From Luminiphilus syltensis NOR5-1B (GTDB lineage Bacteria; Pseudomonadota; Gammaproteobacteria; Pseudomonadales; Halieaceae), in NCBI RefSeq assembly GCF_000158175.1, contig NZ_DS999411.1, positions 1,850,929 through 1,914,928 on the forward strand: a stretch of 64,000 nt of DNA. The letters are read 5' to 3'. Shown here piece after piece: positions 1-64,000 of this stretch. Made by a program: the position numbers and the translations under genes. The notes below the pieces were generated by a model. It saw only the letters and a program-made list of their open reading frames with translations, searched no databases and had not been told where the DNA came from. The first letter of the stretch is position 1. The number at the start of each line of letters is the position of its first letter.

Positions 1-538
1 CGCCGAGAGAATCATCAAGCTCCATTTCAAGCGGCACCGGGCCACCGGCTCCCGCGAGATCGCCCACCAGCGCTTCAAGATCTCCGGAAACACTCTCGCT
101 GAAGAACGTAGTGTAGTTGATGCCCACACCCAAATAGGGTTTGAACGCATCCGTCGATCCGGCGATATACCAGACGGCACTCACCGTCGGTGGTAGGTGC
201 TTGGTATCACCAACAGGTGCCGTGCCCAGCCCCGCGCCACCCAGATCCGCGCTGATATCGTGTTTGAACGGGGTGGAGGCGAGCAATTCCAGACCGAGGT
301 TGGCGGTAAACATGTAGGTAGCCGTCAGCCCCAGTTGAGTGTCGTCATCGACGTCAACACTCGTATCGGGAATGGGGCCAAGACCCAGGCCGGGAATGGC
401 AATGGGGTCGCTGTCTCCGTTGGGGTCGACCATTGCCGCCCCCGCGCGCACGAAGAAGTCGCCGGGCTCATAGGCGAATGCTGGCGCTGACAGGAGCGTA
501 GCGCTGGCAATAGTGAGTGTTGTGAATAGTGTTTTCAT
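1..538 (-). CDS. OmpW-family outer membrane protein, C-terminus cut by window edge
   Basis: The minus-strand frame opens at an ATG (536-538) and stays open to the window edge, so about 179 residues are seen. It begins with a Sec signal peptide (MKTLFTTLTIASATLLSAPAFA). The mature part starts YEPGDFFVRAGAAMVDPNGDSD, and later has TATYMFTANLGLELLAS and FKPYLGVGINYT, which are typical of the OmpW family. OmpW proteins are small eight-stranded outer-membrane beta-barrels that pass hydrophobic small molecules. The family is recognised from motifs; the substrate is unknown. Confidence 0.85.
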   Translation of the reverse strand, partial: MKTLFTTLTIASATLLSAPAFAYEPGDFFVRAGAAMVDPNGDSDPIAIPGLGLGPIPDTSVDVDDDTQLGLTATYMFTANLGLELLASTPFKHDISADLGGAGLGTAPVGDTKHLPPTVSAVWYIAGSTDAFKPYLGVGINYTTFFSESVSGDLEALVGDLAGAGGPVPLEMELDDSLG

Positions 539-700
539 GGTGACTTCCCCTTAGATCGATCGTCTTGCTTGTGCTGCCGAGGTCCGCCCCCGACTTTGTC
601 TACTTTCTGTCAGTGTAAAGCAGTGCCGCCATAAACCCCTATGTATATTGTGGATATTATCCATGCCCCTGAGGCATAACAAGGATTTCAGCATACCCTG

Positions 701-2773
701 TTAAAAAGTCAAATTTGCCCTCGCCCAAAATGCTCTTCCCGGTTCATTCACCTGAATTTGAGTTGGGTCAAAAGCATTGCCGCGATTGAGGTGTTGCGAG
801 TAGTTACGGTTGAGCAGATTATCCACGCCAGCCTCCAGCGTCAGGGTGTCGCTGGCCTCGAAGCGCCCCATAAGATTGATCACCGACCAGCCAGGCGTCT
901 GGCGAATATCCAGTCCCTGTCCGGGAATGCCTGTGGCCGAATTAAGGTCAACACGGGATTGTCGCGCTTCGGACAGCATTTCGCCGGAGAAAACCCAGGG
1001 GCCCTCCTGAAATTCCAGCCTGGCGTTTAACGATAGCGGCGGGGTCTGCGCGATGGCGCGATCGTCCGACGTGTTTTCCGCGTGCACATAGGCAACGCCC
1101 ACGGTGGCACGCCAGGCACTACCGAACGCCCTGGACAGCTGCGCCTCGCCACCGAACAGAGCGGCATCGACGTTGCGATAAATAGTGGCGTTGTCATTGG
1201 TGGCGGTGAAGCGATCCCTGAGAATATAGTCGTCCACCCGGTTGTAGAACAGGGATGCCTCGAAAGAGCCTCGAGGTTTGCGTTGAAGTAGGCCAATTTC
1301 GAGGGAGCGATGACGTTCAGAGTCGATACCCGGGTTACCAACCCAACGGCTGCTGGGGGTAGCTCCATTCGAGGCGAGATAGCGTTCGGTGGCATCGGCG
1401 GCGCGCATGGTTTGCGAGATGGCGACATAACCGGAGGTGTACGGTGATCCCAGCTCCCGCTCGTAGCGGAGCAGCGCGCTGAGGTTGTCATCGGTATCTT
1501 CGCTCTCAGTCGCCAGCCCGTAGTACCGGTCGTAGAGCGCGCTGGGACTGAGCGCCATCCCCGGTGGGTCAACGCTGGCATCGGCAATTTCTGAACGAAT
1601 ACGATCGTAGCGCAGACCAGTAATGACGCGACTTTGGTTGTCCAGCGGGTGAATCGCTTCCGCAAATACGCCCCACTGCCCGATGGTGGCATCGGGCCAC
1701 AGTACCGAGTTCAGTTGCGTCCCGGACTCCCGTGCGAGCGAACGACGGGCATCGCGATTGTTGTGCTGGATATCACTGCCGACTTTCCACTCGGTAGTCC
1801 CCACAGTGAAGTCTGCTACCAGACGTCCGCCAGCGGTGACTGACTGCGAGGGGACGAAGGCACGCATCATGCCGGCGGGGCGCAATGAAAAATTATCCAT
1901 GAGGTGGCTGACATCGGAGTGGTAGGCCGAGAAATAGACCGCCGACAACGGACCGAATCCTGCGCTGTTTTCGGCCTTGATTTGCCATGTGCGGTTGGTG
2001 GCATCCGGGGAGTCCATTCCGGCGCCGGCAAACAGGGCATCTTTGGTCTGCTGTCGATCGAAGCTGATATCTATACGGCTGTCCGCCGACGGATAAAATC
2101 CCACGATCGCGGCGATCGAATTATCCTCATAACTGGATCGGATCCGTTCACCGTCGCCGTCTTCGAAGTTACCCGCGTCGTTGACCCCGAAGAGGAGGCG
2201 TGCAAAACCCGTAGCGTTGCCCGCGGCAATATCGCCATTGAGTGACTGGGTTTCGCTATTGCTCCGATAGCCCGCACTGAGGTTTCCGCGCAGGGCGAGG
2301 TCATGGCCGAAGCGCTCGGTTCTTCGTTCGAACAAAATGGTCCCGCCCGGACCGCCGCCGCCGTATTGCAGCGTCTGCATTCCACGAATAACCGTTAGCG
2401 ATTCGAAGTTTCCGCTGGGTGCATAGGAGGTCGGTGGATCCATGCGATTGGGACAGCCACCGTGGATGTAGGCACCGTCGATGAGTACGTTGATTCGATT
2501 CTGACTCAGACCCCGGATACTGGGATCGGTGCCGTGTCCACCCATACGAGAGCCGGATAGCCCCAGACTATCGCGCAACAGCTCACCGGTTTCTCTTCCC
2601 GGCGCAATATCGGCTGCCTCTTTTCGCGAAATAGTGGGTGGCATGGCCTGAGCGACCACAGAAACTGACTCAATGGCGTCGGGAGATGTTTTTGAAGAAT
2701 CGTCCTGCGCGAGCGCCATACTGCCCGCAAACGCAAGACAGAGCGCAAACGCCGGTGAAAGCGTGGAATTCAT
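701..2773 (-). CDS. TonB-dependent copper receptor (OprC/NosA type)
   Basis: 690 residues with an N-terminal signal peptide ending near ALAQ. The plug domain carries GGHGTDPSIRGLSQNRINVL and the segment GGCPNRMDPPTSYAP, which is characteristic of the OprC/NosA copper-receptor family. The beta-barrel ends in an aromatic residue (ANLTF), as expected for Bam-dependent insertion. Members take up copper across the outer membrane with energy from TonB-ExbBD. It lies 40 nt downstream of a DUF2946-like gene on the same strand and is divergent from a bufferin-type operon, which supports copper as the substrate. Copper specificity is inferred from family and context. Confidence 0.9.
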   Translation of the reverse strand: MNSTLSPAFALCLAFAGSMALAQDDSSKTSPDAIESVSVVAQAMPPTISRKEAADIAPGRETGELLRDSLGLSGSRMGGHGTDPSIRGLSQNRINVLIDGAYIHGGCPNRMDPPTSYAPSGNFESLTVIRGMQTLQYGGGGPGGTILFERRTERFGHDLALRGNLSAGYRSNSETQSLNGDIAAGNATGFARLLFGVNDAGNFEDGDGERIRSSYEDNSIAAIVGFYPSADSRIDISFDRQQTKDALFAGAGMDSPDATNRTWQIKAENSAGFGPLSAVYFSAYHSDVSHLMDNFSLRPAGMMRAFVPSQSVTAGGRLVADFTVGTTEWKVGSDIQHNNRDARRSLARESGTQLNSVLWPDATIGQWGVFAEAIHPLDNQSRVITGLRYDRIRSEIADASVDPPGMALSPSALYDRYYGLATESEDTDDNLSALLRYERELGSPYTSGYVAISQTMRAADATERYLASNGATPSSRWVGNPGIDSERHRSLEIGLLQRKPRGSFEASLFYNRVDDYILRDRFTATNDNATIYRNVDAALFGGEAQLSRAFGSAWRATVGVAYVHAENTSDDRAIAQTPPLSLNARLEFQEGPWVFSGEMLSEARQSRVDLNSATGIPGQGLDIRQTPGWSVINLMGRFEASDTLTLEAGVDNLLNRNYSQHLNRGNAFDPTQIQVNEPGRAFWARANLTF

Positions 2774-2813
2774 GGTAGTGCCTCATTGGTCTGAAAAGGG
2801 GTTTGGAGTGAGT

Positions 2814-3281
2814 TCAGACCAGAGGAGGCGCGCGAGGCGAGTGCGGAGCAAAAAGGTTGTCAAGGGAGACCTCAGGTATCGATAGTATCGATTTACCCGG
2901 GCTCGGTAACACGAGCTGATGTGCCTTTACCGCACTGATACCGCTCGAGCTCAGGATGTCGACGAGTTCGAGTGCCGGACACCGCTCTTCGTCAGTATCG
3001 CCCAGTAAAGCGGGCATATTGACGTCGATTTGCGTTTCACCCTGAAGGGTGCAGAGCACGACGGTGACGGTTTGGCCGTGATGATTCTGGTGGGAAAGCT
3101 GCGGCGCGGTAAAAAACCCCAGCGAGAATTGCATCAGCAGTCCTGCAAGCAATACCCACCCGCCGAGCTGTTTGCTCGATGGTGGTTGGACGGTTAGGGT
3201 CCGCAGCAGGGTAGAGTGATTTCGCACGCGGCGATTCTGCACCAATGCGCGGGGTTCTGCACCTGGTTTTTTGATAGGCAT
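2814..3281 (-). CDS. DUF2946-like membrane-anchored periplasmic protein
   Basis: 155 residues. One hydrophobic segment (about residues 40-58, LGGWVLLAGLLMQFSLGFF) is followed by a His-containing stretch (SHQNHHGQ), a VVLCTLQGE motif and a second Cys (EERCPALEL). This layout resembles DUF2946 proteins, which are often encoded beside copper receptors. It probably forms a transcription unit with the downstream TonB receptor. The function is unknown; metal binding is suggested only by the His/Cys content and the neighbourhood. Confidence 0.6.
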   Translation of the reverse strand: MPIKKPGAEPRALVQNRRVRNHSTLLRTLTVQPPSSKQLGGWVLLAGLLMQFSLGFFTAPQLSHQNHHGQTVTVVLCTLQGETQIDVNMPALLGDTDEERCPALELVDILSSSGISAVKAHQLVLPSPGKSILSIPEVSLDNLFAPHSPRAPPLV

Positions 3282-3323
3282 CGGTGATTTTCAGGGCAAC
3301 ACAATATTTTTTTAAAAAAAAAG

Positions 3324-3356
3324 TGTAAGAAACTGGTTTGCCGCGACGACTAATAC
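3324..3356 (+). promoter_or_regulatory. Putative ECF-type promoter of the bufferin operon
   Basis: Downstream of an A/T tract (3306-3322) lies TGTAAG (3324-3329), then CGAC (3347-3350) 17 nt later. A TGTAA-like -35 with a CGAC-like -10 suits an ECF sigma factor, and one is encoded at the distal end of this operon. No sigma-70 promoter is evident here. The assignment is inference from spacing and context. Confidence 0.35.
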
Positions 3357-3382
3357 GGTGACAGTACACTGAGTACTGCACC
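3357..3382 (+). promoter_or_regulatory. Imperfect dyad upstream of the bufferin precursor gene
   Basis: The arms GGTGaCAGTAC and GTACTGCACC are complementary except for one bulged A, around a 5-nt loop (ACTGA). The dyad ends 11 nt before the GGAG Shine-Dalgarno at 3394. It could be an operator or a leader RNA hairpin. It is not followed by a T-tract, so it is not an ordinary terminator. Confidence 0.45.
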
Positions 3383-3404
3383 ATCAACCTACTGGAGAAT
3401 GACT

Positions 3405-3704
3405 ATGAATAAGACAACCACAAGTGCAGCATTGGCTCTGGCGTTGGGCGCGGCACTGAGCAGCGGCGGCGTGATGGCCGATGGTCACGGCGAAAAGGGC
3501 GCGAAAGAGAAGTGCTATGGCATCGCTCTTGCGGGCAAAAATGATTGCGCGGCGGGCCCCGGTACCTCTTGCGCGGGCAGTTCAACGCGCGATTATCAGG
3601 GTAATGCGTGGAAACTGGTCCCCGCAGGCACCTGTGAGACTACCGAGTCAGCGTCATCACCGACCGGCTACGGTCAGCTCGATGCTTACGACGACGGCAA
3701 ATAA
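3405..3704 (+). CDS. bufA1: DUF2282 bufferin-type precursor peptide (BufA1-like)
   Basis: 99 residues from the preferred ATG at 3405, which has GGAG 7 nt upstream; the ATG at 3399 lies too close to that site. A signal peptide ends near GVMADG. The mature part has four Cys in the DUF2282 order KEKCYG, KNDCAA, TSCAGS and GTCETT. DUF2282 proteins are the bufferin-1 class: ribosomally made, post-translationally modified peptides of the periplasm that sequester copper after MNIO-dependent Cys modification. The next two genes (DUF692, DUF2063) are the expected maturation enzyme and partner. The modification itself is inferred from family knowledge. Confidence 0.85.
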
Positions 3705-3731
3705 TTCGCAATCCACCCGGGGGCTTGAGTC

Positions 3732-4619
3732 ATGGTTCAGCCGCGAGTGACGCCGAATCCGGTCGCCGAGGAGCGATCAGGGTTACCCGGTGTCGCCGGG
3801 GTAGGACTCAAGCCCGCCTATTTCGACACGGTTCTCGATCAAAACCCGGGACTGGGTTTTTTTGAAGTACACGCGGAAAATTATTTTGTCGACGGGGGGC
3901 CTCTGCACCACTACCTCGGTCAAATTGCCGCGCGCTATCCCTTGTCCATCCATGGTGTCGGACTTTCCATTGGCGGTGAATCGGCACCCGATCGCGTTCA
4001 TCTGCAGCGGCTTGGCGCACTGTTGGACCGGTACACGCCAGCGCTGTTTTCCGAACATCTGGCCTGGTCCAGTCACGGCCCATATTTTTATAACGATCTG
4101 TTGCCACTGTGCTATGACAACACAAGTTTGCTCCGCGTCTGTGAGCACATCGATCAGGTACAAAGCTACTTGCAGCGGCCGCTGTTACTGGAAAATCCAT
4201 CGACCTATATCGAGTGGGGTGATTCCAACTGGTTCGAACCTGAATTTGTGGGAGAGGTGATTCAGCGAACCGGCTGTGGATTGCTGCTCGATGTGAATAA
4301 CGTCTATGTCAGCTGCGTCAATCACGGCTGGGATCCGCTGGATTATATGGCGCGATTACCCACTGCCATGGCGGGGGAAATTCACTTGGCGGGGTTCGCT
4401 GAAGACAGCGATGCCCTCGGCGACAGGCTGCTCATTGACGACCACGGTCACGCCGTCGCCAATCCCGTATGGTTTCTCTACCAACGCATCATCGATGAGA
4501 GGGGCCCCATTGCGACACTCATTGAGCGCGATCAGGATCTACCGTCATTTCAATTGTTGGTCGAAGAGGCCGCCAAGGCGCAGGCGATCCTCGATGGGGC
4601 AATGGGTTCCAGGCCGTGA
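3732..4619 (+). CDS. bufB1: DUF692 multinuclear non-heme iron oxidase (MNIO, BufB1-like)
   Basis: 295 residues. This is a TIM-barrel MNIO, recognised from GVGLKPAYFD at the start, FFEVHAENYF, LSIHGVGLSIGG, EHLAWSSHGPYF, LLENPSTYI, LLLDVNNVYVS, EIHLAGFAED and LIERDQDLP. The conserved His, Asp and Glu residues in these motifs are the iron ligands in the family. MNIOs modify Cys residues of precursor peptides, to oxazolone/thioamide or thiooxazole products depending on the class. The gene starts 27 nt after the DUF2282 precursor and overlaps the DUF2063 gene by 4 nt, so translation is probably coupled. Confidence 0.92.
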   Translation: MVQPRVTPNPVAEERSGLPGVAGVGLKPAYFDTVLDQNPGLGFFEVHAENYFVDGGPLHHYLGQIAARYPLSIHGVGLSIGGESAPDRVHLQRLGALLDRYTPALFSEHLAWSSHGPYFYNDLLPLCYDNTSLLRVCEHIDQVQSYLQRPLLLENPSTYIEWGDSNWFEPEFVGEVIQRTGCGLLLDVNNVYVSCVNHGWDPLDYMARLPTAMAGEIHLAGFAEDSDALGDRLLIDDHGHAVANPVWFLYQRIIDERGPIATLIERDQDLPSFQLLVEEAAKAQAILDGAMGSRP

Positions 4620-5386
4620 GCTCACAGGCTGACTTCACACGGATGCTACGCAATAATCGCGAGCGATTGCCCGACCACTTCGTTACCTGGAATCGATCGG
4701 ACCCGTCGGTGCGAGTCGATGTTTATCGCAATACGGTACTGTCATCATTGATAGAGGTTTTACTGGCTACTTTTCCGGTGACCGCCGCTATTGTAGGCAC
4801 AGATTTTTTTCGTGCCATGGCCGGGGAGTTTGTGGCGGTTTCGCCGCCAACGGGACCGGTGATGGCGGAGTATGGTCGGCGTTTTCCGCATTTTATTCGC
4901 GACTTCGAGCCAGCCTCCGGTTTGCCTTATCTGGGGGATATGGCGGATTTTGAAATGGCACGGCTTACCGTGATGAATGCATGCGATGCGAACGGTATGG
5001 AAGCGCGCGTTTTCCACGAGTTGCTCGCCGATCCCGATAGGCTCCTGGAAATATCGATCGAATTTATCCCCGCATCGAGACTGATTCGTTCGAAATTTGC
5101 CCTATTGAGTCTATGGCAGGCACATCAGCACGATTCAGTGCAGAATATATCTCTCGCGGGTATTGATCTTGCACAGGGGGAAAATGCCTTGATTGCACGA
5201 TCCGAGTGGACGGTAACTGCACTGCCATTATCGGAGGCGGGAGCAGCCCTGTGTCATCGGCTCATGGAGGGCGATACGCTGGGTGCCGCGATTGATAAAG
5301 TCTCCCCAGACAACGCCGCCCTGGATGAGACTCTGCTTGTTCTGATTCAGTCAGGAGTGGTGGCTGGATTTACACATCAACAATAG
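4616..5386 (+). CDS. bufC1: DUF2063 putative DNA-binding-domain protein, MNIO partner (BufC1-like)
   Basis: 256 residues starting at a GTG that overlaps the DUF692 stop (GTGA). The N-terminal part (FTRMLRNNR, then VDVYRNTVLSSLIEVLLATFPVT, then PYLGDMADFEMARLTV) is diagnostic of DUF2063. Despite the database name, in MNIO operons it acts as the partner protein that presents the precursor to the oxidase. The C-terminal half (ASRLIRSKFALLSLWQAHQ, then a winged-helix-like end) fits known members. Confidence 0.88.
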   Translation: MSSQADFTRMLRNNRERLPDHFVTWNRSDPSVRVDVYRNTVLSSLIEVLLATFPVTAAIVGTDFFRAMAGEFVAVSPPTGPVMAEYGRRFPHFIRDFEPASGLPYLGDMADFEMARLTVMNACDANGMEARVFHELLADPDRLLEISIEFIPASRLIRSKFALLSLWQAHQHDSVQNISLAGIDLAQGENALIARSEWTVTALPLSEAGAALCHRLMEGDTLGAAIDKVSPDNAALDETLLVLIQSGVVAGFTHQQ

Positions 5387-5398
5387 GAATTCGTAGCC

Positions 5399-5887
5399 AT
5401 GAATACGGTAGTGACCGAAGGAAACAAGATACTCAATGCGCTCACCAATATATTGGCCAGCATTCCGGAGAGCGTGATTGCTCTGCTCGGCCGTTTTTCA
5501 GTGGCGGCGGTCTTTTGGCAATCGGGGCAAACCAAAGTGGATAACTTCACCATTAATATCCTGACGGGTGAGTTTGATGTGGGTATCCCCGCGCTCAATG
5601 ACAGTGTGGTTTACCTGTTTGAGTATGAATATGCATTGCCGCTGATTCCCGCCGAGCCTGCGGCAATCCTGACCGCAGTCGCAGAGCATGTACTACCCCT
5701 TTTACTACTGCTGGGACTGGCGACGCGATTCGCCGCGTTTGGTCTTTTTCTCATGACGCTGGTTATCCAGATTTTCGTTTACCCGGATGCCTATGCGCTG
5801 CATGGAACCTGGGCCGCTATTTTGATGTGGCTTATGTCACGCGGGGCCGGCGCGCTTTCTTTTGATGCGGTGTTGTCCCGACGATGA
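5399..5887 (+). CDS. DoxX-family integral membrane protein of the bufferin operon
   Basis: 162 residues with about four hydrophobic segments. AVFWQSGQTKVDNF near residue 40, PAEPAAILTAVAEHVLPLLLLLGLATRFAA, and LMTLVIQIFVYPDAYALHGTWAA are typical DoxX motifs. It starts 12 nt after the DUF2063 gene. DoxX proteins recur in bufferin operons and may serve as a membrane redox partner, but no reaction can be assigned from sequence. Confidence 0.85.
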   Translation: MNTVVTEGNKILNALTNILASIPESVIALLGRFSVAAVFWQSGQTKVDNFTINILTGEFDVGIPALNDSVVYLFEYEYALPLIPAEPAAILTAVAEHVLPLLLLLGLATRFAAFGLFLMTLVIQIFVYPDAYALHGTWAAILMWLMSRGAGALSFDAVLSRR

Positions 5888-5974
5888 ATGACCCCTGCGT
5901 GATCAGCAGGTTACACTGGTTACCGATGCTCGTCGTGGATCGACGGTGCGAAGTCGGCGGGTGGAGCAGGCGGC

Positions 5975-6604
5975 ATGGTGCAGGGCCAGAACAGCATGGC
6001 GGAATCAGGGGCTACCGCCGCTATTTTTGCGGCAAACAATACGAATTTTATTGCTGCACTGAGACAGCAAATGATGGGCTATGCCGCGTCGTGTCTCAGT
6101 GACCCGCAGGGAGCAGAGGATGCGGTTCAGGACGCGTTTATCGCCGCTATGAAAGGTGCCGATACCTTTCGTGGCAAAGCGGCGTTCAAAACCTGGGTAT
6201 TCGCCATATTGCGCAACAAAATAGCCGATCAGCTCAGGCAGCGGCGACGGGTTGCCGACCGCGAGCAGCTCGATGACGTCGAGGGCTCCGTCGATGAATT
6301 TTTCGATCGCTCAGGTCATTGGCTGGGAGCGGCCAAGCCTGCGCCCTGGAGCGATCCCGAATCGGCGGGGAACAATGCCGATTTCTGGCGGGTGTTTCAG
6401 CACTGCATGGACGATATGCCACCGAAGCAGGCGCAGGCTTTTATGATGCGAGAAATGCTGCAGCAGGAATCGGCATCCATCTGTGAGGAATTGGGAATCA
6501 CGCTCAGCAATCTCAATGTATCACTGCATCGAGGTCGATTGCGGCTGCGGGATTGTCTCGAGCAGTGCTGGTTCGAGGGGGATAGCCATGCTGAACTGCC
6601 ATAA
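5975..6604 (+). CDS. ECF-type RNA polymerase sigma factor
   Basis: 209 residues, sigma-70 region 2 followed by region 4. Region 2 is seen in LSDPQGAEDAVQDAFIAAM and FKTWVFAILRNKIADQLRQ. Region 4 is seen in MPPKQAQAFMMREMLQQES and GITLSNLNVSLHRGRLRLRDCLEQ. The gene lies 87 nt after DoxX. ECF sigmas accompany many DUF2282/DUF692 operons, so it probably controls this operon in response to metal. An alternative start is the ATG at 5996. Confidence 0.88.
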   Translation: MVQGQNSMAESGATAAIFAANNTNFIAALRQQMMGYAASCLSDPQGAEDAVQDAFIAAMKGADTFRGKAAFKTWVFAILRNKIADQLRQRRRVADREQLDDVEGSVDEFFDRSGHWLGAAKPAPWSDPESAGNNADFWRVFQHCMDDMPPKQAQAFMMREMLQQESASICEELGITLSNLNVSLHRGRLRLRDCLEQCWFEGDSHAELP

Positions 6605-6830
6605 TGCTACCCAGCTCATGTCTGAGAGTCAGGATCGACCGCTGACTCGTCGCGAGCGCTGGGGTTTGGCGTTCCACACGGCGATGTGTGGCGCCTGTCG
6701 GCGTTTTCAGTCGCAGGTCGCTGTGTTGGGTGGTTTATCGCGGCAGTTTCTCGATGCCGACGTGCCCACCAAAAGTGACACCCCGGACGTCAGTGACTCC
6801 CCTCATGGCTCATCACCGCCGGGTCAGTAG
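6588..6830 (+). CDS. Small zinc-finger (HC2-type) anti-sigma-like protein
   Basis: 80 residues starting inside the sigma gene (17-nt overlap). It has the HC2 pattern: Cys4-His5 near the start (NCHNAT), then FHTAMCGACRRF with the third and fourth ligands. There is no membrane segment, so it would be a soluble partner or anti-sigma. Such short HC2 proteins often follow ECF genes and bind their sigma. The gene end overlaps the convergent methyltransferase gene by 18 nt. Confidence 0.75.
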   Translation: MLNCHNATQLMSESQDRPLTRRERWGLAFHTAMCGACRRFQSQVAVLGGLSRQFLDADVPTKSDTPDVSDSPHGSSPPGQ

Positions 6831-7409
6831 TATCCCCAATTCACTGATTTCTGCCACCGGGTGCGGTGAAGTCACGGTATCGCTACCCCATTCCCAGCGC
6901 TGATCCGGAAATAGCTCGTACATCTCATCGATAGCGCAATGGAACGGTGGCCCGTCTTTAATCGACGTTTGCATGAATAGCGCGGCCAGTACCCCGCCGG
7001 GCTTCAGCCAGCGATAGAGCGCCTCGGCATAGGCGGCGCGTTTGTCGGGGTTGATGGCGCACAGACAGGTTTGTTCGTAGACCAGATCGGCGTGTTGTTC
7101 GGGTCGCCACTCGCATACGTCGGCGTGCTCGACACAATGCCTCGATTGCGCAACCCCCAGCGCGCGCTCTTGAAAGGCGATCGCCGATTCGGCGATATCG
7201 AGGGCCGTCACACGGTAGCCATAGTCCGCGAAGACAATAGGCTCCGGGGAGCGGCCGCACCCGGGCACGATGACCGATGCCGATCCTGAAGCAGCGAGTT
7301 GTTTAAAGGTATCGGACCAGTGCGAGAACGCAGGATTGAGCTCGCCGCGTTCCCATCCGGTGGTTTGCGAACGGTAAAGCGACTCCCAGTCAACGCCGGC
7401 CTCATTCAT
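6813..7409 (-). CDS. Thiopurine-methyltransferase-like SAM-dependent methyltransferase
   Basis: 198 residues, class I Rossmann methyltransferase. WESLYRSQTTGWERGELNPAF at the N-terminus, VIVPGCGRSPEPIVFADYGY (the SAM-binding loop) and VTALDIAESA are hallmarks of the TPMT family. YEQTCLCAINPDKR also matches the family. Bacterial members methylate thiol, selenium or tellurium compounds, among others; the substrate cannot be told from sequence. It is convergent with the zinc-finger gene. Confidence 0.85.
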   Translation of the reverse strand: MNEAGVDWESLYRSQTTGWERGELNPAFSHWSDTFKQLAASGSASVIVPGCGRSPEPIVFADYGYRVTALDIAESAIAFQERALGVAQSRHCVEHADVCEWRPEQHADLVYEQTCLCAINPDKRAAYAEALYRWLKPGGVLAALFMQTSIKDGPPFHCAIDEMYELFPDQRWEWGSDTVTSPHPVAEISELGILLTRR

Positions 7410-7441
7410 GTTTGCGAGCTTTTTTCAGTAAAAGGAGGGGC

Positions 7442-7804
7442 TTAGCCATTGCCCAAGCCCTGCTGCAAACTCCGGTAGCCTCCGCCATTGATCACGTGTT
7501 GGTAACCTTCCGATTCCAGCGCCGCCTTGGCTTTACCCGAGCGATTACCGCTGCGGCAGTACACTACGATGACATCGTCTTTTTCAAGCCCGAGTTTTGC
7601 AACGCCGTCAACAATGGCGCCGTGACCGATCCGTGTTGAATGTTCAATATGCCCCCCGGCGTACTCTTCGGCGGTCCGGACATCGATCAACGCGGCGCCT
7701 TCTTTGATGGCGTCGACTGCCGAGGCCATTTCCGCACCTTCGGATAGACAGGCCGAGAGCAAAAAGGCCACAACTAACAGGCTGGTGCGAACCGATTTCC
7801 GCAT
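7442..7804 (-). CDS. Rhodanese-domain lipoprotein (PspE-like)
   Basis: 120 residues from the ATG at 7804, preceded by GGAG at 7 nt; an upstream in-frame ATG at 7861 is less likely. MRKSVRTSLLVVAFLLSAC is a lipoprotein signal with lipobox LSAC. One rhodanese domain follows (ALIDVRTAEEYAGGHI) with the active-site loop VVYCRSGNRSGKA containing the catalytic Cys. It is therefore a predicted periplasmic sulfurtransferase. It is a single gene between the methyltransferase and serA. Confidence 0.87.
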   Translation of the reverse strand: MRKSVRTSLLVVAFLLSACLSEGAEMASAVDAIKEGAALIDVRTAEEYAGGHIEHSTRIGHGAIVDGVAKLGLEKDDVIVVYCRSGNRSGKAKAALESEGYQHVINGGGYRSLQQGLGNG

Positions 7805-8019
7805 GTCGAATCTCCGAGGGGTCTGGCTTCCGATCCTGAACGATCCATTATGGGCGGTCAATTGATGCGTGTCTTACTGACTTGGGCAGGCGGCGCCTTT
7901 GATCAACCGTATTCCAGCAAACTGCCGCGGGCTTTGCTAGAATCGCCGCCCCGATCAGGGGTAACCCGTCCACGCTACGCAATTGCCATCGCTCTCCCAG
8001 AAGGTGCAAGGAGTTTCCA

Positions 8020-9207
8020 ATGTTTCGCATACAAACCTACAACGCGATTTCGGTAAAAGGGCTCGATCGTTTCCCGCGAGATTGCTTTGAGGTCGGCAGT
8101 GACTTCGGCCACCCCGATGCCATCCTCTTACGCAGCCATAAGCTCGGCGAGGATGAAATATTGCCGTCGGTCAAGGCGATTGCGCGCGCGGGTGCGGGTG
8201 TCAATAACATCCCCCTCGAATCCTGCACCCAGCGCGGTATTCCGGTGTTCAATACGCCCGGTGCAAATGCCAATGCGGTCAAGGAACTGGTCGCCGCGGG
8301 CATGCTGCTGGCCTCGAGAGATGTCGTGGGCGGGATACGTTTCGTCAACGAGTTGTCCGACACCATGCCACCTGCGGACATGGGGAAACTGCTTGAAAAG
8401 GAGAAGAAGCGCTTTGCCGGCTCAGAGATCCGCGGCAAGACGCTGGGCGTGGTGGGCCTTGGCGCGATTGGTAGCAAGGTCGCGCGAATGGCCTTGCATT
8501 TCGGAATGGAAGTGATTGGCTACGATCCAGCACTGTCGGTTGAGGCCGCCTGGCGACTTCCCAGCGACGTGCAGCGAATGGAGAACATGGCTTCATTGTT
8601 TGGCCGCGCCGATTTTATCTCATTGCATTTGCCGGTACTTGATTCTACGCGTGGGCTGGTTAATGCCGATGTCCTGGCCGGCGTGCGACAGGGTACGGTG
8701 CTTCTGAATTTTGCCCGGGAGGAAATTGTGGATACCGAGGGCGTTGTGCAGGCCCTCGAAGAGGGCACTCTAGGGCGATTTGTCACGGACTTTCCCCACC
8801 CCAGCCTGCTGCAGCGCGATGATGTGATTCTAATGCCTCACATTGGCGCCAGCACTGCGGAAGCCGAGGAGAACTGTGCGGTGATGGCCGCGGATCAACT
8901 CCGCGCTTTTCTCGACCACGGTAATATTCGCAATTCGGTCAATTTTCCGACGATTGAGCTGGAACGTACCCAGGGCTGTCGTATCGCGATTACCAACCTC
9001 AATGAGCCTGGCGTGTTGAGCCATATCCTCACGCTTCTCGGTGACAACGAGATCAACGTTGTCGATATGTTGAACAAGAGTCGCGACAGTATCGCCTACA
9101 ACCTGATCGATATCGATACGGCGCCAGGAGTGGATCTCGTCCAGCAACTGGAGCAGGTGGAGGGTGTGGTTAACGTCCGGGTGATTGATCCGCCGGCCTG
9201 TCCCTGA
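8020..9207 (+). CDS. serA: D-3-phosphoglycerate dehydrogenase
   Basis: 395 residues. It converts 3-phosphoglycerate to 3-phosphohydroxypyruvate, the first step of serine synthesis. The substrate-binding domain has ILLRSHKLGEDEI and ARAGAGVNNIPLESC. The NAD-binding motif is GVVGLGAIGSKVA, and the active-site region has LMPHIGASTAEAEENCA. A C-terminal ACT domain starts at about residue 325 (RIAITNLNEPGVLSHI) and would sense serine. This is the shorter, ACT-containing form. The start is preceded by AAGGAG at 7 nt. Confidence 0.93.
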   Translation: MFRIQTYNAISVKGLDRFPRDCFEVGSDFGHPDAILLRSHKLGEDEILPSVKAIARAGAGVNNIPLESCTQRGIPVFNTPGANANAVKELVAAGMLLASRDVVGGIRFVNELSDTMPPADMGKLLEKEKKRFAGSEIRGKTLGVVGLGAIGSKVARMALHFGMEVIGYDPALSVEAAWRLPSDVQRMENMASLFGRADFISLHLPVLDSTRGLVNADVLAGVRQGTVLLNFAREEIVDTEGVVQALEEGTLGRFVTDFPHPSLLQRDDVILMPHIGASTAEAEENCAVMAADQLRAFLDHGNIRNSVNFPTIELERTQGCRIAITNLNEPGVLSHILTLLGDNEINVVDMLNKSRDSIAYNLIDIDTAPGVDLVQQLEQVEGVVNVRVIDPPACP

Positions 9208-9213
9208 ACCCGG

Positions 9214-9903
9214 CTACATCGTTTTTTCGGGTAGCGTCGATTCAATAACGTCGATGACAGCCAGATTGGCGCCGCGCTTGAGTGCGCCAACGGTGGGCCG
9301 ATGTTTACCACGCATCGGCGCTGCCAGTTCGATGGCGGTTGTCAGAACTGCGTCCCCGGCACACCCCGCGTCGATGATACCAAAGGCGTGTGCCTGTTCA
9401 GCACCGAGTCGACCGCCGGTCAGTAGCGTGTCCCGGATCGCGCGCGGCGTCATTTTGTGGGTGACCAGTGCGTTGAGTCTTGGCGTCAGTGTCATCTCCA
9501 GATCAACCTCAGGCAGACAAAAATAGCCGCGGTCGCGGCGCATTGCGGCGTAGTCCGCCGCCAGAACCAGCATGGCGCCAAGACCGAATGCATGACCGTT
9601 GATGGCCGCGGTGACCGGGATTGGGAAGCGCAGTAATCGACCGATCATCAGCATCGATCGATGCACAAATTCCATACGACGCTCGGTGCTGGGTAGACTG
9701 GCCAGAAACTCGAGGTCATAGCCCTGAGAGAAATTCTTGTCCTCGCCGGTGAAAACCAGAAGCGTAATGTCGTCATTGGCTTCAACCTGATCCAGCGCGC
9801 AGTTAACAGCGGCGAGCGTCTTGTTGTTAAACACACCGGTGTGTTTAAACCGGATAGTGGCAACGTCGCCCTCCACGGTGAATCCGGGGTCATTCATAGC
9901 CAT
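9214..9903 (-). CDS. Enoyl-CoA hydratase/isomerase (crotonase) family protein
   Basis: 229 residues with the crotonase fold. The oxyanion-hole segments are LVFTGEDKNFSQGYDLEFL and AAINGHAFGLGAMLVLAADY. The short length and a C-terminus without the usual Glu pair near position 140 suggest an isomerase-like member (delta3,delta2-enoyl-CoA isomerase group) rather than a hydratase. It is convergent with serA, with 6 nt between stops. The exact substrate is not assignable. Confidence 0.8.
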   Translation of the reverse strand: MAMNDPGFTVEGDVATIRFKHTGVFNNKTLAAVNCALDQVEANDDITLLVFTGEDKNFSQGYDLEFLASLPSTERRMEFVHRSMLMIGRLLRFPIPVTAAINGHAFGLGAMLVLAADYAAMRRDRGYFCLPEVDLEMTLTPRLNALVTHKMTPRAIRDTLLTGGRLGAEQAHAFGIIDAGCAGDAVLTTAIELAAPMRGKHRPTVGALKRGANLAVIDVIESTLPEKTM

Positions 9904-10006
9904 AGACTCGCGAACCAGTAACCGTTTTTAGTAAAGGCGCCGTGTTACCGGGTAACAAGCCATGGACTTTTCGCAGAGTCATGCGATGTCATTGCCACTT
10001 CCCTTG

Positions 10007-10576
10007 TCATGGGCTGAGCGCCTGCAGTGATTTGAGTCCTGATTTTTCCGCGTCAGTGAGTGCCACAGGCTCGCAGCGAGGATCGGTTTTCTGTAACGCC
10101 GAGATCATATCCCGTGTGATGGGAATAGGATCACAGCCGTGATCGGATCCGCAGATCAGATCCCACTTCGGCTCCGCCTTTACATGGCAGGCGAAGCAGT
10201 TACCGCCAAATCGATTGTTGACCTCGGCGAAACCACGAACACGAATAGCCGTGCCTTGATCGGAAACATCCAGCTCAAAAAACTCCCAGTCGTTGGTTAC
10301 CGGGTTAAAGCCTGTTTCCCGTTTTACCATGACTTCAGCGGGTACCAATTGGACCACAGAGCCCTCGGGGTAGGTTCCGCCGTCAGCTGATTGCGCCACG
10401 GCAACAGTGGCGTCCACATCACCGAGTAGGTTATCGACATAAAAGTGTTCCACTGGTGTCATATCCCGCACACAACCAAATGAATCCGCTGAAATGGCGT
10501 CCTGCGCCTGAACCTGTCCCACACCCATCAAAACCACTACGGGTACTGCGAGGAATAATCGATGATAAATAGGCAT
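10007..10576 (-). CDS. Periplasmic cytochrome P460-like c-type haem protein
   Basis: 189 residues from the ATG at 10576; the longer frame would need a TTG start. A signal peptide ends near VQAQDA. Aromatic and basic residues in NDWEFFELDV, TAIRVRGFAEVNN, and then a haem c motif C127-F-A-C130-H131 in GGNCFACHVKAEP, resemble the cytochrome P460 fold. That family oxidises hydroxylamine-type compounds or binds NO, but the role here is unknown. Two further Cys lie downstream (LICGSDHGCDP). It is monocistronic. Confidence 0.65.
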   Translation of the reverse strand: MPIYHRLFLAVPVVVLMGVGQVQAQDAISADSFGCVRDMTPVEHFYVDNLLGDVDATVAVAQSADGGTYPEGSVVQLVPAEVMVKRETGFNPVTNDWEFFELDVSDQGTAIRVRGFAEVNNRFGGNCFACHVKAEPKWDLICGSDHGCDPIPITRDMISALQKTDPRCEPVALTDAEKSGLKSLQALSP

Positions 10577-10701
10577 AGTAATGACCTGTAAAAAAGATAT
10601 CGTTGCCAAAGCATACTCTTTTCTCTGAGGTTCCGCTTACGCCTTGGGGGATGGTTTGGCGCGGGGCCGTGCTACGCTCTTGGATCTTATAGGAGGTCAT
10701 T

Positions 10702-11553
10702 TTGCCCTTTTCTTCTCTATTGTTACCGCGTCTTTCGGTCTTTGCAGTGCTTACTCTTTCTTTCTTATCGGGGGCAGAGGTGAAGGCAGATGCCGTGAAA
10801 ATGCCCGTGAGCTTCGGCGACCTGGAGGCATTGATTCAGCCCGCATCCGGGGAAGCCATTACTTACGGCGAGGCGCCCACGCAGTCCGTGCTGCGCTACG
10901 AGGTGGGTCCATCGACCCGGCCGATGATTATGCTGGTCCATGGGGGCTGTTGGTCCGCCGAGTATAGCCGCGACTATCTACTACCCATGGCAACGGCGCT
11001 GCAGGATCGGGGTTTTGAGGTATGGCTGCCTGAGTATCGTCGGGTCGGCGACGAGGGCGGTGGCTGGCCGGGTTCGCTTGCGGACATCCTGGCAGCGGTG
11101 GATCTTGCGACTTCGCTGTCCGATCGGTCCTTACTGTTGATGGGCCATTCTGCCGGGGGACATCTTGCACTGTTGGCGCAGTCCGAGAGACAGAAGGCGC
11201 TGGGAGCGCGGTTGATCGGTAACGTTGCCCTCGCTGGAATCACTGATTTGTGGCGCTATGGCGCGGGCGATAATAGCTGCCAGCAAATGGTTGTGCCTTT
11301 TCTGGGTGGGGATGGAAGTCTTTCCCGCACCGATTATGACGTCGCATCACCGCAGGTTAGATCCTATACCCACCCCGTTATTCTTATGCGTGGCGAGGTG
11401 GATTCCATTGTCGGCCCCGATCAGATGGAGTTGGCAGGGGCCAGCCGTTCAATAGTTCCGGATGCCGGGCATTTCGATCTGGTGCATCCGGAGACCCCGG
11501 CCTTCGCCGCGGTACTTGATGCGATTGAGACGCTGGTATCTGCAAGCCAATGA
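10702..11553 (+). CDS. Secreted alpha/beta-hydrolase (esterase/arylformamidase-like)
   Basis: 283 residues starting at TTG, supported by a perfect AGGAGG at 10691-10696. A signal peptide ends near VKADAV. The fold shows the oxyanion motif MLVHGGCWSAEY, the nucleophile elbow LLMGHSAGGHLAL (catalytic Ser) and a late His in VPDAGHFDLVHP. HGGCW with GHSAGG is typical of kynurenine-formamidase-like or acetyl-esterase hydrolases. The substrate is unknown. Confidence 0.83.
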   Translation: MPFSSLLLPRLSVFAVLTLSFLSGAEVKADAVKMPVSFGDLEALIQPASGEAITYGEAPTQSVLRYEVGPSTRPMIMLVHGGCWSAEYSRDYLLPMATALQDRGFEVWLPEYRRVGDEGGGWPGSLADILAAVDLATSLSDRSLLLMGHSAGGHLALLAQSERQKALGARLIGNVALAGITDLWRYGAGDNSCQQMVVPFLGGDGSLSRTDYDVASPQVRSYTHPVILMRGEVDSIVGPDQMELAGASRSIVPDAGHFDLVHPETPAFAAVLDAIETLVSASQ

Positions 11554-11602
11554 AGCCGGGGTGTGCCCGGTGACCTGAGTGCGTGGTCTCGCGCGAGTCG
11601 AG

Positions 11603-12487
11603 TCAGCGGCGTTGCTGGATCAGTAGTCCCGCCAGGATAAAGCCAAGTCCGATGAGGGTGGGTGCCAGAATCGGTTCGTCCAGTAGCGCCCAGATGAACA
11701 GCAGCGAGAGGGGTGGTGACAGGAAGATAAGGCTCGATACCTGCAGCGTATTTTGTGCCAGCCGCATTGCCGTGAGCCAGCACACAAAACTCAGCCCCAT
11801 TTCGATCAAGCCGATATACAGCCCGCCAATTATTCCGGGTAATGGCCAACTGGCGGGGGGGTCGCTGACAACCCATAGCAGCATGGGCGGGAGTGCACCG
11901 GTGAAGTTCAGCAGCAACGCCGATACAGGCTCCTGGGTATCCCTGGCGCCGATCAGCCAATAACCCGCCCAGAGCAGCGTGCTGAGTAAAGCGAGCGCAG
12001 TACCCACGGGTTCTGTTAAATGCAGATTCAGCAGATCGCCATCGGTGGCGATGACCAGCACACCCGCATAGCTCAAGAGTGCGGCCAGCACCGCCTTCGT
12101 CTGCCAGGATTGCCCGAGAACGGGGATCGCGATCAAGCCGAGTGTCAGTGCCCAGGTGTAATTGATAGCCATCGCCTGCTGCGCGGGCAATCGGTCATAA
12201 GCAGAAAACAATAGGAGGTAGTACAGCGCCGGGTTGATCAAACCGAGTGTCAGCCCACGAAGCGAGTTGTTCAATGGTCGTTGACGGATGGCTGACCAGC
12301 GTCCCGTGGTGATCACATAGAACAGCAGGAACAGCCAGGAAGCGGCAGTGGCGATCAGGAGCAGGGGCGCCGGACTGAGATACTCGAGACTGAGTTTGAA
12401 CGCCGTAGCCACCGTACTCCACATGAGTACCGCCATTACACCGTAGCCGATGGCCCGCTGCTGCGATTTCGGGCCGAGCGTTACCAT
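11603..12487 (-). CDS. EamA/DMT-family transporter
   Basis: About 294 residues from the ATG at 12487 (an earlier ATG at 12523 is possible), with ten hydrophobic segments in two EamA halves. Typical features are IGYGVMAVLMWSTVATAFK at the start, QQAMAINYTWALTLGLIAIP, and the second half ALALLSTLLWAGYWLIGARD with IGLGFILAGLLIQQ. These are drug/metabolite-type exporters of the inner membrane. The gene is divergent from the CDF exporter. The substrate is unknown. Confidence 0.85.
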   Translation of the reverse strand: MVTLGPKSQQRAIGYGVMAVLMWSTVATAFKLSLEYLSPAPLLLIATAASWLFLLFYVITTGRWSAIRQRPLNNSLRGLTLGLINPALYYLLLFSAYDRLPAQQAMAINYTWALTLGLIAIPVLGQSWQTKAVLAALLSYAGVLVIATDGDLLNLHLTEPVGTALALLSTLLWAGYWLIGARDTQEPVSALLLNFTGALPPMLLWVVSDPPASWPLPGIIGGLYIGLIEMGLSFVCWLTAMRLAQNTLQVSSLIFLSPPLSLLFIWALLDEPILAPTLIGLGFILAGLLIQQRR

Positions 12488-12639
12488 CGCATGTCGCTTA
12501 GTCTTTGAAGCAGCGATGGGCAAGAGGGTTGCTTAGGCAGCCGGTTACGACTTACGGTGAGGGTACCAGAGCGGCCATCGATAGGCCATTCACTACCCGC
12601 TTGAAAGCCATAACGCACCTTGGAGATCACGAAATCGGG

Positions 12640-13542
12640 ATGCACCACCACCACCATCATGATGATGATCTCGCTTCTGATCGAATCGGCATCGCCTTCG
12701 CGCTCAATGTCAGCTTCACCATTATCGAGTTCATAGGTGGGGTGCTGACCAACAGTACAGCAATCATGGCGGATGCGGTTCACGATCTCGGGGACAGCCT
12801 GTCCATTGGTCTCGCTTGGCTATTAAACAAGCTGTCTGCACGTGAGTCGAACAATCGCTTTACCTACGGTTACCGGCGTTTTTCCCTGCTAGGGGCGTTG
12901 ATTAACGGCTTTATATTGCTTCTGGGCTCGGGTTGGATTTTATCTGAAGCAATCCCCAAGCTGAGTAATCCTGAAATGCCCGTGGTAGAGGGAATGCTGG
13001 GTCTCTCACTGCTCGGTATCGCCGTCAATGGTTTTGCCGCCTGGAAACTGAGCGCCGGTAAGACCATGAACGAGCGGATGCTCAACTGGCATTTGCTGGA
13101 AGACGCACTGGGCTGGGCGGCGGTTCTTCTGGTCTCGATTATATTAATGTTTGTCGACTGGCCTATTCTCGATCCTCTGTTATCGATTGTGTTTACGCTG
13201 TTTATCCTCTTTAACGTGGGTAAAACCCTGTGGAAAACGACGCTTTTATTTTTGCAGGCGGTCCCCGATGCCAACATGGCTAACCGGGTTGGCGAACTGC
13301 TGCGCGCCGATACTGAAGTCACCGAGGTGCATCATCTCCACCTCTGGTCCCTCGACGGTGAGGAGCATGTGTTGAGCGCACATCTCGTACTCGCGAAAAC
13401 CCTGGGCCCCGCGGAGCAATTAGCGCTCAAGCGACGAATGGCCCAGCAACTGTCTGTTTTTGAATTTGCTCACACGACACTGGAGCTCGAATTACCCGAA
13501 GAGATATGCCGCGATAGGGATGAGGCCGCGGAGGTCGAGTAA
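12640..13542 (+). CDS. Cation diffusion facilitator (CDF) metal exporter with His-rich N-terminus
   Basis: 300 residues. I chose the ATG at 12640 because earlier in-frame codons run into the divergent EamA gene. The protein opens with six His then three Asp, a natural metal-binding tail seen in CDF proteins. Membrane segments follow, with metal-site HD motifs in NSTAIMADAVHDLGDSL and WHLLEDALGWAAVLL. The cytoplasmic domain has VHHLHLWSLDGEEHVLSAHL. The family exports Zn, Co, Cd or Ni by proton exchange. The stop overlaps the LysE start by 1 nt (TAATGG). Confidence 0.92.
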   Translation: MHHHHHHDDDLASDRIGIAFALNVSFTIIEFIGGVLTNSTAIMADAVHDLGDSLSIGLAWLLNKLSARESNNRFTYGYRRFSLLGALINGFILLLGSGWILSEAIPKLSNPEMPVVEGMLGLSLLGIAVNGFAAWKLSAGKTMNERMLNWHLLEDALGWAAVLLVSIILMFVDWPILDPLLSIVFTLFILFNVGKTLWKTTLLFLQAVPDANMANRVGELLRADTEVTEVHHLHLWSLDGEEHVLSAHLVLAKTLGPAEQLALKRRMAQQLSVFEFAHTTLELELPEEICRDRDEAAEVE

Positions 13543-14150
13543 TGGATCCGCTGCAATGGCTATCGTTGTTCGCCGTCTGCCTTCTTGGCGCCATGTCACC
13601 CGGGGCGAGCCTCGCCATCGTCATTGCTAACACCATGAACGGCGGTCGCCTTGCCGGTATACAGACCGCGGTGGCCCACGGCCTCGGCGTGGCACTATAT
13701 GGAGTACTGACCGTCAGCGGCTTTGCCCTGATTATCACTCAATCGCCGTCATTATTCACCGGCATTCAGGTGGTCGGTTCGGTCTATCTCCTATGGCTGG
13801 GCGTGAGTGCGTTGCGCACTAGCACGGCTGGAGGAGTGGAATCTAGTCGTGGGGGGAGTGGCTTTTTGATTGCTTTCCTGAATCCCAAGTTGGCGATCTT
13901 TATGCTGGCCGTATTCAGTCAGTTCCTGAGTGTGAGCGCTGACACGACTGAAAAGGCGTTGATGGTGGCAACGGTTGGACTCACTGATGCTGCCTGGTAC
14001 GCGATTGTGGCAATGCTGGTTTCACAGCGCTCCATCATGCCGTGGTTGGAAGCCCGATATTCGACGATTGGTCGACTGTTTGGCGCGATTTTAATCGTGC
14101 TGGGCGTTAGCGTGCTGGTACGTGTGTTAACCACGGTGTCAGCGGTCTAG
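13542..14150 (+). CDS. LysE/RhtB-family amino acid exporter
   Basis: 202 residues with about six hydrophobic segments. LLGAMSPGASLAIVIANTM, GIQTAVAHGLGVALYG and FLIAFLNPKLAIFMLAVFSQ are the family hallmarks. It exports amino acids such as homoserine, threonine or lysine; the substrate is not determinable. It overlaps the CDF stop by 1 nt and so is co-transcribed with it. Confidence 0.9.
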   Translation: MDPLQWLSLFAVCLLGAMSPGASLAIVIANTMNGGRLAGIQTAVAHGLGVALYGVLTVSGFALIITQSPSLFTGIQVVGSVYLLWLGVSALRTSTAGGVESSRGGSGFLIAFLNPKLAIFMLAVFSQFLSVSADTTEKALMVATVGLTDAAWYAIVAMLVSQRSIMPWLEARYSTIGRLFGAILIVLGVSVLVRVLTTVSAV

Positions 14151-14173
14151 AAATCCGTTCCGTACTGGCCTGA

Positions 14174-15814
14174 TCACAGCCGAGAGGGGTGGCTGTCTGG
14201 ATCGCCCTCGATGTGTGGCTTGTCAGCGTGGATATCGACGTGCTCTGGTACCGACGTGTCCCAACTTCCGTCTTTCGACCACGGATCATCATCGGGGAAA
14301 TCGTCGATATGAATATCCTTGATCTGGTAATCCGGCTGATACAGTAAATCGTACCTGGCGGCGCGCACAATAGACACACACAACAGCAGCGCAATAACCA
14401 GAAGCGGGGCTCCACCAATAATGCTGGCCGTCTGCAATGCCTCCAGGCCTCCTAAAAACATCAACACCACGGGCATAAATGACAGTGCAAACGCCCAGAA
14501 CAGACGGTTCCACCTTGCGGGTTCTTCCTTGACGGCTTTCTGCGTCACGGCAGCCAGTATGTAAGAAATACTGTCGAAGGTGGTGGCGGTAAAAATCACG
14601 GCCAGCACCGTAAACACGGCAATGACCATGGTGCTCATGGGCAGGGTGTTGAGAATGGCGAAGATGGCCGCGGTGGGGCTTTGGTCATTGAGAATGCCAA
14701 CCACGTCCAACCCGCCCGAGAGCTGTAAATAGATGGAGTAATTTCCGAGCACGGTAAAGAAGAAAAAGGTTCCCATGGTGCCGTAGAAAACGGCACCGAC
14801 CACCATGGCACGAATGGTTCTGCCGCGGGATATACGCGCTATAAAGAGTCCAACGCTGGGTGCAAAAGCCAACCACCAGGCCCAGTAAAATATAGTCCAT
14901 GTCGCGGGAAAGCCGGTGTTTTCGAAATTGTCGAAGCCGGCAAAGGGCTCGGTCCAACTGGCCATATGCACCAGATTCACAACCATGCGGCCCAGGGCGT
15001 CGAGCCCGGTCTCTGCCATGAACTGGGTAGGTCCCGTGACAAAGATAAATGTGAGTAGCGCAAATGCCAGCCACATATTGATATCAGACAGCACTCGTAT
15101 ACCGCGTTTGAGCCCAACGAACGCGCTATACCCAAACAGCGCCGTACAGACCATCAGTGTGGTGATCCGCGAGGTGAGTGATGGCTCAATACCAAATAGC
15201 TCATAAACCCCCTCACTGATCAGCGGCGCCGCAAGCCCAAGCGTGGTTGCGCCGCCACCGAGCATCCCGAAAATGAAGAGCACATCAATCAGCTTGCCGA
15301 CCAGCCCATGGGCGTGCCTTTCACCCAGAACCGGCATCAGCGCCTCGCTGATCTTCAATACGCTGTGGTTGCGAACGTAGTAGAAATAGGCGATGGGTAG
15401 GGCGGGTATCAGGTAGATCGACCATGCCAGTGGTCCCCAGTGAAAAAGTCCGTAAGCGGCCGCCCAGCGCATGGCGTCGGGTGATTGCGGTTCAACGTGG
15501 AACGGAGGATTCTGATAATAATAAACCCACTCGATGGCCGACCAGTAGAGGATTGACGCGCCGATTCCGGCGCAAAACAACATGGCCGCCCATGACAGCC
15601 GGGAAAATTCGGGTCGCTCCTCGGGCTCGCCCAGCTTGATATGGCCGATATCGCTGAAAATGATAAACAACATAAAGCCACCGGCGCCGAGACCGAGCAT
15701 CAGGTACAGCACACCGAGGTTGGTAGTCACCCAGTCCCTGGCATGACTGACCCAGGCGGCGCCCACGTCCGGAAAGATGATGAGTGGAATCGTAACTGCA
15801 AGTAGCAATACCAC
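14174..15814 (-). CDS. BCCT-family betaine/choline/carnitine transporter
   Basis: 546 residues from the GTG at 15814. About twelve transmembrane segments are seen, with the BCCT signature region FYWAWWLAFAPSVGLFIARISRGRT, the Trp-rich SAIEWVYYYQNP, and SFMPVVLMFLGG late on. It imports compatible solutes with Na+ or H+. The reading frame continues 19 codons upstream with well-conserved BCCT sequence (IDPITFYGS) to an ATC at 15871, which has an ideally spaced AGGAG. The true start may therefore be that rare codon. Confidence 0.92.
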   Translation of the reverse strand: MVLLLAVTIPLIIFPDVGAAWVSHARDWVTTNLGVLYLMLGLGAGGFMLFIIFSDIGHIKLGEPEERPEFSRLSWAAMLFCAGIGASILYWSAIEWVYYYQNPPFHVEPQSPDAMRWAAAYGLFHWGPLAWSIYLIPALPIAYFYYVRNHSVLKISEALMPVLGERHAHGLVGKLIDVLFIFGMLGGGATTLGLAAPLISEGVYELFGIEPSLTSRITTLMVCTALFGYSAFVGLKRGIRVLSDINMWLAFALLTFIFVTGPTQFMAETGLDALGRMVVNLVHMASWTEPFAGFDNFENTGFPATWTIFYWAWWLAFAPSVGLFIARISRGRTIRAMVVGAVFYGTMGTFFFFTVLGNYSIYLQLSGGLDVVGILNDQSPTAAIFAILNTLPMSTMVIAVFTVLAVIFTATTFDSISYILAAVTQKAVKEEPARWNRLFWAFALSFMPVVLMFLGGLEALQTASIIGGAPLLVIALLLCVSIVRAARYDLLYQPDYQIKDIHIDDFPDDDPWSKDGSWDTSVPEHVDIHADKPHIEGDPDSHPSRL

Positions 15815-16019
15815 CGATCCGTAAAAGGTAATGGGATCGATGATGTGTTCCTGATCTTTTGGGGCTGAGATGGGCCGCTCCTACTGCTGTTTTGCCCCCA
15901 TGGTAACGCAGCAGATAAGTAAAGACAGGCCTTTTACCCTCATGCGATTGACGTCATTGTCGCGGAATACGAGGAGATTTCACGGGAACCATCGGCAATG
16001 AAGACAGCGAAAGCGTTGA

Positions 16020-17204
16020 TTAGACCTGGATTGGAACCGGTCGCTTGCGCAGTAATAGCAAGCCTCCAGCCATGATCACCAAAGCCGGTATACAGCTCAG
16101 TAGCAGGGGTTGCCATCCCCAACTCGCGAGCAGACTGCCCGCAAGCAAACTCGCCAGCGCAGAGACGCCAAAGACAGCCGCTTCATTGATGGCCTGAGCA
16201 CGGTACCGCTCACTGGGATAATACGTTTTAACCAGTAAGGAGGTGCCGCCCACAAACAGGAAATTCCAGCCGACGCCAAGTAAGACCATCGATCCACCGT
16301 AGTGGGGGATTTCCCGACCCAGAAAGCCGATTACGAGGGTGGCGGCAAACAGCAGCGTGCCCCAGAGCATGACGGTACGTTCGCCGTATTTTCCGATCAG
16401 GATGCCGGAGAACAGTGAGGGTACGTACATGGCCAATACATGTGCGCGAATCACAGCCGCAGTATCGCCGAGGCTGTGTCCGTCCATGACGTGCATCGAT
16501 ACCGGGGTCGCGGTCATGACAAAGGTCATCAGTCCCTGTCCAATCACCCCCGCCATAACGGCGAGTAGAAAGAAGGGACTCAGCGCCATTTCCAAAAGCG
16601 GACGAGGAGCGTCACTGGCGTGTGCGGCGTGTGCCGCGACCGACTGCGAGGCGCGAAGCCCTAGTCCGAGTAGCAATGCCGCAACAAGAAACAAGGTCGC
16701 GGAGCCGAATGCGGCGCCGATAAAGGCGTTCTCCGCAAAAATACGCTCACCACTGGCAACCAGTTGCGGACCAACGATGGCGCCACCGATGCTGCCGAGC
16801 AAGATGAACGAAATGGCCCTCGCAGACCGGTCGGTCGTTACGCTCTCTGCTGCTGCAAAGCGGAACTGCTGACTGAAGGCGAGGGTAAAGCCGGTGAGGG
16901 CGGTTGCCAGGCAATAACCGCTAAAGCTGCTGTGTTTGATGGCGTAGGCAGCGATCAGTGCGGCCCCCATAGCTGCCAGTGCGGCGAGGGTAAAACCGGT
17001 GCGTCTGCCGAGCCAGCTCATGACCAGTGTGGCGGGAACGGTGCCCAGGGCAGTGCCGGCAACCAAAGCGGATACCGGCAAAGTTGCCCATTCGGGCGCA
17101 GGTGCCAGCATAGACCCGACGATGCCGCCCATCGTTACTGTCATCGCCGCGCCGGACACAAACACCATCTGCGCGAGGAACAGGACTACCAGGTTGCGAT
17201 TCAT
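16020..17204 (-). CDS. MFS transporter
   Basis: 394 residues and twelve hydrophobic segments. A motif A-like loop ([10 protein letters not shown]) follows segment 2, and the second half repeats the pattern ([14 protein letters not shown]). The start overlaps the purE stop by 4 nt (ATGA), making it the last gene of a purK-purE-MFS unit. A nucleobase or purine-related substrate is possible from the context, but nothing in the sequence proves it. Confidence 0.87.
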
Positions 17205-17704
17205 CCCTCGGAGTGGTTCGTCGCTGCCTTGGCCAGAACCTTTTCCTGCAAGCTGATGCGATAGGCACGCAGGCGCTTGCGCAGTGTTTGAGCGTCAGAA
17301 CTGTCACCCGCAGCCAGAATCTGCGCGGCGAGCAGCCCCCCATTGGTCGCGTTGTCAATAGCGACAGTGGCGACGGGAATTCCTGCAGGCATTTGCACGA
17401 TGGAGAGCAGGGCGTCTTCACCGCTGAGCTTGGTGGCGCTAATGGGCACGCCAATAACCGGAAGTTCGGTCAACGAAGCCACCATACCGGGTAGGTGCGC
17501 AGCACCGCCCGCACCGGCAATGATGACGCGCAAACCATTGCCGTCCGCATTGCGCGCATAATCGAACATACGATCCGGGGTTCGATGGGCGCTGACGATA
17601 TCCAGCGTCCAGCAGACACCGAGCTCGGACAATATGTCCGCCGCGGCCTGCATGACCGGAAGGTCCGAGTCGCTGCCCATGATAATTCCAACCTGAGCTG
17701 TCAC
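17201..17704 (-). CDS. purE: N5-carboxyaminoimidazole ribonucleotide mutase
   Basis: 167 residues. It converts N5-CAIR to CAIR in purine synthesis. [17 protein letters not shown] at the N-terminus, [14 protein letters not shown] and [18 protein letters not shown] are the PurE motifs that bind the phosphate and hold the catalytic His. It lies 28 nt downstream of purK, the usual partner that supplies N5-CAIR. Confidence 0.96.
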
Positions 17705-17732
17705 TGCCTATTTATCCTTGTAGCTGAGATGT

Positions 17733-18926
17733 TCATTGCTGCTCGCCCTTGATCGGGCCGCCCTGCGCCAGCGTGCGCAACGCGGATTCGATCGACAGCT
17801 GCGCCGCCGCAAGCGTGTCACCGGTTGCATTCAGGTGGCCCATCTTACGCCCCGGCGCGGGCGTTGTCTTACCGTACCAGTGCAATACGCTCCCCGCACC
17901 CAGGGATGCCGCATAGGGCGTCGGCGCCAGCGCGTTCTGGTAGCGGTCGTTATAGAGCAGGTTGAACATGACGGTGGCGTTGGCGACCGCGGTTGGCTCG
18001 GCCAGAGGCATCCCCATGACGGCACGTACATGTTGCTCAAACTGATCATGGGTAAACCCATCCATCGTCAGATGGCCTGAGTTATGCACCCGGGGTGATA
18101 TTTCATTGATCACTATTTGCTGGTCTTCGGTGATAAAGAGCTCAACCGCAAATACGCCAACCCCTGCGAGTGCGGTAATAGCCTCGAGGGCGAGGTCGGC
18201 ACACTGCCGCAGTACTGTGTCGGGCAAGCTGGCGGGATACTCGATGGTTTCCACCGAATTGAATTCCGAATTGAAATCCATTAGTGCCGGCGGATAGCTC
18301 ACCAGGCGACCCTCGGTATCACGGGCAATAACCACCGCCACTTCGGTAACGCCCGTGTGTGCGGGTTCGATATAGCTGGGCACCGGCCACAGGCCATCCA
18401 GGTCCGATTGATCGCGCAGAATTTGTACGCCTTTGCCGTCGTAACCACCTCTGCGGGCTTTTTGCACGAGGGGTAATTCAATACCACTCGCCAGCACCGT
18501 AGCGGCGACCGCATCAGCGTCGAGCATGACGAAGGGCAACGTGGCCAGACCTGATTGCTGCAACCATATCTTCTGGGAGCCCTTGTCCTTGATCAGTGCG
18601 AGTAGGTCGACATCGGGGTTGCTGCGCACGCGCCCCTGCTCTTGTGCGTCGCGGATTTGTTGGAGTGTGCTATCGGGGACAGCCTCCAGCTCAAAAGTGA
18701 TGACATCTGACGCCTCGATCAGTTGCTCCACCGCGGCGCCGTCGTCCATGGGCGCTGCAATCATAAGATCAGCCACATGGCTGGCTGGACAGTCGCTTTC
18801 GGGGCTAAGTACGGCCGTGGTCACGCCCAGCGATGCGGCACGTTGGCATAGAAACAGGCCGAGCTGCCCACCACCGATAATGCCCAGTCGCTGTGTTTTT
18901 CCAGATGTCATGGAAGGCGAATTCAT
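17733..18926 (-). CDS. purK: 5-(carboxyamino)imidazole ribonucleotide synthase
   Basis: 397 residues, ATP-grasp enzyme that carboxylates AIR with ATP and bicarbonate. Seen are LGIIGGGQLGLFLCQRAASL, the ATP-grasp core VQKARRGGYDGKGVQIL, and the metal-binding end VNEISPRVHNSGHLTMDG. It is the first gene of the purK-purE-MFS unit. A second ATG (18911) lies five codons in and is an alternative start. Confidence 0.95.
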   Translation of the reverse strand: MNSPSMTSGKTQRLGIIGGGQLGLFLCQRAASLGVTTAVLSPESDCPASHVADLMIAAPMDDGAAVEQLIEASDVITFELEAVPDSTLQQIRDAQEQGRVRSNPDVDLLALIKDKGSQKIWLQQSGLATLPFVMLDADAVAATVLASGIELPLVQKARRGGYDGKGVQILRDQSDLDGLWPVPSYIEPAHTGVTEVAVVIARDTEGRLVSYPPALMDFNSEFNSVETIEYPASLPDTVLRQCADLALEAITALAGVGVFAVELFITEDQQIVINEISPRVHNSGHLTMDGFTHDQFEQHVRAVMGMPLAEPTAVANATVMFNLLYNDRYQNALAPTPYAASLGAGSVLHWYGKTTPAPGRKMGHLNATGDTLAAAQLSIESALRTLAQGGPIKGEQQ

Positions 18927-19072
18927 GGTCTGCCTGTCGTCTGATAGTAAGAAGCGCGTAGTGTAGTGCGAGATTCGATAAGATAAAGTCGCATCGGAAA
19001 AAATCGCCCTCGGGGATCACTTGGTCCGTGGCGATGTGGTGTCATTGAATTACCGATCATTAGGGATAGATC

Positions 19073-20131
19073 ATGACTAGTCAAAATCCGGTGTCGTCTC
19101 GCGCCTTTGCCTCCGATAATCAGGCCGGTGTGCATCCGACCGTCATGAATAGAATGGCCTTGGCAGCGGAGGGTTTTGCCTCCGCCTACGGTAACGATGC
19201 GCTCACGCGGCAGGTCGAGGCGCAGCTATCCGAACGGTTTGAGACCGACTGCTCAGTATTTCTGGTGGGTACGGGAACCGCCGCCAACGCGCTGGCGCTC
19301 TCTGCGCTGTGTCCTCCACACGGCGCAGTGCTGTGCCACCGCGAAGCACACATTGTCAATGATGAGTGTACGGCGCCGGAATTCTTCACGGGTGGTGCCC
19401 GGCAGGTCTCGGTACCGGGGGAGTGGGGTAAACCTGACCTGGCGGGCCTCGAGTACCGAATGGAGCAGCTGACCTTCAGGGGGGTTCACTCGGTAAAGCC
19501 CAGTGTTCTGAGTTTAAGTAATGCTACTGAAATGGGCACCATTTATGGCCCCGGCGAGCTGGCTCGCTACGGGTCGTTTTGCAGGCGTCATGGGCTGGCC
19601 TTGCACGTCGATGGTGCGCGATTTGCTAACGCCCTTGCATCGCAGGCCATGAGTGCAGCCGAATTGAGCTGGAAGCAGGGAGTGGATGTGCTGACCCTGG
19701 GTGCGACCAAGGGTGGGGCGATGGCCGCTGAAGCCGTCATCTTTTTCAATCGAGATCTGGCCGAGGATTTTGGGTTCAAGCGTAAGCGGGGTGGGCATCT
19801 GTGGTCCAAACATCGCTTGCTTGCGGCCCAGTTTGAGGGCTGGTTGAGCGATGGGCTGTGGTTGGAGCTCGCGCGACAGGCCAACCAACTCGCCAGGAAT
19901 CTCGCTGACGGTCTGGCCGAAGTCCCGGGAATTTCGATATCGATCCCGGTGGAGGCCAATATGGTGTTTCCCATACTGCCAGCGGCGATGGCGGCAGCAC
20001 TGCGAGATGAGGGTTTTGAATTCTACGATTGGCCGACACAGCCCGGTATGGTGCGTTTGGTAACCAGCTTCGCGACCGAGGAGGCGTCGGTGGAGGATCT
20101 TATCGCAAGAGCACGACACCACGCTGAATGA
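19073..20131 (+). CDS. Low-specificity L-threonine aldolase / beta-eliminating lyase family
   Basis: 352 residues, PLP fold type I. It cleaves threonine/allo-threonine to glycine and acetaldehyde. Seen are SDNQAGVHPTVMNRMALAAEG at the N-terminus, LVGTGTAANALALSALCPP, HVDGARFANAL and the PLP-Lys region VLTLGATKGGAMAAEAVIFF. It is a single gene divergent from purK. The exact amino-acid preference is not determinable. Confidence 0.88.
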   Translation: MTSQNPVSSRAFASDNQAGVHPTVMNRMALAAEGFASAYGNDALTRQVEAQLSERFETDCSVFLVGTGTAANALALSALCPPHGAVLCHREAHIVNDECTAPEFFTGGARQVSVPGEWGKPDLAGLEYRMEQLTFRGVHSVKPSVLSLSNATEMGTIYGPGELARYGSFCRRHGLALHVDGARFANALASQAMSAAELSWKQGVDVLTLGATKGGAMAAEAVIFFNRDLAEDFGFKRKRGGHLWSKHRLLAAQFEGWLSDGLWLELARQANQLARNLADGLAEVPGISISIPVEANMVFPILPAAMAAALRDEGFEFYDWPTQPGMVRLVTSFATEEASVEDLIARARHHAE

Positions 20132-20138
20132 TCGGGTA

Positions 20139-20543
20139 TTACCGTTCGAGCAGCTTGTCAGCCTTGCTTCCTAAATGGGCTTTGTTTCGGATGGCATCAA
20201 ATCCATCACCTTTTGGCGCGGGCTGGCGAGTCTGACGCTTGTCGGAGCCATCGGGTCTGATCGTTTTGTCGGGCGCCTTCACTGCGGGTGGCTGCGCGAG
20301 GGTGCGGCGAAAACTATAGACGAAGTAAAGCCCGAGGGCGATCAGGTTAATGCACCATTTGACGAGGTATGACGCGATCAGTAATTCGTCATTATCAGTA
20401 AGCTCCACGTACTCCACGTACTCATCGTGCAGCAGCGATGTCAGTAGAATAATGACGATCAAAGCGAGCGTGCCGCGCCATCGCGTTTTCAGCCAGCGCC
20501 AAAGGAACCACGCCGAAGCCGCACGAAACAGATAGCGAAACAT
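20139..20543 (-). CDS. Hypothetical membrane protein
   Basis: 134 residues. Two hydrophobic stretches are seen (LALIVIILLTSLLH at about 25-40; LVKWCINLIALGLYFVYSF at about 66-85). A charged, Lys/Arg/Pro-rich C-terminal tail ends KAHLGSKADKLLER. It starts 2 nt after the upstream 74-residue gene, so the two are probably co-translated. No family recognised. Confidence 0.6.
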   Translation of the reverse strand: MFRYLFRAASAWFLWRWLKTRWRGTLALIVIILLTSLLHDEYVEYVELTDNDELLIASYLVKWCINLIALGLYFVYSFRRTLAQPPAVKAPDKTIRPDGSDKRQTRQPAPKGDGFDAIRNKAHLGSKADKLLER

Positions 20544-20545
20544 GC

Positions 20546-20770
20546 TCAGGTAATGCCGAGTATGAGCAGCGCAGCCAGTCCGGTTGACTTGAGAATATCC
20601 GATCGCAGCTTGTCTTCTTCTTCGCGAACAATGGTCTCGAGCTCGTCCTCGGTGAAGCTCTCCACGGAGCGACCGGCAATGGCAATCCTGGCCTTCGCCC
20701 GGGTGATGGCTTTTTCGCGAATTCTCGACCGGTATTTATCAACCAGCTGGTCTTTCCACTTACCCAGCAT
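20546..20770 (-). CDS. Small conserved-looking protein with C-terminal hydrophobic segment
   Basis: 74 residues. A strongly charged helix (KDQLVDKYRSRIREKAITRAK) and an acidic stretch (EDELETIVREEEDKLR) are followed by a short hydrophobic C-terminus (TGLAALLILGIT). It looks tail-anchored. It is nearly joined to the next membrane protein gene. No function assignable. Confidence 0.6.
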   Translation of the reverse strand: MLGKWKDQLVDKYRSRIREKAITRAKARIAIAGRSVESFTEDELETIVREEEDKLRSDILKSTGLAALLILGIT

Positions 20771-20867
20771 TTGTCATTCCAATTAGTCCGATAGTCATCA
20801 TTGTACTACCACCGACTGCATTTGCTGCGCCGGCGACAGATCTATTACGGTCCCACCAATGCCCCGG

Positions 20868-21659
20868 TTATTTGCCCAGCAGGCCTTTGAGCTTGCTTCC
20901 CACCTTACTTGCCGCTTCCTCTGCAGCTGACGAATCATCGGGTATTCCGAGCTCCTCCTTGATGCGATCGGTGGCCGCCTGCTTCGCCATATTCGCCAAC
21001 TCGTCCTGCACGGCCTTTTGCACTTCCTTGATAATTGCCGCCATGATCTCGGCGGCGAGGGCATCGGGGCTCAATCCGGTAGCGGGATCGCCGATGGCGT
21101 TTTTCCGGACATCCGGCACGGAAATCCTTCGCTCTCCGAGCGTATCACTCATCAAAGTTGCCGAGGTGTCCGCAAAGACAAAACGGCGGATGGCGAGACG
21201 GGCATCGGAGGGCTCAGCGTCGGGCGACTCCTTAGCGGGCTCTTCGGTGTCGCCCGAGGCTGCCTTCACATTATCGAGGATTTCAGTGAGGTTGGTTTGC
21301 GACCCTTTTTGTTCGGCGATTAATGAAGCGCCATTCACGCTGACCTCGTCAATGATGATAACAGGACCCCGTAAACTGCCAAGATCGATGCCCAGTGCTA
21401 CCGATTCCAGGTAAAACGCATGAGCGCCTTCGAAACCCGGTGGATTGGCGATGGTGAGTCCGCCGAGCTCGCCACGGCCGCTGGCCAGATCCAGTTCCAC
21501 GCTGTTGAGTGAAACCTCGGTACCCGTGACCTCCGATCCGGTTTTGGCAACCATATCCTTGACGATGGAATCGATGTTTCCCACGATATAGGTCAGCCCA
21601 ACACCCGCGACCACAACAATCACCAGTACAACGATACCTACCCACTTCAACACTTTCAT
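20868..21659 (-). CDS. AsmA-like single-span membrane protein
   Basis: 263 residues from the ATG at 21659 (GGAGG 10 nt upstream). One N-terminal anchor (VGIVVLVIVVVAGVGLTYIV) precedes a domain starting IDSIVKDMVAKTGSEVTGTEV, then VELDLASGRGELGGLTIANP and IIIDEVSVNGASLI. This arrangement resembles short AsmA/DUF748-type proteins. The C-terminal half is helical and charged. Its job is unknown; relatives act in envelope lipid transport or biogenesis. Confidence 0.65.
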   Translation of the reverse strand: MKVLKWVGIVVLVIVVVAGVGLTYIVGNIDSIVKDMVAKTGSEVTGTEVSLNSVELDLASGRGELGGLTIANPPGFEGAHAFYLESVALGIDLGSLRGPVIIIDEVSVNGASLIAEQKGSQTNLTEILDNVKAASGDTEEPAKESPDAEPSDARLAIRRFVFADTSATLMSDTLGERRISVPDVRKNAIGDPATGLSPDALAAEIMAAIIKEVQKAVQDELANMAKQAATDRIKEELGIPDDSSAAEEAASKVGSKLKGLLGK

Positions 21660-21718
21660 TTTTCGCTTGCCTCCCAGGTTTGTTTCAACATAGCCCAGGT
21701 GATCCGTGGGCAGCAAGT

Positions 21719-23356
21719 TTACTGCTTCACTCCACCCACTCGACCCTCGATGGCGGCCTTGAGTTCGATGTGTTCCTCAGCGCTCCTGAGGTACTTCGGC
21801 GCGATGCGCCGGGGCGTCGCCTGTTCAAACGCATATCCAGCGGACAGGATGTCTGCATCATCGCCCGCACTGCCAATGAATGAGAGCCCCAGGGGAATGC
21901 CGTGTACGCTACCCATCGGGACCGTCAAATGAGGGTATCCCGCAATCGCGGCAAGGTAGCCACTACCGGCCCAGGGTGGCCAGATATCACCGTTGACGGT
22001 GTCGCGCGGTGGCGTGAGGGGTCCCGATGGTGCAACGAGAAAATCTGCTTCGAACGTGTTAAGTAGATAGTCGATGCCATCTTCACGAGTCGCTTGCTGG
22101 AGCTTGGTCTGCAGGGCCCGATAATCTTCGCTATTCAGGTCGTCCAGTAAATCCGCCTCCTCGAAAATATCCTGATTAAACAGGACGAGTTCACGATCGG
22201 CGTATCGTTGGTTAAAGGCAATAACATCGCTCAATGAGCGCGTCGTGACCCCATCGGGGAGTTCTGATAGATACGCATTAAGGCTAGCTTTAAATTCATA
22301 TTGGAGAAACCGGTACTGATCGGCCCAAAAGCTATCGTCGGCAAGATCAAAACTATCGACATCCACAAGGGTTGCTCCGGCTTCGAGCAGAGTGTCCAGT
22401 GCGGCATTGAAAGCGGACACAATGTCGGCATTTTCGCCCTGATCAAAACGCAACACGGCGATGGTTTTGCCACCAAGACTGTCTTTACCGAGGTTGGCCG
22501 AAAATTTAATTTCGGTATCGGCCATGGCATCGAGCATCATCGCGGCTCCACGCACCGTTTTGGTCATGGGCCCGGCGGTATCCTGCGACGGTGAAATGGG
22601 CACTATGTGTTGAGCGGAAACCAGGCCCACGGTGGGCTTGAAGCCGACGATACCATTCACATTTGAGGGGCAGATGATCGAGCCATTGGTCTCGGTCCCT
22701 ACCGCGCCAGCACTGAGTGAGGCGGCAATCGCGGCGCCCGAGCCCGAACTGGAACCACAGGGTGACCGATTGAGCACATGGGGATTTTGAACTTGTCCGC
22801 CCAGCGCGGACCACCCGCTGATCGATGAATTTGAGCGAAAGTTAGCCCATTGGCTCAGATTCGTCTTACCTAGAATGACGGCACCCGCAGCCCGCAATCC
22901 AGCGACCAAAGGACTGTCTCGACCCGTTAGGTTGTCCTTTAGTGCAAGTGCACCTGCGGTGGTGGCCATTGGATCCAGGGATTCAATATTATCCTTAAGC
23001 AGTATCGGTAACCCATCGAGTGGGCCCAGATTGGCTCCGGCCTGTCGACGACTGTCGCTGGCTGACGCCTGCTCGAGCGCCAGTGGATTGATTGCAATAA
23101 CACTGCGCAACTCGGGGCCATTTCTGTCAATACTTTCGATTCGATTGAGGTACATGGTGGTGAGTTCAACGGCACTGATAGCACCTTTGTCCAGGGCTTC
23201 GGAGAGTTCCGGCAGTGTTTTTGCAACAAGGCCTCGTGCCTGATACTCCGAAGTTGTCGTTACGTGTTCATTGTTCACGGTGTCTTCCGGGGCGGGCTCA
23301 CACGCGGTTAACAGCAGTCCGATAGCGACTGCAAAGAGGGTTATCAGAAATTGCAA
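21719..23356 (-). CDS. Amidase-signature family lipoprotein
   Basis: 545 residues. The lipoprotein signal ends at LLLTAC. The amidase signature shows the Lys in PILLKDNIESLDPMATTAGA and the Gly/Ser-rich catalytic region NRSPCGSSSGSGAAIAASLSAG, with the second Ser in GTETNGSI. Substrate-side residues (PSQDTAGPMTKTVRGAA) also match. It is a predicted periplasmic, membrane-tethered amidohydrolase. It lies 182 nt after the omega-amidase gene on the same strand. Substrate unknown. Confidence 0.9.
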   Translation of the reverse strand: MQFLITLFAVAIGLLLTACEPAPEDTVNNEHVTTTSEYQARGLVAKTLPELSEALDKGAISAVELTTMYLNRIESIDRNGPELRSVIAINPLALEQASASDSRRQAGANLGPLDGLPILLKDNIESLDPMATTAGALALKDNLTGRDSPLVAGLRAAGAVILGKTNLSQWANFRSNSSISGWSALGGQVQNPHVLNRSPCGSSSGSGAAIAASLSAGAVGTETNGSIICPSNVNGIVGFKPTVGLVSAQHIVPISPSQDTAGPMTKTVRGAAMMLDAMADTEIKFSANLGKDSLGGKTIAVLRFDQGENADIVSAFNAALDTLLEAGATLVDVDSFDLADDSFWADQYRFLQYEFKASLNAYLSELPDGVTTRSLSDVIAFNQRYADRELVLFNQDIFEEADLLDDLNSEDYRALQTKLQQATREDGIDYLLNTFEADFLVAPSGPLTPPRDTVNGDIWPPWAGSGYLAAIAGYPHLTVPMGSVHGIPLGLSFIGSAGDDADILSAGYAFEQATPRRIAPKYLRSAEEHIELKAAIEGRVGGVKQ

Positions 23357-23538
23357 AATAAGTGTTCTCCCGGGTTGAAGACGAGTGTTGTAAGGGGCTG
23401 ATCAACAGCCGCACGCCATAAAGATAGCTTTGCTGTCAGCACGTTGGCAATGAAGCCAAGCCGGAGTGCGGATGGGCCGCCCTTTGGAGACGCTGATGTC
23501 GTTCAAAAAAATCGCGAAGCAGAGGGGTCCGGCGATAC

Positions 23539-24312
23539 TTAGAGTTCGATAATGAAGTCATCGGCATCCCTATGTACCGGAAAAGCGCTGCGATAGTCGA
23601 TGAGTTTTTCGGCATCAAGCGTGGTGGTGTGACAGCCCTCTGCGTCCCCACAAACCAACAGTCGTTCGCCGGTAAAGTCGATGACTTCGCTGTCGCCGAC
23701 GTAGCTGAGGCCATTGGCGTCCTCGCCAATCCGGTTGACGCCGATTACATAGGCGGAATTTTCGATGGCCCTCGCGGGCAACAGGGCACGCCAATGGTGC
23801 GCACGCTTGGACGGCCAATTGGCAACGTTGATCAGTGCATCGTAATCCCCACGATTTCTGCTGAACACGGGAAATCTAAGGTCGTAACACACTTCAAGTT
23901 TGAGTCGCCAGCCGCGCCAGTCGACGATGACACGACGGTCACCGGCAGCGTAGCGCTGGTGTTCGCCGGCCATGCGAAAGAGATGTCGTTTGTCGTAATG
24001 GGTGATTCTGTCCGGTGTTGCAAACAGCATTCGGTTAAACACGACCTCACCGTCCTTGACCGCGATACTGCCGGTGATCGCACAATTCAACTTCGTGGCC
24101 AGCGATTGCATCCACTGCTCGGTTTCTCCACCGGGTAGCTCGGCATTGGCCAGCGCGTTCATTGAAAACCCGGTGGTGAACATTTCCGGAAGGACCACGA
24201 GGTCGCCGGGTTCCGGGTGTGCCAACAGCATGGACTCGAATTGGTGTCGATTATCGATAGCGCTCTCCCAGGCAAGGCGGCACTGAACGAGAGTTGTTTT
24301 TAAATTTTGCAT
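23539..24312 (-). CDS. Omega-amidase (nitrilase superfamily, YafV-like)
   Basis: 257 residues. The nitrilase Glu-Lys-Cys triad is seen in VVLPEMFTTGFSM, THYDKRHLFRMAGEH and LEVCYDLRFPVFSRN. NVANWPSKRAHHWRALLPAR is typical of omega-amidases, which hydrolyse alpha-ketoglutaramate or alpha-ketosuccinamate. The start overlaps the aminotransferase stop by 13 nt. Together the two genes fit the glutamine-transaminase/omega-amidase pathway that works with methionine salvage. Confidence 0.9.
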   Translation of the reverse strand: MQNLKTTLVQCRLAWESAIDNRHQFESMLLAHPEPGDLVVLPEMFTTGFSMNALANAELPGGETEQWMQSLATKLNCAITGSIAVKDGEVVFNRMLFATPDRITHYDKRHLFRMAGEHQRYAAGDRRVIVDWRGWRLKLEVCYDLRFPVFSRNRGDYDALINVANWPSKRAHHWRALLPARAIENSAYVIGVNRIGEDANGLSYVGDSEVIDFTGERLLVCGDAEGCHTTTLDAEKLIDYRSAFPVHRDADDFIIEL

Positions 24313-25442
24313 AGTCGCCGTGCGGCCTCCTGAAGCGTGTCGTCGGCTTTAGCGAAACAGAAGCGCAGTTGCTGTTTCTTCGGTGGTTCCTGATAGAACA
24401 CCGACATTGGAATTGATGCAACGCCGATTTCCCGGGTCCACTGCTCGCAAAGCCGGGTGTCCGGTGTGTCCGTGATATCGGAATAATCCAATACCTGAAA
24501 GTAGCTGCCCGTGCTCGGGGTGAAACGAAAGCGCGACGCAGCCAAACCCTGGCAGAAGAGGTCTCGTTTTTGTTGATAAAACCCCGCCAGTGTCGCCGGG
24601 TAGTCGGGGTACTCGTCCATAAACTGGGCGAGGGCTGCCTGCACCGGAGTGACCCCCACGAAAGCGACATACTGGTGAATCTTTCGGAGTTCCTGGGTGA
24701 GCGCGGGGGGCGCAACGCAATACCCGGTCTTCCAGCCGGTAACGCCAAAAGTCTTGCCAAAGGAGAAGTGCGCAAACGATCGCTCACGCAGCGCCGGGAA
24801 CTCCAGTACGCTGTAATGGCGTTGATCATCAAACACCAGGAATTCGTAGACCTCATCGCTGCAGACCAGCAGATCATAGTGCCCGGCCAGATGATCGAGC
24901 TGCTTCATATCTGCCTGGGTAAAAACGCTGCCGCTGGGGTTGTGCGGCGAATTGATCACGATCAGTCGGGTACGCGCTGTAATTGCGGCTTCGATGCGTC
25001 CCCAGTCCGGTTTAAAACCTGTCCCGCCAAGCGGCACGTGAACGGGAAGTCCGCCGGACAGCGCAACCGCTGGTGCGTAGCTGTCGTAGGCGGGGTCGAG
25101 CAAAATGACCTCATCGCCGGTCTTCACGACGGCGGTAATCGCACAGAAAATACCTTCGGTGGCTCCCGGTACGATCGTAATTTCGTTAACCGGATCAACA
25201 ACCACATCGCGAAAGCGCTGAATTTGTCGGGCCACGGCCTCTCTGAGTTCGGGGAGGCCGCTCATCGGCGGGTATTGGTTTCGCCCGGCCATCGCGGCCT
25301 TCCCAAGGGCCTGGCGCAATCGCTCGGGAGCGGGAAAGTCGGGGAAGCCCTGGGACAGGTTGATCGCACCGTGCTCAGCGGCGAGCGCCGACATCTGGGT
25401 GAAGATAGTGGTGCCTACTTTGGGCAGTTTGCTGGTTAGCAT
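24300..25442 (-). CDS. Class I/II PLP aminotransferase (methionine/glutamine aminotransferase, YbdL-like)
   Basis: 380 residues from the ATG at 25442; an open frame upstream overlaps glpE and is not expected to be coding. INLSQGFPDFPAPERLRQAL at the N-terminus and FGVTGWKTGYCVAPPAL (near the PLP Lys in HFSFGKTFGVTG) identify the YbdL/glutamine-transaminase-K group. NSPHNPSGSVFTQADM also matches. It would transaminate methionine, glutamine or aromatic amino acids, and the product passes to the adjacent omega-amidase. Confidence 0.9.
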   Translation of the reverse strand: MLTSKLPKVGTTIFTQMSALAAEHGAINLSQGFPDFPAPERLRQALGKAAMAGRNQYPPMSGLPELREAVARQIQRFRDVVVDPVNEITIVPGATEGIFCAITAVVKTGDEVILLDPAYDSYAPAVALSGGLPVHVPLGGTGFKPDWGRIEAAITARTRLIVINSPHNPSGSVFTQADMKQLDHLAGHYDLLVCSDEVYEFLVFDDQRHYSVLEFPALRERSFAHFSFGKTFGVTGWKTGYCVAPPALTQELRKIHQYVAFVGVTPVQAALAQFMDEYPDYPATLAGFYQQKRDLFCQGLAASRFRFTPSTGSYFQVLDYSDITDTPDTRLCEQWTREIGVASIPMSVFYQEPPKKQQLRFCFAKADDTLQEAARRLCKI

Positions 25443-25449
25443 CGGCGGT

Positions 25450-25773
25450 TTATCCGCGTTCAATGCGTTCGGGGTAGGTGTCTTCCCAGGCGCAGAAGCC
25501 GCCATCGAGGCTGTAAACGGTTTCAAATCCCTGGGAAGCGAGAAAAGCCGCCGCTGATTGGCTGGAGATGCCGTGATAGCAGCACACCACAATGGGTTGG
25601 GTTGGCGGCGTTTGAGCAATAAAGTCGGGCGCGCTCTCTGAGTCGAGCAGCGTTGCGGCAGGAATGCGGCCCGCCGCATAGGCATGGGGATCGCGGATGT
25701 CGACCAGTCGCACTGATCCGGTTTCCAGCCGGGTTACCAGCTCACTAACGCTCAGGTGCTGAAAATTCGCCAT
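25450..25773 (-). CDS. glpE: Thiosulfate sulfurtransferase GlpE-like rhodanese
   Basis: 107 residues from the second ATG (25773); the ORF also has an ATG at 25785. A single rhodanese domain: VRLVDIRDPHAYAAGRIP, and the active-site loop VVCCYHGISSQSAA, where CCYHGISS is the GlpE form. It is 7 nt upstream of the aminotransferase gene and so part of that operon. It is cytoplasmic, with no signal peptide. Confidence 0.87.
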   Translation of the reverse strand: MANFQHLSVSELVTRLETGSVRLVDIRDPHAYAAGRIPAATLLDSESAPDFIAQTPPTQPIVVCCYHGISSQSAAAFLASQGFETVYSLDGGFCAWEDTYPERIERG

Positions 25774-25889
25774 GGATTGGTCCACTTATATTCGATGGCG
25801 CCACTGTGCCAAACTGGAGCGCAAAAGCCCAATGCCAGTGACATCTTTTCACAGGGCAACCCTGTTCGCCTTCAACACGGAGAGTGCCG

Positions 25890-26327
25890 ATGAAGAGCCT
25901 GATTCAGCGAGTGACACAGGCCCAAGTGCAGGTCGATGATAGTACGGTCGGTGCCATCAACCGTGGTTTGCTCGCCTTTGTGGGGGTGGAGCGGGGTGAC
26001 GATTCCGCCTCTGTGGTGCGAATGGCGCAGCGATTGCTGACCTACCGGGTTTTTTCGGATACCGAGGGCCGTATGAATCGGAGTCTCACCGATGTGGGAG
26101 GAGACTTACTTCTGGTTTCCCAATTCACGCTGGCGGCGGATACCCGAAAAGGCACCCGTCCCAGTTTTTCATCCGCGGCTGACCCCGAGGAAGCCGCTGT
26201 CATATTTGGAGAGCTAATTGCCTGCTGCCGTGAAAGCGGTCTGCGAACGGAAACCGGGCGTTTTGGCGCCGAAATGGTGGTTTCCCTGATCAATGACGGG
26301 CCCGTTACCTTTTTGCTGGAGTGCTAG
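25890..26327 (+). CDS. dtd: D-aminoacyl-tRNA deacylase
   Basis: 145 residues from the ATG at 25890 (GGAG 7 nt upstream). It removes D-amino acids mischarged on tRNA. MKSLIQRVTQAQVQVDD, LLAFVGVERGDD, LLLVSQFTLAADTRKGTRPSF and the C-terminal VSLINDGPVTFLLEC are the diagnostic Dtd motifs (SQFTL and NDGPVT). Confidence 0.95.
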   Translation: MKSLIQRVTQAQVQVDDSTVGAINRGLLAFVGVERGDDSASVVRMAQRLLTYRVFSDTEGRMNRSLTDVGGDLLLVSQFTLAADTRKGTRPSFSSAADPEEAAVIFGELIACCRESGLRTETGRFGAEMVVSLINDGPVTFLLEC

Positions 26328-26538
26328 CTCGGCGGTTGATTACCGGCCGATGACCTCGGGGCGCAGTGGCGCAAGACGAGCCAGCACCCGGTTCTGGACC
26401 GGGTAGGGGAATATCGTTTGCCTCCACCCCCTCGGCAATGACATGCAATCCAAAACTATGACCCAGTTCAATGGTTGAGCGCACGATGGTCTGGTCGTCG
26501 CCGGATTGGTCAAGGTGGGCATAAAAGGCTAGTCTCAT
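26305..26538 (-). pseudogene. Remnant of an EAL-domain phosphodiesterase
   Basis: A 77-codon frame begins by overlapping the META-gene stop (ATGA). Its segment DDQTIVRSTIELGHSFGLHVIAEGVEA is a clear match to the last third of an EAL domain, where the conserved VxAEGVE lies. The upstream EAL motif and catalytic residues are missing, and the rest of the frame no longer matches. It is best read as a decayed gene fragment, not a functional enzyme. Confidence 0.75.
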
Positions 26539-27443
26539 GCGCGTCGCAAGCGCAATCTGCCGCTCTCGCCGATCAGCAGTAAGTCGCCCAGCAGGAATTG
26601 AAACCGCGTCGCGCTACCCAGGAGTTCGCTGAAGCGTTTTTCCCAGACATCAAGTGGTGCGTTGCAGTAGCGTCTCGTCAGGGCTACTTGCCCCGTGGAT
26701 AGGGCCGTATTCTCAGCGCCCTGGGAAACGATAGTTTTGAAGCGATTACAACCCGCATTACCGCTGATGAGCTGGTTTGAAAATTTAATGTTTACCGTTG
26801 TTCCTTCCGGCGGTTGATCCTCGTTCTCCGGGTGTAACGTCCATCGACTTCCAGCGAGTGTCTCAAAAGACAAGAAACCCAGTACGGTTGAGTCCTTCTC
26901 CACCAGTTCATCGTTTTCGAGGCGCAGTGTCTTGCGAGTCATCTGGGTGGGACAACACATTGCATCGGTGGGGCCAGCCTCGATGACTGTTACGGTGAGC
27001 TGATTATCGTAAAGGTCAGAGGCATAGATTTGTACCCGATCGCCGAGTGTAAAGATGGCTTTTTGAACGACGACACCACGAGCTTCGCTGAAGACGGCGA
27101 GCATATTGATGGTGCCGCTGCCGCCACGATTGAGCGACAAATGCGCGATAGTGTCGCCAATACCGTCATTGTCAATATCACCATTCACTTCGAACTCTGA
27201 AGCCAGCGTTACGGTATCTCTACTGCTTCCGCCCGCTACTGCTGGCGGTCCCTCCCACAAGCCAGCGACAAGTTTTACGGGTTGCAGTCCCGGTAGCCCC
27301 CTGACTGTAGTATTCGCAATCTCCGTCAGTGCTGGTGCGGGTACCAGGGACTGTGATCGGGATTGGGCAGCGTGGGTTGCGACTAGCGCCAGCAAAAGAA
27401 AGTGTGCAGCGATCATAAAACGGACCGAATAGGGCTGTGTCAT
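26535..27443 (-). CDS. META-domain-containing secreted protein
   Basis: 302 residues from the ATG at 27443 (an upstream ATG at 27614 lacks a signal peptide). The signal peptide is FMIAAHFLLLALVATHAAQS. The middle region is VEVNGDIDNDGIGDTIAHLSLNR-like, with Asp repeats that may bind calcium. The C-terminal META (HslJ-type) domain spans about residues 190-300: LAGSRWTLHPENE, INIKFSNQLISGNAGCNRFK and the RRYCNAP loop. Such domains occur in periplasmic stress proteins. Function unknown. Confidence 0.8.
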   Translation of the reverse strand: MTQPYSVRFMIAAHFLLLALVATHAAQSRSQSLVPAPALTEIANTTVRGLPGLQPVKLVAGLWEGPPAVAGGSSRDTVTLASEFEVNGDIDNDGIGDTIAHLSLNRGGSGTINMLAVFSEARGVVVQKAIFTLGDRVQIYASDLYDNQLTVTVIEAGPTDAMCCPTQMTRKTLRLENDELVEKDSTVLGFLSFETLAGSRWTLHPENEDQPPEGTTVNIKFSNQLISGNAGCNRFKTIVSQGAENTALSTGQVALTRRYCNAPLDVWEKRFSELLGSATRFQFLLGDLLLIGESGRLRLRRA

Positions 27444-27707
27444 GGCGAATAAGTCCAATCGATAGTTGTTGCATGCCCCGATTCTGCTGCGGGCAACTCT
27501 AGTGCGGTCTGACCAGAATAGCACTGCTGAGCCCATCACTTGCGCGACTGGCGAATCGTCCCATTTATCAGATGTCGGGCAGACCATCTCTGGGCAAGCG
27601 CCGGGGCAGGACAATTCACTGTTAACATCGTGTCCGGTGGGTTAAACATCGGGGTCTGGTTCCTTCGCTGGTGAGCAGATCCGGGTTATCAGGTGGGGTG
27701 AAACGGC

Positions 27708-28151
27708 ATGTTATCGAAGACATTTAATGTGGATGGTCGATTATCCGGTGACACGGAATTCATTATTGACTGGCCGCTGTGTCAAGTGCTGCTGATGAAC
27801 GATGCCCGCTTCCCGTGGCTAATTCTGGTTCCCCGTATTGAGGATGCCCGTGAGCCCTTTGATCTCAGCGAAAGCGAGCAAACGCATCTCTGGCGTGAGT
27901 CGATGGTGCTCGGACGATGGATGTCCGAGACTTTCACTGGCGACAAACTAAATATCGGTATGCTGGGTAATATCGTCGCCCAGCTCCATGTGCATCATGT
28001 GGCGCGTTCGGTTGGGGATTCGGCGTGGCCCGGACCCGTGTGGGGGAGTGGGACTGCTCAGCCCTACACGCCTACAGCGCTGGCTGAGAAGGTGGCGCTC
28101 TGTCAGCGGGGCTTAGCGCCTGAACTGATTTTTTCGGGCTCGACTCGGTAG
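27708..28151 (+). CDS. HIT-domain protein
   Basis: 147 residues. The histidine-triad loop is NIVAQLHVHHVARSVGD, near residue 95, with the central His motif for nucleotide phosphate hydrolysis or transfer. The N-terminal NDARFPWLILVPR and the C-terminal extension resemble the group of HIT proteins often annotated HIT domain-containing protein. Substrate unknown. It stands alone, with 140 nt to the next gene. Confidence 0.88.
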   Translation: MLSKTFNVDGRLSGDTEFIIDWPLCQVLLMNDARFPWLILVPRIEDAREPFDLSESEQTHLWRESMVLGRWMSETFTGDKLNIGMLGNIVAQLHVHHVARSVGDSAWPGPVWGSGTAQPYTPTALAEKVALCQRGLAPELIFSGSTR

Positions 28152-28293
28152 AATTGCCCAATACCGAACAGGAAGTAATCTGAAGCAAGTTTGGCCGGCC
28201 ACCTCTGTGACAGAGAGCGTTAAGGCGTAGGTTATGCGCGGTGATTTTCGCCGGTCGTAGCGAAGCTTTATAACGTGAGCCAAGGCTTGATGA

Positions 28294-29391
28294 TCAGGGA
28301 GCGATAACCTGACCTCTGTCGGGTGGCGCACCACCTTCGATCAGCGACTGGTAAACATGTGCTATGTGCTCGATACCGTTGTGGGTCTGTACATCGAGCC
28401 ATCGGCTGGCATGGGCTAGCCCATCCTCCATGAAGGCCTGCACCCGCTGCTGCCAGACGTCAGCGCCCAATTCGCCGATCCGTTGTTCGATATGTCCGGG
28501 GGCGAAGAACATTCCGGTGCGGTCTTCGATCAAACCCTCGGCCGTGGGGGTATCGTCTGGCCAGTGGGTGAGCCCGACCTGATGGCTCCAACGCATGTGA
28601 TCATTGAGGACACGGTGCAGCTCGCCAAGGAGCCGACCATTACCCGACATGTCGATGATGACAGTGTTGATATTATTATCGAGATCTCCGATGTTGTCGT
28701 AGCTCAATACCTGATCATAGAGATTGAGCGATTCAACAAACGGCCGGTGCTTGTCGGCGGTTAAACCCACAACCCGAGGCTGGCGTCCAGTATTGGCTTG
28801 AGAGAGGCCCCAGGCCAGTCCAATCGCGGTCTTGCTGGAGGCGGATAGCAGAATCACCTGCTCGGCGCCATGAAAGTCGGCCTGTTGCAAGGCATCGCAA
28901 AGGCAGAAGGATGTCCCGTAAAGCGGATTCAGCAGTGCCGCCAATCCGTCTCGCTGTTCATCGGCCGCGCCGTCGAGTCGAAGATACCGGTTGTAGACCG
29001 GCGGCAGCGACACCCTGTGCGGCGTGATATCGATGATCTGGCGCGCATCGATATCACCGGGGGTCATCATCCATTGGTCGGCCATGGGTAAAAAACCGTA
29101 AAGTCTTGTCCCGGTCGCGATCTGGTCATGTCGACTTGCCTTCACTCGGGCAAATCCCCAGGTCGGAATTAACCCCCACTCCCCGCGATCGGCTTCCTGT
29201 GTCGGCGGAAAAAAATTCCAGTAACCCAACTGTTCACCGATCCGTCCGTAGGTCACGTTGTTTGCCGTCAGGGCAAAACGTTCAATATCGATAAGGATCT
29301 GGCCCGGTTCGAGTGGCCCGGCTGAATCAAGCGGGACGTCGACCAGACGCGTCTTTCGGATGTCCTGTTTACTGGCCTGAAATTCGTACAT
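28294..29391 (-). CDS. DUF2855 family protein (zinc-less quinone-oxidoreductase-like)
   Basis: 365 residues. ILIDIERFALTANNVTYGRIGEQLGYWNFFP is split by this family's conserved motifs ADRGEWGLIPTWGFARV and YGFLPMADQWMMTPG. A Rossmann-like half follows with ASSKTAIGLAWGLSQ, which fits medium-chain dehydrogenase/reductase-like proteins. No catalytic zinc residues are evident. It is 24 nt upstream of the reductase gene. Function not established. Confidence 0.75.
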   Translation of the reverse strand: MYEFQASKQDIRKTRLVDVPLDSAGPLEPGQILIDIERFALTANNVTYGRIGEQLGYWNFFPPTQEADRGEWGLIPTWGFARVKASRHDQIATGTRLYGFLPMADQWMMTPGDIDARQIIDITPHRVSLPPVYNRYLRLDGAADEQRDGLAALLNPLYGTSFCLCDALQQADFHGAEQVILLSASSKTAIGLAWGLSQANTGRQPRVVGLTADKHRPFVESLNLYDQVLSYDNIGDLDNNINTVIIDMSGNGRLLGELHRVLNDHMRWSHQVGLTHWPDDTPTAEGLIEDRTGMFFAPGHIEQRIGELGADVWQQRVQAFMEDGLAHASRWLDVQTHNGIEHIAHVYQSLIEGGAPPDRGQVIAP

Positions 29392-29415
29392 GTAAGGCTT
29401 CTCGGTTGTTAACGG

Positions 29416-30429
29416 TTACTTTGATGCGGGTACTTTGATATCACCGTTATCGATCATTTGCTGAACCATGTCGACAATGGCGGGCACGGGGTCACGGTAG
29501 TTAACCCCAAGATCGTCGATACTTCGACGGTTATCCGCTCGCCACCGCGGACCCTCATGGGCCCGGTATTCGGGTAGCGGCAGCGAGGGGAATAGGGGGT
29601 GCAATGCCTCGGCGATATCGTAGAGCGTCAGGGTAGTGGCGTAGTTGATATAACGTCCCTTCGCGGTTTTGAGGTAGCCCGCCCTGCAATGGGCATCGGC
29701 GACGTCGCGCACGTCGACGGCGCCCAGGTCCAGGTGGGGTGCGCCATCGCGAAAGCTACCGTCGGTAAGCAGGGTCAGGAACTCAAAAGAGCCCGATGTT
29801 TGCCCGGGGGCAAGGCCCGGGCCGACCACTAACGCTGGATTGATTGTCGCCAGGGACCACCGGTCCTGCGCATCCGCCAACGCCCACGCGGCTTTCTCAG
29901 CCAGTGTTTTTGAGAGGGCGTAGGGAAGGTTGTCGAGGGTAGAACCCGTGTTCCATTGCGCTTCGGTCAGTACTCCCCCCGGCGCTTTGTCGCAGTCATG
30001 ATTATCGTGATAAATCGCGGCCACCGAAGAGGTGACAACCACCCGGGTCACTGTAGGGCAGCGGTTGACGGAGGCGAGCACATTCCGTGTTCCCTCGAGT
30101 GCGGGATCGATCAGGTCCCTTTGCGCATCCGAGTGGGTCAGGGTAAACGGTGACGCGGTATGAAAGACCACCTGACAATCCGACATAGCGTCATCGTAGC
30201 TGCCCTCCTGCAATAGATCTGCCTGAAACAGGCGAAGCGTTCCGGGTGAAGAGTCGCCCAGGTCAATCAGGTGCCCGACTTTTTCAATGTTATCGGGATC
30301 GCGAACGGTAGCGTGGACCGTGACCCCCGCTGCCAGGAGTTGCTTGACCAGCCAGCCGGCAATATACCCCGTGGCTCCGGTGACGAGCGCGGGGTATCGG
30401 GTATCTATTTCAATGGGAGGTGATTGCAT
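29416..30429 (-). CDS. NAD(P)-dependent short-chain/extended reductase (dihydroflavonol-4-reductase-like)
   Basis: 337 residues from the ATG at 30429. The nucleotide-binding motif is ALVTGATGYIAGWLVKQLL. The extended-SDR features are VFHTASPFTLTHSD, RVVVTSSVAAIYHD and the YxxxK in LPYALSKTLAEKAAW. The family includes cinnamyl and dihydroflavonol reductases and aldehyde reductases. The gene lies downstream of DUF2855 on the same strand. Substrate unknown. Confidence 0.87.
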   Translation of the reverse strand: MQSPPIEIDTRYPALVTGATGYIAGWLVKQLLAAGVTVHATVRDPDNIEKVGHLIDLGDSSPGTLRLFQADLLQEGSYDDAMSDCQVVFHTASPFTLTHSDAQRDLIDPALEGTRNVLASVNRCPTVTRVVVTSSVAAIYHDNHDCDKAPGGVLTEAQWNTGSTLDNLPYALSKTLAEKAAWALADAQDRWSLATINPALVVGPGLAPGQTSGSFEFLTLLTDGSFRDGAPHLDLGAVDVRDVADAHCRAGYLKTAKGRYINYATTLTLYDIAEALHPLFPSLPLPEYRAHEGPRWRADNRRSIDDLGVNYRDPVPAIVDMVQQMIDNGDIKVPASK

Positions 30430-30646
30430 CGGTTTATCCCTGTACATAGCCCGATAACAGTAACCCACGACTGGGGTGAATTCGACCGCGCAATGGGGCG
30501 GGACTGAAAATTAATGGGCACGCTATCGTCGGTTACGGCCGGCATTGTAGAGGGTGATCGCAACAGTCACGGCAGGTTAATCAGACCTGTTATCCAAAGG
30601 GCACGATCATTGCAAACCGATAGCGAATACACCCCGTATAGATGCC

Positions 30647-31156
30647 ATGGAAAATACACAGCAAAGCGTTATTCGCGACGCGCTCGAAGAGAGTGTCGAC
30701 ACCTCATCCGAGGTTAGTGAACCGGTAAGCGCCCGCTCCCTGCAGCAGCAGGCGTTAGAGCGTGCCGCAGACGGGTATGTACCAAAAACCCTGACTCCCC
30801 ATGAATGGGAGCTCTACTATCAGCAGCACGGTGTGCCCGAGGCCCACCGGAAAGCCGGGGTGACCGGCAGCGGAGCGCGCGGCGAAGCCGGTCTTCTGGA
30901 GAAAGCCCAAGGGGAGGGTAGTGAGCCCGTAAGCGCCCGCTCCCTGCAGCAGCAGGCGTTAGAGCGTGCCGCAGATGGGTATGTACCGACAACCCTGACT
31001 CCCCATGAATGGGAGCTTTACTATCAGCAGTACGGCGTGCCCGAGGCCCACCGGAAAGCTGGAGTGACCGGTGGACGGCAAGGCGGAGAAAGCGGCGAGG
31101 CCGGTCTTTGGGAAAAGGCCCAAAAGGCATTGAGCCCGGGTCCCTCTTCGGAGTAA
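30647..31156 (+). CDS. Tandem-repeat protein of unknown function
   Basis: 169 residues made of two nearly identical 68-residue units. Each unit has ARSLQQQALERAADGYVP, LTPHEWELYYQQ and GVPEAHRKAGVTG. The linker between units is Gly/Glu-rich (GARGEAGLLEKAQGEGSE). There is no signal or membrane segment; the content is Ala/Gln/Glu-rich and helical. The N-terminus (VIRDALEESVDTSSEV) is acidic. I recognise no family. It sits upstream of the deaD-type helicase with 169 nt between. Confidence 0.65.
   Translation: MENTQQSVIRDALEESVDTSSEVSEPVSARSLQQQALERAADGYVPKTLTPHEWELYYQQHGVPEAHRKAGVTGSGARGEAGLLEKAQGEGSEPVSARSLQQQALERAADGYVPTTLTPHEWELYYQQYGVPEAHRKAGVTGGRQGGESGEAGLWEKAQKALSPGPSSE
30718..31125 (+). 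repeat. 68-codon (204-bp) direct tandem repeat inside the coding sequence
   Basis: The sequence GAACCGGTAAGCGCCCGC near 30718 recurs at 30922 with a period of exactly 204 nt. Over the core only a few substitutions separate the copies. High DNA identity, not just protein identity, means the duplication is young or maintained by recombination. Confidence 0.85.
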
Positions 31157-31325
31157 TCCGCTGTTCCAGCCTCTTTGAACGTCGCGCCGATGAGGACGCT
31201 GAGTTTTAGTGGGGCCTCAAGCGACGCTTCGCCAACTAATCACATCCTGGCAGACACGCTTACCTGTATAGTGCCGTAGTGCCCGTGACGGGGTGACGTC
31301 TTCTTTTTTACCTCGGTACGCTTTC

Positions 31326-33122
31326 ATGAATACCCCTGAAGAACTTGGCCGCTTCGACGAGCTGCGCCTGCCTGATTTTTTGCTAAAAGCCCTCGCCGAT
31401 GTCGGCTATGAGTCTCCCTCGGCGATTCAGTCGATGACTATTCCCCCGCTGCTCGATGGCCACGACCTGGTGGGTCAGGCACAGACGGGTACGGGCAAGA
31501 CTGCCGCGTTTGCGCTGCCCGTTCTGGCCCGGTTGGATACCAAGGCCGGGGGACCGCAGGCTCTGGTGCTTACGCCAACGAGAGAACTCGCGATTCAGGT
31601 CGCTGAGGCCTTTCAAAAATACGCGCGCTACAGCAAGGGTTTCAAGGTCGTACCGATTTACGGCGGATCCGACTACCGCACCCAACTGCGGCAACTGCAG
31701 CGTGGCGTCCACATTATTGTCGGCACCCCTGGCCGCGTTATGGATCATATGCGCAGAGGCTCGCTGGACCTGTCGTCACTAAAGACCCTGGTGCTCGACG
31801 AAGCCGATGAAATGCTGCGTATGGGCTTTATCGATGACGTTGAGTGGATTCTCGAGCAGACCCCGGCAACCCGCCAGATTGCACTGTTTTCCGCAACAAT
31901 GCCGGATGCTATCCGCCGCATTGCCAAGACCCATTTGCAGAGCCCACAGGAAATCACCATCAAACGGAAGACCGTCACTAATGCGTCGATCCGCCAGCGG
32001 GTCTGGATCATGGCGGGCGTGCAAAAGCTCGATGCATTGACGCGGATACTGGAGACGGAAGACTACGACGGGGTCATCATCTTCGTGCGGACCCGCATCG
32101 CGACCCAGGAACTTGCTGACAAGCTCGCCGCACGTGGCTTCGCTACTGCCGCATTGAATGGCGATATTGCCCAGAACCAGCGAGAAAAAACCGTAGACAG
32201 CTTTAAGCGGGGGCAGCTCGATTTACTGGTGGCCACCGATGTCGCGGCGAGGGGACTCGATGTTGATCGCGTTAGTCATGTGATCAATTACGATATTCCC
32301 AATGATCCCGAGGCCTATATCCATCGCATTGGTCGGACCGGCCGGGCAGGTCGCACCGGGGAGGCGATTCTGTTTGCGGCCAAACGGGAACGACGGCTAC
32401 TGCATGCGATCGAACGCACGACGGGCCAGAAGATTGATCAAATGACCTTGCCCTCGGCGGAGCAGGTGGTCGACAAGCGGGCGGCTCGCTTCAAAGCCCG
32501 GATCACTGAAACGCTGGCTGCTTCCGAACTCTCCTCAGCCCGTGAACTGGTGGAATCCTACCAACAGGAATTTGGCGTCCCGGTGGTTGAGGTTGCCGCC
32601 GCACTGGTGGTCATGAGCCAGGGTAATGCGCTGACGCCGGCGCCTGAGCCTGAACGAAAACCCAGAACCGCCCGTGCAGAGCGGGATGACAGCAGCTCGA
32701 AAGCGCCGCGCCCCCCCCGCAGCGACGCGAAGGCGAAGCCGCGTCCCAAGCGTGCAGAGGGGGATGCAGAGGCGGGTATGATGCGTTACCGGCTTGAGGT
32801 CGGGCACGACCATGGTGTTAAGCCCGGTAATATCGTGGGTGCAATTGCCAATGAGGCAGAAATTGAGTCGCAATATATTGGGCGTATTCAAATTTTTGAC
32901 GACCACAGCATCATCGACTTACCCGAAGGAATGCCCAAAGAGATCTTCAAGCACCTGCAAAAGGTCTGGGTGTCTGGGCAGCAACTGCGTATTTCCAAGG
33001 CTGGCGAATCGGATCAGGCACCCGCTGTTCGCGCAACCGGCGACGCACCCGCAAAGCGCAAGCCGAAAAAGACGGCGTCAAAAAAGCCTCGAAAACGCCC
33101 GGCGAATTCGCAGCAGTCCTGA
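31326..33122 (+). CDS. deaD: DEAD-box ATP-dependent RNA helicase (CsdA/DeaD type)
   Basis: 598 residues from the ATG at 31326. The motifs appear in order: QAQTGTGKTAAFALP (motif I), PTRELA (Ia), TPGRVMDH (Ib), LDEADEMLRMGF (DEAD), SATMP (III), VRTR and DVAARGLDV (V), HRIGRTGRAGR (VI). A C-terminal DbpA-like RNA-binding domain is seen at RLEVGHDHGVKPGNIVGAI. A basic, Lys/Pro/Arg-rich tail ends the protein. It unwinds structured RNA in cold adaptation and ribosome assembly. An upstream GTG (31293) is an alternative start. Confidence 0.94.
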   Translation: MNTPEELGRFDELRLPDFLLKALADVGYESPSAIQSMTIPPLLDGHDLVGQAQTGTGKTAAFALPVLARLDTKAGGPQALVLTPTRELAIQVAEAFQKYARYSKGFKVVPIYGGSDYRTQLRQLQRGVHIIVGTPGRVMDHMRRGSLDLSSLKTLVLDEADEMLRMGFIDDVEWILEQTPATRQIALFSATMPDAIRRIAKTHLQSPQEITIKRKTVTNASIRQRVWIMAGVQKLDALTRILETEDYDGVIIFVRTRIATQELADKLAARGFATAALNGDIAQNQREKTVDSFKRGQLDLLVATDVAARGLDVDRVSHVINYDIPNDPEAYIHRIGRTGRAGRTGEAILFAAKRERRLLHAIERTTGQKIDQMTLPSAEQVVDKRAARFKARITETLAASELSSARELVESYQQEFGVPVVEVAAALVVMSQGNALTPAPEPERKPRTARAERDDSSSKAPRPPRSDAKAKPRPKRAEGDAEAGMMRYRLEVGHDHGVKPGNIVGAIANEAEIESQYIGRIQIFDDHSIIDLPEGMPKEIFKHLQKVWVSGQQLRISKAGESDQAPAVRATGDAPAKRKPKKTASKKPRKRPANSQQS

Positions 33123-33233
33123 AAGTTCTTACAACGCAGGCCGCTACCCCGGCGTGGAAGACGCCCTCCCCAATACCGACGAGAATCGCTGAGCGATACC
33201 GGCTGGCCCCGGGGCTTGGGGACGTAGTCTACG

Positions 33234-34097
33234 CTAGCGCAAAAGCAGCGTGGGAATGGTGGCCACGCGTAACAGGTCGGTGGTTTTACTGCCGAATAGC
33301 AAGCTTCGTAGCGGAGAATGGCTGTAGGCGCCCATGGTCAGGATATCGATCTCTTTTTCTTTGATGTAGCGCGCAATCTCGCGCTCCGCATCGCCGGCAA
33401 CAAGACTTGCCGGCGCCTCAAAGCCTGCATTCTGTAGCGTTTCCTGCGCCCAGTTCAGTTGTTTTTTTGCGTCGCCGCGCAGCTTGCCCGACATCAAGAT
33501 ATGAACGGGCATGCCAGTAAACAGGGGGCTGCCGGCAATCATCTTGACGCCTCGGCGCGTTACGGTGCTGCCGTCGAAGGCAATCAGTGCGCTTTTCGGT
33601 TCGCGGAAGGTGTCCGTAACGGTCAGCACGGGCTTTTTGAGTCCACGGACGATACTTTCCACATTACGTCCAAGGTCGCGCTGGGTCTGGTCGGCGGACT
33701 CGCCACGTCGACCGAGTACAAACAGACGCACCTCATCCTCCTGCTCGATCAGGGTTTCTTCGAGCCCGCCATAGCGCTGGCGGATATCGACGGATTTAAC
33801 CCCGGTAGCAGCCACCCGCTCGCGGAGAGCATTAAGGAATAGGCGTCCGGATTCCCGGGCCTCGCGGCTTCGGGATTCATCATCGCTGGACAACTGCTCA
33901 AGCAGATTCTCCTGCGCGTCAAAGCCAATCGTGCCAGTCCGGTCAACTCGGGTCGCGGTTTCAGGGTGTCTGTCGATAACATGAAGCAGCTCGAGCTCGT
34001 AATCCATACTGCGAGCCGCCCAGGCGGCGTAATCGGCAACGAATTCGGCGTAGCCGGACTGATCAACACAGGCAAGGACTTGGCGTTCCACTTCCAT
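33234..34097 (-). CDS. Double UspA-domain universal stress protein
   Basis: 287 residues with two UspA domains. The first has VLACVDQSGYAEFVADYAAW; the second starts near residue 165 with SALIAFDGSTVTRRGVK. The C-terminal ATP-binding-type motif is ILTMGAYSHSPLRSLLFGSKT. Its start is 11 nt after the SulP transporter stop, so the two probably form an operon. Tandem-Usp proteins bind nucleotides in stress responses. Confidence 0.9.
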   Translation of the reverse strand: MEVERQVLACVDQSGYAEFVADYAAWAARSMDYELELLHVIDRHPETATRVDRTGTIGFDAQENLLEQLSSDDESRSREARESGRLFLNALRERVAATGVKSVDIRQRYGGLEETLIEQEDEVRLFVLGRRGESADQTQRDLGRNVESIVRGLKKPVLTVTDTFREPKSALIAFDGSTVTRRGVKMIAGSPLFTGMPVHILMSGKLRGDAKKQLNWAQETLQNAGFEAPASLVAGDAEREIARYIKEKEIDILTMGAYSHSPLRSLLFGSKTTDLLRVATIPTLLLR

Positions 34098-34108
34098 AGC
34101 GCTCTTCC

Positions 34109-35590
34109 TCAGTGTCCCAGCAGCATATCTTCGGCATCGTCTTTATCGTGGACCGCGAAGCGATCCACCATCGTTGCGCTAGCCTCGTTGAGTCCGATGA
34201 CCTCAACCTCAGTACCTTCTCGTCTGAATTTCATGACCACCTTGTCCAGTGAACTTACGGCGGTGATATCCCAGAAGTGGGCACGACTCACATCAATCGT
34301 TACCTTGTCGATGACCTCTTTGTAGTCGAATGCATTGGCAAAGCGGTCAGCGCTGGCAAAAAAGACCTGACCGAGGATGGTATAAGTCCGGCTGCGGCCT
34401 TCCTCTTCGGCCAGCGATCTGATGCGCAGGATCTGACCGACTTTATGGGCGAAGAAGAAGCCTGAGAGTAATACGCCCGTCAATACACCCATTGCCAGGT
34501 CATGGGTGAAAACGGTGACGAATACTGTCGCGAGCATTACAGCACTGGAGCTTTTGGGATGCTCCCGAAGGTCACGGATAGAGGCCCAGTTAAAGGTACC
34601 AATCGATACCATGATCATCACGGCGACCAGGGCTGCCATCGGTATTTGCCCGACCCATTGGTCAGCGAACACCACCATCACCAGTAGGAATATGCCGGCT
34701 GCAAAGGTTGAGAGCCGGCCGCGACCCCCTGATTTCACATTGATGACCGACTGTCCGATCATGGCGCAGCCCGCCATTCCTCCGATAAAGCCAGTAGCGA
34801 TATTAGCAACACCCTGGCCCACACACTCGCGGTTCTTGTCGCTACGCGTATCGGTAAGATCGTCGACAATGGTGGCGGTCATCAGGGATTCCAGCAGGCC
34901 AACCGCCATTAAGGTCAGTGAGTAGGGGAAAATAATGGCCAGTGTTTCCCAGTTCAGGGGCACGTCGGGAATCAAAAAAACCGGCAGGCTGTCGGGTAAC
35001 TGGCCCATATCGCCTACCGTGCGAATGTCGAGGTCGAGTACGATCGCCACGACGGTTAATCCAATAATAGCGATCAGTGGCGATGGAATGGTTCGTGACA
35101 ACAGTGGGAAGCCATAAATAATGGCCAGTCCGGCGGCCGTCATGGCATAGACGTGCCAGGTGACGTTAGTCAGTTCGGGTAGCTGGGCTATAAAAATAAG
35201 AATGGCGAGGGCATTGACGAACCCCGTGACCACCGAGCGGGATACAAATCGCATCAGCGCGCCAAGTTTTACCGAGCCGGCAATGATCTGCAGGACACCC
35301 GTCAACACGGTCGCCGCCAGCAGATATTCAAGCCCATGCTCTTTGACAAGCGTGACCATCAACAAGGCCATGGCACCGGTGGCTGCAGAGATCATGCCTG
35401 GCCTACCGCCGACAAAAGCGATGACTACGGCGATACAAAATGACGTGTAGAGTCCAATTTTCGGATCCACGCCCGCGATAATCGAGAAGGCAATCGCCTC
35501 CGGGATCAGTGCGAGAGCGACGACCATGCCGGCGAGCAGGTCATTGCGAATATTGGAAAACCACTCTTGTTTAATCGTGCTGAGCGACAT
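34109..35590 (-). CDS. SulP-family anion transporter with C-terminal STAS domain
   Basis: 493 residues. The membrane part (residues 1-380) begins [28 protein letters not shown] and includes [18 protein letters not shown] and [24 protein letters not shown] domain follows ([20 protein letters not shown]). The family carries sulfate, bicarbonate or other anions; the substrate is not clear. It is the first gene of the SulP-Usp pair. Confidence 0.93.
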
Positions 35591-35823
35591 GAATCATTCC
35601 GGTTTTGTTAGGTGTGTGCGTCCAAGGCGGGACCGCCACGCGCAAAGCCGGCAAGGGTAGCGCTAATGCAGGGTCCGGCGAAATGCCATATTCACTAATC
35701 GGCGGTTTATACGGACACAAAGCGATTTTGGGGCACGACCGGAGCAGGAAGTTGATAATTGTCGACGATAGCGCGGTAATGGCTGTGAAAGTTAGGAGTT
35801 GCGCGAGATACGCGCCGGCGGTG

Positions 35824-36246
35824 CTAGACCTGGGCGACACCGATGACAAACAGGTAGCGAAGCCCCTTACCGATACCCACCAGAATAATGAAAAGCGACA
35901 GCCGCACCCGCATAATGCCCGCTACCAATGTCAGGGCATCCCCCCCAATGGGCAACCAGGCCAGCAGCAACGACCATACGCCGCGCTTTTGATAGGCGCT
36001 CTGTGCTCGCGCAATCTGCTCGCGACTGAAATAAAACCATCGCCGGTCCTGAAAGTGAAGCAGGTAGCGTCCCAGTGCCCAGTTGACCACCGAGCCCAGC
36101 GTGTTGCCGACCGTAGCAACGAACAGCAGCACCGTGGGGTCGGCGCCGTCACGCAACAGCAGATAAAGCGTCACCTCCGAATAGAACGGCAGTATGGTTG
36201 CCGCCAGGAAAGAGGAGCTGAACAATATTAAATAGTCGCTGATCAC
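35824..36246 (-). CDS. YqaA/DedA-like (SNARE-associated family) membrane protein
   Basis: 140 residues with about four hydrophobic segments. FSSSFLAATILPFYSEVTLYLLL, ATVGNTLGSVVNWALGRYLL, SAYQKRGVWSLLLAWLPIGGDALTLVAGI are YqaA hallmarks. Related DedA proteins are lipid scramblases or flippases. The gene is a single transcription unit; start at 36246. Confidence 0.88.
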   Translation of the reverse strand: MISDYLILFSSSFLAATILPFYSEVTLYLLLRDGADPTVLLFVATVGNTLGSVVNWALGRYLLHFQDRRWFYFSREQIARAQSAYQKRGVWSLLLAWLPIGGDALTLVAGIMRVRLSLFIILVGIGKGLRYLFVIGVAQV

Positions 36247-36553
36247 GGCTTACCCGAATCCGAATGGATGAAAATACGAAACGTTGGGCACTGGCACAGC
36301 CTCTGAGGCCGCTGTCGGATAGCCGGTGCGGTGCCTGTTAGCGCAGTCCAGCGCGCACGGACATGGGCCATCACGCAAGGGATATCGATTGAGGGACCGA
36401 CGATCGTTAGTCGCCCCGCCTTGAGTTAACGCCTGGAAACCCAATCACCGTTTTGGATCGCCAGACCCGGACAGAGAGGGCCGCCTTCGCCGCCTCGTGC
36501 AGGAGCTTGAGCCAGTGCCACCGACCCTGCCAACCGATCGGCTTTTGCAGGGC
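36247..36553. other. Intergenic region, 307 nt, no gene seen
   Basis: Between the YqaA-like gene and the FadE stop. The short frames here are not backed by codon pattern or recognisable motifs. No clear hairpin with a T-tract was identified. Confidence 0.5.
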
Positions 36554-39193
36554 TCACGCGCTTTTCTGCGAATCGTCCTCAGATTCCTCTTCGACGCCTT
36601 CCGCAGGATTGACGGCCTCGATTACCGGATCCGGCGCAACGTCATCGATAGCCTCTCCCAGCGGGGTGACCAGCGGCGGCGGGGTTGTCGCGTCGTCGTA
36701 GGGTGGTCGTTCAACCACTCGGCGCTTACCGCGCGCGGCTTCCGCCAACTCCTGCATTCCCTCGGCATCGAACGCATCCACGCGCAGCACATCATAAAGT
36801 GCATTCAGCGCAGCCAGCAGCGGCTCGCCTTCTTCATGCTTAACAATACCTTCACCAATGGCCCAGTCCACCAGCTCTTTCCGTTGGTGTCCCATGAGCA
36901 GTGCAATGCCATCAAGGTCATCCTCGTTCTGTTTGCGAATCACAGCATGCAGGCGATCGCGAATAGGCTGCGTTTGTCGCGCCAGCTTGTAGGCATTGAG
37001 TACCCGACCAAGGGGATCATCTGGCGATTCATTGCGATAACACCCTTCGGCGAGCAGGTCGCGCAAGGGAGTGTCCTCAACGATGGCAGCGGCAACCTGT
37101 TGCCCCAGTTGGTCATCGGGTTTGCGCAGTCGTCGATGAAATGGCGGAAAGACCAGCAGTCTCAATGCCCAGCGCAGTGGTTTGACCGGGAAGTTATCGA
37201 TCGCATCGCGTAGTGCATCCTGCAGCTCGGCAAGGTTTTGCTGCAGGCACCACTCGACGATCGGCCGCTGATCCGAGGCGTAGTTGCGATCGTGCCAGAA
37301 CTTGATCACTGCTGATGAGTAGTACAGCTGTACAAGGGCATCGGCCATACGACCCGAGAGTCGCTGGCGGGCTTTCAAACCACCACCCACCGACAAGAGA
37401 GTGACGTCGGTAAGTAGGGAAAATGCCGCGGAGAAGCGCGACAGGCGGCGGTAATAAGCCGTCAGGTTACCCTGCCGCGGGACGGCCTCAAAAACACCGC
37501 CGGTCCAGGCGAGAATGGGTGCGCGCAACGCGTTGCGTGCAGTAAATGCGAGATGCCGATAAAACACGCGATCAAACTGCGCAATTCCGGCGCTGGCATT
37601 CGGATTCTGCGCGGCCGCTATCTCCTCGGTGATAAAGGGATGGCACCGCACCGCGCCCTGGCCGAAGACCATAAGTGAGCGGGTGAGAATATTGGCACCT
37701 TCCACCGTAATGGCGATGGGTACAGCCTGGTAGGCGCGTGCGAGAAAATTCCGTGGTCCCGTGATCACGCCGCGTCCAGCGACTACATCCATGGCGTGGT
37801 TAATCGCCTGCCGCATTAAATCGGTGTTGCGGTATTTGAGTAGTGCCGATGGCACAGCCGGTCGAACACCGCGATCGAGCATGCCAACGGTCAGGAGTCG
37901 CGCGGCGTTCATCTGATAGGTGTGTCCCGCCAACGGTTCGAGGGCTTCCTGTACGCCTTCGAAGGCGCTAATGGAGCGCCCGAATTGTTCGCGAGCATAG
38001 GCATAGGAGCCCGTTGCCAGGCTTGCCAGTTTCCCGGCCCCCGTACCCATCGCCGGCAGCGAGATTGAGCGACCAATAGACAGGCATTCGAGCAGCATGG
38101 TCCAGCCCTTGCCCAACCCATCGGGTCCGCCGATCACCTGATCGAGAGGGATGAAAACGTCATTGCCCCAGGTGGGTCCATTCATAAATACCGTGTTCAT
38201 GGGCAGGTGCCGAGCCCCCGCATTCACACCCTCGAGGTCCCTCGGCACCATAACGCAGGTGACGCCCACGAGGTCGTTGTCACCGTAAAGATGATCGGGG
38301 TCGTAAACCTTGATTGCGAGGCCAATCAGTGACGCTACCGGTGCGAGGGTGATATAGCGCTTGTTCCAGGTAACACGCAGGCCGAGGACCTGCTCTCCAT
38401 TCCACTCTCCGTGACAAAGAATACCCTTGTCAGGAATAGCACCGGCGTCGGAGCCCGCCACCGGCGAGGTCAGCGCAAAACACGGAATCTCGTCGCCTTT
38501 GGCGAGCCGCGGTAGATAGTGTGCCTTCTGCTCCTCGGTACCGTACTCCTGCAATAACTCGCCCGGTCCGAGGGAATTGGGGACCATCACTGTCACCGCC
38601 GCGGACACGCTGCGGGTCGAAATTTTCATGACGACCTCGGAATGGGCGGTATGCGAAAACCCTTTGCCGCCATGTTCCTTGGGTATCATCAGACCAAGAA
38701 ACCCTTCGTGCTTGATAAAGTCCCACACTGCAGGGGGAAGGTCGAAGTCTTCATGAACCAGCGCCCAATCGTCCAGCATGGCGCAAAGCGCTTCCACCGG
38801 GCCATCGATGAAGGCCTGTTCTTCGTCGCTCAATTGGGCCGGGCGGGCGTCAAGCAGACGCCACCAGTCGGGCTGCCCGGAAAACAGCTCGCCATCCCAA
38901 TCGACAGAGCCGGACTCCAGTGCGGTGGCTTCCGTATCGGACAATTTGGGCAGCATATTGCGGATCTTTCCCAGTAGCGGCTTGCTCAAGTACCGCTTTC
39001 GGGTAGGGGACGGGGTCATGACCAGGAGGGCCAGTGCCAGCAGTAGGGCACCGCCAACGACGCTCACCAGGGCAAAGCCATCGCTGACAAGGCCAAGAAA
39101 AGTCGCGCCTAAAATCATCAATCGACTGTTGTTAAGTGTCGATCTTCGGTAAATGGCGGTTAAAACGGCGATAAAAAATAGCGCAAAAGTCAT
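36554..39193 (-). CDS. fadE: Acyl-CoA dehydrogenase FadE
   Basis: 879 residues from the ATG at 39193. FadE-type dehydrogenases are long, with an N-terminal membrane segment (ALFFIAVLTAIYRRS). The acyl-CoA dehydrogenase core shows FIKHEGFLGLMIPKEHGGKGFS, CFALTSPVAGSDAGAIPDKG, GPTWGNDVFIPLDQVIGGPDGLGKG and VVAGRGVITGPRN. The C-terminus carries an extra Pro/Glu/Asp-rich tail (EAVNPAEGVEEESEDDSQ) beyond the family's usual about 815 residues. It catalyses the first oxidation of fatty-acid beta-oxidation. Confidence 0.95.
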   Translation of the reverse strand: MTFALFFIAVLTAIYRRSTLNNSRLMILGATFLGLVSDGFALVSVVGGALLLALALLVMTPSPTRKRYLSKPLLGKIRNMLPKLSDTEATALESGSVDWDGELFSGQPDWWRLLDARPAQLSDEEQAFIDGPVEALCAMLDDWALVHEDFDLPPAVWDFIKHEGFLGLMIPKEHGGKGFSHTAHSEVVMKISTRSVSAAVTVMVPNSLGPGELLQEYGTEEQKAHYLPRLAKGDEIPCFALTSPVAGSDAGAIPDKGILCHGEWNGEQVLGLRVTWNKRYITLAPVASLIGLAIKVYDPDHLYGDNDLVGVTCVMVPRDLEGVNAGARHLPMNTVFMNGPTWGNDVFIPLDQVIGGPDGLGKGWTMLLECLSIGRSISLPAMGTGAGKLASLATGSYAYAREQFGRSISAFEGVQEALEPLAGHTYQMNAARLLTVGMLDRGVRPAVPSALLKYRNTDLMRQAINHAMDVVAGRGVITGPRNFLARAYQAVPIAITVEGANILTRSLMVFGQGAVRCHPFITEEIAAAQNPNASAGIAQFDRVFYRHLAFTARNALRAPILAWTGGVFEAVPRQGNLTAYYRRLSRFSAAFSLLTDVTLLSVGGGLKARQRLSGRMADALVQLYYSSAVIKFWHDRNYASDQRPIVEWCLQQNLAELQDALRDAIDNFPVKPLRWALRLLVFPPFHRRLRKPDDQLGQQVAAAIVEDTPLRDLLAEGCYRNESPDDPLGRVLNAYKLARQTQPIRDRLHAVIRKQNEDDLDGIALLMGHQRKELVDWAIGEGIVKHEEGEPLLAALNALYDVLRVDAFDAEGMQELAEAARGKRRVVERPPYDDATTPPPLVTPLGEAIDDVAPDPVIEAVNPAEGVEEESEDDSQKSA

Positions 39194-39328
39194 TGCGTAA
39201 CTCCCAGGGATTCGTCTCGCCACGGTAGCGAATTTGTGCCGAATGTCCAGCGATCAGTGAAGCGCGCAATTTGGAATTGGCAAGCAGAGTCGGTACGGTG
39301 TGCGGTTAACTTTGCGAATGGAGGACCT

Positions 39329-40567
39329 ATGTCGAACAGCAAGCAAGCGATCAATCCGGAAAAGGGCTATGTAGCGCTACTGGGTTGGAGTCTCAACGCC
39401 GTCGAGGCTGCGGACACGTTTGATAGACGCTATGTTGTCGTCGCGCCCGAGTGGGCAGAAGACTACTGCAAGGAGCACGACATACCGTACGTGGCGTGGA
39501 ACTTTGAGCGACTCAACGACCGCTCCATGGAGATCGCCGAAACGCTTAAGGACATGGGAGTAGATGTCTCTATCCCGCTTTTCGAGGAGACCGTTGAGTG
39601 GGCCGGCGCCATTAACTCGGTGTTAATGGATAAGCCGCGGTTGTTTGGACAAGCTATGCTGCTGCGTGACAAGGCGTTGATGAAGCGTCGCGCTCAGCTT
39701 GGTGGCATTCGCGTCGGTATTTTTGAGGAAGCCCATGACCGCGATGACGTTATCCGCTTTTTAAAGCGGGTGAACCAGACCCTGCTCAAGCTGGAGGGTG
39801 ATCCCGATGATCCCATCCACCTGAAGGCCTTTGACAAGGCGGGATGCCTGGGCCACCGGGTGATTCGAACACCCGACGAAGTGGATACCATTCCAGATGA
39901 GGAATTTCCGGTGCTGATGGAGTCGCACCTCGATGGGTGGGAGTTTGCTGTCGAGGCCTGGATTCACAATGGCAAGATCGCGTTTCTCAATATCTCGGAG
40001 TACGTCACTCTCGGCTATTCGGTGTTCGTGCCTGCCACCCCCGATCTTGAAAAGTACCGTGAGCAGATTCGTGAACAGATCGAACTACTCATCAAGACCT
40101 TTGATATCGAATTTGGTTTTGTACACCCCGAGTACTTTGTGACCAGCGACGGCACCATGTACTTCGGTGAGGTGGCCTATCGCCCGCCCGGTTTCAAGGT
40201 GTTCGAATTGCTCGAGCGGTCCTATGGCTTCAATGCCTATCAGGGGCTGATCCTTGCCTTTGATCCCAAGACCACCGATGAGGAAATCAAGGCGTTCTTC
40301 CCGAAGGAGGTCGTCGATGCGAAAAACTACGCGGGTTGCTTTGGGGTTTATCCCCGCCGCCGCGTGGTCAGCCGGCTGGAGATTCCCACGGAAACCGAGG
40401 ATCATTCGTATTTCGAGTCACACGAATTGACCCCGCCCCTGGAGGAAACCGTGACCAAGCGAACCGCCTTTGGTACCCATTGGGGTCTGGTTTATTTCCA
40501 GGGTGATGATGCATACACCATGCGAGATCTCCTGAAGCAACAGGAAGAGTTGGACTTTTATGTGTAG
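39329..40567 (+). CDS. ATP-grasp domain carboxylate ligase of unknown substrate
   Basis: 412 residues from the ATG at 39329, which follows a GGAGG site at 7 nt spacing. The N-terminal preATP-grasp domain contains GYVALLGWSLNAVEAAD and DVSIPLFEETVEWAGAINS. The ATP-grasp core follows: ESHLDGWEFAVEAWIHNGKI and VHPEYFVTSDGTMYFGEVAYRPPG (acidic Mg-ligand strand FGEVAYRP). It is an ADP-forming ligase that would activate a carboxylate. It is 29 nt before the 678-residue Cys-His-Asn protein, on the same strand. I recognise no close characterised relative. Confidence 0.78.
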   Translation: MSNSKQAINPEKGYVALLGWSLNAVEAADTFDRRYVVVAPEWAEDYCKEHDIPYVAWNFERLNDRSMEIAETLKDMGVDVSIPLFEETVEWAGAINSVLMDKPRLFGQAMLLRDKALMKRRAQLGGIRVGIFEEAHDRDDVIRFLKRVNQTLLKLEGDPDDPIHLKAFDKAGCLGHRVIRTPDEVDTIPDEEFPVLMESHLDGWEFAVEAWIHNGKIAFLNISEYVTLGYSVFVPATPDLEKYREQIREQIELLIKTFDIEFGFVHPEYFVTSDGTMYFGEVAYRPPGFKVFELLERSYGFNAYQGLILAFDPKTTDEEIKAFFPKEVVDAKNYAGCFGVYPRRRVVSRLEIPTETEDHSYFESHELTPPLEETVTKRTAFGTHWGLVYFQGDDAYTMRDLLKQQEELDFYV

Positions 40568-40596
40568 CAGCATCTCTCTCACTGGACAGTCTTTCG

Positions 40597-42633
40597 GTGG
40601 GTCATGTGCCTGCCATGGTTGATCCAGTGTCAGATGAGCGGCTCAAACTGCGCTGTAAGCGGCTGGACGCGGCACTCGATGAGCTGACTCGCGCCAGTCG
40701 GGTTGCCCACCTCAGTAAAGTGCCCCGCGTGCTTGATGCAGCGCGGCAGGTGCTGGGCGAGCCGGGTGGCCCCCTGGCGTTGCGCCGGCGTATTGTGTCA
40801 CTCACTGAGGCGGGGATTTTCCGCGGTTCAGACTGGGATTACCCCGAAAATCTGGTGCCCACGCTCGCCCGGCAGGCGCTGACGAGCCGCGACCCTGCCA
40901 CTGTGGTGATAGAAGTCCTGAGTTTGCTCCGGCTGTTGTCGGTAGTTGAGGATGACTATCCAGGCGCGAATGTCGGGGTAGAGCAGTCACGGGAACATCT
41001 GGTTCGGGTGCTGGCGCTCAATCTCTCCATTCTCTACGGGATTCAGGGCGAGGCCGTGCGCGAACAGGGGGAGAAGTTGGCTGCGGTGAGTCGTGGATCG
41101 CTGCAATTTATTCTCGAACAGTTGGGCTTCGATCAGGTGGTTGATGCCTTGATTGCTGAGATCTGGCGAATTCTTGAGCAGCGCCCGATCCAGGTAGCAC
41201 CGGTGCGCGAAATGATTACGCAAATCGCGCGTTGTTTGCAGGATCCAGAGCAGGACCTCGGTGCCAGCGGTCGCGGTGCGGAGCGACTGGTCAGCAGCCT
41301 TTACGGACCCACCCGCGCATGCGGCGAAGACCCTGGACTTGCGACTTATGCCGAGCGACTGCGGGCAATGGATGCTGTGGGCCTTCAGGGTGAGGTCATG
41401 GGCTTGGCGCGTTCAATGCACGACACCGGCTTGGTTTCGCCGTATCACGCAGTGGCAATCAGCCACCTGCTTGAGAGCGATGACAGGGCGATACTGTTGC
41501 CCGACATACTGGGCTTATCGAGCACTGGGCGAGATTGCCTGTTGTGTTACCAGAGTCTCGTGCAGACCCTGATCAGGGAGGCAATTTATCCCGACACCTG
41601 CCAGTCGATTTATGGACTTGCGTTATTACTTGAGCGGGGGATCCTCTATCAGCCGCCGGTTGCCCCCGGGTTATGGCGGCAGTTGAAAGTACGGCTCGCG
41701 CCCCAGGCCAGGGAGCGACTGCGGCTCACCTTTGGCGAAGCGTTACCTCCGGAAACCCATTTGGTGGCGGGCGTGCTTTCGGTGCTGGGTCAGCCTTTGG
41801 GTATTGGTCAGGGCAATAACCCGACCTGCCAGTCTGCGCGTGCCCTGTCGATGTGGGCTTACAACGACCCGGATTATCTGCTCCAGATGGTAATTTGGGC
41901 GGCGCGCGACGATGAAATCGTCATGCATTTCGAGGGCGAGGGAATATCCTCACGGGGCGAGACCGAGCTGGTCCGACCCCTCCTGGGCTTTGATCTCGAT
42001 CCTGTATCGCTGGTGGTAGTGCCGCACCTCGACAGAATTTACAGTCAGATGATGGCCCGATGTGTCGGCCGCGCGGAAGATCCCCATTGTTGGGTTAATC
42101 CCGAGTTTCATGGGTGGTGGACCGGACGCGGCTTTCAGATCAACGTCGATGTCGCGACCGGGAAGTTGGCGAATCTCGAGGATTTTCTGCGGCATTTCTT
42201 TGCCAGTTATCACCCTTACTACAACGGTGTGCAGCCGCTGATCCATCCCCAGCCTGCAGGTATTGCAGTCACAGACAGTGCGGCTCGCTTTATCGGTTGG
42301 CACGCCATTACCATTCTCCGTGTGGCTCTCGACCAGCACGATGATATGCGGGTGTATTTTTATAACCCAAATAATGATGGTGGCCAGGACTGGGGCGATG
42401 GCACGGTGGTCAGCACCGGTGGCTGTGGCGAGCGCTATGGCGAGTCGTCACTGTCGTTCGCAGAATTCGCCTCGCGGCTGTATATCTTTCATTTTGACCC
42501 GCTCGAGCCGGGTGAGCCCGAAGCCGTGGATGGGCCGATGATTGACGATTGCGCCGCGCGAGTCAGGAGAACCTGGGCCGTGGATCGGTTACCCGCCCCA
42601 TTGAGCGAACCCTCGGAACGTTCGGTCGGCTGA
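40597..42633 (+). CDS. Large protein with a putative papain/calpain-like cysteine-peptidase domain
   Basis: 678 residues from the GTG at 40597 (ATG at 40615 is an alternative start). I recognise no named family. The first 400 residues are helical (ALNLSILYGIQGEAVREQGE; AISHLLESDDRAILLPDILGL). From residue 405 the pattern is Q405-G-N-N-P-T-C411-Q-S-A-R-A-L, then W-H569-A-I-T-I and Y-F-Y-N590-P. A Gln six residues before Cys, a later His, then Asn 21 after His is the papain/calpain arrangement. The role as peptidase or transpeptidase is inference. It is paired with the upstream ATP-grasp gene. Confidence 0.55.
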   Translation: MGHVPAMVDPVSDERLKLRCKRLDAALDELTRASRVAHLSKVPRVLDAARQVLGEPGGPLALRRRIVSLTEAGIFRGSDWDYPENLVPTLARQALTSRDPATVVIEVLSLLRLLSVVEDDYPGANVGVEQSREHLVRVLALNLSILYGIQGEAVREQGEKLAAVSRGSLQFILEQLGFDQVVDALIAEIWRILEQRPIQVAPVREMITQIARCLQDPEQDLGASGRGAERLVSSLYGPTRACGEDPGLATYAERLRAMDAVGLQGEVMGLARSMHDTGLVSPYHAVAISHLLESDDRAILLPDILGLSSTGRDCLLCYQSLVQTLIREAIYPDTCQSIYGLALLLERGILYQPPVAPGLWRQLKVRLAPQARERLRLTFGEALPPETHLVAGVLSVLGQPLGIGQGNNPTCQSARALSMWAYNDPDYLLQMVIWAARDDEIVMHFEGEGISSRGETELVRPLLGFDLDPVSLVVVPHLDRIYSQMMARCVGRAEDPHCWVNPEFHGWWTGRGFQINVDVATGKLANLEDFLRHFFASYHPYYNGVQPLIHPQPAGIAVTDSAARFIGWHAITILRVALDQHDDMRVYFYNPNNDGGQDWGDGTVVSTGGCGERYGESSLSFAEFASRLYIFHFDPLEPGEPEAVDGPMIDDCAARVRRTWAVDRLPAPLSEPSERSVG

Positions 42634-42662
42634 CACCGGCCCGTGCTGGGCAATCGAGGGGA

Positions 42663-42881
42663 CTAACGATCTCTTCGCTTGAGCCACGTGTACAGGAAAA
42701 AGGACGACGCCATTCCAGCGGCAATGATCAGAGCGGAAACGAACGCTCGGAAAGGCGCGTCGGGCGACCAAAGGTGCTCACGCTCAAGGATATACAATAG
42801 CAGCAGAGACGCCGCCCACGGCAGCAGGCCCAGTGCGATGGCTCCGAGTTTTCTGGTGAGGATAGCATAGGGGTTACTCAT
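42663..42881 (-). CDS. Small two-span membrane protein, unknown
   Basis: 72 residues from the ATG at 42881. Two hydrophobic segments are seen (LGAIALGLLPWAASLLLLYIL at about 13-33 and AFVSALIIAAGMASSFFLYTW). A basic end (LKRRDR) suggests cytoplasmic termini. It is convergent with the papain-like gene. No family assignable. Confidence 0.5.
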   Translation of the reverse strand: MSNPYAILTRKLGAIALGLLPWAASLLLLYILEREHLWSPDAPFRAFVSALIIAAGMASSFFLYTWLKRRDR

Positions 42882-43075
42882 CACTGGGACCCGCTTGTTT
42901 GATTCGCTAGTGTAGCCGCCGTCCATCGCACCTGACTAAGTGGCCTATACGCACGAAAGATGCGGCGGACGATTGTTGCCATGTTGACTGCCTTGGGTAT
43001 TTGGTCTCAGTAGGGCGGGGTATCACGAATGTACGCGATCTACACAACGGTATTCACACTCTCAGGTGCTTGGAA

Positions 43076-43984
43076 ATGACTCTGCGCTGGCTTCTTAACG
43101 GGTGGCCTTTGTTCTGGCTTCTCAGTGTGCCGATTACAGCGGCGATGCTGCTGGAAATGCGGGCACTCGATATGGCGAATCCCGAAAGTGTCTCACACAT
43201 GATTCAGTTCTCGGTCCGCTTCGCCGTTCCCTTTATATTTATTGTGGTTGCCTCTACTGCATTGCCCGTGCTGTTTCCCTCGACTGCCAGTCGCTGGTGT
43301 TTGCGCAATCGGCGCTATATTGGGCTGATTTTCGCCGTCGCCATGGCGTGGCAGGGCGCTTTTATTTTTTGGGTGTCGACGACGCATGCGACCTATTACT
43401 ACAGTGACATTTACTTTTTGCGAGACGAGCTCGAGGGCAGTAGCGGCTATATTTTCCTCGTCGCCATGGTGCTGACGTCCTTCGATTTTGGCCGTCGACG
43501 TATCACCCCCAATCAATGGAAAGTGTTGCACCGTTCAGGGATCTACTTTCTGTGGGCCTATCCATTCAGTGTTTATTGGTGGAATCTGTACTATTACGGA
43601 AATCCCGTTACTCTCGATTACGTCTACTACGCCATGGGCTTTTTGGCGTTTCTTGCACGCATTGCCGCGTGGGGTAAAAAACGCCAGAGCGCCATCGCGC
43701 GTTCCGCGATGGCGAGGCCCGGATCCTTTTCCCGCGGCGGGGGTTTTGCATTGATTACGCTCGGTTTGATGGCATCGGTCACCGGGTCAGCATGGCGGGA
43801 GTCGGTAAGCCAATGGTTATTAAGCCCCGAGTGGTCGGCTAATTTGGAACTGTGGCTGCCCTATTGGCCTTTTGAGCCTTTCTTACCCTTGATCGCGATT
43901 GGTTTGGGCACCTGGTTATGGACGGGCTCACTTCGAGTTGTCGATATGCGGGTAAGCCAGAAGCTGGAGGCGGCCGCCTCCTGA
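43076..43984 (+). CDS. Ferric-reductase-like transmembrane-domain protein, no flavin domain
   Basis: 302 residues from the ATG at 43076. Six to eight hydrophobic segments are seen, with His in FWVSTTHATYYYSD and KVLHRSGIYFLWAYPFSVYWW. These fit the haem-bearing ferric-reductase/MsrQ-like membrane domain. No FAD/NAD domain follows, so it would need another protein as electron donor. No SoxY/MsrP partner is nearby. Substrate unknown. Confidence 0.55.
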   Translation: MTLRWLLNGWPLFWLLSVPITAAMLLEMRALDMANPESVSHMIQFSVRFAVPFIFIVVASTALPVLFPSTASRWCLRNRRYIGLIFAVAMAWQGAFIFWVSTTHATYYYSDIYFLRDELEGSSGYIFLVAMVLTSFDFGRRRITPNQWKVLHRSGIYFLWAYPFSVYWWNLYYYGNPVTLDYVYYAMGFLAFLARIAAWGKKRQSAIARSAMARPGSFSRGGGFALITLGLMASVTGSAWRESVSQWLLSPEWSANLELWLPYWPFEPFLPLIAIGLGTWLWTGSLRVVDMRVSQKLEAAAS

Positions 43985-44095
43985 TCATAGATGTCGTGCT
44001 TCGGTATTCAGGTAGTCGAGAAGTCTTCGCATACGATACGCAATGATCGATCCTTACGTATTAATAGGCAATAACAGCATTACAGCGGTGTCGTC

Positions 44096-44725
44096 GTGGA
44101 TCTCTTTGTAAAACCCTCTGATGGTTTTTCGGTTGAAGAGCTCATCCCTGACGATAAGTCGGATTTTGCGAGTTCAGCAAAACTATATCGGTCCGTATTC
44201 GATGATGAGCAGTGCAGGACGCTCTTTAATAATCTCGCGCACAGTATTGCCTGGGAGCAGCGCGAAATTACGCTATTTGGCAAACGGCATCTTCAGCCGC
44301 GTCTCATCGCCTGGTACGGAGACGGGGGAGCGTCCTACACTTACTCAGGTCTGAAACTAAGACCACGGCCGTGGGTAGTACCGTTGATGGAGATCAAGAC
44401 CGCGTGTGAAGCTGTCGCTGGCGCGCGGTTCAACGGCGTCCTGCTGAATCAGTATCGGGATGGCAATGATGCGATGGGGTGGCACAGCGATAACGAAACG
44501 GAACTCGGTACGAATCCAACGATAGCATCGGTGAGTTTCGGTGCATCCCGTCGTTTCGATCTACGTCACAAAAGGACAAAGGAAACCATCCGTTCCTGGC
44601 TGCCCAATGGGTCAATACTCGTAATGTCGGGCCAAACCCAGACCGACTGGGTGCACCAGGTGCCGCGGACCAAAAAGGTTGGGGATGCGCGGATCAATCT
44701 AACCTTCCGCTGGGTACATGCCTAA
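44096..44725 (+). CDS. AlkB-like Fe(II)/2-oxoglutarate dioxygenase
   Basis: 209 residues, GTG start at 44096. The fold and motifs match the AlkB/ABH2 group: HLQPRLIAWYGDGGASYTYSG, NQYRDGNDAMGWHSDNETELG (HxD iron ligands), ASVSFGASRRFDLRHK and WVHQVPRTKKVGDARINLTFR (second His and 2OG Arg). These repair alkylated bases by oxidative demethylation. It is a single gene. The start has no strong Shine-Dalgarno. Confidence 0.92.
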   Translation: MDLFVKPSDGFSVEELIPDDKSDFASSAKLYRSVFDDEQCRTLFNNLAHSIAWEQREITLFGKRHLQPRLIAWYGDGGASYTYSGLKLRPRPWVVPLMEIKTACEAVAGARFNGVLLNQYRDGNDAMGWHSDNETELGTNPTIASVSFGASRRFDLRHKRTKETIRSWLPNGSILVMSGQTQTDWVHQVPRTKKVGDARINLTFRWVHA

Positions 44726-44754
44726 AACAGCCTCCGAACCCAACAAGGGGTTGT

Positions 44755-45222
44755 TTAATAAAGCTGCCTGTCCCCTTTTTCCCGCCAGCGCTGGAACACG
44801 GTGCCGACATCGGTGCCTGACACTTTAATCATACTGAGTCGCCGTTGTTCAACGGGTAGCGCAATCTCGTCGTAGATGAGTTTGTCATCGAACCCCGCGG
44901 ATTCCGCGTCTTTTCTGTCGCCGGCAAAGTAAACGGCTGAAATTCTGGCCCAGTAAATGGCACCCAGGCACATCGGGCAGGGTTCACAGGATGCATAAAG
45001 GGTGCAGCCCGAGAGATCGAAGGTGCCCAATGCTTCACCAGCGCTTCGAATAGCTTCCACTTCCGCGTGTGCGGTCGGATCCGAGTGCGCGAGTACTCGA
45101 TTGGCTGATTCGGCGATCATCTCATTGTTTTTGACGATGACGGCACCGAAGGGCCCCCCCTTCCCGCTGTCGATATTGTCGCTGGCAAGTTGAATCGCCC
45201 TGTGGAGAAATGTTATCTGCAT
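44755..45222 (-). CDS. Guanine/nucleoside deaminase (cytidine-deaminase-like fold)
   Basis: 155 residues. Zinc-binding motifs: THAEVEAI region AHAEVEAIRSAG and CEPCPMCLGAIYWA (PCxxC). The remainder, FDDKLIYDEIALPVEQR and a C-terminal tail FQRWREKGDRQLY, resembles guanine deaminase rather than TadA. It converts guanine to xanthine or acts on similar bases; specificity needs a check. It lies upstream of, but divergent from, an SDR gene. Confidence 0.85.
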   Translation of the reverse strand: MQITFLHRAIQLASDNIDSGKGGPFGAVIVKNNEMIAESANRVLAHSDPTAHAEVEAIRSAGEALGTFDLSGCTLYASCEPCPMCLGAIYWARISAVYFAGDRKDAESAGFDDKLIYDEIALPVEQRRLSMIKVSGTDVGTVFQRWREKGDRQLY

Positions 45223-45326
45223 ATCGGCCTCGGGTATTGAGTTACTCGTTTGCAGTCGAAAACCGCTTTAAGTTTTGCCACGATAGCACCGGAGCGATCA
45301 CCCCTCGAGCAACTTAGGATGAAGCG

Positions 45327-46082
45327 ATGTTTGAAAACAAACGTGTATTGGTCACCGGTAGCAGTCGCGGTATCGGATTCGCCATTGTAAAGGCATTTCT
45401 TGAGGCCGGTGCCCGAGTGGCGGTTAATGGCCGAACGGCGGAAAGTACTGAAAGTGCGATTGCAAAACTGGGTGGGGGCGATCAACTGATGCCGATACCC
45501 GGTGATGTGAGTTCGGTGGCTGGCTGCGAAGCGATCGTGGCTACCGCCATAGAGAGTCTTGGCGGAATGGACATTCTGGTGAACAACGCCGGCATCGATA
45601 TCGGCGCCTCGCTTGAAGAGGGCGATGAGGCAGTCTGGGACGCCATCATGAATATAAACCTCAAGGGGACCTATTTCTGTTCCCGTGCCGCTGTGAAAGC
45701 CCTGCGCGAGAGCTGCGGCAACATCGTCAATGTGGGCTCTGATTCAAGTTTCATGGGCACTGCGGACATGTCAATTTACTGTGCATCGAAAGGAGGCGTG
45801 CTCATGCTTGCGCGTGCCTGGTCGAGAGAACTGGCTCCCGATATACGTGTGAACTGTGTGTGTCCGGGCTTTGTCGATACGGACATGGTGCGTCGAGACT
45901 ACATTGACCAGGCGGATGATCCCGAGGAACTGCTGTCGCAGGTAGAGGACTATGCCGCGCTGAAAAGACTGGGGCGCCCCGAGGAGATCGCCGCCGCCGT
46001 GTTGTATCTCGCCTCCGAGCAGGCGGGCTTTGTCACCGGTTCTGCACTGTCGATCGATGGTGGTCTTACCGCGGGGTATTGA
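45327..46082 (+). CDS. SDR-family oxidoreductase
   Basis: 251 residues. The classical SDR pattern is seen: VLVTGSSRGIGFAIVKAFLEAG (TGxxxGIG), DILVNNAGIDIG, SSFMGTADMSIYCASKGG (Ser-Tyr-Lys) and VNCVCPGFVDTDM. The substrate cannot be read from sequence. It is first in a plus-strand run with the isochorismatase-family and polysaccharide-deacetylase-family genes. Confidence 0.92.
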   Translation: MFENKRVLVTGSSRGIGFAIVKAFLEAGARVAVNGRTAESTESAIAKLGGGDQLMPIPGDVSSVAGCEAIVATAIESLGGMDILVNNAGIDIGASLEEGDEAVWDAIMNINLKGTYFCSRAAVKALRESCGNIVNVGSDSSFMGTADMSIYCASKGGVLMLARAWSRELAPDIRVNCVCPGFVDTDMVRRDYIDQADDPEELLSQVEDYAALKRLGRPEEIAAAVLYLASEQAGFVTGSALSIDGGLTAGY

Positions 46083-46210
46083 TGTGAGGCGTAGGGGCGG
46101 GCGGTTTTTGTCCGGTTGATCAGCCCCACGCGACCTGGTGGTAAAAACAGGTAGCGCACGGCGCGGGCTGAGTTATGCTTGCTACACACAATCGAATCGG
46201 TGAGGACCTT

Positions 46211-46840
46211 ATGGCGGAACAACGCAACGATAATTACCAGGGTGTCTGGGACGGACGACTCGGCTTTGGTAACAAAACGGCCCTGATTGTTATTGATCTT
46301 CTTCAGGGATACACCACAGAGGGCGCGCCGCTATACGCGCCGGGAGTGGTTGAGTGTGTGTCCGAGATGCACGAGCTTCTGGCAGCGGCCCGAAAAGCGC
46401 AGATGATGATTATCCATACCCAGGTCCGCTACAACCCGCATACCTTTGTGGATGGTGGCGTTTGGACGAAAAAGGCACCGGTACTCAAGTCGCTGGTCGA
46501 AGGCGATCCGTCGACGAAATTTTGTGAGGGTATGGAGCCACTTCCGGAAGAGCTACTGATTACCAAGAATTACGCCAGCGCCTTTTTTGGTACATCGCTG
46601 AGCTCAACCCTCACCGCTGCGGGCGTCGACACGCTGCTTATCACGGGTTGCACCACATCGGGGTGTATCCGCGCCACGGCCGTCGATGCCTGCCAGTATG
46701 GGTTTCGTCCGCTGTGCGTGCGGGAGTGCTGTGGCGACCGGCATCCTGACCCCCATGAGGCGAATCTATTTGATATCAATGCAAAGTACGGTGATGTCAT
46801 CAGCAAGCAGGAGGCGCTCGACTACTGTTCAAGTTTGTAG
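46211..46840 (+). CDS. Isochorismatase-family hydrolase (N-carbamoylsarcosine-amidase-like)
   Basis: 209 residues from the ATG at 46211. TALIVIDLLQGYTTEGAPL (catalytic Asp), MIIHTQVRYN, and LLITGCTTSGCIRATAVDA with the catalytic Cys in TTSGCIRA. The catalytic Lys region is ELLITKNYASAFFGTSL. The group includes N-carbamoylsarcosine and related amide/ureido hydrolases. Together with the deacetylase-fold gene it suggests catabolism of a C-N compound. Confidence 0.87.
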   Translation: MAEQRNDNYQGVWDGRLGFGNKTALIVIDLLQGYTTEGAPLYAPGVVECVSEMHELLAAARKAQMMIIHTQVRYNPHTFVDGGVWTKKAPVLKSLVEGDPSTKFCEGMEPLPEELLITKNYASAFFGTSLSSTLTAAGVDTLLITGCTTSGCIRATAVDACQYGFRPLCVRECCGDRHPDPHEANLFDINAKYGDVISKQEALDYCSSL

Positions 46841-46892
46841 TCTTCACTAAAAGCATTATTTCAAAACTCATTAACCATCGAGGGATTTAGCT

Positions 46893-47873
46893 ATGGCGTT
46901 TTTTACACCTATCAAGGGCCGCAAGGTCAAAGTCAGGAAGTCCGCCAAAAGCAAGCTGACGCAGAGTAAGCATTACGATTTTCAGCCGATCGTTGATCGC
47001 AAGCCGTTTACCTTGCCCAAAGGCGCGCGCGTTGCGGTAATGCCGTACGTCAATATCGAACATTTCCCTGCGGCTATCGGTGGAACGCCGCTGGTTCCCG
47101 GTACAGCAGGGTTTAGTCCCGATCCCCTGAATTATGGGTGGCGCGACTACGGTAATCGCGTGGGCCTTTGGCGCATGATGGATATGATGGATGAATTGGG
47201 CATGCGCGGTACGGTTTGCCTCAACGGTGAAATCATTCGCGAGTACCCCCGGATTATAGAAGAGGGCGAGGCGCGCGACTGGGCGTGGATTGGCCATGGT
47301 ATCAACAACGCCCCGGCCAACTTTATTGGTAACGTGCGCAACCCCGATGGTTCTTTGAGTGAGTTGGATGAAGCCCGCGAACGCGAGATTCTCGAATTCA
47401 CACTCAATGGCATGAAGGAAGTGCTCGGTAGAAAGACCAAAGGCTGGTTGTCCCCCTTCCTCACGCATACCGATAATACACCACGTCTGCTCGAGGAATA
47501 TGGCGTCGAGTACCTCTGCGACTACACGGCGGATGATCATCCCTTCCGCTTTAATACGCCGAAGAAAAATCTTATTGCAGTGCCCTATACCGTCGATTTG
47601 AACGACATCCCCGCCTTTCTTAACCTCGGGGTCTCGCCAGAGGTCTTTGGCGACATGATTATCGATCAGTTTGATGTGTTGTACGAAGAGGGCGCTACCA
47701 ACGCCCGCTGCATGCCGATCTGTCTACACACATTCCATGTCGGTCAACCCAATAAGTTCAAACACCTCAAACGGGCCTTTGAGTACATCGCGAAACACGA
47801 TGATGTTTGGTTAACCACGGGTGACGAGGTCAATGACTGGTATCGTAAAGAGTACATGGGAAAGAAAAAGTAG
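46893..47873 (+). CDS. Polysaccharide-deacetylase-fold hydrolase (PuuE/allantoinase-like)
   Basis: 326 residues. The NodB-like fold is seen as VAVMPYVNIEHFPAAIGG, YGWRDYGNRVGLWRMMDMMDELGMRGTVC (split motifs), WIGHGINN, GWLSPFLTHTDNTPRLLEE and ICLHTFHVGQPNKF. Cytoplasmic, without signal peptide. This form hydrolyses amide rings in purine/pyrimidine-like compounds rather than sugars. It starts 52 nt after the isochorismatase gene. Substrate unknown. Confidence 0.83.
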   Translation: MAFFTPIKGRKVKVRKSAKSKLTQSKHYDFQPIVDRKPFTLPKGARVAVMPYVNIEHFPAAIGGTPLVPGTAGFSPDPLNYGWRDYGNRVGLWRMMDMMDELGMRGTVCLNGEIIREYPRIIEEGEARDWAWIGHGINNAPANFIGNVRNPDGSLSELDEAREREILEFTLNGMKEVLGRKTKGWLSPFLTHTDNTPRLLEEYGVEYLCDYTADDHPFRFNTPKKNLIAVPYTVDLNDIPAFLNLGVSPEVFGDMIIDQFDVLYEEGATNARCMPICLHTFHVGQPNKFKHLKRAFEYIAKHDDVWLTTGDEVNDWYRKEYMGKKK

Positions 47874-48158
47874 TGCAGGGGAGGGTGCCTGACTTCGGAG
47901 CGCGTTCATTGGGTGAAGCGGCTGGGTGCGTAACATCGGCGAAAGCCCGAAGGTTTAGGTTTGGTGCGGGTTTAGAGCATCGCCCTACGGCTTGGTTGCA
48001 CATTTTTTCATTAGCCAGCGAATGTCATGCAGGAATGAATGATTCGATTCCCATTGCACATGGTGAAAGTAGTACGAATGCTTCATCATTACCGCTCTTT
48101 GGTATGGATTGGTCTATGCCATGTGAAAAATATACTGGGACATTTTTAGGGGAAAACC

Positions 48159-48743
48159 ATGCAAGTCTTCAAGCAATCAGTAATGACAGTAACTGCGCTA
48201 CTAACCTCCCTTTTCTGGGCAATGACGGTATCAGCGGATAACTTCGATGAGGCGCTACAGAGCTTTAAATTGCAGGAGGAGACCTCGCCTTATTTTGAAG
48301 CGGCGCACGCCTACGCGCTGTTCCCAACGATTGGAAAAGGAGGCATTGGCATTGGTGGTGCCTATGGCAAGGGCCGGGTTTACGAGCAGGGCACCTATAT
48401 CGGTGACGCTTCGATGTCGCAACTGAGCATAGGATTGCAATTCGGTGGCCAAGCCTACAGCATGGTTATTTTTTTCGAGGATGAACGGGCGCTTACAGAG
48501 TTCACCTCCGGTAACTTCGAGTTCGGTGCTCAGGCATCGGCGGTGGCGCTTACCGCGGGGGTCTCTGCGGAAGCGACAACCGGCGGCGGTGTTTCCGCTA
48601 CCGCCAGCGGTGGTAAAAATGATGCCTCACAAATTCAGACAGGTTACCGAAAGGGAATGGCGACTTTTACCGTTGCCAAGGGTGGTGCGATGTACGAAGC
48701 CACACTGGGCGGCCAGAAGTTCAAATACACGGCTTTGGATTGA
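48159..48743 (+). CDS. SYLF/Ysc84-domain periplasmic lipid-binding-like protein
   Basis: 194 residues. A signal peptide ends near TVSADNFD. The SYLF fold shows AYALFPTIGKGGIGIGGAYG, GRVYEQGTYIGDASMSQLSIG, QAYSMVIFFEDERALTEFTS and ASAVALTAGVSAEA. SYLF domains bind lipids (phosphoinositides in eukaryotes); the bacterial role is unclear. A rho-independent terminator follows at 48826. Confidence 0.88.
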   Translation: MQVFKQSVMTVTALLTSLFWAMTVSADNFDEALQSFKLQEETSPYFEAAHAYALFPTIGKGGIGIGGAYGKGRVYEQGTYIGDASMSQLSIGLQFGGQAYSMVIFFEDERALTEFTSGNFEFGAQASAVALTAGVSAEATTGGGVSATASGGKNDASQIQTGYRKGMATFTVAKGGAMYEATLGGQKFKYTALD

Positions 48744-49063
48744 AACCATTGGGTTATGGGTAGCTCGCTTGGGGCTACGGCGTCGGTAATTCGACGAACC
48801 AGGCCGGCTAGTAAATCTAGGAAACGGGCGGTCCTTCGGGGTCGCCTTTTTTATGCCGATTGCTTGCTTCAATTCTGAGATCCTGGCTTTCCCAGATCAA
48901 TGGGATTACCCATGCAAAACTAACCGATTTAGGCCGGATGTCTCTGCTTCAAGGAACGCGGCATCAGCGTCTTTCACGATTTTTTTCTAAAGAGTTGCTG
49001 GGGTTCCCCCTGCGAATCCCACTCCGTTTCGACTGATAACTTCAGGACTGCTGATCACACTTT
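48744..49063. other. Intergenic region, 320 nt, convergent gene ends
   Basis: Contains the SYLF terminator (48826-48852) and the stop side of the GGDEF gene. The last 170 nt are A/T-richer than the coding sequence around them. No other gene is supported. Confidence 0.6.
48826..48852 (+). terminator. Rho-independent terminator of the SYLF gene
   Basis: GGCGGTCC - TTCG - GGGTCGCC stem with two G:T wobbles, followed by a run of six T. It ends transcription from the SYLF gene. Confidence 0.8.
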
Positions 49064-50320
49064 TTAGATTTCTGGGACCACTTCTGGATGGTAAAGTGTA
49101 ATTCGATTTCTTCCGCTGTCCTTTGATTCATACAAAGCAAAATCGGCCAATTTCATCAGTTCATGCAGCTCTTCTTTGTCGGTACTGACGGCGTACCCGG
49201 CGCTAAACGTCACGTCAAACGTCTGCTCTCCAGACGATATGGTCACTTTTTTCAAGGCGGCTTTTAACGACGACAGCGTATTCAACATATCGTCTCTGTT
49301 TCGCGTCACACAAACCACGCCAAATTCTTCACCCCCAATACGCCCGACGACAAATTTCCTGGCGTTGCAGTATTCGTCTAAAAGTCGGGCAAAGACGATT
49401 AGGGTTTCATCTCCCGCCTGATGACCATAGGTATCATTGATGTTTTTGAATAAATCTAAATCGATAATGGCGGCCGCAAGAAAGGTTCCTGGCTGGCGCT
49501 GTTGGATCAACGCTCGGGCGCTTTCAAACAGTGCATTGCGGTTGGCGATACCTGTCAGCGTATCGGTGGTTGATGTAATTTTTAGCTGCTCAAGTAACTT
49601 CTCTTTGATCGATAGATAGGAGCGCAGGTAATACTGGCTGACCAGGAGCAGAATTAACCCTACTACACCACCGTACCCGATCGCGAGTACGACTGGTTTC
49701 TTGAGTGCCTGAAGCTGATCCGCACGGTAATCCAGTCCAAGAACATGCATCACATCTTTATCTTGATAAATTGGAATCATACAACCCACGGTCGACCCAT
49801 AATCATCGGTAAATATCGCTGGATCAACCCAAACCTCACCTTGCTTAAGCACCTCAATGGACATCAAAAAGTCGTCGGGGTATTCATAGGGCTCAAGCCA
49901 GTTAGATGCGACCGCTGACGGAGAACGCTGGCTAACCGCTGCGTATGTGTTGGGGTCTTGCAGCGTATCCAGCAAAAAGTACCAATTATCGCCACTGCCC
50001 CTTAGTGTGTAGATATATTCTATTTTCGGGTTTGACTTGTGGATTATCCCGAGCTTTTCCATAAAGTCGTAGCGTGCCAGCGCGGTGCGCGAGGGATCAC
50101 TCACAAACTCCAAATAGGATTCGGCTGTGAAGGTCGAGACGACTTCTCGACAGAGCAGGGACAGCTCCTCATCCAGTTGCTGTTTGCTGCTGGTAAGCAA
50201 GGAGTAACCGGAAACCAAGGGCATCATAAAAAATGCAGCGATCAAGAATATTCCCTGTGGCCGCATAAACAATCGAGCAAATCGGAATGGTCCTGCTGCA
50301 AATCCATTATTATTCGACAT
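49064..50320 (-). CDS. Membrane-bound diguanylate cyclase (GGDEF) with periplasmic sensor
   Basis: 418 residues. Two membrane segments flank a periplasmic region: GIFLIAAFFMMPLVSGYSLL near the start and LAIGYGGVVGLILLLVS near residue 215. The region between contains YIYTLRGSGDNWYFLLDT and DYGSTVGCMIPIYQDKDV, typical of PDC/CACHE-like sensors. The GGDEF domain has DTLTGIANRNALFE and the active-site RIGGEEFGVV at about residue 328, the intact GGEEF catalytic form. It makes c-di-GMP in response to an unknown signal. Confidence 0.92.
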   Translation of the reverse strand: MSNNNGFAAGPFRFARLFMRPQGIFLIAAFFMMPLVSGYSLLTSSKQQLDEELSLLCREVVSTFTAESYLEFVSDPSRTALARYDFMEKLGIIHKSNPKIEYIYTLRGSGDNWYFLLDTLQDPNTYAAVSQRSPSAVASNWLEPYEYPDDFLMSIEVLKQGEVWVDPAIFTDDYGSTVGCMIPIYQDKDVMHVLGLDYRADQLQALKKPVVLAIGYGGVVGLILLLVSQYYLRSYLSIKEKLLEQLKITSTTDTLTGIANRNALFESARALIQQRQPGTFLAAAIIDLDLFKNINDTYGHQAGDETLIVFARLLDEYCNARKFVVGRIGGEEFGVVCVTRNRDDMLNTLSSLKAALKKVTISSGEQTFDVTFSAGYAVSTDKEELHELMKLADFALYESKDSGRNRITLYHPEVVPEI

Positions 50321-50474
50321 TAATAATGATTCACCTTTGATTCAGTGCCCCTCACCGTATCACTAGATAGCGTTGCATAGACAACAAAAAGTAGGTTTTT
50401 TATAGCGTGGTGGCTGTTATTGATAGTGTTTTTGCGTAGTGCGCGTCGTGTGCTGAGTTTGACGTCTACTTCCT

Positions 50475-50966
50475 CTAATCTGAGACATAGCTTCTGGACA
50501 AATCTACCGTGAAAAAAGGCAATTCTCGAACCGGGATGCTGGCTGATTCTCTCGTGCCATTTGGCTTGCCTCCTGGCGCGCGATAAAGCTTCTCAGCGTT
50601 TGGATCACCTTGGATAATTAATGTTTTACCACCTAGCTCTCTCACCAGGTTCTTTGCATGATCAATCAATGCTCTGCCCACTCCCTTCCCAATGAAGACT
50701 GGCTCGACGAACAGGGCTTCTAGTTCAAATTCTTGGTCATTAAGTTTTTCAATTGCGTAATATTCTAGAAGTTCGCTTTCCTTCTCGGCGACGTAGTAAT
50801 GAAGATCTACAGAGTTCAAGGATCTTTCTGTGACGGTCAATTCATCACGACACGCCTCCATGAATGATTGCGAATACCCCCAATAGGCTTTTGAACGAAG
50901 GGCTAATCCAGTTAACTCTTCGATTTCGTTGGGTTTGGCTTTTCTGATTGTCGGTAGACTAGTCAT
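50475..50966 (-). CDS. GNAT-family acetyltransferase, integron-cassette type
   Basis: 163 residues from the ATG at 50966, 5 nt after the core site GCGTTATGC. GNAT motifs: ELEALFVEPVFIGKGVGRALIDHA (acetyl-CoA loop) and the C-terminus YRAPGGKPNGTRESASIP. That C-terminal pattern recurs in GNAT proteins carried on integron cassettes. The position immediately after an attC-like crossover site is typical of a cassette gene. Substrate unknown. Confidence 0.87.
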   Translation of the reverse strand: MTSLPTIRKAKPNEIEELTGLALRSKAYWGYSQSFMEACRDELTVTERSLNSVDLHYYVAEKESELLEYYAIEKLNDQEFELEALFVEPVFIGKGVGRALIDHAKNLVRELGGKTLIIQGDPNAEKLYRAPGGKPNGTRESASIPVRELPFFTVDLSRSYVSD

Positions 50967-50969
50967 GTC

Positions 50970-51056
50970 GCATAACGCAAAGCACACGGGCGACGAGCCG
51001 CGCAGCGGATTGGCGTCCCAGCCGCCGCAGGCCGCGAGTGATGCGCCTTGTTATGT
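50970..51056 (-). repeat. attC-like recombination site 1
   Basis: On the minus strand the site opens with CATAAC (51055-51050), followed by AAGGCGCATCAC. It ends GTGTGCTTTGC and GCGTTATG (50976-50971). The ends are inverted repeats with R''-like and R'-like boxes and imperfectly paired L boxes, and the length is about 87 bp. GCGTTATG just before the GNAT start is the classical cassette boundary. Confidence 0.75.
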
Positions 51057-51299
51057 TTACCTACCATTGGAGCTTTTATTGTCATTAGGTAAGTCATTGC
51101 AAATAGCGCAATGAATATTTTTGCGAAAACTATAAAAACGCCATAATGCAAAAACTGTTACCGATATCAATGCCCACAATACACCGAACTCAATTGAGTA
51201 CTCTAGACTTCTGCCTTTCAAGTGCTGAACACCTGCTAGCAGGACAAAAATAGCTGGTAGACCTATCGCATATTGAAAAATTCATTTTTTTATTGGCAC
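51057..51299 (-). pseudogene. Broken small membrane-protein ORF (cassette gene)
   Basis: Starting at GTG 51299 (with AGGAG upstream), the frame reads V-P-I-K-K and then a TGA. The same frame then continues for about 70 codons: IFQYAIGLPAIFVLLAG, IEFGVLWALISVTVFALW and HCAICNDLPND. The two hydrophobic spans and CxxC-like end look like real coding sequence. It stops at 51057 next to attC-like site 1. The early in-frame TGA suggests a nonsense-disrupted gene. Confidence 0.55.
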
Positions 51300-51331
51300 A
51301 TTATCTCCTTAATACTCCAAACTAAAGTAAA

Positions 51332-51490
51332 CATAACAGCTTATTAGAGGGAGCGCGCTCGTTTCCCCCATTCCGGTTAATTCCGGGGTCATTCCGTAAG
51401 CTTCCCCGTCAAGTGGACAGTTCAAAAGTAGAGTTTCTGACGGATTGTTCTCTGGCTTCCTGAGGCGTCCGTAACCCTGACTTGTTAGGC
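51332..51490 (-). repeat. attC-like recombination site 2
   Basis: On the minus strand it starts with GCCTAAC (51490-51484), which fits the RYYYAAC box and contains the stop codon of the upstream cassette gene. It ends with GTTATG (51337-51332). Its 3' half repeats about 60 bp shared with site 3. About 159 bp long. Confidence 0.6.
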
Positions 51491-52174
51491 GGAACATGTA
51501 CTGGCCACCTTCCTAGAAATCTCGTTCAGATATTCATCCGCCCAGTTGCAGAAGGACTGATAGGGAGAACTCGGCCAATTTTGATAGCCGGGTAATGCTA
51601 GAGATGGAATAACAAATATTTGGACCCCCTTGGCCATTTCGCATTGAACGAATTCGCTAGGTGTTTTGGGAGGGCCAGGTAAAGCGGGCTTAAGGACGAG
51701 TGCTCTATTAACTTCCTTAACAACGCCGGCACCATGAACGACGACAGCCCTCGGCCTAATCTCGTCAAGAAGGGCACGAAATATTTCGATGCCCCGCTCC
51801 TTCCCGCCATAGTTCTCGGGGAGGGAAAGGTACTTCTTTTTGCCTGTACCATAGCAGACTACATTGGTTTCAATGATTTCCGAGACGCCATGTGATCTGA
51901 GTTTGTCAGTAAACATTTCTATATTTCCCCTAGTTGGGGATGTGTGGGTAACTTCTCGGTAGAATGATCTACAATCTTCCCCATTGCGATTAAGCAAGCT
52001 ATCAATGTAGCGCTCATAATCGATTTTTCCTGTCGAATAGGCGCTTGCTGGGTTGTATCCCACGACGAACACCTTGGCCTTCGAAGGGTCCTTCATATCA
52101 GTCATCCACGGTCTCGGATACTGACCGTTGATCTCCGTTGTAAGCTCCCGAACGAACTCTTCAAACTTATCCAT
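51485..52174 (-). CDS. Cassette gene: putative uracil-DNA-glycosylase-fold protein
   Basis: 229 residues; the TAA stop lies inside the GCCTAAC box of attC-like site 2. KVFVVGYNPASAYSTGKID resembles the first motif of the UDG superfamily (GxNP). ETNVVCYGTGKKK, PRAVVVHGAGVVKEVN and FVIPSLALPGYQNWPSSPY fit later strands, the last resembling a shortened second motif. The catalytic acid of UDG families 1-5 is not clearly present. The fold assignment is tentative; function unknown. Confidence 0.45.
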   Translation of the reverse strand: MDKFEEFVRELTTEINGQYPRPWMTDMKDPSKAKVFVVGYNPASAYSTGKIDYERYIDSLLNRNGEDCRSFYREVTHTSPTRGNIEMFTDKLRSHGVSEIIETNVVCYGTGKKKYLSLPENYGGKERGIEIFRALLDEIRPRAVVVHGAGVVKEVNRALVLKPALPGPPKTPSEFVQCEMAKGVQIFVIPSLALPGYQNWPSSPYQSFCNWADEYLNEISRKVASTCSA

Positions 52175-52194
52175 CGCGCAGATCTCTGAGTGCC

Positions 52195-52260
52195 GCCTAA
52201 CAGCTCATTAGAGGGAGCGGGCTCATTTCGCCCATTCCGGTTAATTCCGGGTTCATTCCC
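52195..52260 (-). repeat. attC-like site 3, apparently truncated
   Basis: On the minus strand the right end, GTTAGGC (52201-52195), lies 21 nt before the UDG-like gene start. The neighbouring 60 bp are about 85% identical to attC-like site 2 (shared AACAGCT-ATTAGAGGGAGCG and CATTCCGGTTAATTCCGG). I see no convincing left-hand RYYYAAC box within the next 150 nt, so the site may be truncated. Confidence 0.55.
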
Positions 52261-52428
52261 TCTAACTCCCATCATTTTTTCACAGTAATCATGACCTTAC
52301 TCCAAATCTGCGGTTAACAGGCGATGCAACCGAGCCATTAGATCCGCTCCTTTTACGCCTAGCGCGTTCGCGGATGTAAGCTTCTACGTCGCGGAATCAG
52401 TAACTTAGATCAGTACTTGCCGCTACGC

Positions 52429-52448
52429 CCGGTGAAAAACCGGTTTTT
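52429..52448 (+). terminator. Small terminator-like hairpin
   Basis: CCGGT - GAAAA - ACCGG followed by five T, on the plus strand. No gene is obviously served, so it could be a leftover of a lost gene. Confidence 0.5.
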
Positions 52449-52780
52449 AATTTATATCTGGGGTCACGTGATCAATGAACAGGTTCGCGCCTAGTACCCC
52501 TGAGGATATACCCCCGCCATTCCGAGCAACCCAACTCGACTGCTGGACCTGCTTCGGCGGCACATGCGCGACCGTGGCTATTTGAGAGTTTTGGTCCACG
52601 GCGGTGGGGATGGAAGTATGAGCTGAATGTAATGAATGCCCGCTTGATAAGGCGCAGTGCCTCCAAAACGGCAGACCTCGCTGCGTTGTGATCGCTCCCG
52701 GGCATCCATGCCCTTCGCGATCGCCCCACATCCTGTGGGGCACCCGCGCCCTGCGGGCGCGTGCCCATCTCCAGCGAGCC

Positions 52781-52834
52781 CCCCCAAATTAAAAAAGGGC
52801 GGCCCTTTCGGGTCACCCTTTTTTAATTTGGGGG
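52781..52834. terminator. Long palindromic hairpin with T and A tracts on both sides
   Basis: Arms of 19 bp pair perfectly: CCCCCAAATTAAAAAAGGG with CCCTTTTTTAATTTGGGGG. An inner CCC/GGG stem closes over TTTC. It can act as a bidirectional terminator. Its inner layout (A-run, GGG, CCC, loop, GGG, CCC, T-run) matches the genuine ssrA terminator. Confidence 0.7.
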
Positions 52835-52849
52835 AGGCGGCGGGAGTTG
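52833..52849. repeat. Partial copy of the ssrA 3' end (17 bp)
   Basis: GGAGGCGGCGGGAGTTG at 52833-52849 is identical to 52990-53006 in ssrA. It covers the 3' acceptor/T-arm portion. The copy is 157 bp away, adjoining a terminator-like hairpin, as in the genuine copy. Such a copy is expected for an integration att site. Confidence 0.7.
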
Positions 52850-52940
52850 CGTCTTCACGGGCGCTGCGCGCCCGCTCGACAGACCTCCCTGCGGTCGGCC
52901 ACCCGCGCCCTCTGGGCGCTCGTTCAGCTGTCACAGCCGC

Positions 52941-52980
52941 TAAAAACAGAAAAGGGCCACCCAATGGGCGACCCTTTTCT
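52941..52980 (-). terminator. ssrA rho-independent terminator
   Basis: On the minus strand, AGAAAAGGG pairs with CCCTTTTCT around an inner CCC/GGG stem, followed by GTTTTTA. It begins 6 nt after the tmRNA CCA end, so it is the natural ssrA terminator. Confidence 0.8.
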
Positions 52981-52985
52981 ATTTT

Positions 52986-53377
52986 TGGTGGAGGCGGCGG
53001 GAGTTGAACCCGCGTCCGCCAGTGCTCTGCCTTCGGCTCTACATGCTTAGTTTCCGTTTACTGATTTAACCGCACACAGCCCAACGGTCAGGACGTGATT
53101 GGCGATCTCCGTAATTGTTTAGCAGCGTAGCCCGGAGCCTACCTTGCTGCGATCCAGTTCTATATGACAGTCACTAACGCGGGGCTGGAACCTTGCTAGA
53201 GACCGCTAGGGCCGAAGCCACTAGATGGTGCTTTCACAGGCTACTTACGCAGCGAGTTGGGCACCGTAGTTGTCGTCATTGGCAACTAATAGTTTGCAGC
53301 TTTGGATTTACGTGATTGGCTACCATCACGGCATGCACCTTAGGGTTTACTACCGTCGTCGAATCCGTAACGCCCCC
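52986..53377 (-). ncRNA. ssrA: tmRNA (trans-translation RNA)
   Basis: On the minus strand the RNA starts GGGGGC (53377) and ends GCCTCCACCA (52986). The acceptor pairs GGGGGC with GCCTCC, with one G-U. The T-arm is GTTCAACTCCCGCC. The tag reading frame GCC AAT GAC ... GCG TAA lies at 53283-53245 and encodes ANDDNYGAQLAA. About 392 nt. It rescues stalled ribosomes with SmpB, encoded at 63011-63496. Confidence 0.97.
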
Positions 53378-53512
53378 AAGTGACCCGACAGTATAGCACG
53401 ACAAAAATTGGCGTCTTTGGTGTGCTTGAGGGCCTACCTGGTTAGCAGCTACCAGTTGACACCGACCCCCAGTTCGCCAACGCTGTCGAAAAAGAGGCTA
53501 GGGGTGAACTCA

Positions 53513-53920
53513 ATGGACTTTTCAACGGTTAACTGGATCGCGGTAATTGTCGCGGCCTTTTCGGGCTTTGTGATTGGCGGACTCTGGTATTCGCCGGTCC
53601 TGTTTGGGAATACCTGGATGGAGGCCGCGGGATTGTCTGAGGAGCAGGTGCGTTCTGGCAATAACGCAAAAATATTCGGATTTTCGTTTTTCTTTCTGCT
53701 GGTTATGAGCGCCAACCTGGCAGTATTCCTCAACACGCCCGATATAACCTGGCAGAGCGGTGCGTTTTACGGTTTTCTCGCCGGTTTTGGCTGGGTTTTT
53801 TTCGCGCTGGGTATTGTTGCTCTCTTTGAACTGCGCTCCTGGACTTACATCTTCGTCAACGGCGGCTACTGTGTGGTCGCATTGACGGTTATGGGTATGA
53901 TTCTGGGCGGTTGGCGCTGA
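53513..53920 (+). CDS. DUF1761 family membrane protein
   Basis: 135 residues from the ATG at 53513. Four hydrophobic segments: NWIAVIVAAFSGFVIGGLWYSPVLFG, FFFLLVMSANLAVFL, GAFYGFLAGFGWVFFALGIVALF and GYCVVALTVMGMILGGW. GGLWYSPVLFGNTWM is the family's characteristic start. Function unknown. It is upstream of azlC. Confidence 0.85.
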   Translation: MDFSTVNWIAVIVAAFSGFVIGGLWYSPVLFGNTWMEAAGLSEEQVRSGNNAKIFGFSFFFLLVMSANLAVFLNTPDITWQSGAFYGFLAGFGWVFFALGIVALFELRSWTYIFVNGGYCVVALTVMGMILGGWR

Positions 53921-53952
53921 TCTGCTTAGGTGAGCTCGCGTATGCTTAGGGC

Positions 53953-54633
53953 ATGAAGCCAACTCATACTGCCGTCCGTCAGGGGATACGGGATACCTTC
54001 CCCTTATTTGTGCCTGCGATCCCCTTCTCCTTTGTCTTCGGATTGGTGGTGGCCAATTCGGGAATTGCGCCGCTATTGGGATGGAGTTCCACTCCGATTA
54101 TGTTTGGGGGTGCCGCGCAGGTTACCTTGCTGACTCTTCTAGGTCAGGGTGCGTCTGTGGCCGCGGCGACGACGGCGGCGCTGGTGGTCACAGCGAGGCA
54201 TTTGCTTTATTCCGTCACGCTGGCGCCACGATTTCAAAATCAGCCGCGATGGTTTCGGTGGGTCGGACCCTATTTACTGATTGATCAGGTGTTCGCGCTA
54301 ACACTGATAAACCGTGATCAAGATCCTAAGGTGTTTCGCGCCTATTATCTGGCCTCCGGGTTTACCTTTTGGCTGCTCTGGATGATGGCAACCGGTGTGG
54401 GCCTGTTTGTTGGTCCAGCCTTACCCGTCGAGTGGGGGCTGAAGTTCAGCGCCCCGGTGATGTTCATTGGAATCCTCGCCGTCAGCGTAAGCTCCTGGGA
54501 GAAGGTTCTGGTCGCCGGCATCTCCGCTGGATTGACTGTCCTGTTCGCTGGCCTTCCCAACAAGATGGGCTTACTTGTCGCATCACTGATGGCGATTTGC
54601 GTGGCGTTGATTCTGGAGTTGCGCAAACGGTGA
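53953..54633 (+). CDS. azlC: Branched-chain amino acid exporter, large subunit (AzlC)
   Basis: 226 residues with about six to seven hydrophobic segments. RDTFPLFVPAIPFSFVFGLVVANSG is the AzlC N-terminal motif; VTARHLLYSVTLAPRF and FTFWLLWMMATGVGLFVG also fit. AzlC with AzlD exports branched-chain amino acids. It overlaps azlD by 4 nt. Confidence 0.92.
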   Translation: MKPTHTAVRQGIRDTFPLFVPAIPFSFVFGLVVANSGIAPLLGWSSTPIMFGGAAQVTLLTLLGQGASVAAATTAALVVTARHLLYSVTLAPRFQNQPRWFRWVGPYLLIDQVFALTLINRDQDPKVFRAYYLASGFTFWLLWMMATGVGLFVGPALPVEWGLKFSAPVMFIGILAVSVSSWEKVLVAGISAGLTVLFAGLPNKMGLLVASLMAICVALILELRKR

Positions 54634-54941
54634 CCATTTTCATGGCCATACTGTTGGCGGGATTAGGCACTTATGCGATGCGGGCGGTGTTTATTGTGGC
54701 ACTTGCCAAGCAGAGGTTTCCGCCGCTGGCACTTCATTTACTGGAATACGTCGGCCCGGCTGTAATGGGTGGGTTGGTTGTCGCGATGCTGTCGACACCT
54801 GAGGGTGCCGTAGAGATTGGCCTGCCCGAATTGGCCGGTCTGGCAAGTGCGGCGTTTGTCGCTGCGAAAACAAGAAACCAGGTATGGAGTTTAGTCACTG
54901 GTATGACGATTTACTGGGTACTGCGGGCGTTGGTGGGTTGA
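54630..54941 (+). CDS. azlD: Branched-chain amino acid exporter, small subunit (AzlD)
   Basis: About 103 residues. The GTG at 54630 overlaps the azlC stop (GTGA); the next ATG is at 54642. Three to four short hydrophobic segments, with LLAGLGTYAMRAVFIVALA and PAVMGGLVVAMLSTPEGAV typical of AzlD. Confidence 0.9.
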   Translation: MTIFMAILLAGLGTYAMRAVFIVALAKQRFPPLALHLLEYVGPAVMGGLVVAMLSTPEGAVEIGLPELAGLASAAFVAAKTRNQVWSLVTGMTIYWVLRALVG

Positions 54942-54979
54942 TGGACGGGCACCATGAGCACCGCGCGAAAGCGCCTTTT

Positions 54980-57900
54980 TTACAACTCGATTTTGAGTTT
55001 TTTGTTAAGCGCATCAAAGCGTGGTTGAACCTTCTCAATAGCGTCGGTGCAGGGGTCACTCGATGACAACAGTCTGTCCGTCAGCCTGAATGCAAGCAGC
55101 GATAAGCCCCCAGTCGCTATTGCCGCTCCACCTTCAAGTAGCATGCCTTCCGGGTCCAAACTGATTCTTGGGTTTGCCAGGGTTCCGCTCACGCCAACAA
55201 AGGGATTCACCAGCGAACCGATACTGACCCCCAACCCTTTCTGTGGAATCGCCCGGAATGTCGCGGATAACTTTTCGGTGGCCAGATCAATTTTGGCTTC
55301 GGCAATGATATTGAGTCGCTCAGTAGATTGCACAAGCAAGGGGTCGCCATTGACGACACCTCCCTTCACTTCGGCCAGTACTACGGTGCAGAGCGATTTC
55401 TGGGATTGCGATGTTTTCTGCAGGGGATTTACCGCATCGAGCAATTCCGTTAGAAAATCATTGGTAAATACCGATCCCAGTGAGGTGGGGATTCGACCCT
55501 CGCTACCGAGTAATTTCAAATAGCCATTCGTATTGCCAGCTAGTTTTCTGGTGGTTTCGCCCGTTCCGATGAGCAGCATGTCGAGACTGAATTTGGGCAG
55601 TGCATCTTGTTCCTCCTTTGAAGTGCCGGCAAGGTTCATCATCAATTGTTCGCCGGTAGCGCGGAGGGCAACGCGGGTACCTTTTTCTGCCGGAGTGACC
55701 GCACCACGAAACTGTAAAGCGCCTCGTATGCTGTCCGTGAGGGCTGCCGATGATATGTATAAACCTCCATCGAGTACCTGACCTTTTAAAGCAGCATCGC
55801 TTATCGTTCGGCGTGGGGTATCCACGCGGTCCACTGCGACTGAAAAACCAGCAGTGAGTGAATCTAGCCATGCAATATCGATGGTCTTTTCAGGGATTAG
55901 TCTGGCATTTTTGTCTTTCTTCTGCGGAGTATTTTTCAATTCATCGTCGTCTGAAATGTATCCCCTCAAATCGAGGAGCGGCGATGACAATTCAAGATTC
56001 ACATGGGGCTTTTCTCCGGCGATAATTTCCATTGAGCCACCGATGCGACTGCCCTCCAGGGCGATCACCAACTCTGTCGCCTTCATTGCTTTTTTGGATC
56101 CGGCAAGTACGCTTCTTATCTGCAAAGGTTTAGCGGGTAGTGACTGATTGACAAGTGCAGAGAAGTTGCTCAGATCATCGATGTTGAGGTCAAGTTGGAG
56201 GTTCTTGCCGCTGTAGTTACCGTTGTTAATTGCATCTCCCTTTAAGTGCAGGCTATTTCCAGCGTAGCTCACGGTAAGGTCATTGAAATTCAGACTGTCA
56301 CCTTGCCAGGACCCTTTTGTATTCAGTGCAACGGCTCCAGGTTTCAGTTTTCCAGAGTCGAGGGTCGGCCGGATAAGCATGTCGAGTCCTGGTGCCTCGC
56401 CGACGACTGAAAAAGTGCCACTGGCAAGGTCGGTCCCGCTAATGACACTCCCCTCAAGCTTCAGATCTCCTGTTCGCATTCGCACATCGCCGATACTGAT
56501 CTGCTTCTGCTCGATTTCGACCTTACCCTGAAGGCTATAGTCGGCATCAAGTAAAGCGGGTGCAATCCATTCTGGTGTACTTTCTGGTGGGAGAAGGCCG
56601 TTGAGATTGACTCCTGCGATGCGAAGTTCCAGTTGCCCCTTGTCAAAGGCCTCGGTGAGCCAACCGTCCCAAAGAGCGCGATGTTCATTCCAATCCACTC
56701 GACCGTCGTTAACCCGCCATTGATCAGTGCGTCGCTCGACGTGCATCGATGCGGTCAAAGTGCCGTCCAGTGATGACCATGTTGGCGGGAGTCTCCGTGC
56801 GAACATCCCGCGGCTAAAGTGCGGACTATTAAACTGAAGTTTAAGCTGACTATCCTCCAGTCCCGCCTTTTTGGAGAGTGCACCGGTTACCGCAAGTTGC
56901 TCGTCGCCAATTCTGGCAACTGCTGAATTAAGTGAAACAGAGTCTGAATTAATTAGAAAATCGGCATCGGCCTGGAGCTGCAGGTCGGTTACTATCGGCA
57001 GATTAAATCGCTCTGCCAGCGCATTGACGTCAAAAACATTCAGCTCTATTTTCGCTTCACTACCCGAGAGACCAGGAGCATCAACAATTACTCCAGACCC
57101 TGTAGCTTCCCCCAGGTTTGTAATGACAGTACCAGCGACACTGGCCTCGCCGCCATTGCTATCGATCACAAAATCGCCATTCGCTTTGCCCACGAGCCGG
57201 GGGGGTAGAGTCAGGTAGTTGCCCAACTGCTCGATTTTCTCAGTCGCCACCTGAAGGGATACTTCAGCCGTCGCAGGGCGTGACATATCGGGAATTTCAG
57301 CCTGAAGATTCGCCTGTAAATCCCCCGCGGTTAGCCGCGATTGGTAAATGGACAGGCGATTGTTCTCTCGGCGTAGCTTTGCGCCCAGTGAGAAAGGGAC
57401 AGAGGGCATATTGTCCTGGTTGAACAGTCGACCAATTTGCCGAATATCGGGTCCACTCGCCGCCATGGTCAGATTGGTCGTGGCCAATGACTTGATGTCA
57501 CTGAAGTCACCATTACCCGTCACCAGAAACTCACCGAGATGGCCATTGAGATTAAAAAGCATGACATCAAACTGAGGGGTGATCTCCAATGAAACCGAGA
57601 GCGGACCGCGGGTAATCGTTTCTATGCCAATAATCTGGGTAACGTACTCGGTACTCGGGCCGTCGATGGAAAGAGAGGCAGTGGGTCGCTCCAAATTTTG
57701 TAAATCGACGAAACCGACTTCACCGCTAACGCTGACCTCACCGAGTTCAGCGTCAAGATTGAAGTTTACTTGCCGCAACCAGTCACGTGGTTTTTGCGGT
57801 ACCGCCTGAAGGCCAACCGTAAACGGCGTCTCGGCGATTCTGCCATCGACTGATGCCTGTATCCCGGTGGTCTGGTTACGCTGCTGCAGCGAATCGACGA

Positions 57901-58435
57901 TGACGAGCAATGGTTTGTCGCGCTCGGGCTCGTCGTAGGTGATTGTAAGGTTCCGCGCGCGGAGCTCGTTGACAATGACCGGAGATCTCCAACCCTCGGG
58001 AAGCGGCTCGTCCGCAGCGTCACCCTCAATGCCTGTTTGCCAGTTAGATTGGCCCTGCTCATCGATGCGCACATTGGCATCGACCCCAGTAACCTCCACA
58101 TTGGAAATCAGCAGTGGTCTGTGAAATAGGCCGGCAATGGGTATGACAACGTTGGCTGAGTCAACGCGAGCGAGTGTGTCCAGCCGGGGTGCATTCTGAG
58201 ACAGTAAAATTCCGCGGGCATCGATCACGATCTCACGCCCAAACTCGACATCGAGTTGCTCGAAACTTATCTGTCGATCGAGTGCATCACTGGCTATTGA
58301 TTCAATTTGCGACTTGAATGGGCCTACTCCGACCCAAAGCAAGGCAAGAACCGCCAGTAACAGAATCGCTAGTAAGCCCAGGAAAAAGGTCGTGATCGGT
58401 CTGACCAAAGTGGTACCCCTCGTGTGGCTGGTCAA
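54980..58435 (-). CDS. Large AsmA-family inner-membrane protein
   Basis: 1151 residues. An N-terminal anchor (ITTFFLGLLAILLLAVLALLWVG) is followed by AsmA-type features: SIASDALDRQISFEQLDVEFG, RPLLISNVEVTGVDANVR. A long repetitive beta-rich domain follows (VSLQVATEKI, LQLDLNIDDLSNF). The C-terminal AsmA_2-like segment is LGVSIGSLVNPFVGVSGTLANPR. AsmA-family proteins bridge the periplasm and are linked to phospholipid transport to the outer membrane. It is convergent with azlD. Confidence 0.9.
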   Translation of the reverse strand: MTSHTRGTTLVRPITTFFLGLLAILLLAVLALLWVGVGPFKSQIESIASDALDRQISFEQLDVEFGREIVIDARGILLSQNAPRLDTLARVDSANVVIPIAGLFHRPLLISNVEVTGVDANVRIDEQGQSNWQTGIEGDAADEPLPEGWRSPVIVNELRARNLTITYDEPERDKPLLVIVDSLQQRNQTTGIQASVDGRIAETPFTVGLQAVPQKPRDWLRQVNFNLDAELGEVSVSGEVGFVDLQNLERPTASLSIDGPSTEYVTQIIGIETITRGPLSVSLEITPQFDVMLFNLNGHLGEFLVTGNGDFSDIKSLATTNLTMAASGPDIRQIGRLFNQDNMPSVPFSLGAKLRRENNRLSIYQSRLTAGDLQANLQAEIPDMSRPATAEVSLQVATEKIEQLGNYLTLPPRLVGKANGDFVIDSNGGEASVAGTVITNLGEATGSGVIVDAPGLSGSEAKIELNVFDVNALAERFNLPIVTDLQLQADADFLINSDSVSLNSAVARIGDEQLAVTGALSKKAGLEDSQLKLQFNSPHFSRGMFARRLPPTWSSLDGTLTASMHVERRTDQWRVNDGRVDWNEHRALWDGWLTEAFDKGQLELRIAGVNLNGLLPPESTPEWIAPALLDADYSLQGKVEIEQKQISIGDVRMRTGDLKLEGSVISGTDLASGTFSVVGEAPGLDMLIRPTLDSGKLKPGAVALNTKGSWQGDSLNFNDLTVSYAGNSLHLKGDAINNGNYSGKNLQLDLNIDDLSNFSALVNQSLPAKPLQIRSVLAGSKKAMKATELVIALEGSRIGGSMEIIAGEKPHVNLELSSPLLDLRGYISDDDELKNTPQKKDKNARLIPEKTIDIAWLDSLTAGFSVAVDRVDTPRRTISDAALKGQVLDGGLYISSAALTDSIRGALQFRGAVTPAEKGTRVALRATGEQLMMNLAGTSKEEQDALPKFSLDMLLIGTGETTRKLAGNTNGYLKLLGSEGRIPTSLGSVFTNDFLTELLDAVNPLQKTSQSQKSLCTVVLAEVKGGVVNGDPLLVQSTERLNIIAEAKIDLATEKLSATFRAIPQKGLGVSIGSLVNPFVGVSGTLANPRISLDPEGMLLEGGAAIATGGLSLLAFRLTDRLLSSSDPCTDAIEKVQPRFDALNKKLKIEL

Positions 58436-58574
58436 TTGCGCACTACCATACCGCAGCTGGCGTTAATCAGCATTCGCGTTGGGCTAAAAAGTCGCGATAG
58501 GATAGGGCCGTGGTTAGCCGCGGCGAGCGTTTCAAATCGCCCAGGGCGAGTGGCCCATCGAATAGGAGATTGCT

Positions 58575-59537
58575 GTGCAGTTACCGAAGAATTTGGATCC
58601 AGAACTCGCTGTCGCCCTCGAGCCCGTGTTGGCTCATCCTGAAGCGCTGAATGTGGCCGGTGACCTCGCCGGTGTTCGCGCGATGCGCGGCGCAATGACC
58701 GATGAAGTCCTGGCAAGCTTTGCGATGCCGGACGGACTCACCCAGCGCAATATCAACATAACTCCTTCTTCTGGAGAAAAGCTCAAATTGGTGATGGTGG
58801 AGCCCATGGCGTTGCATGGTGAATCGGCGCCCTTGATTTATCTCATGCACGGCGGTGGCCTTGTGTTGGGCACCGCGGATCAGGATATTCCCCTGTTGGC
58901 TGAGTTTGCGCAGGCACTGCAGTGCAGGGCAGTTAGTGTGGACTACCGGCTGGCCCCTGAGACGACGTTCCCGGGGCCCATCGATGATTGTTTCGAGGGA
59001 TTGGTTTACCTACTCAACAATGCAGGAGATCACGGGATCGACATTTCCAGGGTCGCCGTGGCCGGCATTAGCGCCGGTGGAACCCTGGCCGCGGCATTGG
59101 CAATGCGAATGCGGGATGAAACCACTTACGCATTGGCCGCACAGTGTCTGATCTACCCGATGTTGGATCAGCGAACCGCCGCAGAGCCCGGGGAGGGGGA
59201 TGATTTTCTGATATGGCCCGGCGAGTCGAATCGATTTGGCTGGCAGTCGTATCTGGGCGACGATAATGCCCATGCGACTAATCCAATAGCGGTGCCCTCG
59301 CGCGCGGAGTCTCTGGGAGACCTACCCTCGGCCTATATTATGGTGGGCGGGTTGGATCTTTTTCTCGACGAGAATATCGACTACGCCCGGCGACTGACGG
59401 CCGCTGACGTGCCTTGCGAATTGCATATCTATCCGGGTTGCGTGCACGGATTTGACGCTTTGGCGCCCGACGCCAATGTATCCCGGCGCTCACGCCGTGA
59501 GGTACTGGAGTTTCTTGCGCGCAGTCTGGGTTGCTAA
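58575..59537 (+). CDS. HSL-type alpha/beta hydrolase (esterase/lipase)
   Basis: 320 residues, GTG start at 58575 with GGAG upstream. The hormone-sensitive-lipase pattern is clear: LMHGGGLVLGTADQD (HGGG oxyanion), VDYRLAPETTFPGPIDD, AVAGISAGGTLAAALAMRM (Ser nucleophile), GGLDLFLDENIDYARRL and YPGCVHGFDAL (His). Substrate unknown. The next gene starts at the base after its stop. Confidence 0.93.
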   Translation: MQLPKNLDPELAVALEPVLAHPEALNVAGDLAGVRAMRGAMTDEVLASFAMPDGLTQRNINITPSSGEKLKLVMVEPMALHGESAPLIYLMHGGGLVLGTADQDIPLLAEFAQALQCRAVSVDYRLAPETTFPGPIDDCFEGLVYLLNNAGDHGIDISRVAVAGISAGGTLAAALAMRMRDETTYALAAQCLIYPMLDQRTAAEPGEGDDFLIWPGESNRFGWQSYLGDDNAHATNPIAVPSRAESLGDLPSAYIMVGGLDLFLDENIDYARRLTAADVPCELHIYPGCVHGFDALAPDANVSRRSRREVLEFLARSLGC

Positions 59538-60992
59538 ATGTCCAGTTCCGCTGTCCGCCCTATATCCAGTCCTGTGGTGATCCCTAACTTTGCGACGCTG
59601 TGGCAGTCGATGCCCGGAGCCACGGCTTTGAAGCGGCGGCTTATCAGGGGTCTGGCTGGCGGGTTGCTGCTATTCGGTGCTTCATCGGTAGTGGCGTGGT
59701 CCGATCATGCGAGTCTCGTCTGGCCTCTGGTGAGAGTACTTCCAGATCTAACCGATCAGTCGGTACCGGCGGAAACACTGGAGTCGTTCGTAAAGGCCGA
59801 GTCCGAAGGGCTTGCCCGGATGCTGGAAGCACAGGAACAGTGGTCACGCCGGCATTTGGCCGATTATCGTAAACGGCCGTCGAGCCTCAGGTTTGATCCG
59901 CGGTCTCAGCGACCGGTAACGGACTTCCTCGAGGCGATCCGGGTTAACCCCACGCTGGAGTACCCGCTTTATCGGCAGCTGACTTCGGAAGATCGCCTTG
60001 AGGATGCGGGGCGGCTCCAGTTTTCTGATCTGAGCTTTCTGACGCCCGGCGTGTCTCATCGCGAGGTCGAGTATGTGCCGCTTTTACCGGGGCAGGCGGT
60101 TGCCGTGGCGCATGTGGTCGCCAGCGCCAGCGATGAGCCCGATTTCGGTATTGATGTCGGTCTTTTTTCTGACAACCAAACAGCGTTCGGTGCTCGATAT
60201 GGCTTCGGTCCACAACCCTTTGGCAACCCGAATCTGGATTACGGATCACAGGCCCCATTCCATATGGGTTTTTATCACCTTGATTGGCTGGTGCGAACCG
60301 TACAGCCCCAGTTATTGCAAACCTATCCGGCGTGGCGAATCGCTCTGTACGAGCGGTTGGCCCAATTCGCCTTTGATACCGGCCATCCCTACTGGGGTTG
60401 GCGTTTTGCCGGTTGGGCACTGCACTACATCGGCGATCTGACCCAGCCGTATCACGCACAACCGCTGCCAGGCGTCAGTACTATGAAGGCCTTGTGGCTG
60501 GTGGTATCCGGCGGGACTGCCGATGCCATACAGCTGGTATCAAATCGCCATGGGGTGCTGGAGTCTTATCAGCACCAGCGGCTGACCCGGCCAATGCAGC
60601 AGGGTCAATGGTCAGACCCTCTGCTGCAAACCATCGCCGAGCCAGAAGAGGTCCCTAGCTATCACTGGTCAATCATCCGAGGCGCACTGACCGCCTCCAG
60701 TGTGGCAGCGGGGGCCGGGCTCGATACCCGGTTGGAGACCACGATGCCGGTGCATCTGGTTTCTGACCCCTCATTTGAATGGGTGGGGTCAGGTCTGGAG
60801 TCCGAGTTAATTGAACGACTCGAAGCGGAGGTGGGCGCTGATGCGATGGCGGAATTTGACCAGACCCTAATGCAGCAGATGGGCCGTTTCTCGCGCTATG
60901 CGCGGGCGTGGCTACAGTGGACTTTGGCGGCGCAGGAAACCGCTGAAAAAAAAGATGCGCAGGGCGACGGGAATCCTGTATTGGGTCCGTAA
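59538..60992 (+). CDS. Zinc-dependent phospholipase C/P1-nuclease-fold protein
   Basis: 484 residues, starting directly after the esterase stop. The core segment FDTGHPYWGWRFAGWALHYIGDLTQPYHAQP carries the conserved H-x3-D...H zinc-ligand pattern of the PLC/S1-P1 nuclease fold; the second cluster is HMGFYHLDW. There is one N-terminal hydrophobic segment (RRLIRGLAGGLLLFGASSVV), a likely anchor or signal. A Zn-dependent phosphodiesterase is expected; the substrate is not known. Probably in one operon with the esterase. Confidence 0.72.
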   Translation: MSSSAVRPISSPVVIPNFATLWQSMPGATALKRRLIRGLAGGLLLFGASSVVAWSDHASLVWPLVRVLPDLTDQSVPAETLESFVKAESEGLARMLEAQEQWSRRHLADYRKRPSSLRFDPRSQRPVTDFLEAIRVNPTLEYPLYRQLTSEDRLEDAGRLQFSDLSFLTPGVSHREVEYVPLLPGQAVAVAHVVASASDEPDFGIDVGLFSDNQTAFGARYGFGPQPFGNPNLDYGSQAPFHMGFYHLDWLVRTVQPQLLQTYPAWRIALYERLAQFAFDTGHPYWGWRFAGWALHYIGDLTQPYHAQPLPGVSTMKALWLVVSGGTADAIQLVSNRHGVLESYQHQRLTRPMQQGQWSDPLLQTIAEPEEVPSYHWSIIRGALTASSVAAGAGLDTRLETTMPVHLVSDPSFEWVGSGLESELIERLEAEVGADAMAEFDQTLMQQMGRFSRYARAWLQWTLAAQETAEKKDAQGDGNPVLGP

Positions 60993-61039
60993 CAGTATTA
61001 ACGCGAATAGCGCGTTATCCACTACTGGAGGAAAACCCC

Positions 61040-61537
61040 ATGCGAAAGAATTGTGCAAAATCTCCCGCCTCGTTGGCGTTATCATTTTCGGTGCTTGGCG
61101 CAGCGCTCTTGCTATCGCCATCGACCCTCGCTAGTGATCACTCCGAGCGGCAGAAGCCTGACCCCGATCGAGTGATCGACCACCTCGACACCGATGGCGA
61201 TCGTTTGTTGAGTCTCGATGAATTTCGGTTGCCACCAAAGGGTAGGGGCAGGCTGTCGAAAGCCGATGCTGACGGTGATGGCAATATCACCGTTGAGGAA
61301 ATGGAGGCGGCATTGGCCAGCCACGTGCGTGACGATGAGGAGCAGGCTCGATCACGCTTTGATGAGGCAGATGGTAATAATGACGATGTGGTCACCGCAT
61401 TGGAGTTGAAAACCCTCGCGTTTGAGCGGATCGATGCCAATAGTGATGGCTACCTCTCGGTTGATGAGTTTGAAGCTATGAAACCGCGGCAGGGTCAAAG
61501 ACACCCGAAGTCCGATCGATCCAGCGAAGGTTCCTAA
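61040..61537 (+). CDS. Secreted EF-hand protein
   Basis: 165 residues with signal peptide ASLALSFSVLGAALLLSPSTLAS. Four EF-hand-like loops are seen: DTDGDRLLSLDEF, DADGDGNITVEEM, DGNNDDVVTALEL and DANSDGYLSVDEF. The Asp-x-Asp-x-Asp/Asn positions with a Glu at 12 fit calcium binding, with the third loop degraded. It starts the operon with the ECF sigma gene 12 nt downstream. Confidence 0.87.
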   Translation: MRKNCAKSPASLALSFSVLGAALLLSPSTLASDHSERQKPDPDRVIDHLDTDGDRLLSLDEFRLPPKGRGRLSKADADGDGNITVEEMEAALASHVRDDEEQARSRFDEADGNNDDVVTALELKTLAFERIDANSDGYLSVDEFEAMKPRQGQRHPKSDRSSEGS

Positions 61538-61549
61538 GGCCTGCCGTCG

Positions 61550-62074
61550 GTGCCTGAAGATGATGCGATACTGATGCAACGTATTGCTCGGTCGCAGGAC
61601 CGGCGCGCTTTTGCCGAAGTGGCAAACCGCCATATTGCGCCTATCGAACGCTTCGCCACGCGTATGCTGGGTGATGTAGCGAGAGCTCAGGACGTCACTC
61701 AGGAGGTTATGCTCAAGGTCTGGCTGCGAGCGAATGAATACCACTCCGGTAAAGCACGGCTCACGACTTGGCTTCACCAGATTGCACGTAATCTGTGCAT
61801 TGATCAGCAGCGTGCAACCGCGCGTCTGAGCGCCTGGCAAGAGCAGGATCAGGAGCAGGCGCTATCTGCGGTGGCTGATGATAGGGGTGCGGATGTCAGT
61901 GGCCTTCTGATGTTATTACCCGAAGCCCAGCGCAGTGCCTTGGTATTGACCTATTATCAGTCCCTGACCAACCGCGAGGCGGCTGAGGTGATGGGGCTTT
62001 CGGTACGAGCCCTTGAGTCGCTGCTGGTTCGTGCGCGGCGAAGTCTTAAACGTCACCTGGAGGTGGCGCCATGA
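61550..62074 (+). CDS. ECF sigma factor (Cnr/metal-type operon)
   Basis: 174 residues, GTG start 61550. Region 2: DVARAQDVTQEVMLKVWLRANE and ARLTTWLHQIARNLCIDQQ. Region 4: LPEAQRSALVLTYYQSLTNREAAEVMGLSVRALES. It overlaps the next gene by 4 nt (ATGA). The order EF-hand, sigma, anti-sigma-like, metal-sensor recurs in metal- and envelope-responsive loci. Confidence 0.9.
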   Translation: MPEDDAILMQRIARSQDRRAFAEVANRHIAPIERFATRMLGDVARAQDVTQEVMLKVWLRANEYHSGKARLTTWLHQIARNLCIDQQRATARLSAWQEQDQEQALSAVADDRGADVSGLLMLLPEAQRSALVLTYYQSLTNREAAEVMGLSVRALESLLVRARRSLKRHLEVAP

Positions 62075-62505
62075 ATGAAAAAAGAGTGAAAACCCTCATT
62101 GCGGCCTATGGCGGTGACCCGATGCGTTGGCCTGAAGATGAGCGCGATCAGGCGCTCACGCTCTGTCATCGCAGCGCGACGCTGCAGCAGTTGATAAAGC
62201 AACAACAGAAACTGGACGGGGCGCTGGACGACTCGCTTTTAACTAACGGCCTTTCGGTCGAGTCGATCCTGGAGATGACTACGCCACCCGCCCGGCCAGT
62301 CGATGCCACAACATCTGAAAGTGACTTTTGGAATTGGCTGCTGCCGACGTCCGCATACCAATGGTGGAAGCCGGCCGTATTGGCATCCGCGCCCCTGTTA
62401 CTGGGTATTGTCATTGGAGTGAATTACACCGAGGAGTCTACCGACTGGAGCGCACTCGATTCCATTGTATTCAGTCCGGTAGCGCTGGGAGAGAATTATG
62501 AATAG
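62071..62505 (+). CDS. Membrane-anchored anti-sigma-like protein
   Basis: 144 residues. The soluble N-terminal part begins RVKTLIAAYGGDPMRWPEDE and carries QQLIKQQQKLDGAL. One membrane segment (VLASAPLLLGIVIGV) lies near residue 115. Size, topology and its overlap with the ECF gene suggest an anti-sigma factor. No HC2 finger is seen. The family assignment is inference from position. Confidence 0.6.
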   Translation: MNEKRVKTLIAAYGGDPMRWPEDERDQALTLCHRSATLQQLIKQQQKLDGALDDSLLTNGLSVESILEMTTPPARPVDATTSESDFWNWLLPTSAYQWWKPAVLASAPLLLGIVIGVNYTEESTDWSALDSIVFSPVALGENYE

Positions 62506-62980
62506 TCGATTTTGGCTGACGGCGGCCTTGCTGGTGTCGCTGTCTGTGAACCTGGTCGTGGCCGGTATTGTTATCGGGCGTGGTGTAGGTGGCAGCGAGC
62601 GGCCACCCCCCCTGGAATGGGCGATCAAGCCCTTGGATGCGGAAATTCGCGAGCAACTACGACCCGTACTTCGGGCTCACATGAGCGATATGCGCACCCG
62701 GCGGGCGTCGATGAGAGAGCGCAACGACACGCTTCTTGAAGTGATCAATACGGATCCTATGGATCCACAGGCGCTGGAGGCAGCGTTACTCGCCCTCCGG
62801 CAGGAGACGGCACGCTATCAGGAACTGATGCACGGGATCGTGCAGGACGTCGTGAGCGACTTGCCCCGAGAGCAGCGTCAGCAGGTACTGGGGATGTTAT
62901 TGCATCAACGTGGTGAACGCGGTGTAAAGCCACTGCGATCCGGCGCGGAGCCGTCGCGCTTTCCGCCGCCACCCAGATGA
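62498..62980 (+). CDS. Periplasmic metal-sensor-like protein (Metal_resist/CnrX-like)
   Basis: 160 residues, overlapping the preceding gene by 8 nt. The N-terminus has a membrane/signal segment (LTAALLVSLSVNLVVAGIVIG). A helical domain follows: DAEIREQLRPVLRAHMSDMRTRR and ALLALRQETARYQELMHGIV, characteristic of the heavy-metal-resistance (CnrX/ZraP-like) helical hairpin. It may bind metal and act on the sigma/anti-sigma pair. The C-terminus is Pro-rich. Confidence 0.7.
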   Translation: MNSRFWLTAALLVSLSVNLVVAGIVIGRGVGGSERPPPLEWAIKPLDAEIREQLRPVLRAHMSDMRTRRASMRERNDTLLEVINTDPMDPQALEAALLALRQETARYQELMHGIVQDVVSDLPREQRQQVLGMLLHQRGERGVKPLRSGAEPSRFPPPPR

Positions 62981-63010
62981 GACGGTGCGAAAATTGCCGG
63001 ATCGCGGGCT

Positions 63011-63496
63011 TTACTGTTTGACGTTTGCTCGCACGATTCGCGCTTTTTGGCGCTCCCAATCCTTTGCTTTCTCGGTGTCGCGCTTGTCGTGCTGTTTTTT
63101 ACCCTGAGCTAATGCAATCTTCGCCTTCACCAGATGCCCCTTCCAGTAAAGCGCTGTGCACACACAGGTTTGGCCTTTGGCGGACACAGCAGCGTTAATC
63201 TGCGCCAGCTGTTTTTTATGCAGTAACAGTTTTCGTGTTCGCGTGGGGTCGCTGACGTAGTGGGTGGATATCGTATCCAACGGCGTGATTTGTGCACCCA
63301 GTAAATAGGCCTCGCCGTCTTTCATCAGTACATAAGAATCGGTCAGTTGGCACTTGCCGGCGCGAAGCGCCTTGACTTCCCAGCCAGCCAGTGAAACGCC
63401 CGCCTCAAAAGTGTCGAGGAGATGATAGTCGAACCGCGCCCGCTTGTTTTGGGCAATGGTGTTATCAAATTTTTTCGCTTTCTTTGCTTTGGCCAT
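63011..63496 (-). CDS. smpB: SsrA-binding protein SmpB
   Basis: 161 residues. [62 protein letters not shown] and the C-terminal tail ([19 protein letters not shown]) are SmpB hallmarks. It binds tmRNA and mimics the codon-anticodon stem for trans-translation. It is convergent with the metal-sensor gene. Confidence 0.97.
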
Positions 63497-63641
63497 CGCC
63501 AGATTATAGGCGGCTGAAGCGGGCTTGTCGGGGTCTCGCTTTATTTTTCTTGCTGCCCTCGAGTCCTGGGGTTAAGTAGTTGCTGGTTGAATGGGTCCTC
63601 TCAGCGGTAGACTGGAAGCCTATTTACGCTCGGAGTTCGCC

Positions 63642-64000
63642 GTGCTCGATAACAATATTCCGAGACCCTGGCAGGGGCGCACAACGCTGGTTTTCGCGTT
63701 GGCCGCCGCCGCTGTGGGTATCGGTAACGTGTTTCGGTTTCCCGTGATGCTCGGCGAGTATGGTGGCGCCCCCTTCTTCATGGTGTATGTGGCCGCGTTG
63801 CTATTACTGTCGATGCCTATTCTGGTCGCTGAAGTGGTCATTGGCAGCCACGGGCGTGGATCGCCGATGAATGCCGCCCGCTGGTCCACGGATACAGCGG
63901 GTCGATCAGTGTTTTGGAGCTATCTCGGTCCTCTGCAAGCCACCGTGGGCCTACTTCTGGCAGCGGAGTTGGTCGTCATTATGGCCTGGATGGTAGACCG
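63642..64000 (+). CDS. Neurotransmitter:sodium symporter (NSS/SNF) family, 3' end outside window
   Basis: About 119 residues are seen from the GTG at 63642, with GGAG 6 nt upstream; an in-frame ATG at 63591 lacks a Shine-Dalgarno. LVFALAAAAVGIGNVFRFP is the NSS signature of segment 1, and MLGEYGGAPFFMVYVAAL continues segments 1-2. It is a Na+-coupled amino-acid or amine importer. The gene runs off the window. Confidence 0.9.
   Translation, partial: MLDNNIPRPWQGRTTLVFALAAAAVGIGNVFRFPVMLGEYGGAPFFMVYVAALLLLSMPILVAEVVIGSHGRGSPMNAARWSTDTAGRSVFWSYLGPLQATVGLLLAAELVVIMAWMVD

Follow-up and report, generated by a model that had tools for sequence, protein, structure and literature searches.

The window, as we call the whole stretch of 64,000 nucleotides that was analysed, contains two adjacent genes encoding an ATP-grasp ligase and a large cysteine protein (Cys protein) with a papain-like predicted fold, and in the genomes sampled these two genes are present together or not at all. 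This pairing is the strongest result of our analysis. We read the two genes as a module for amide chemistry, probably located in the cytoplasm, in which the ATP-grasp enzyme, resembling L-amino acid ligases, would make an amide and the papain-like enzyme would cleave or transfer it; we give this reading about an even chance of being right. It is based on the presence of both genes, their conserved catalytic sets, the papain-like predicted topology and the exceptionless pairing of the genes in 29 genomes.

The original prediction had placed a two-gene unit at 39329..42633, and both reading frames are indeed present there on the same strand. The gene for the 412-aa ATP-grasp protein (39329..40567, + strand) is separated by a spacer of 29 bases from the gene for the 678-aa Cys protein (40597..42633, + strand). 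The presumed ATG start of the ATP-grasp gene at 39329 has the sequence GGAGG just 5' of the codon. The presumed GTG start of the Cys gene at 40597 is uncertain, with an ATG present 6 codons further in. Inspection by eye did not reveal a signal peptide in the 678-aa protein.

In the Pfam scan, the 412-aa protein matched ATP-grasp_4 (PF13535) with an E-value of 4.7e-5 and 23.5 bits, which is below the curated cut-off of 27 bits. The same family was matched by all 16 proteins scanned, this one and 15 relatives, at E 0.01 or better (best, 5e-6). A profile search gave L-amino acid (dipeptide) ligases as the nearest solved relatives by sequence (4wd3, E 0.0024; 3vot, E 0.0033), and a RimK match was found neither in Pfam nor in NCBIfam. 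The family is highly conserved: 198 positions are invariant among 89 distinct rows, and the lowest identity to the window's protein is 74.5%. In enzymes of the ATP-grasp fold class, a pair of acidic residues binds the metal and an Arg is located close to where the ATP site ends. Residues E268, E281 and R285, all invariant in the same rows, are aligned with the stretches H-x-E and E-x-x-x-R of the solved L-amino acid ligases and, judged by this alignment, the 412-aa protein appears to carry the signature of the fold class. The likeness to ligases of the BL00235 type lies in this Glu, Glu, Arg stretch, in an alignment of only about 120 residues at E 0.002-0.003.

The second protein had been described as lacking a nameable family, and this was borne out: Pfam, NCBIfam, PHROGs and PADLOC gave no confident match. 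Pfam was scanned with the window's protein, 36 full-length proteins and their 36 C-terminal domains, and the PDB was searched by sequence. No peptidase catalytic family was detected by sequence in Pfam for the window's protein, its domain or the 36 members. Peptidase_C2 (PF00648), BtrH_N (PF14399), DUF3335 (PF11814), C39, CHAP and NlpC/P60 had no match up to E 10 in either the Cys protein or its domain, and none of them is among the families listed for the 36 members. The weak Pfam matches obtained (ApbA_C, PriC, PqqD, DUF6244, DUF2891, DUF4274, UvrC_RNaseH, C1 propeptide and a few more) and the weak PDB sequence matches (WDHD1, designed helical bundles) were attributed to chance, because each Pfam family occurs in at most 5 of the 36 members and no PDB match is better than E 0.04; the C1 propeptide is matched by a single member, at the chance level of E 0.21. 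A profile search with the C-terminal domain found no intermediate relatives in 299 genomes, the E-values jumping from about 1e-151 to 0.37, save for a gene remnant in genome G079 (E 6.7e-16).

The Cys protein can be divided into residues 1-375 (40597..41721, + strand), which consist almost exclusively of helices in the AlphaFold2 model, and a C-terminal domain, residues 376-662 (41722..42582, + strand). In a diversity-picked alignment of 36 rows, the mean identity is 55% in the former and 70% in the latter, which does not contain a gap in any row. The predicted oxyanion-hole residue Q405 (41809..41811), the predicted nucleophile C411 (41827..41829), H569 (42301..42303) and N590 (42364..42366), all encoded on the + strand, are found where the original prediction had put them, and each of them is unchanged in every one of the 105 distinct relatives with an alignment covering the four positions. 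Homologs thus keep C411 and H569, the two residues on which that prediction had been made to depend. All four are also kept in the 36 rows, at identities down to 48%. Because the Cys family is tightly conserved overall, this invariance is weaker evidence than it would be in a divergent family.

When modelled separately, domain 376-662 (pLDDT 83.6, pTM 0.84) has a papain topology. C411 is the first residue of a helix in the AlphaFold2 model and the second in the separate domain model, and in both models H569 lies in strand 565-578 and N590 right behind strand 584-589, on consecutive strands in the papain order. The residue order of the papain class (Gln, then Cys at a helix N-terminus, with His and Asn on or after later strands) therefore seems to be present in the models, with the loop containing Q405 poorly modelled (residues 404-409 are below pLDDT 50 in AlphaFold2). 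A Foldseek search of the PDB with the domain model gave 283 matches; of the best 50, many of them repeat chains, 49 are papain-fold by title, at modest scores (best E 1.8e-3, TM-scores of at most 0.37) and without any match at E 0.001 or below. Four of the best five viral fold matches of the domain carry papain-like or cathepsin-like names; the top one is “peptidoglycan binding-like”. The full-length model performed less well: its best fold matches are helical-repeat proteins, 12 of the best 50 are papain-fold by title, and the first calpain appears at rank 5 with E 0.42. Structure prediction and structure search, proposed originally as checks, thus gave a divided answer, with topology and match titles in favour and the scores less so. 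Together with the conservation, they lend support to the papain/calpain-like Gln-Cys-His-Asn array as a predicted feature.

Family-wide co-occurrence, another of the proposed checks, is complete in our samples. In three overlapping samples the two genes were present in identical sets of genomes (6 of 97, 11 of 398 and 25 of 194). The E-value limit for the Cys gene was 0.001 in the 97- and 398-genome samples, and in all other cases the limit was 1e-30. In the union, 29 genomes carry both genes and not one genome carries only one of them. Both genes are also present when they are not neighbours: they are about 1 Mb apart in G604 and on different contigs in G622. An ATP-grasp match of at least 150 aa is present in the fetched stretch at 89 of the 103 loci containing the Cys gene or a piece of it. 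It is located upstream and in the same direction in 86 of these 89 (84 plus L005 and L006, with a 5-base overlap with the Cys gene), is divergent in two (L007 and L100) and lies downstream in one (L008).

When the neighbouring ATP-grasp gene is missing or decayed, another copy was found elsewhere in all seven genomes examined; at L081, L088 and L033, a decayed remnant still adjoins the Cys gene. For comparison, a second copy is present in one of seven control genomes that keep the neighbour and, in a wider tally, in 8 of 34 such genomes, or 8 of 29 after exclusion of five genomes in which the neighbouring copy is the only one and belongs to the 75-79% type. When G604 and G622 are counted with the seven, a copy elsewhere in nine of nine genomes contrasts with 8/34 at a Fisher p of 4e-5 and with 8/29 at 1.5e-4, in tests that ignore kinship and in whose counts the same genome may stand twice. 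For the two proteins, pairwise distances are correlated (r 0.87, 87 loci, host kinship left in). Copy numbers are uneven: G079 contains five full Cys genes plus the remnant and two ATP-grasp genes, G264 four and two, and G143 one and two. The pairing in 29 of 29 genomes, and the loss of the neighbouring ligase only where another copy exists (seven of seven genomes examined), argue for a real functional link between the two genes.

In the amide module that we favour, the ATP-grasp protein would convert a carboxylate into an activated acyl phosphate and couple it with an amine, an amino acid being the most likely one, as L-amino acid (dipeptide) ligases do. The Cys protein would bind the ligase product, perhaps via its helical N-terminal part, and C411 would attack the amide just formed, or one next to it; H569 would act as the base, N590 would orient H569 and Q405 would contribute to the oxyanion hole. 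The amide would then be hydrolysed, or the acyl group would be passed to another acceptor, two outcomes that are not separable here. We infer that both proteins are catalytically active, that they have a common substrate and that the ligase product is what the Cys protein cleaves or transfers. More tentatively, and at somewhat below an even chance, the pair may represent an undescribed two-enzyme pathway with a patchy distribution in Gammaproteobacteria from mostly salty habitats. Here, a new subfamily of ATP-grasp enzymes would produce a metabolite or tag containing an amide linkage, which a new papain-fold family, equipped with a helical recognition part, would edit, transfer or recycle. If so, the presence of several Cys paralogs per ligase would allow one activated building block to give rise to several products or targets.

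Partnerships between a ligase and a papain-like protein have precedents. In Gss (glutathionylspermidine synthetase/amidase), an ATP-grasp synthetase is fused in one protein to a Cys amidase of the CHAP type, which cleaves the amide that the synthetase makes. The window's pair is similar in that an ATP-grasp synthetase would work with a papain-like Cys amidase, but it consists of two genes, its Cys domain is preceded by a long helical part, and no CHAP match was obtained. BtrJ and BtrH are responsible for acyl transfer in butirosin synthesis, working with an acyl carrier protein. Here, too, an ATP-grasp ligase acts in the same pathway as a papain-like acyltransferase, but they differ in BtrH_N, which the window's Cys protein does not match (PF14399 has no match in the window's genome). 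PMC10318531 lists Gss among CHAP proteins and describes BtrH as a papain-like acyltransferase of butirosin synthesis, and PMC4431377 gives a BtrJ-like protein as an ATP-grasp protein. Finally, one neighbour was scanned in five of 12 loci fetched; in three (L177, L179 and L181) a RimK-type ATP-grasp adjoins a papain-like DUF3335 protein, and the scanned neighbours at L178 and L180 belong to other families. These RimK (RLAN)/DUF3335 peptidase_C39-like pairs resemble the window's pair in having an ATP-grasp next to a papain-like protein. They differ in the ATP-grasp family (PF14401/PF08443) and, in the one DUF3335 protein scanned (L178), in its fusion to GNAT; PF11814 has no match in the window's genome. 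Thus, both alternatives in the original prediction have precedents, cleavage in Gss and transfer in BtrJ/BtrH, in addition to the RimK/DUF3335 adjacency. The claim that the pairing is undescribed holds for this family and this pair in the libraries and literature covered, but not for the type of partnership; the pair was not found in open-licence literature, by title and start of abstract, among the matches listed. A novel papain-like family from predicted peptide-synthesis gene clusters, “New_papain”, can be set beside the window's Cys family by the description in PMC2922099.

Other explanations can be considered for the same data. The low TM-scores, the lack of a PDB match at E 0.001 and the mostly non-papain-fold matches among the best 50 of the full-length model could mean that the Cys protein is not a papain-fold enzyme and that its four residues owe their conservation to something else. 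We consider this very improbable in view of the Cys at a helix start, the position of the His in one strand and of the Asn behind the next, as ordered in papain, and the match titles in both the PDB and the viral search. A papain-fold enzyme could instead be a calpain-like protease acting on proteins, with the ATP-grasp enzyme serving a separate step, so that the two share a pathway and not a bond. Calpain cores (family C2) are among the best fold matches aligned over the whole domain (3bow, probability 0.85; 1mdw_B, 0.80), and the Q-C spacing of 6 (Q-x5-C) and the H-A and N-P motifs are as in the bacterial calpain L168. The sequence match is not significant (hhalign of the Cys family against one bacterial calpain, E 0.54), PF00648 and other peptidase catalytic families are not matched, and an unlinked protease is not expected to come and go with a ligase in 29 of 29 genomes, making this explanation improbable.

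RimK adds amino acids to ribosomal protein S6, and by analogy the ATP-grasp enzyme might add amino acids to a protein, with the Cys protein removing the tag or trimming the target. Such reversible tagging would suit the high conservation of the ATP-grasp protein, if its partner were a macromolecule, and the multiple Cys paralogs for each ATP-grasp found in G079 and G264, as one tag with several erasers; the RimK-like/DUF3335 neighbours at L177, L179 and L181 also fit. However, the ATP-grasp protein lacks a RimK match in Pfam and NCBIfam and is nearest to ligases of free amino acids, and we regard tagging as unlikely. The product could also be a small solute or peptide that is required under saline conditions and recycled by the Cys protein; N-acetylglutaminylglutamine amide is a salt solute of this type in other bacteria. 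The closest 80 of the at least 589 loci come from Halomonadaceae, Marinobacter, Alcanivorax, Guyparkeria, Ectothiorhodospiraceae, Marinimicrobium, Saccharospirillum, Halieaceae and one Gammaproteobacteria MAG, groups that we take to be mostly halophilic or marine, in a sample that is biased because the closest loci were taken. Both genes are absent from 56 of 56 sampled congeners of the host, and no osmolyte gene was seen conserved beside the pair in a neighbourhood survey of general aim. We regard a role as salt solute as quite improbable.

Neither protein of the amide module proposed here reaches a curated cut-off in Pfam or NCBIfam, although at least 589 stretches of species genomes contain a relative of the Cys gene. 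Halomonas and Marinobacter, which are easily grown, are among the genera concerned, and the strict pairing offers a direct way into the function of the pair. A new amide product would add a pathway, and a Cys enzyme that is a transferase could serve as a peptide-coupling catalyst.

No third gene conserved beside the pair across genera was found. The frequent neighbours, which from their sequences are presumably TlyA-like, MscK-like, Mqo-like and acetolactate-synthase-like, were rejected as pathway partners and are read as synteny, because each is confined to one group of genera. The lone Cys copy at L106 lies beside a weak GCS2 match, an AstE/AspA match below cut-off and a metallo-beta-lactamase-fold protein; similar genes are present at L113, two genomes being too few to use. 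As regards a mobile element, no match was obtained in the phage collection, and none of 72 pattern matches on viral contigs is a relative. Among plasmids, there is one Halomonas record, of 1.83 Mb.

The ATP-grasp gene of the window (39329-40567, + strand, 412 codons), with an ATG preceded by GGAGG, is followed after 29 bases by a gene of 678 codons (40597-42633, + strand), whose product we refer to as the Cys protein; the host genome is a single contig of 3.26 Mb. The original prediction was that the Cys protein contains a papain-like Gln-Cys-His-Asn array, and translation confirmed Q405, C411, H569 and N590 at each of the predicted positions. It had also assigned this protein to no family, in agreement with which sequence searches of Pfam and the PDB gave no match. 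When the protein was compared with one bacterial calpain using hhalign, the Q-x5-C motifs were aligned, yet with an E-value of 0.54. The Q-C spacing is six in both proteins, but the C-H spacing is 158 in the Cys protein versus 182 in the calpain, and the H-N spacing 21 versus 18.

All four residues are identical in the 105 distinct relatives that span them, which bears out the proposed conservation of C411 and H569, and they are likewise unchanged in paralogs of only 48-50% identity. Because the family is very tight, this invariance by itself is limited evidence. Among 36 diverse aligned sequences, residues 376-662 contain no gaps and have a mean identity of 70%, versus 55% for residues 1-375. 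Such a contrast is typical of a catalytic domain preceded by a less constrained partner domain.

Structure prediction of the full-length Cys protein (pLDDT 82.8, pTM 0.74) gave a model consisting almost exclusively of helices as far as residue 398, followed by a domain in which C411 opens a helix (411-423), H569 is within a strand (565-578) and N590 is directly past another (584-589). The C-terminal domain modelled alone (pLDDT 83.6, pTM 0.84) agrees with this, C411 being the second residue of its helix. By title, 49 of the best 50 of 283 PDB matches to the domain, many of them repeat chains of one protein, have what we take to be the papain fold (cathepsin B, calpain, IdeC, staphopain, dipeptidyl aminopeptidase, phytochelatin synthase and others); the sole exception is a viral envelope protein. 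The scores are modest (best E-value 1.8e-3 and TM-scores of at most 0.37 among these 50). The full-length model performed more poorly than the domain alone: helical-repeat proteins lead, calpain ranks fifth (E-value 0.42) and 12 of the 50 matches listed are papain-fold. In a viral structure library, four of the five best matches have papain- or cathepsin-like names, as does one of the two with E-values of 0.001 or lower. We conclude that the Cys protein is a predicted papain-like enzyme of no named family.

The ATP-grasp protein scores under the Pfam cut-off for ATP-grasp_4, the family that appears as a match in all 16 proteins scanned, this one included. A profile of the 16 sequences matched L-amino acid ligases best (4wd3, E-value 0.0024; 3vot, 0.0033), followed by D-Ala-D-Ala ligases and an N5-CAIR synthetase (0.3-0.4). 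Because the profile favours L-amino acid ligases, and because the invariant E268, E281 and R285 align with their H-x-E / E-x-x-x-R stretch, the protein is probably an active C-N ligase using amino acids.

The two genes were suggested to form a functional pair, and their co-occurrence across genomes supports this. In each of three samples, which overlap, every genome that has one of the genes also has the other (6 of 97, 11 of 398 and 25 of 194); the union of the samples comprises 29 genomes with both genes and none with one. In two of the 29 the genes are not neighbours, being ~1 Mb apart (G604) or on different contigs (G622). Of 103 loci that contain all or part of a Cys gene, an ATP-grasp match of any size is present in 92 and one of at least 150 aa in 89. 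The ligase lies upstream in the same direction in 86 of these 89, with a gap of 3-306 bases in 84; the frames overlap by 5 bases in L005 and L006. The genes are divergent in L007 and L100, as they are in two further pairs outside this count, L141 and L142, and the ligase is downstream in L008. In L033, L081 and L088 the ligase is reduced to scraps; these remnants (L033:682-872, L081:5825-5944, L088:5805-5942) are located just upstream of intact Cys genes. The other 11 loci lack any ATP-grasp match. Seven (L004, L009-L012, L102, L103) are extra copies on short stretches, and the genomes they come from contain a paired copy as well; four (L060, L066, L075, L079) have no ligase in the 6 kb available upstream.

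Copy numbers are uneven: G079 has two ligases for five full Cys genes plus a remnant, G264 two for four, and G143 two for one. In G079, G264 and G229, of one family, full Cys paralogs number 3-5 and ATP-grasps 2-3, in varied arrangements (L104-L107, L112, L113, L141-L144); L012 is a further G079 copy, a remnant of <60 residues. In G143 and G404, ATP-grasp genes of a second type (L139:7781-9160, L140:7744-9123) have no Cys gene within the fetched stretch, that of L140 ending shortly past the gene at a contig end; both genomes do contain a paired Cys gene at another site.

The genomes of the four loci without a neighbouring ligase and the three with scraps were searched, and all seven encode a full ATP-grasp protein elsewhere, of 74-77% identity. 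A second ligase copy was present in one of seven controls that keep the neighbour, versus 7/7 (Fisher p 0.002), and in an enlarged tally in 8/34 versus 9/9 (p 4e-5), or 8/29 (p 1.5e-4) when G058, G059, G062, G111 and G612, in which the neighbouring copy is the only one and belongs to the 75-79% type, were excluded; these p values ignore kinship, and some genomes may be counted twice. The nine are the seven plus G604 and G622, and the tally of 34 also counts second copies seen in the co-occurrence samples. Of the 96 distinct ligases, 57 were placed in a tree (all 17 with less than 80.5% identity to that of the window and 40 of the 79 with more); two types split at 97/93 support, and all seven ligases located elsewhere fall within one fully supported 14-member group. 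In these cases the adjoining ligase is absent only where another remains, which implies that a genome does not retain the Cys gene unless it has a ligase.

With each species represented by one genome, a scan yielded at least 589 stretches confirmed to be related to the Cys protein. The best 80 belong to Halomonadaceae, Marinobacter, Alcanivorax, Guyparkeria, Ectothiorhodospiraceae, Marinimicrobium, Saccharospirillum, Halieaceae and one Gammaproteobacteria MAG of no narrower name; these groups are for the most part halophilic or marine. Both genes are missing in all 56 other sampled species of the host's genus (completeness 54-100%). A Halieaceae bin (L013) contains the pair, and its upstream stretch aligns with the acyl-CoA dehydrogenase gene of the window. 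Just 3' of the pair in the window, a 327-codon frame (43001-43984, +) weakly matches the MsrQ heme-binding subunit (E-value 3.3e-4, far under the cut-off), and 44096-44725 (+) encodes a 2OG-Fe(II) oxygenase family protein (PF13532, 9.2e-37).

ATP-grasp enzymes produce acyl phosphates and amides, and papain-fold enzymes form a thioester at their Cys and hand the acyl group to water or another acceptor. Because of the pairing, we infer that the Cys enzyme works on what the ligase makes; it might hydrolyse or transfer the acyl group, and the ligase might produce either a small molecule or a tag on a protein. The original prediction suggested that such a pairing may represent an undescribed system, but Gss, BtrJ/BtrH and RimK/DUF3335 already join an ATP-grasp to a papain-like enzyme and show that this is a known kind of partnership; the Cys protein matches none of their Cys-enzyme families. 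Twelve loci with DUF3335 (PF11814) were fetched and, in five, one neighbour was scanned: L177, L179 and L181 have a RimK-type ATP-grasp there, L178 and L180 members of other families. A 'novel family of papain-like' proteins is reported in PMC2922099. In L106 (9035-12841), a lone Cys copy adjoins a GCS2-like carboxylate-amine ligase (E-value 4.8e-5), an AstE/AspA-like protein (under the cut-off) and a metallo-beta-lactamase-fold protein; L113 contains similar genes, and these may be another amide-making/amide-cutting set.
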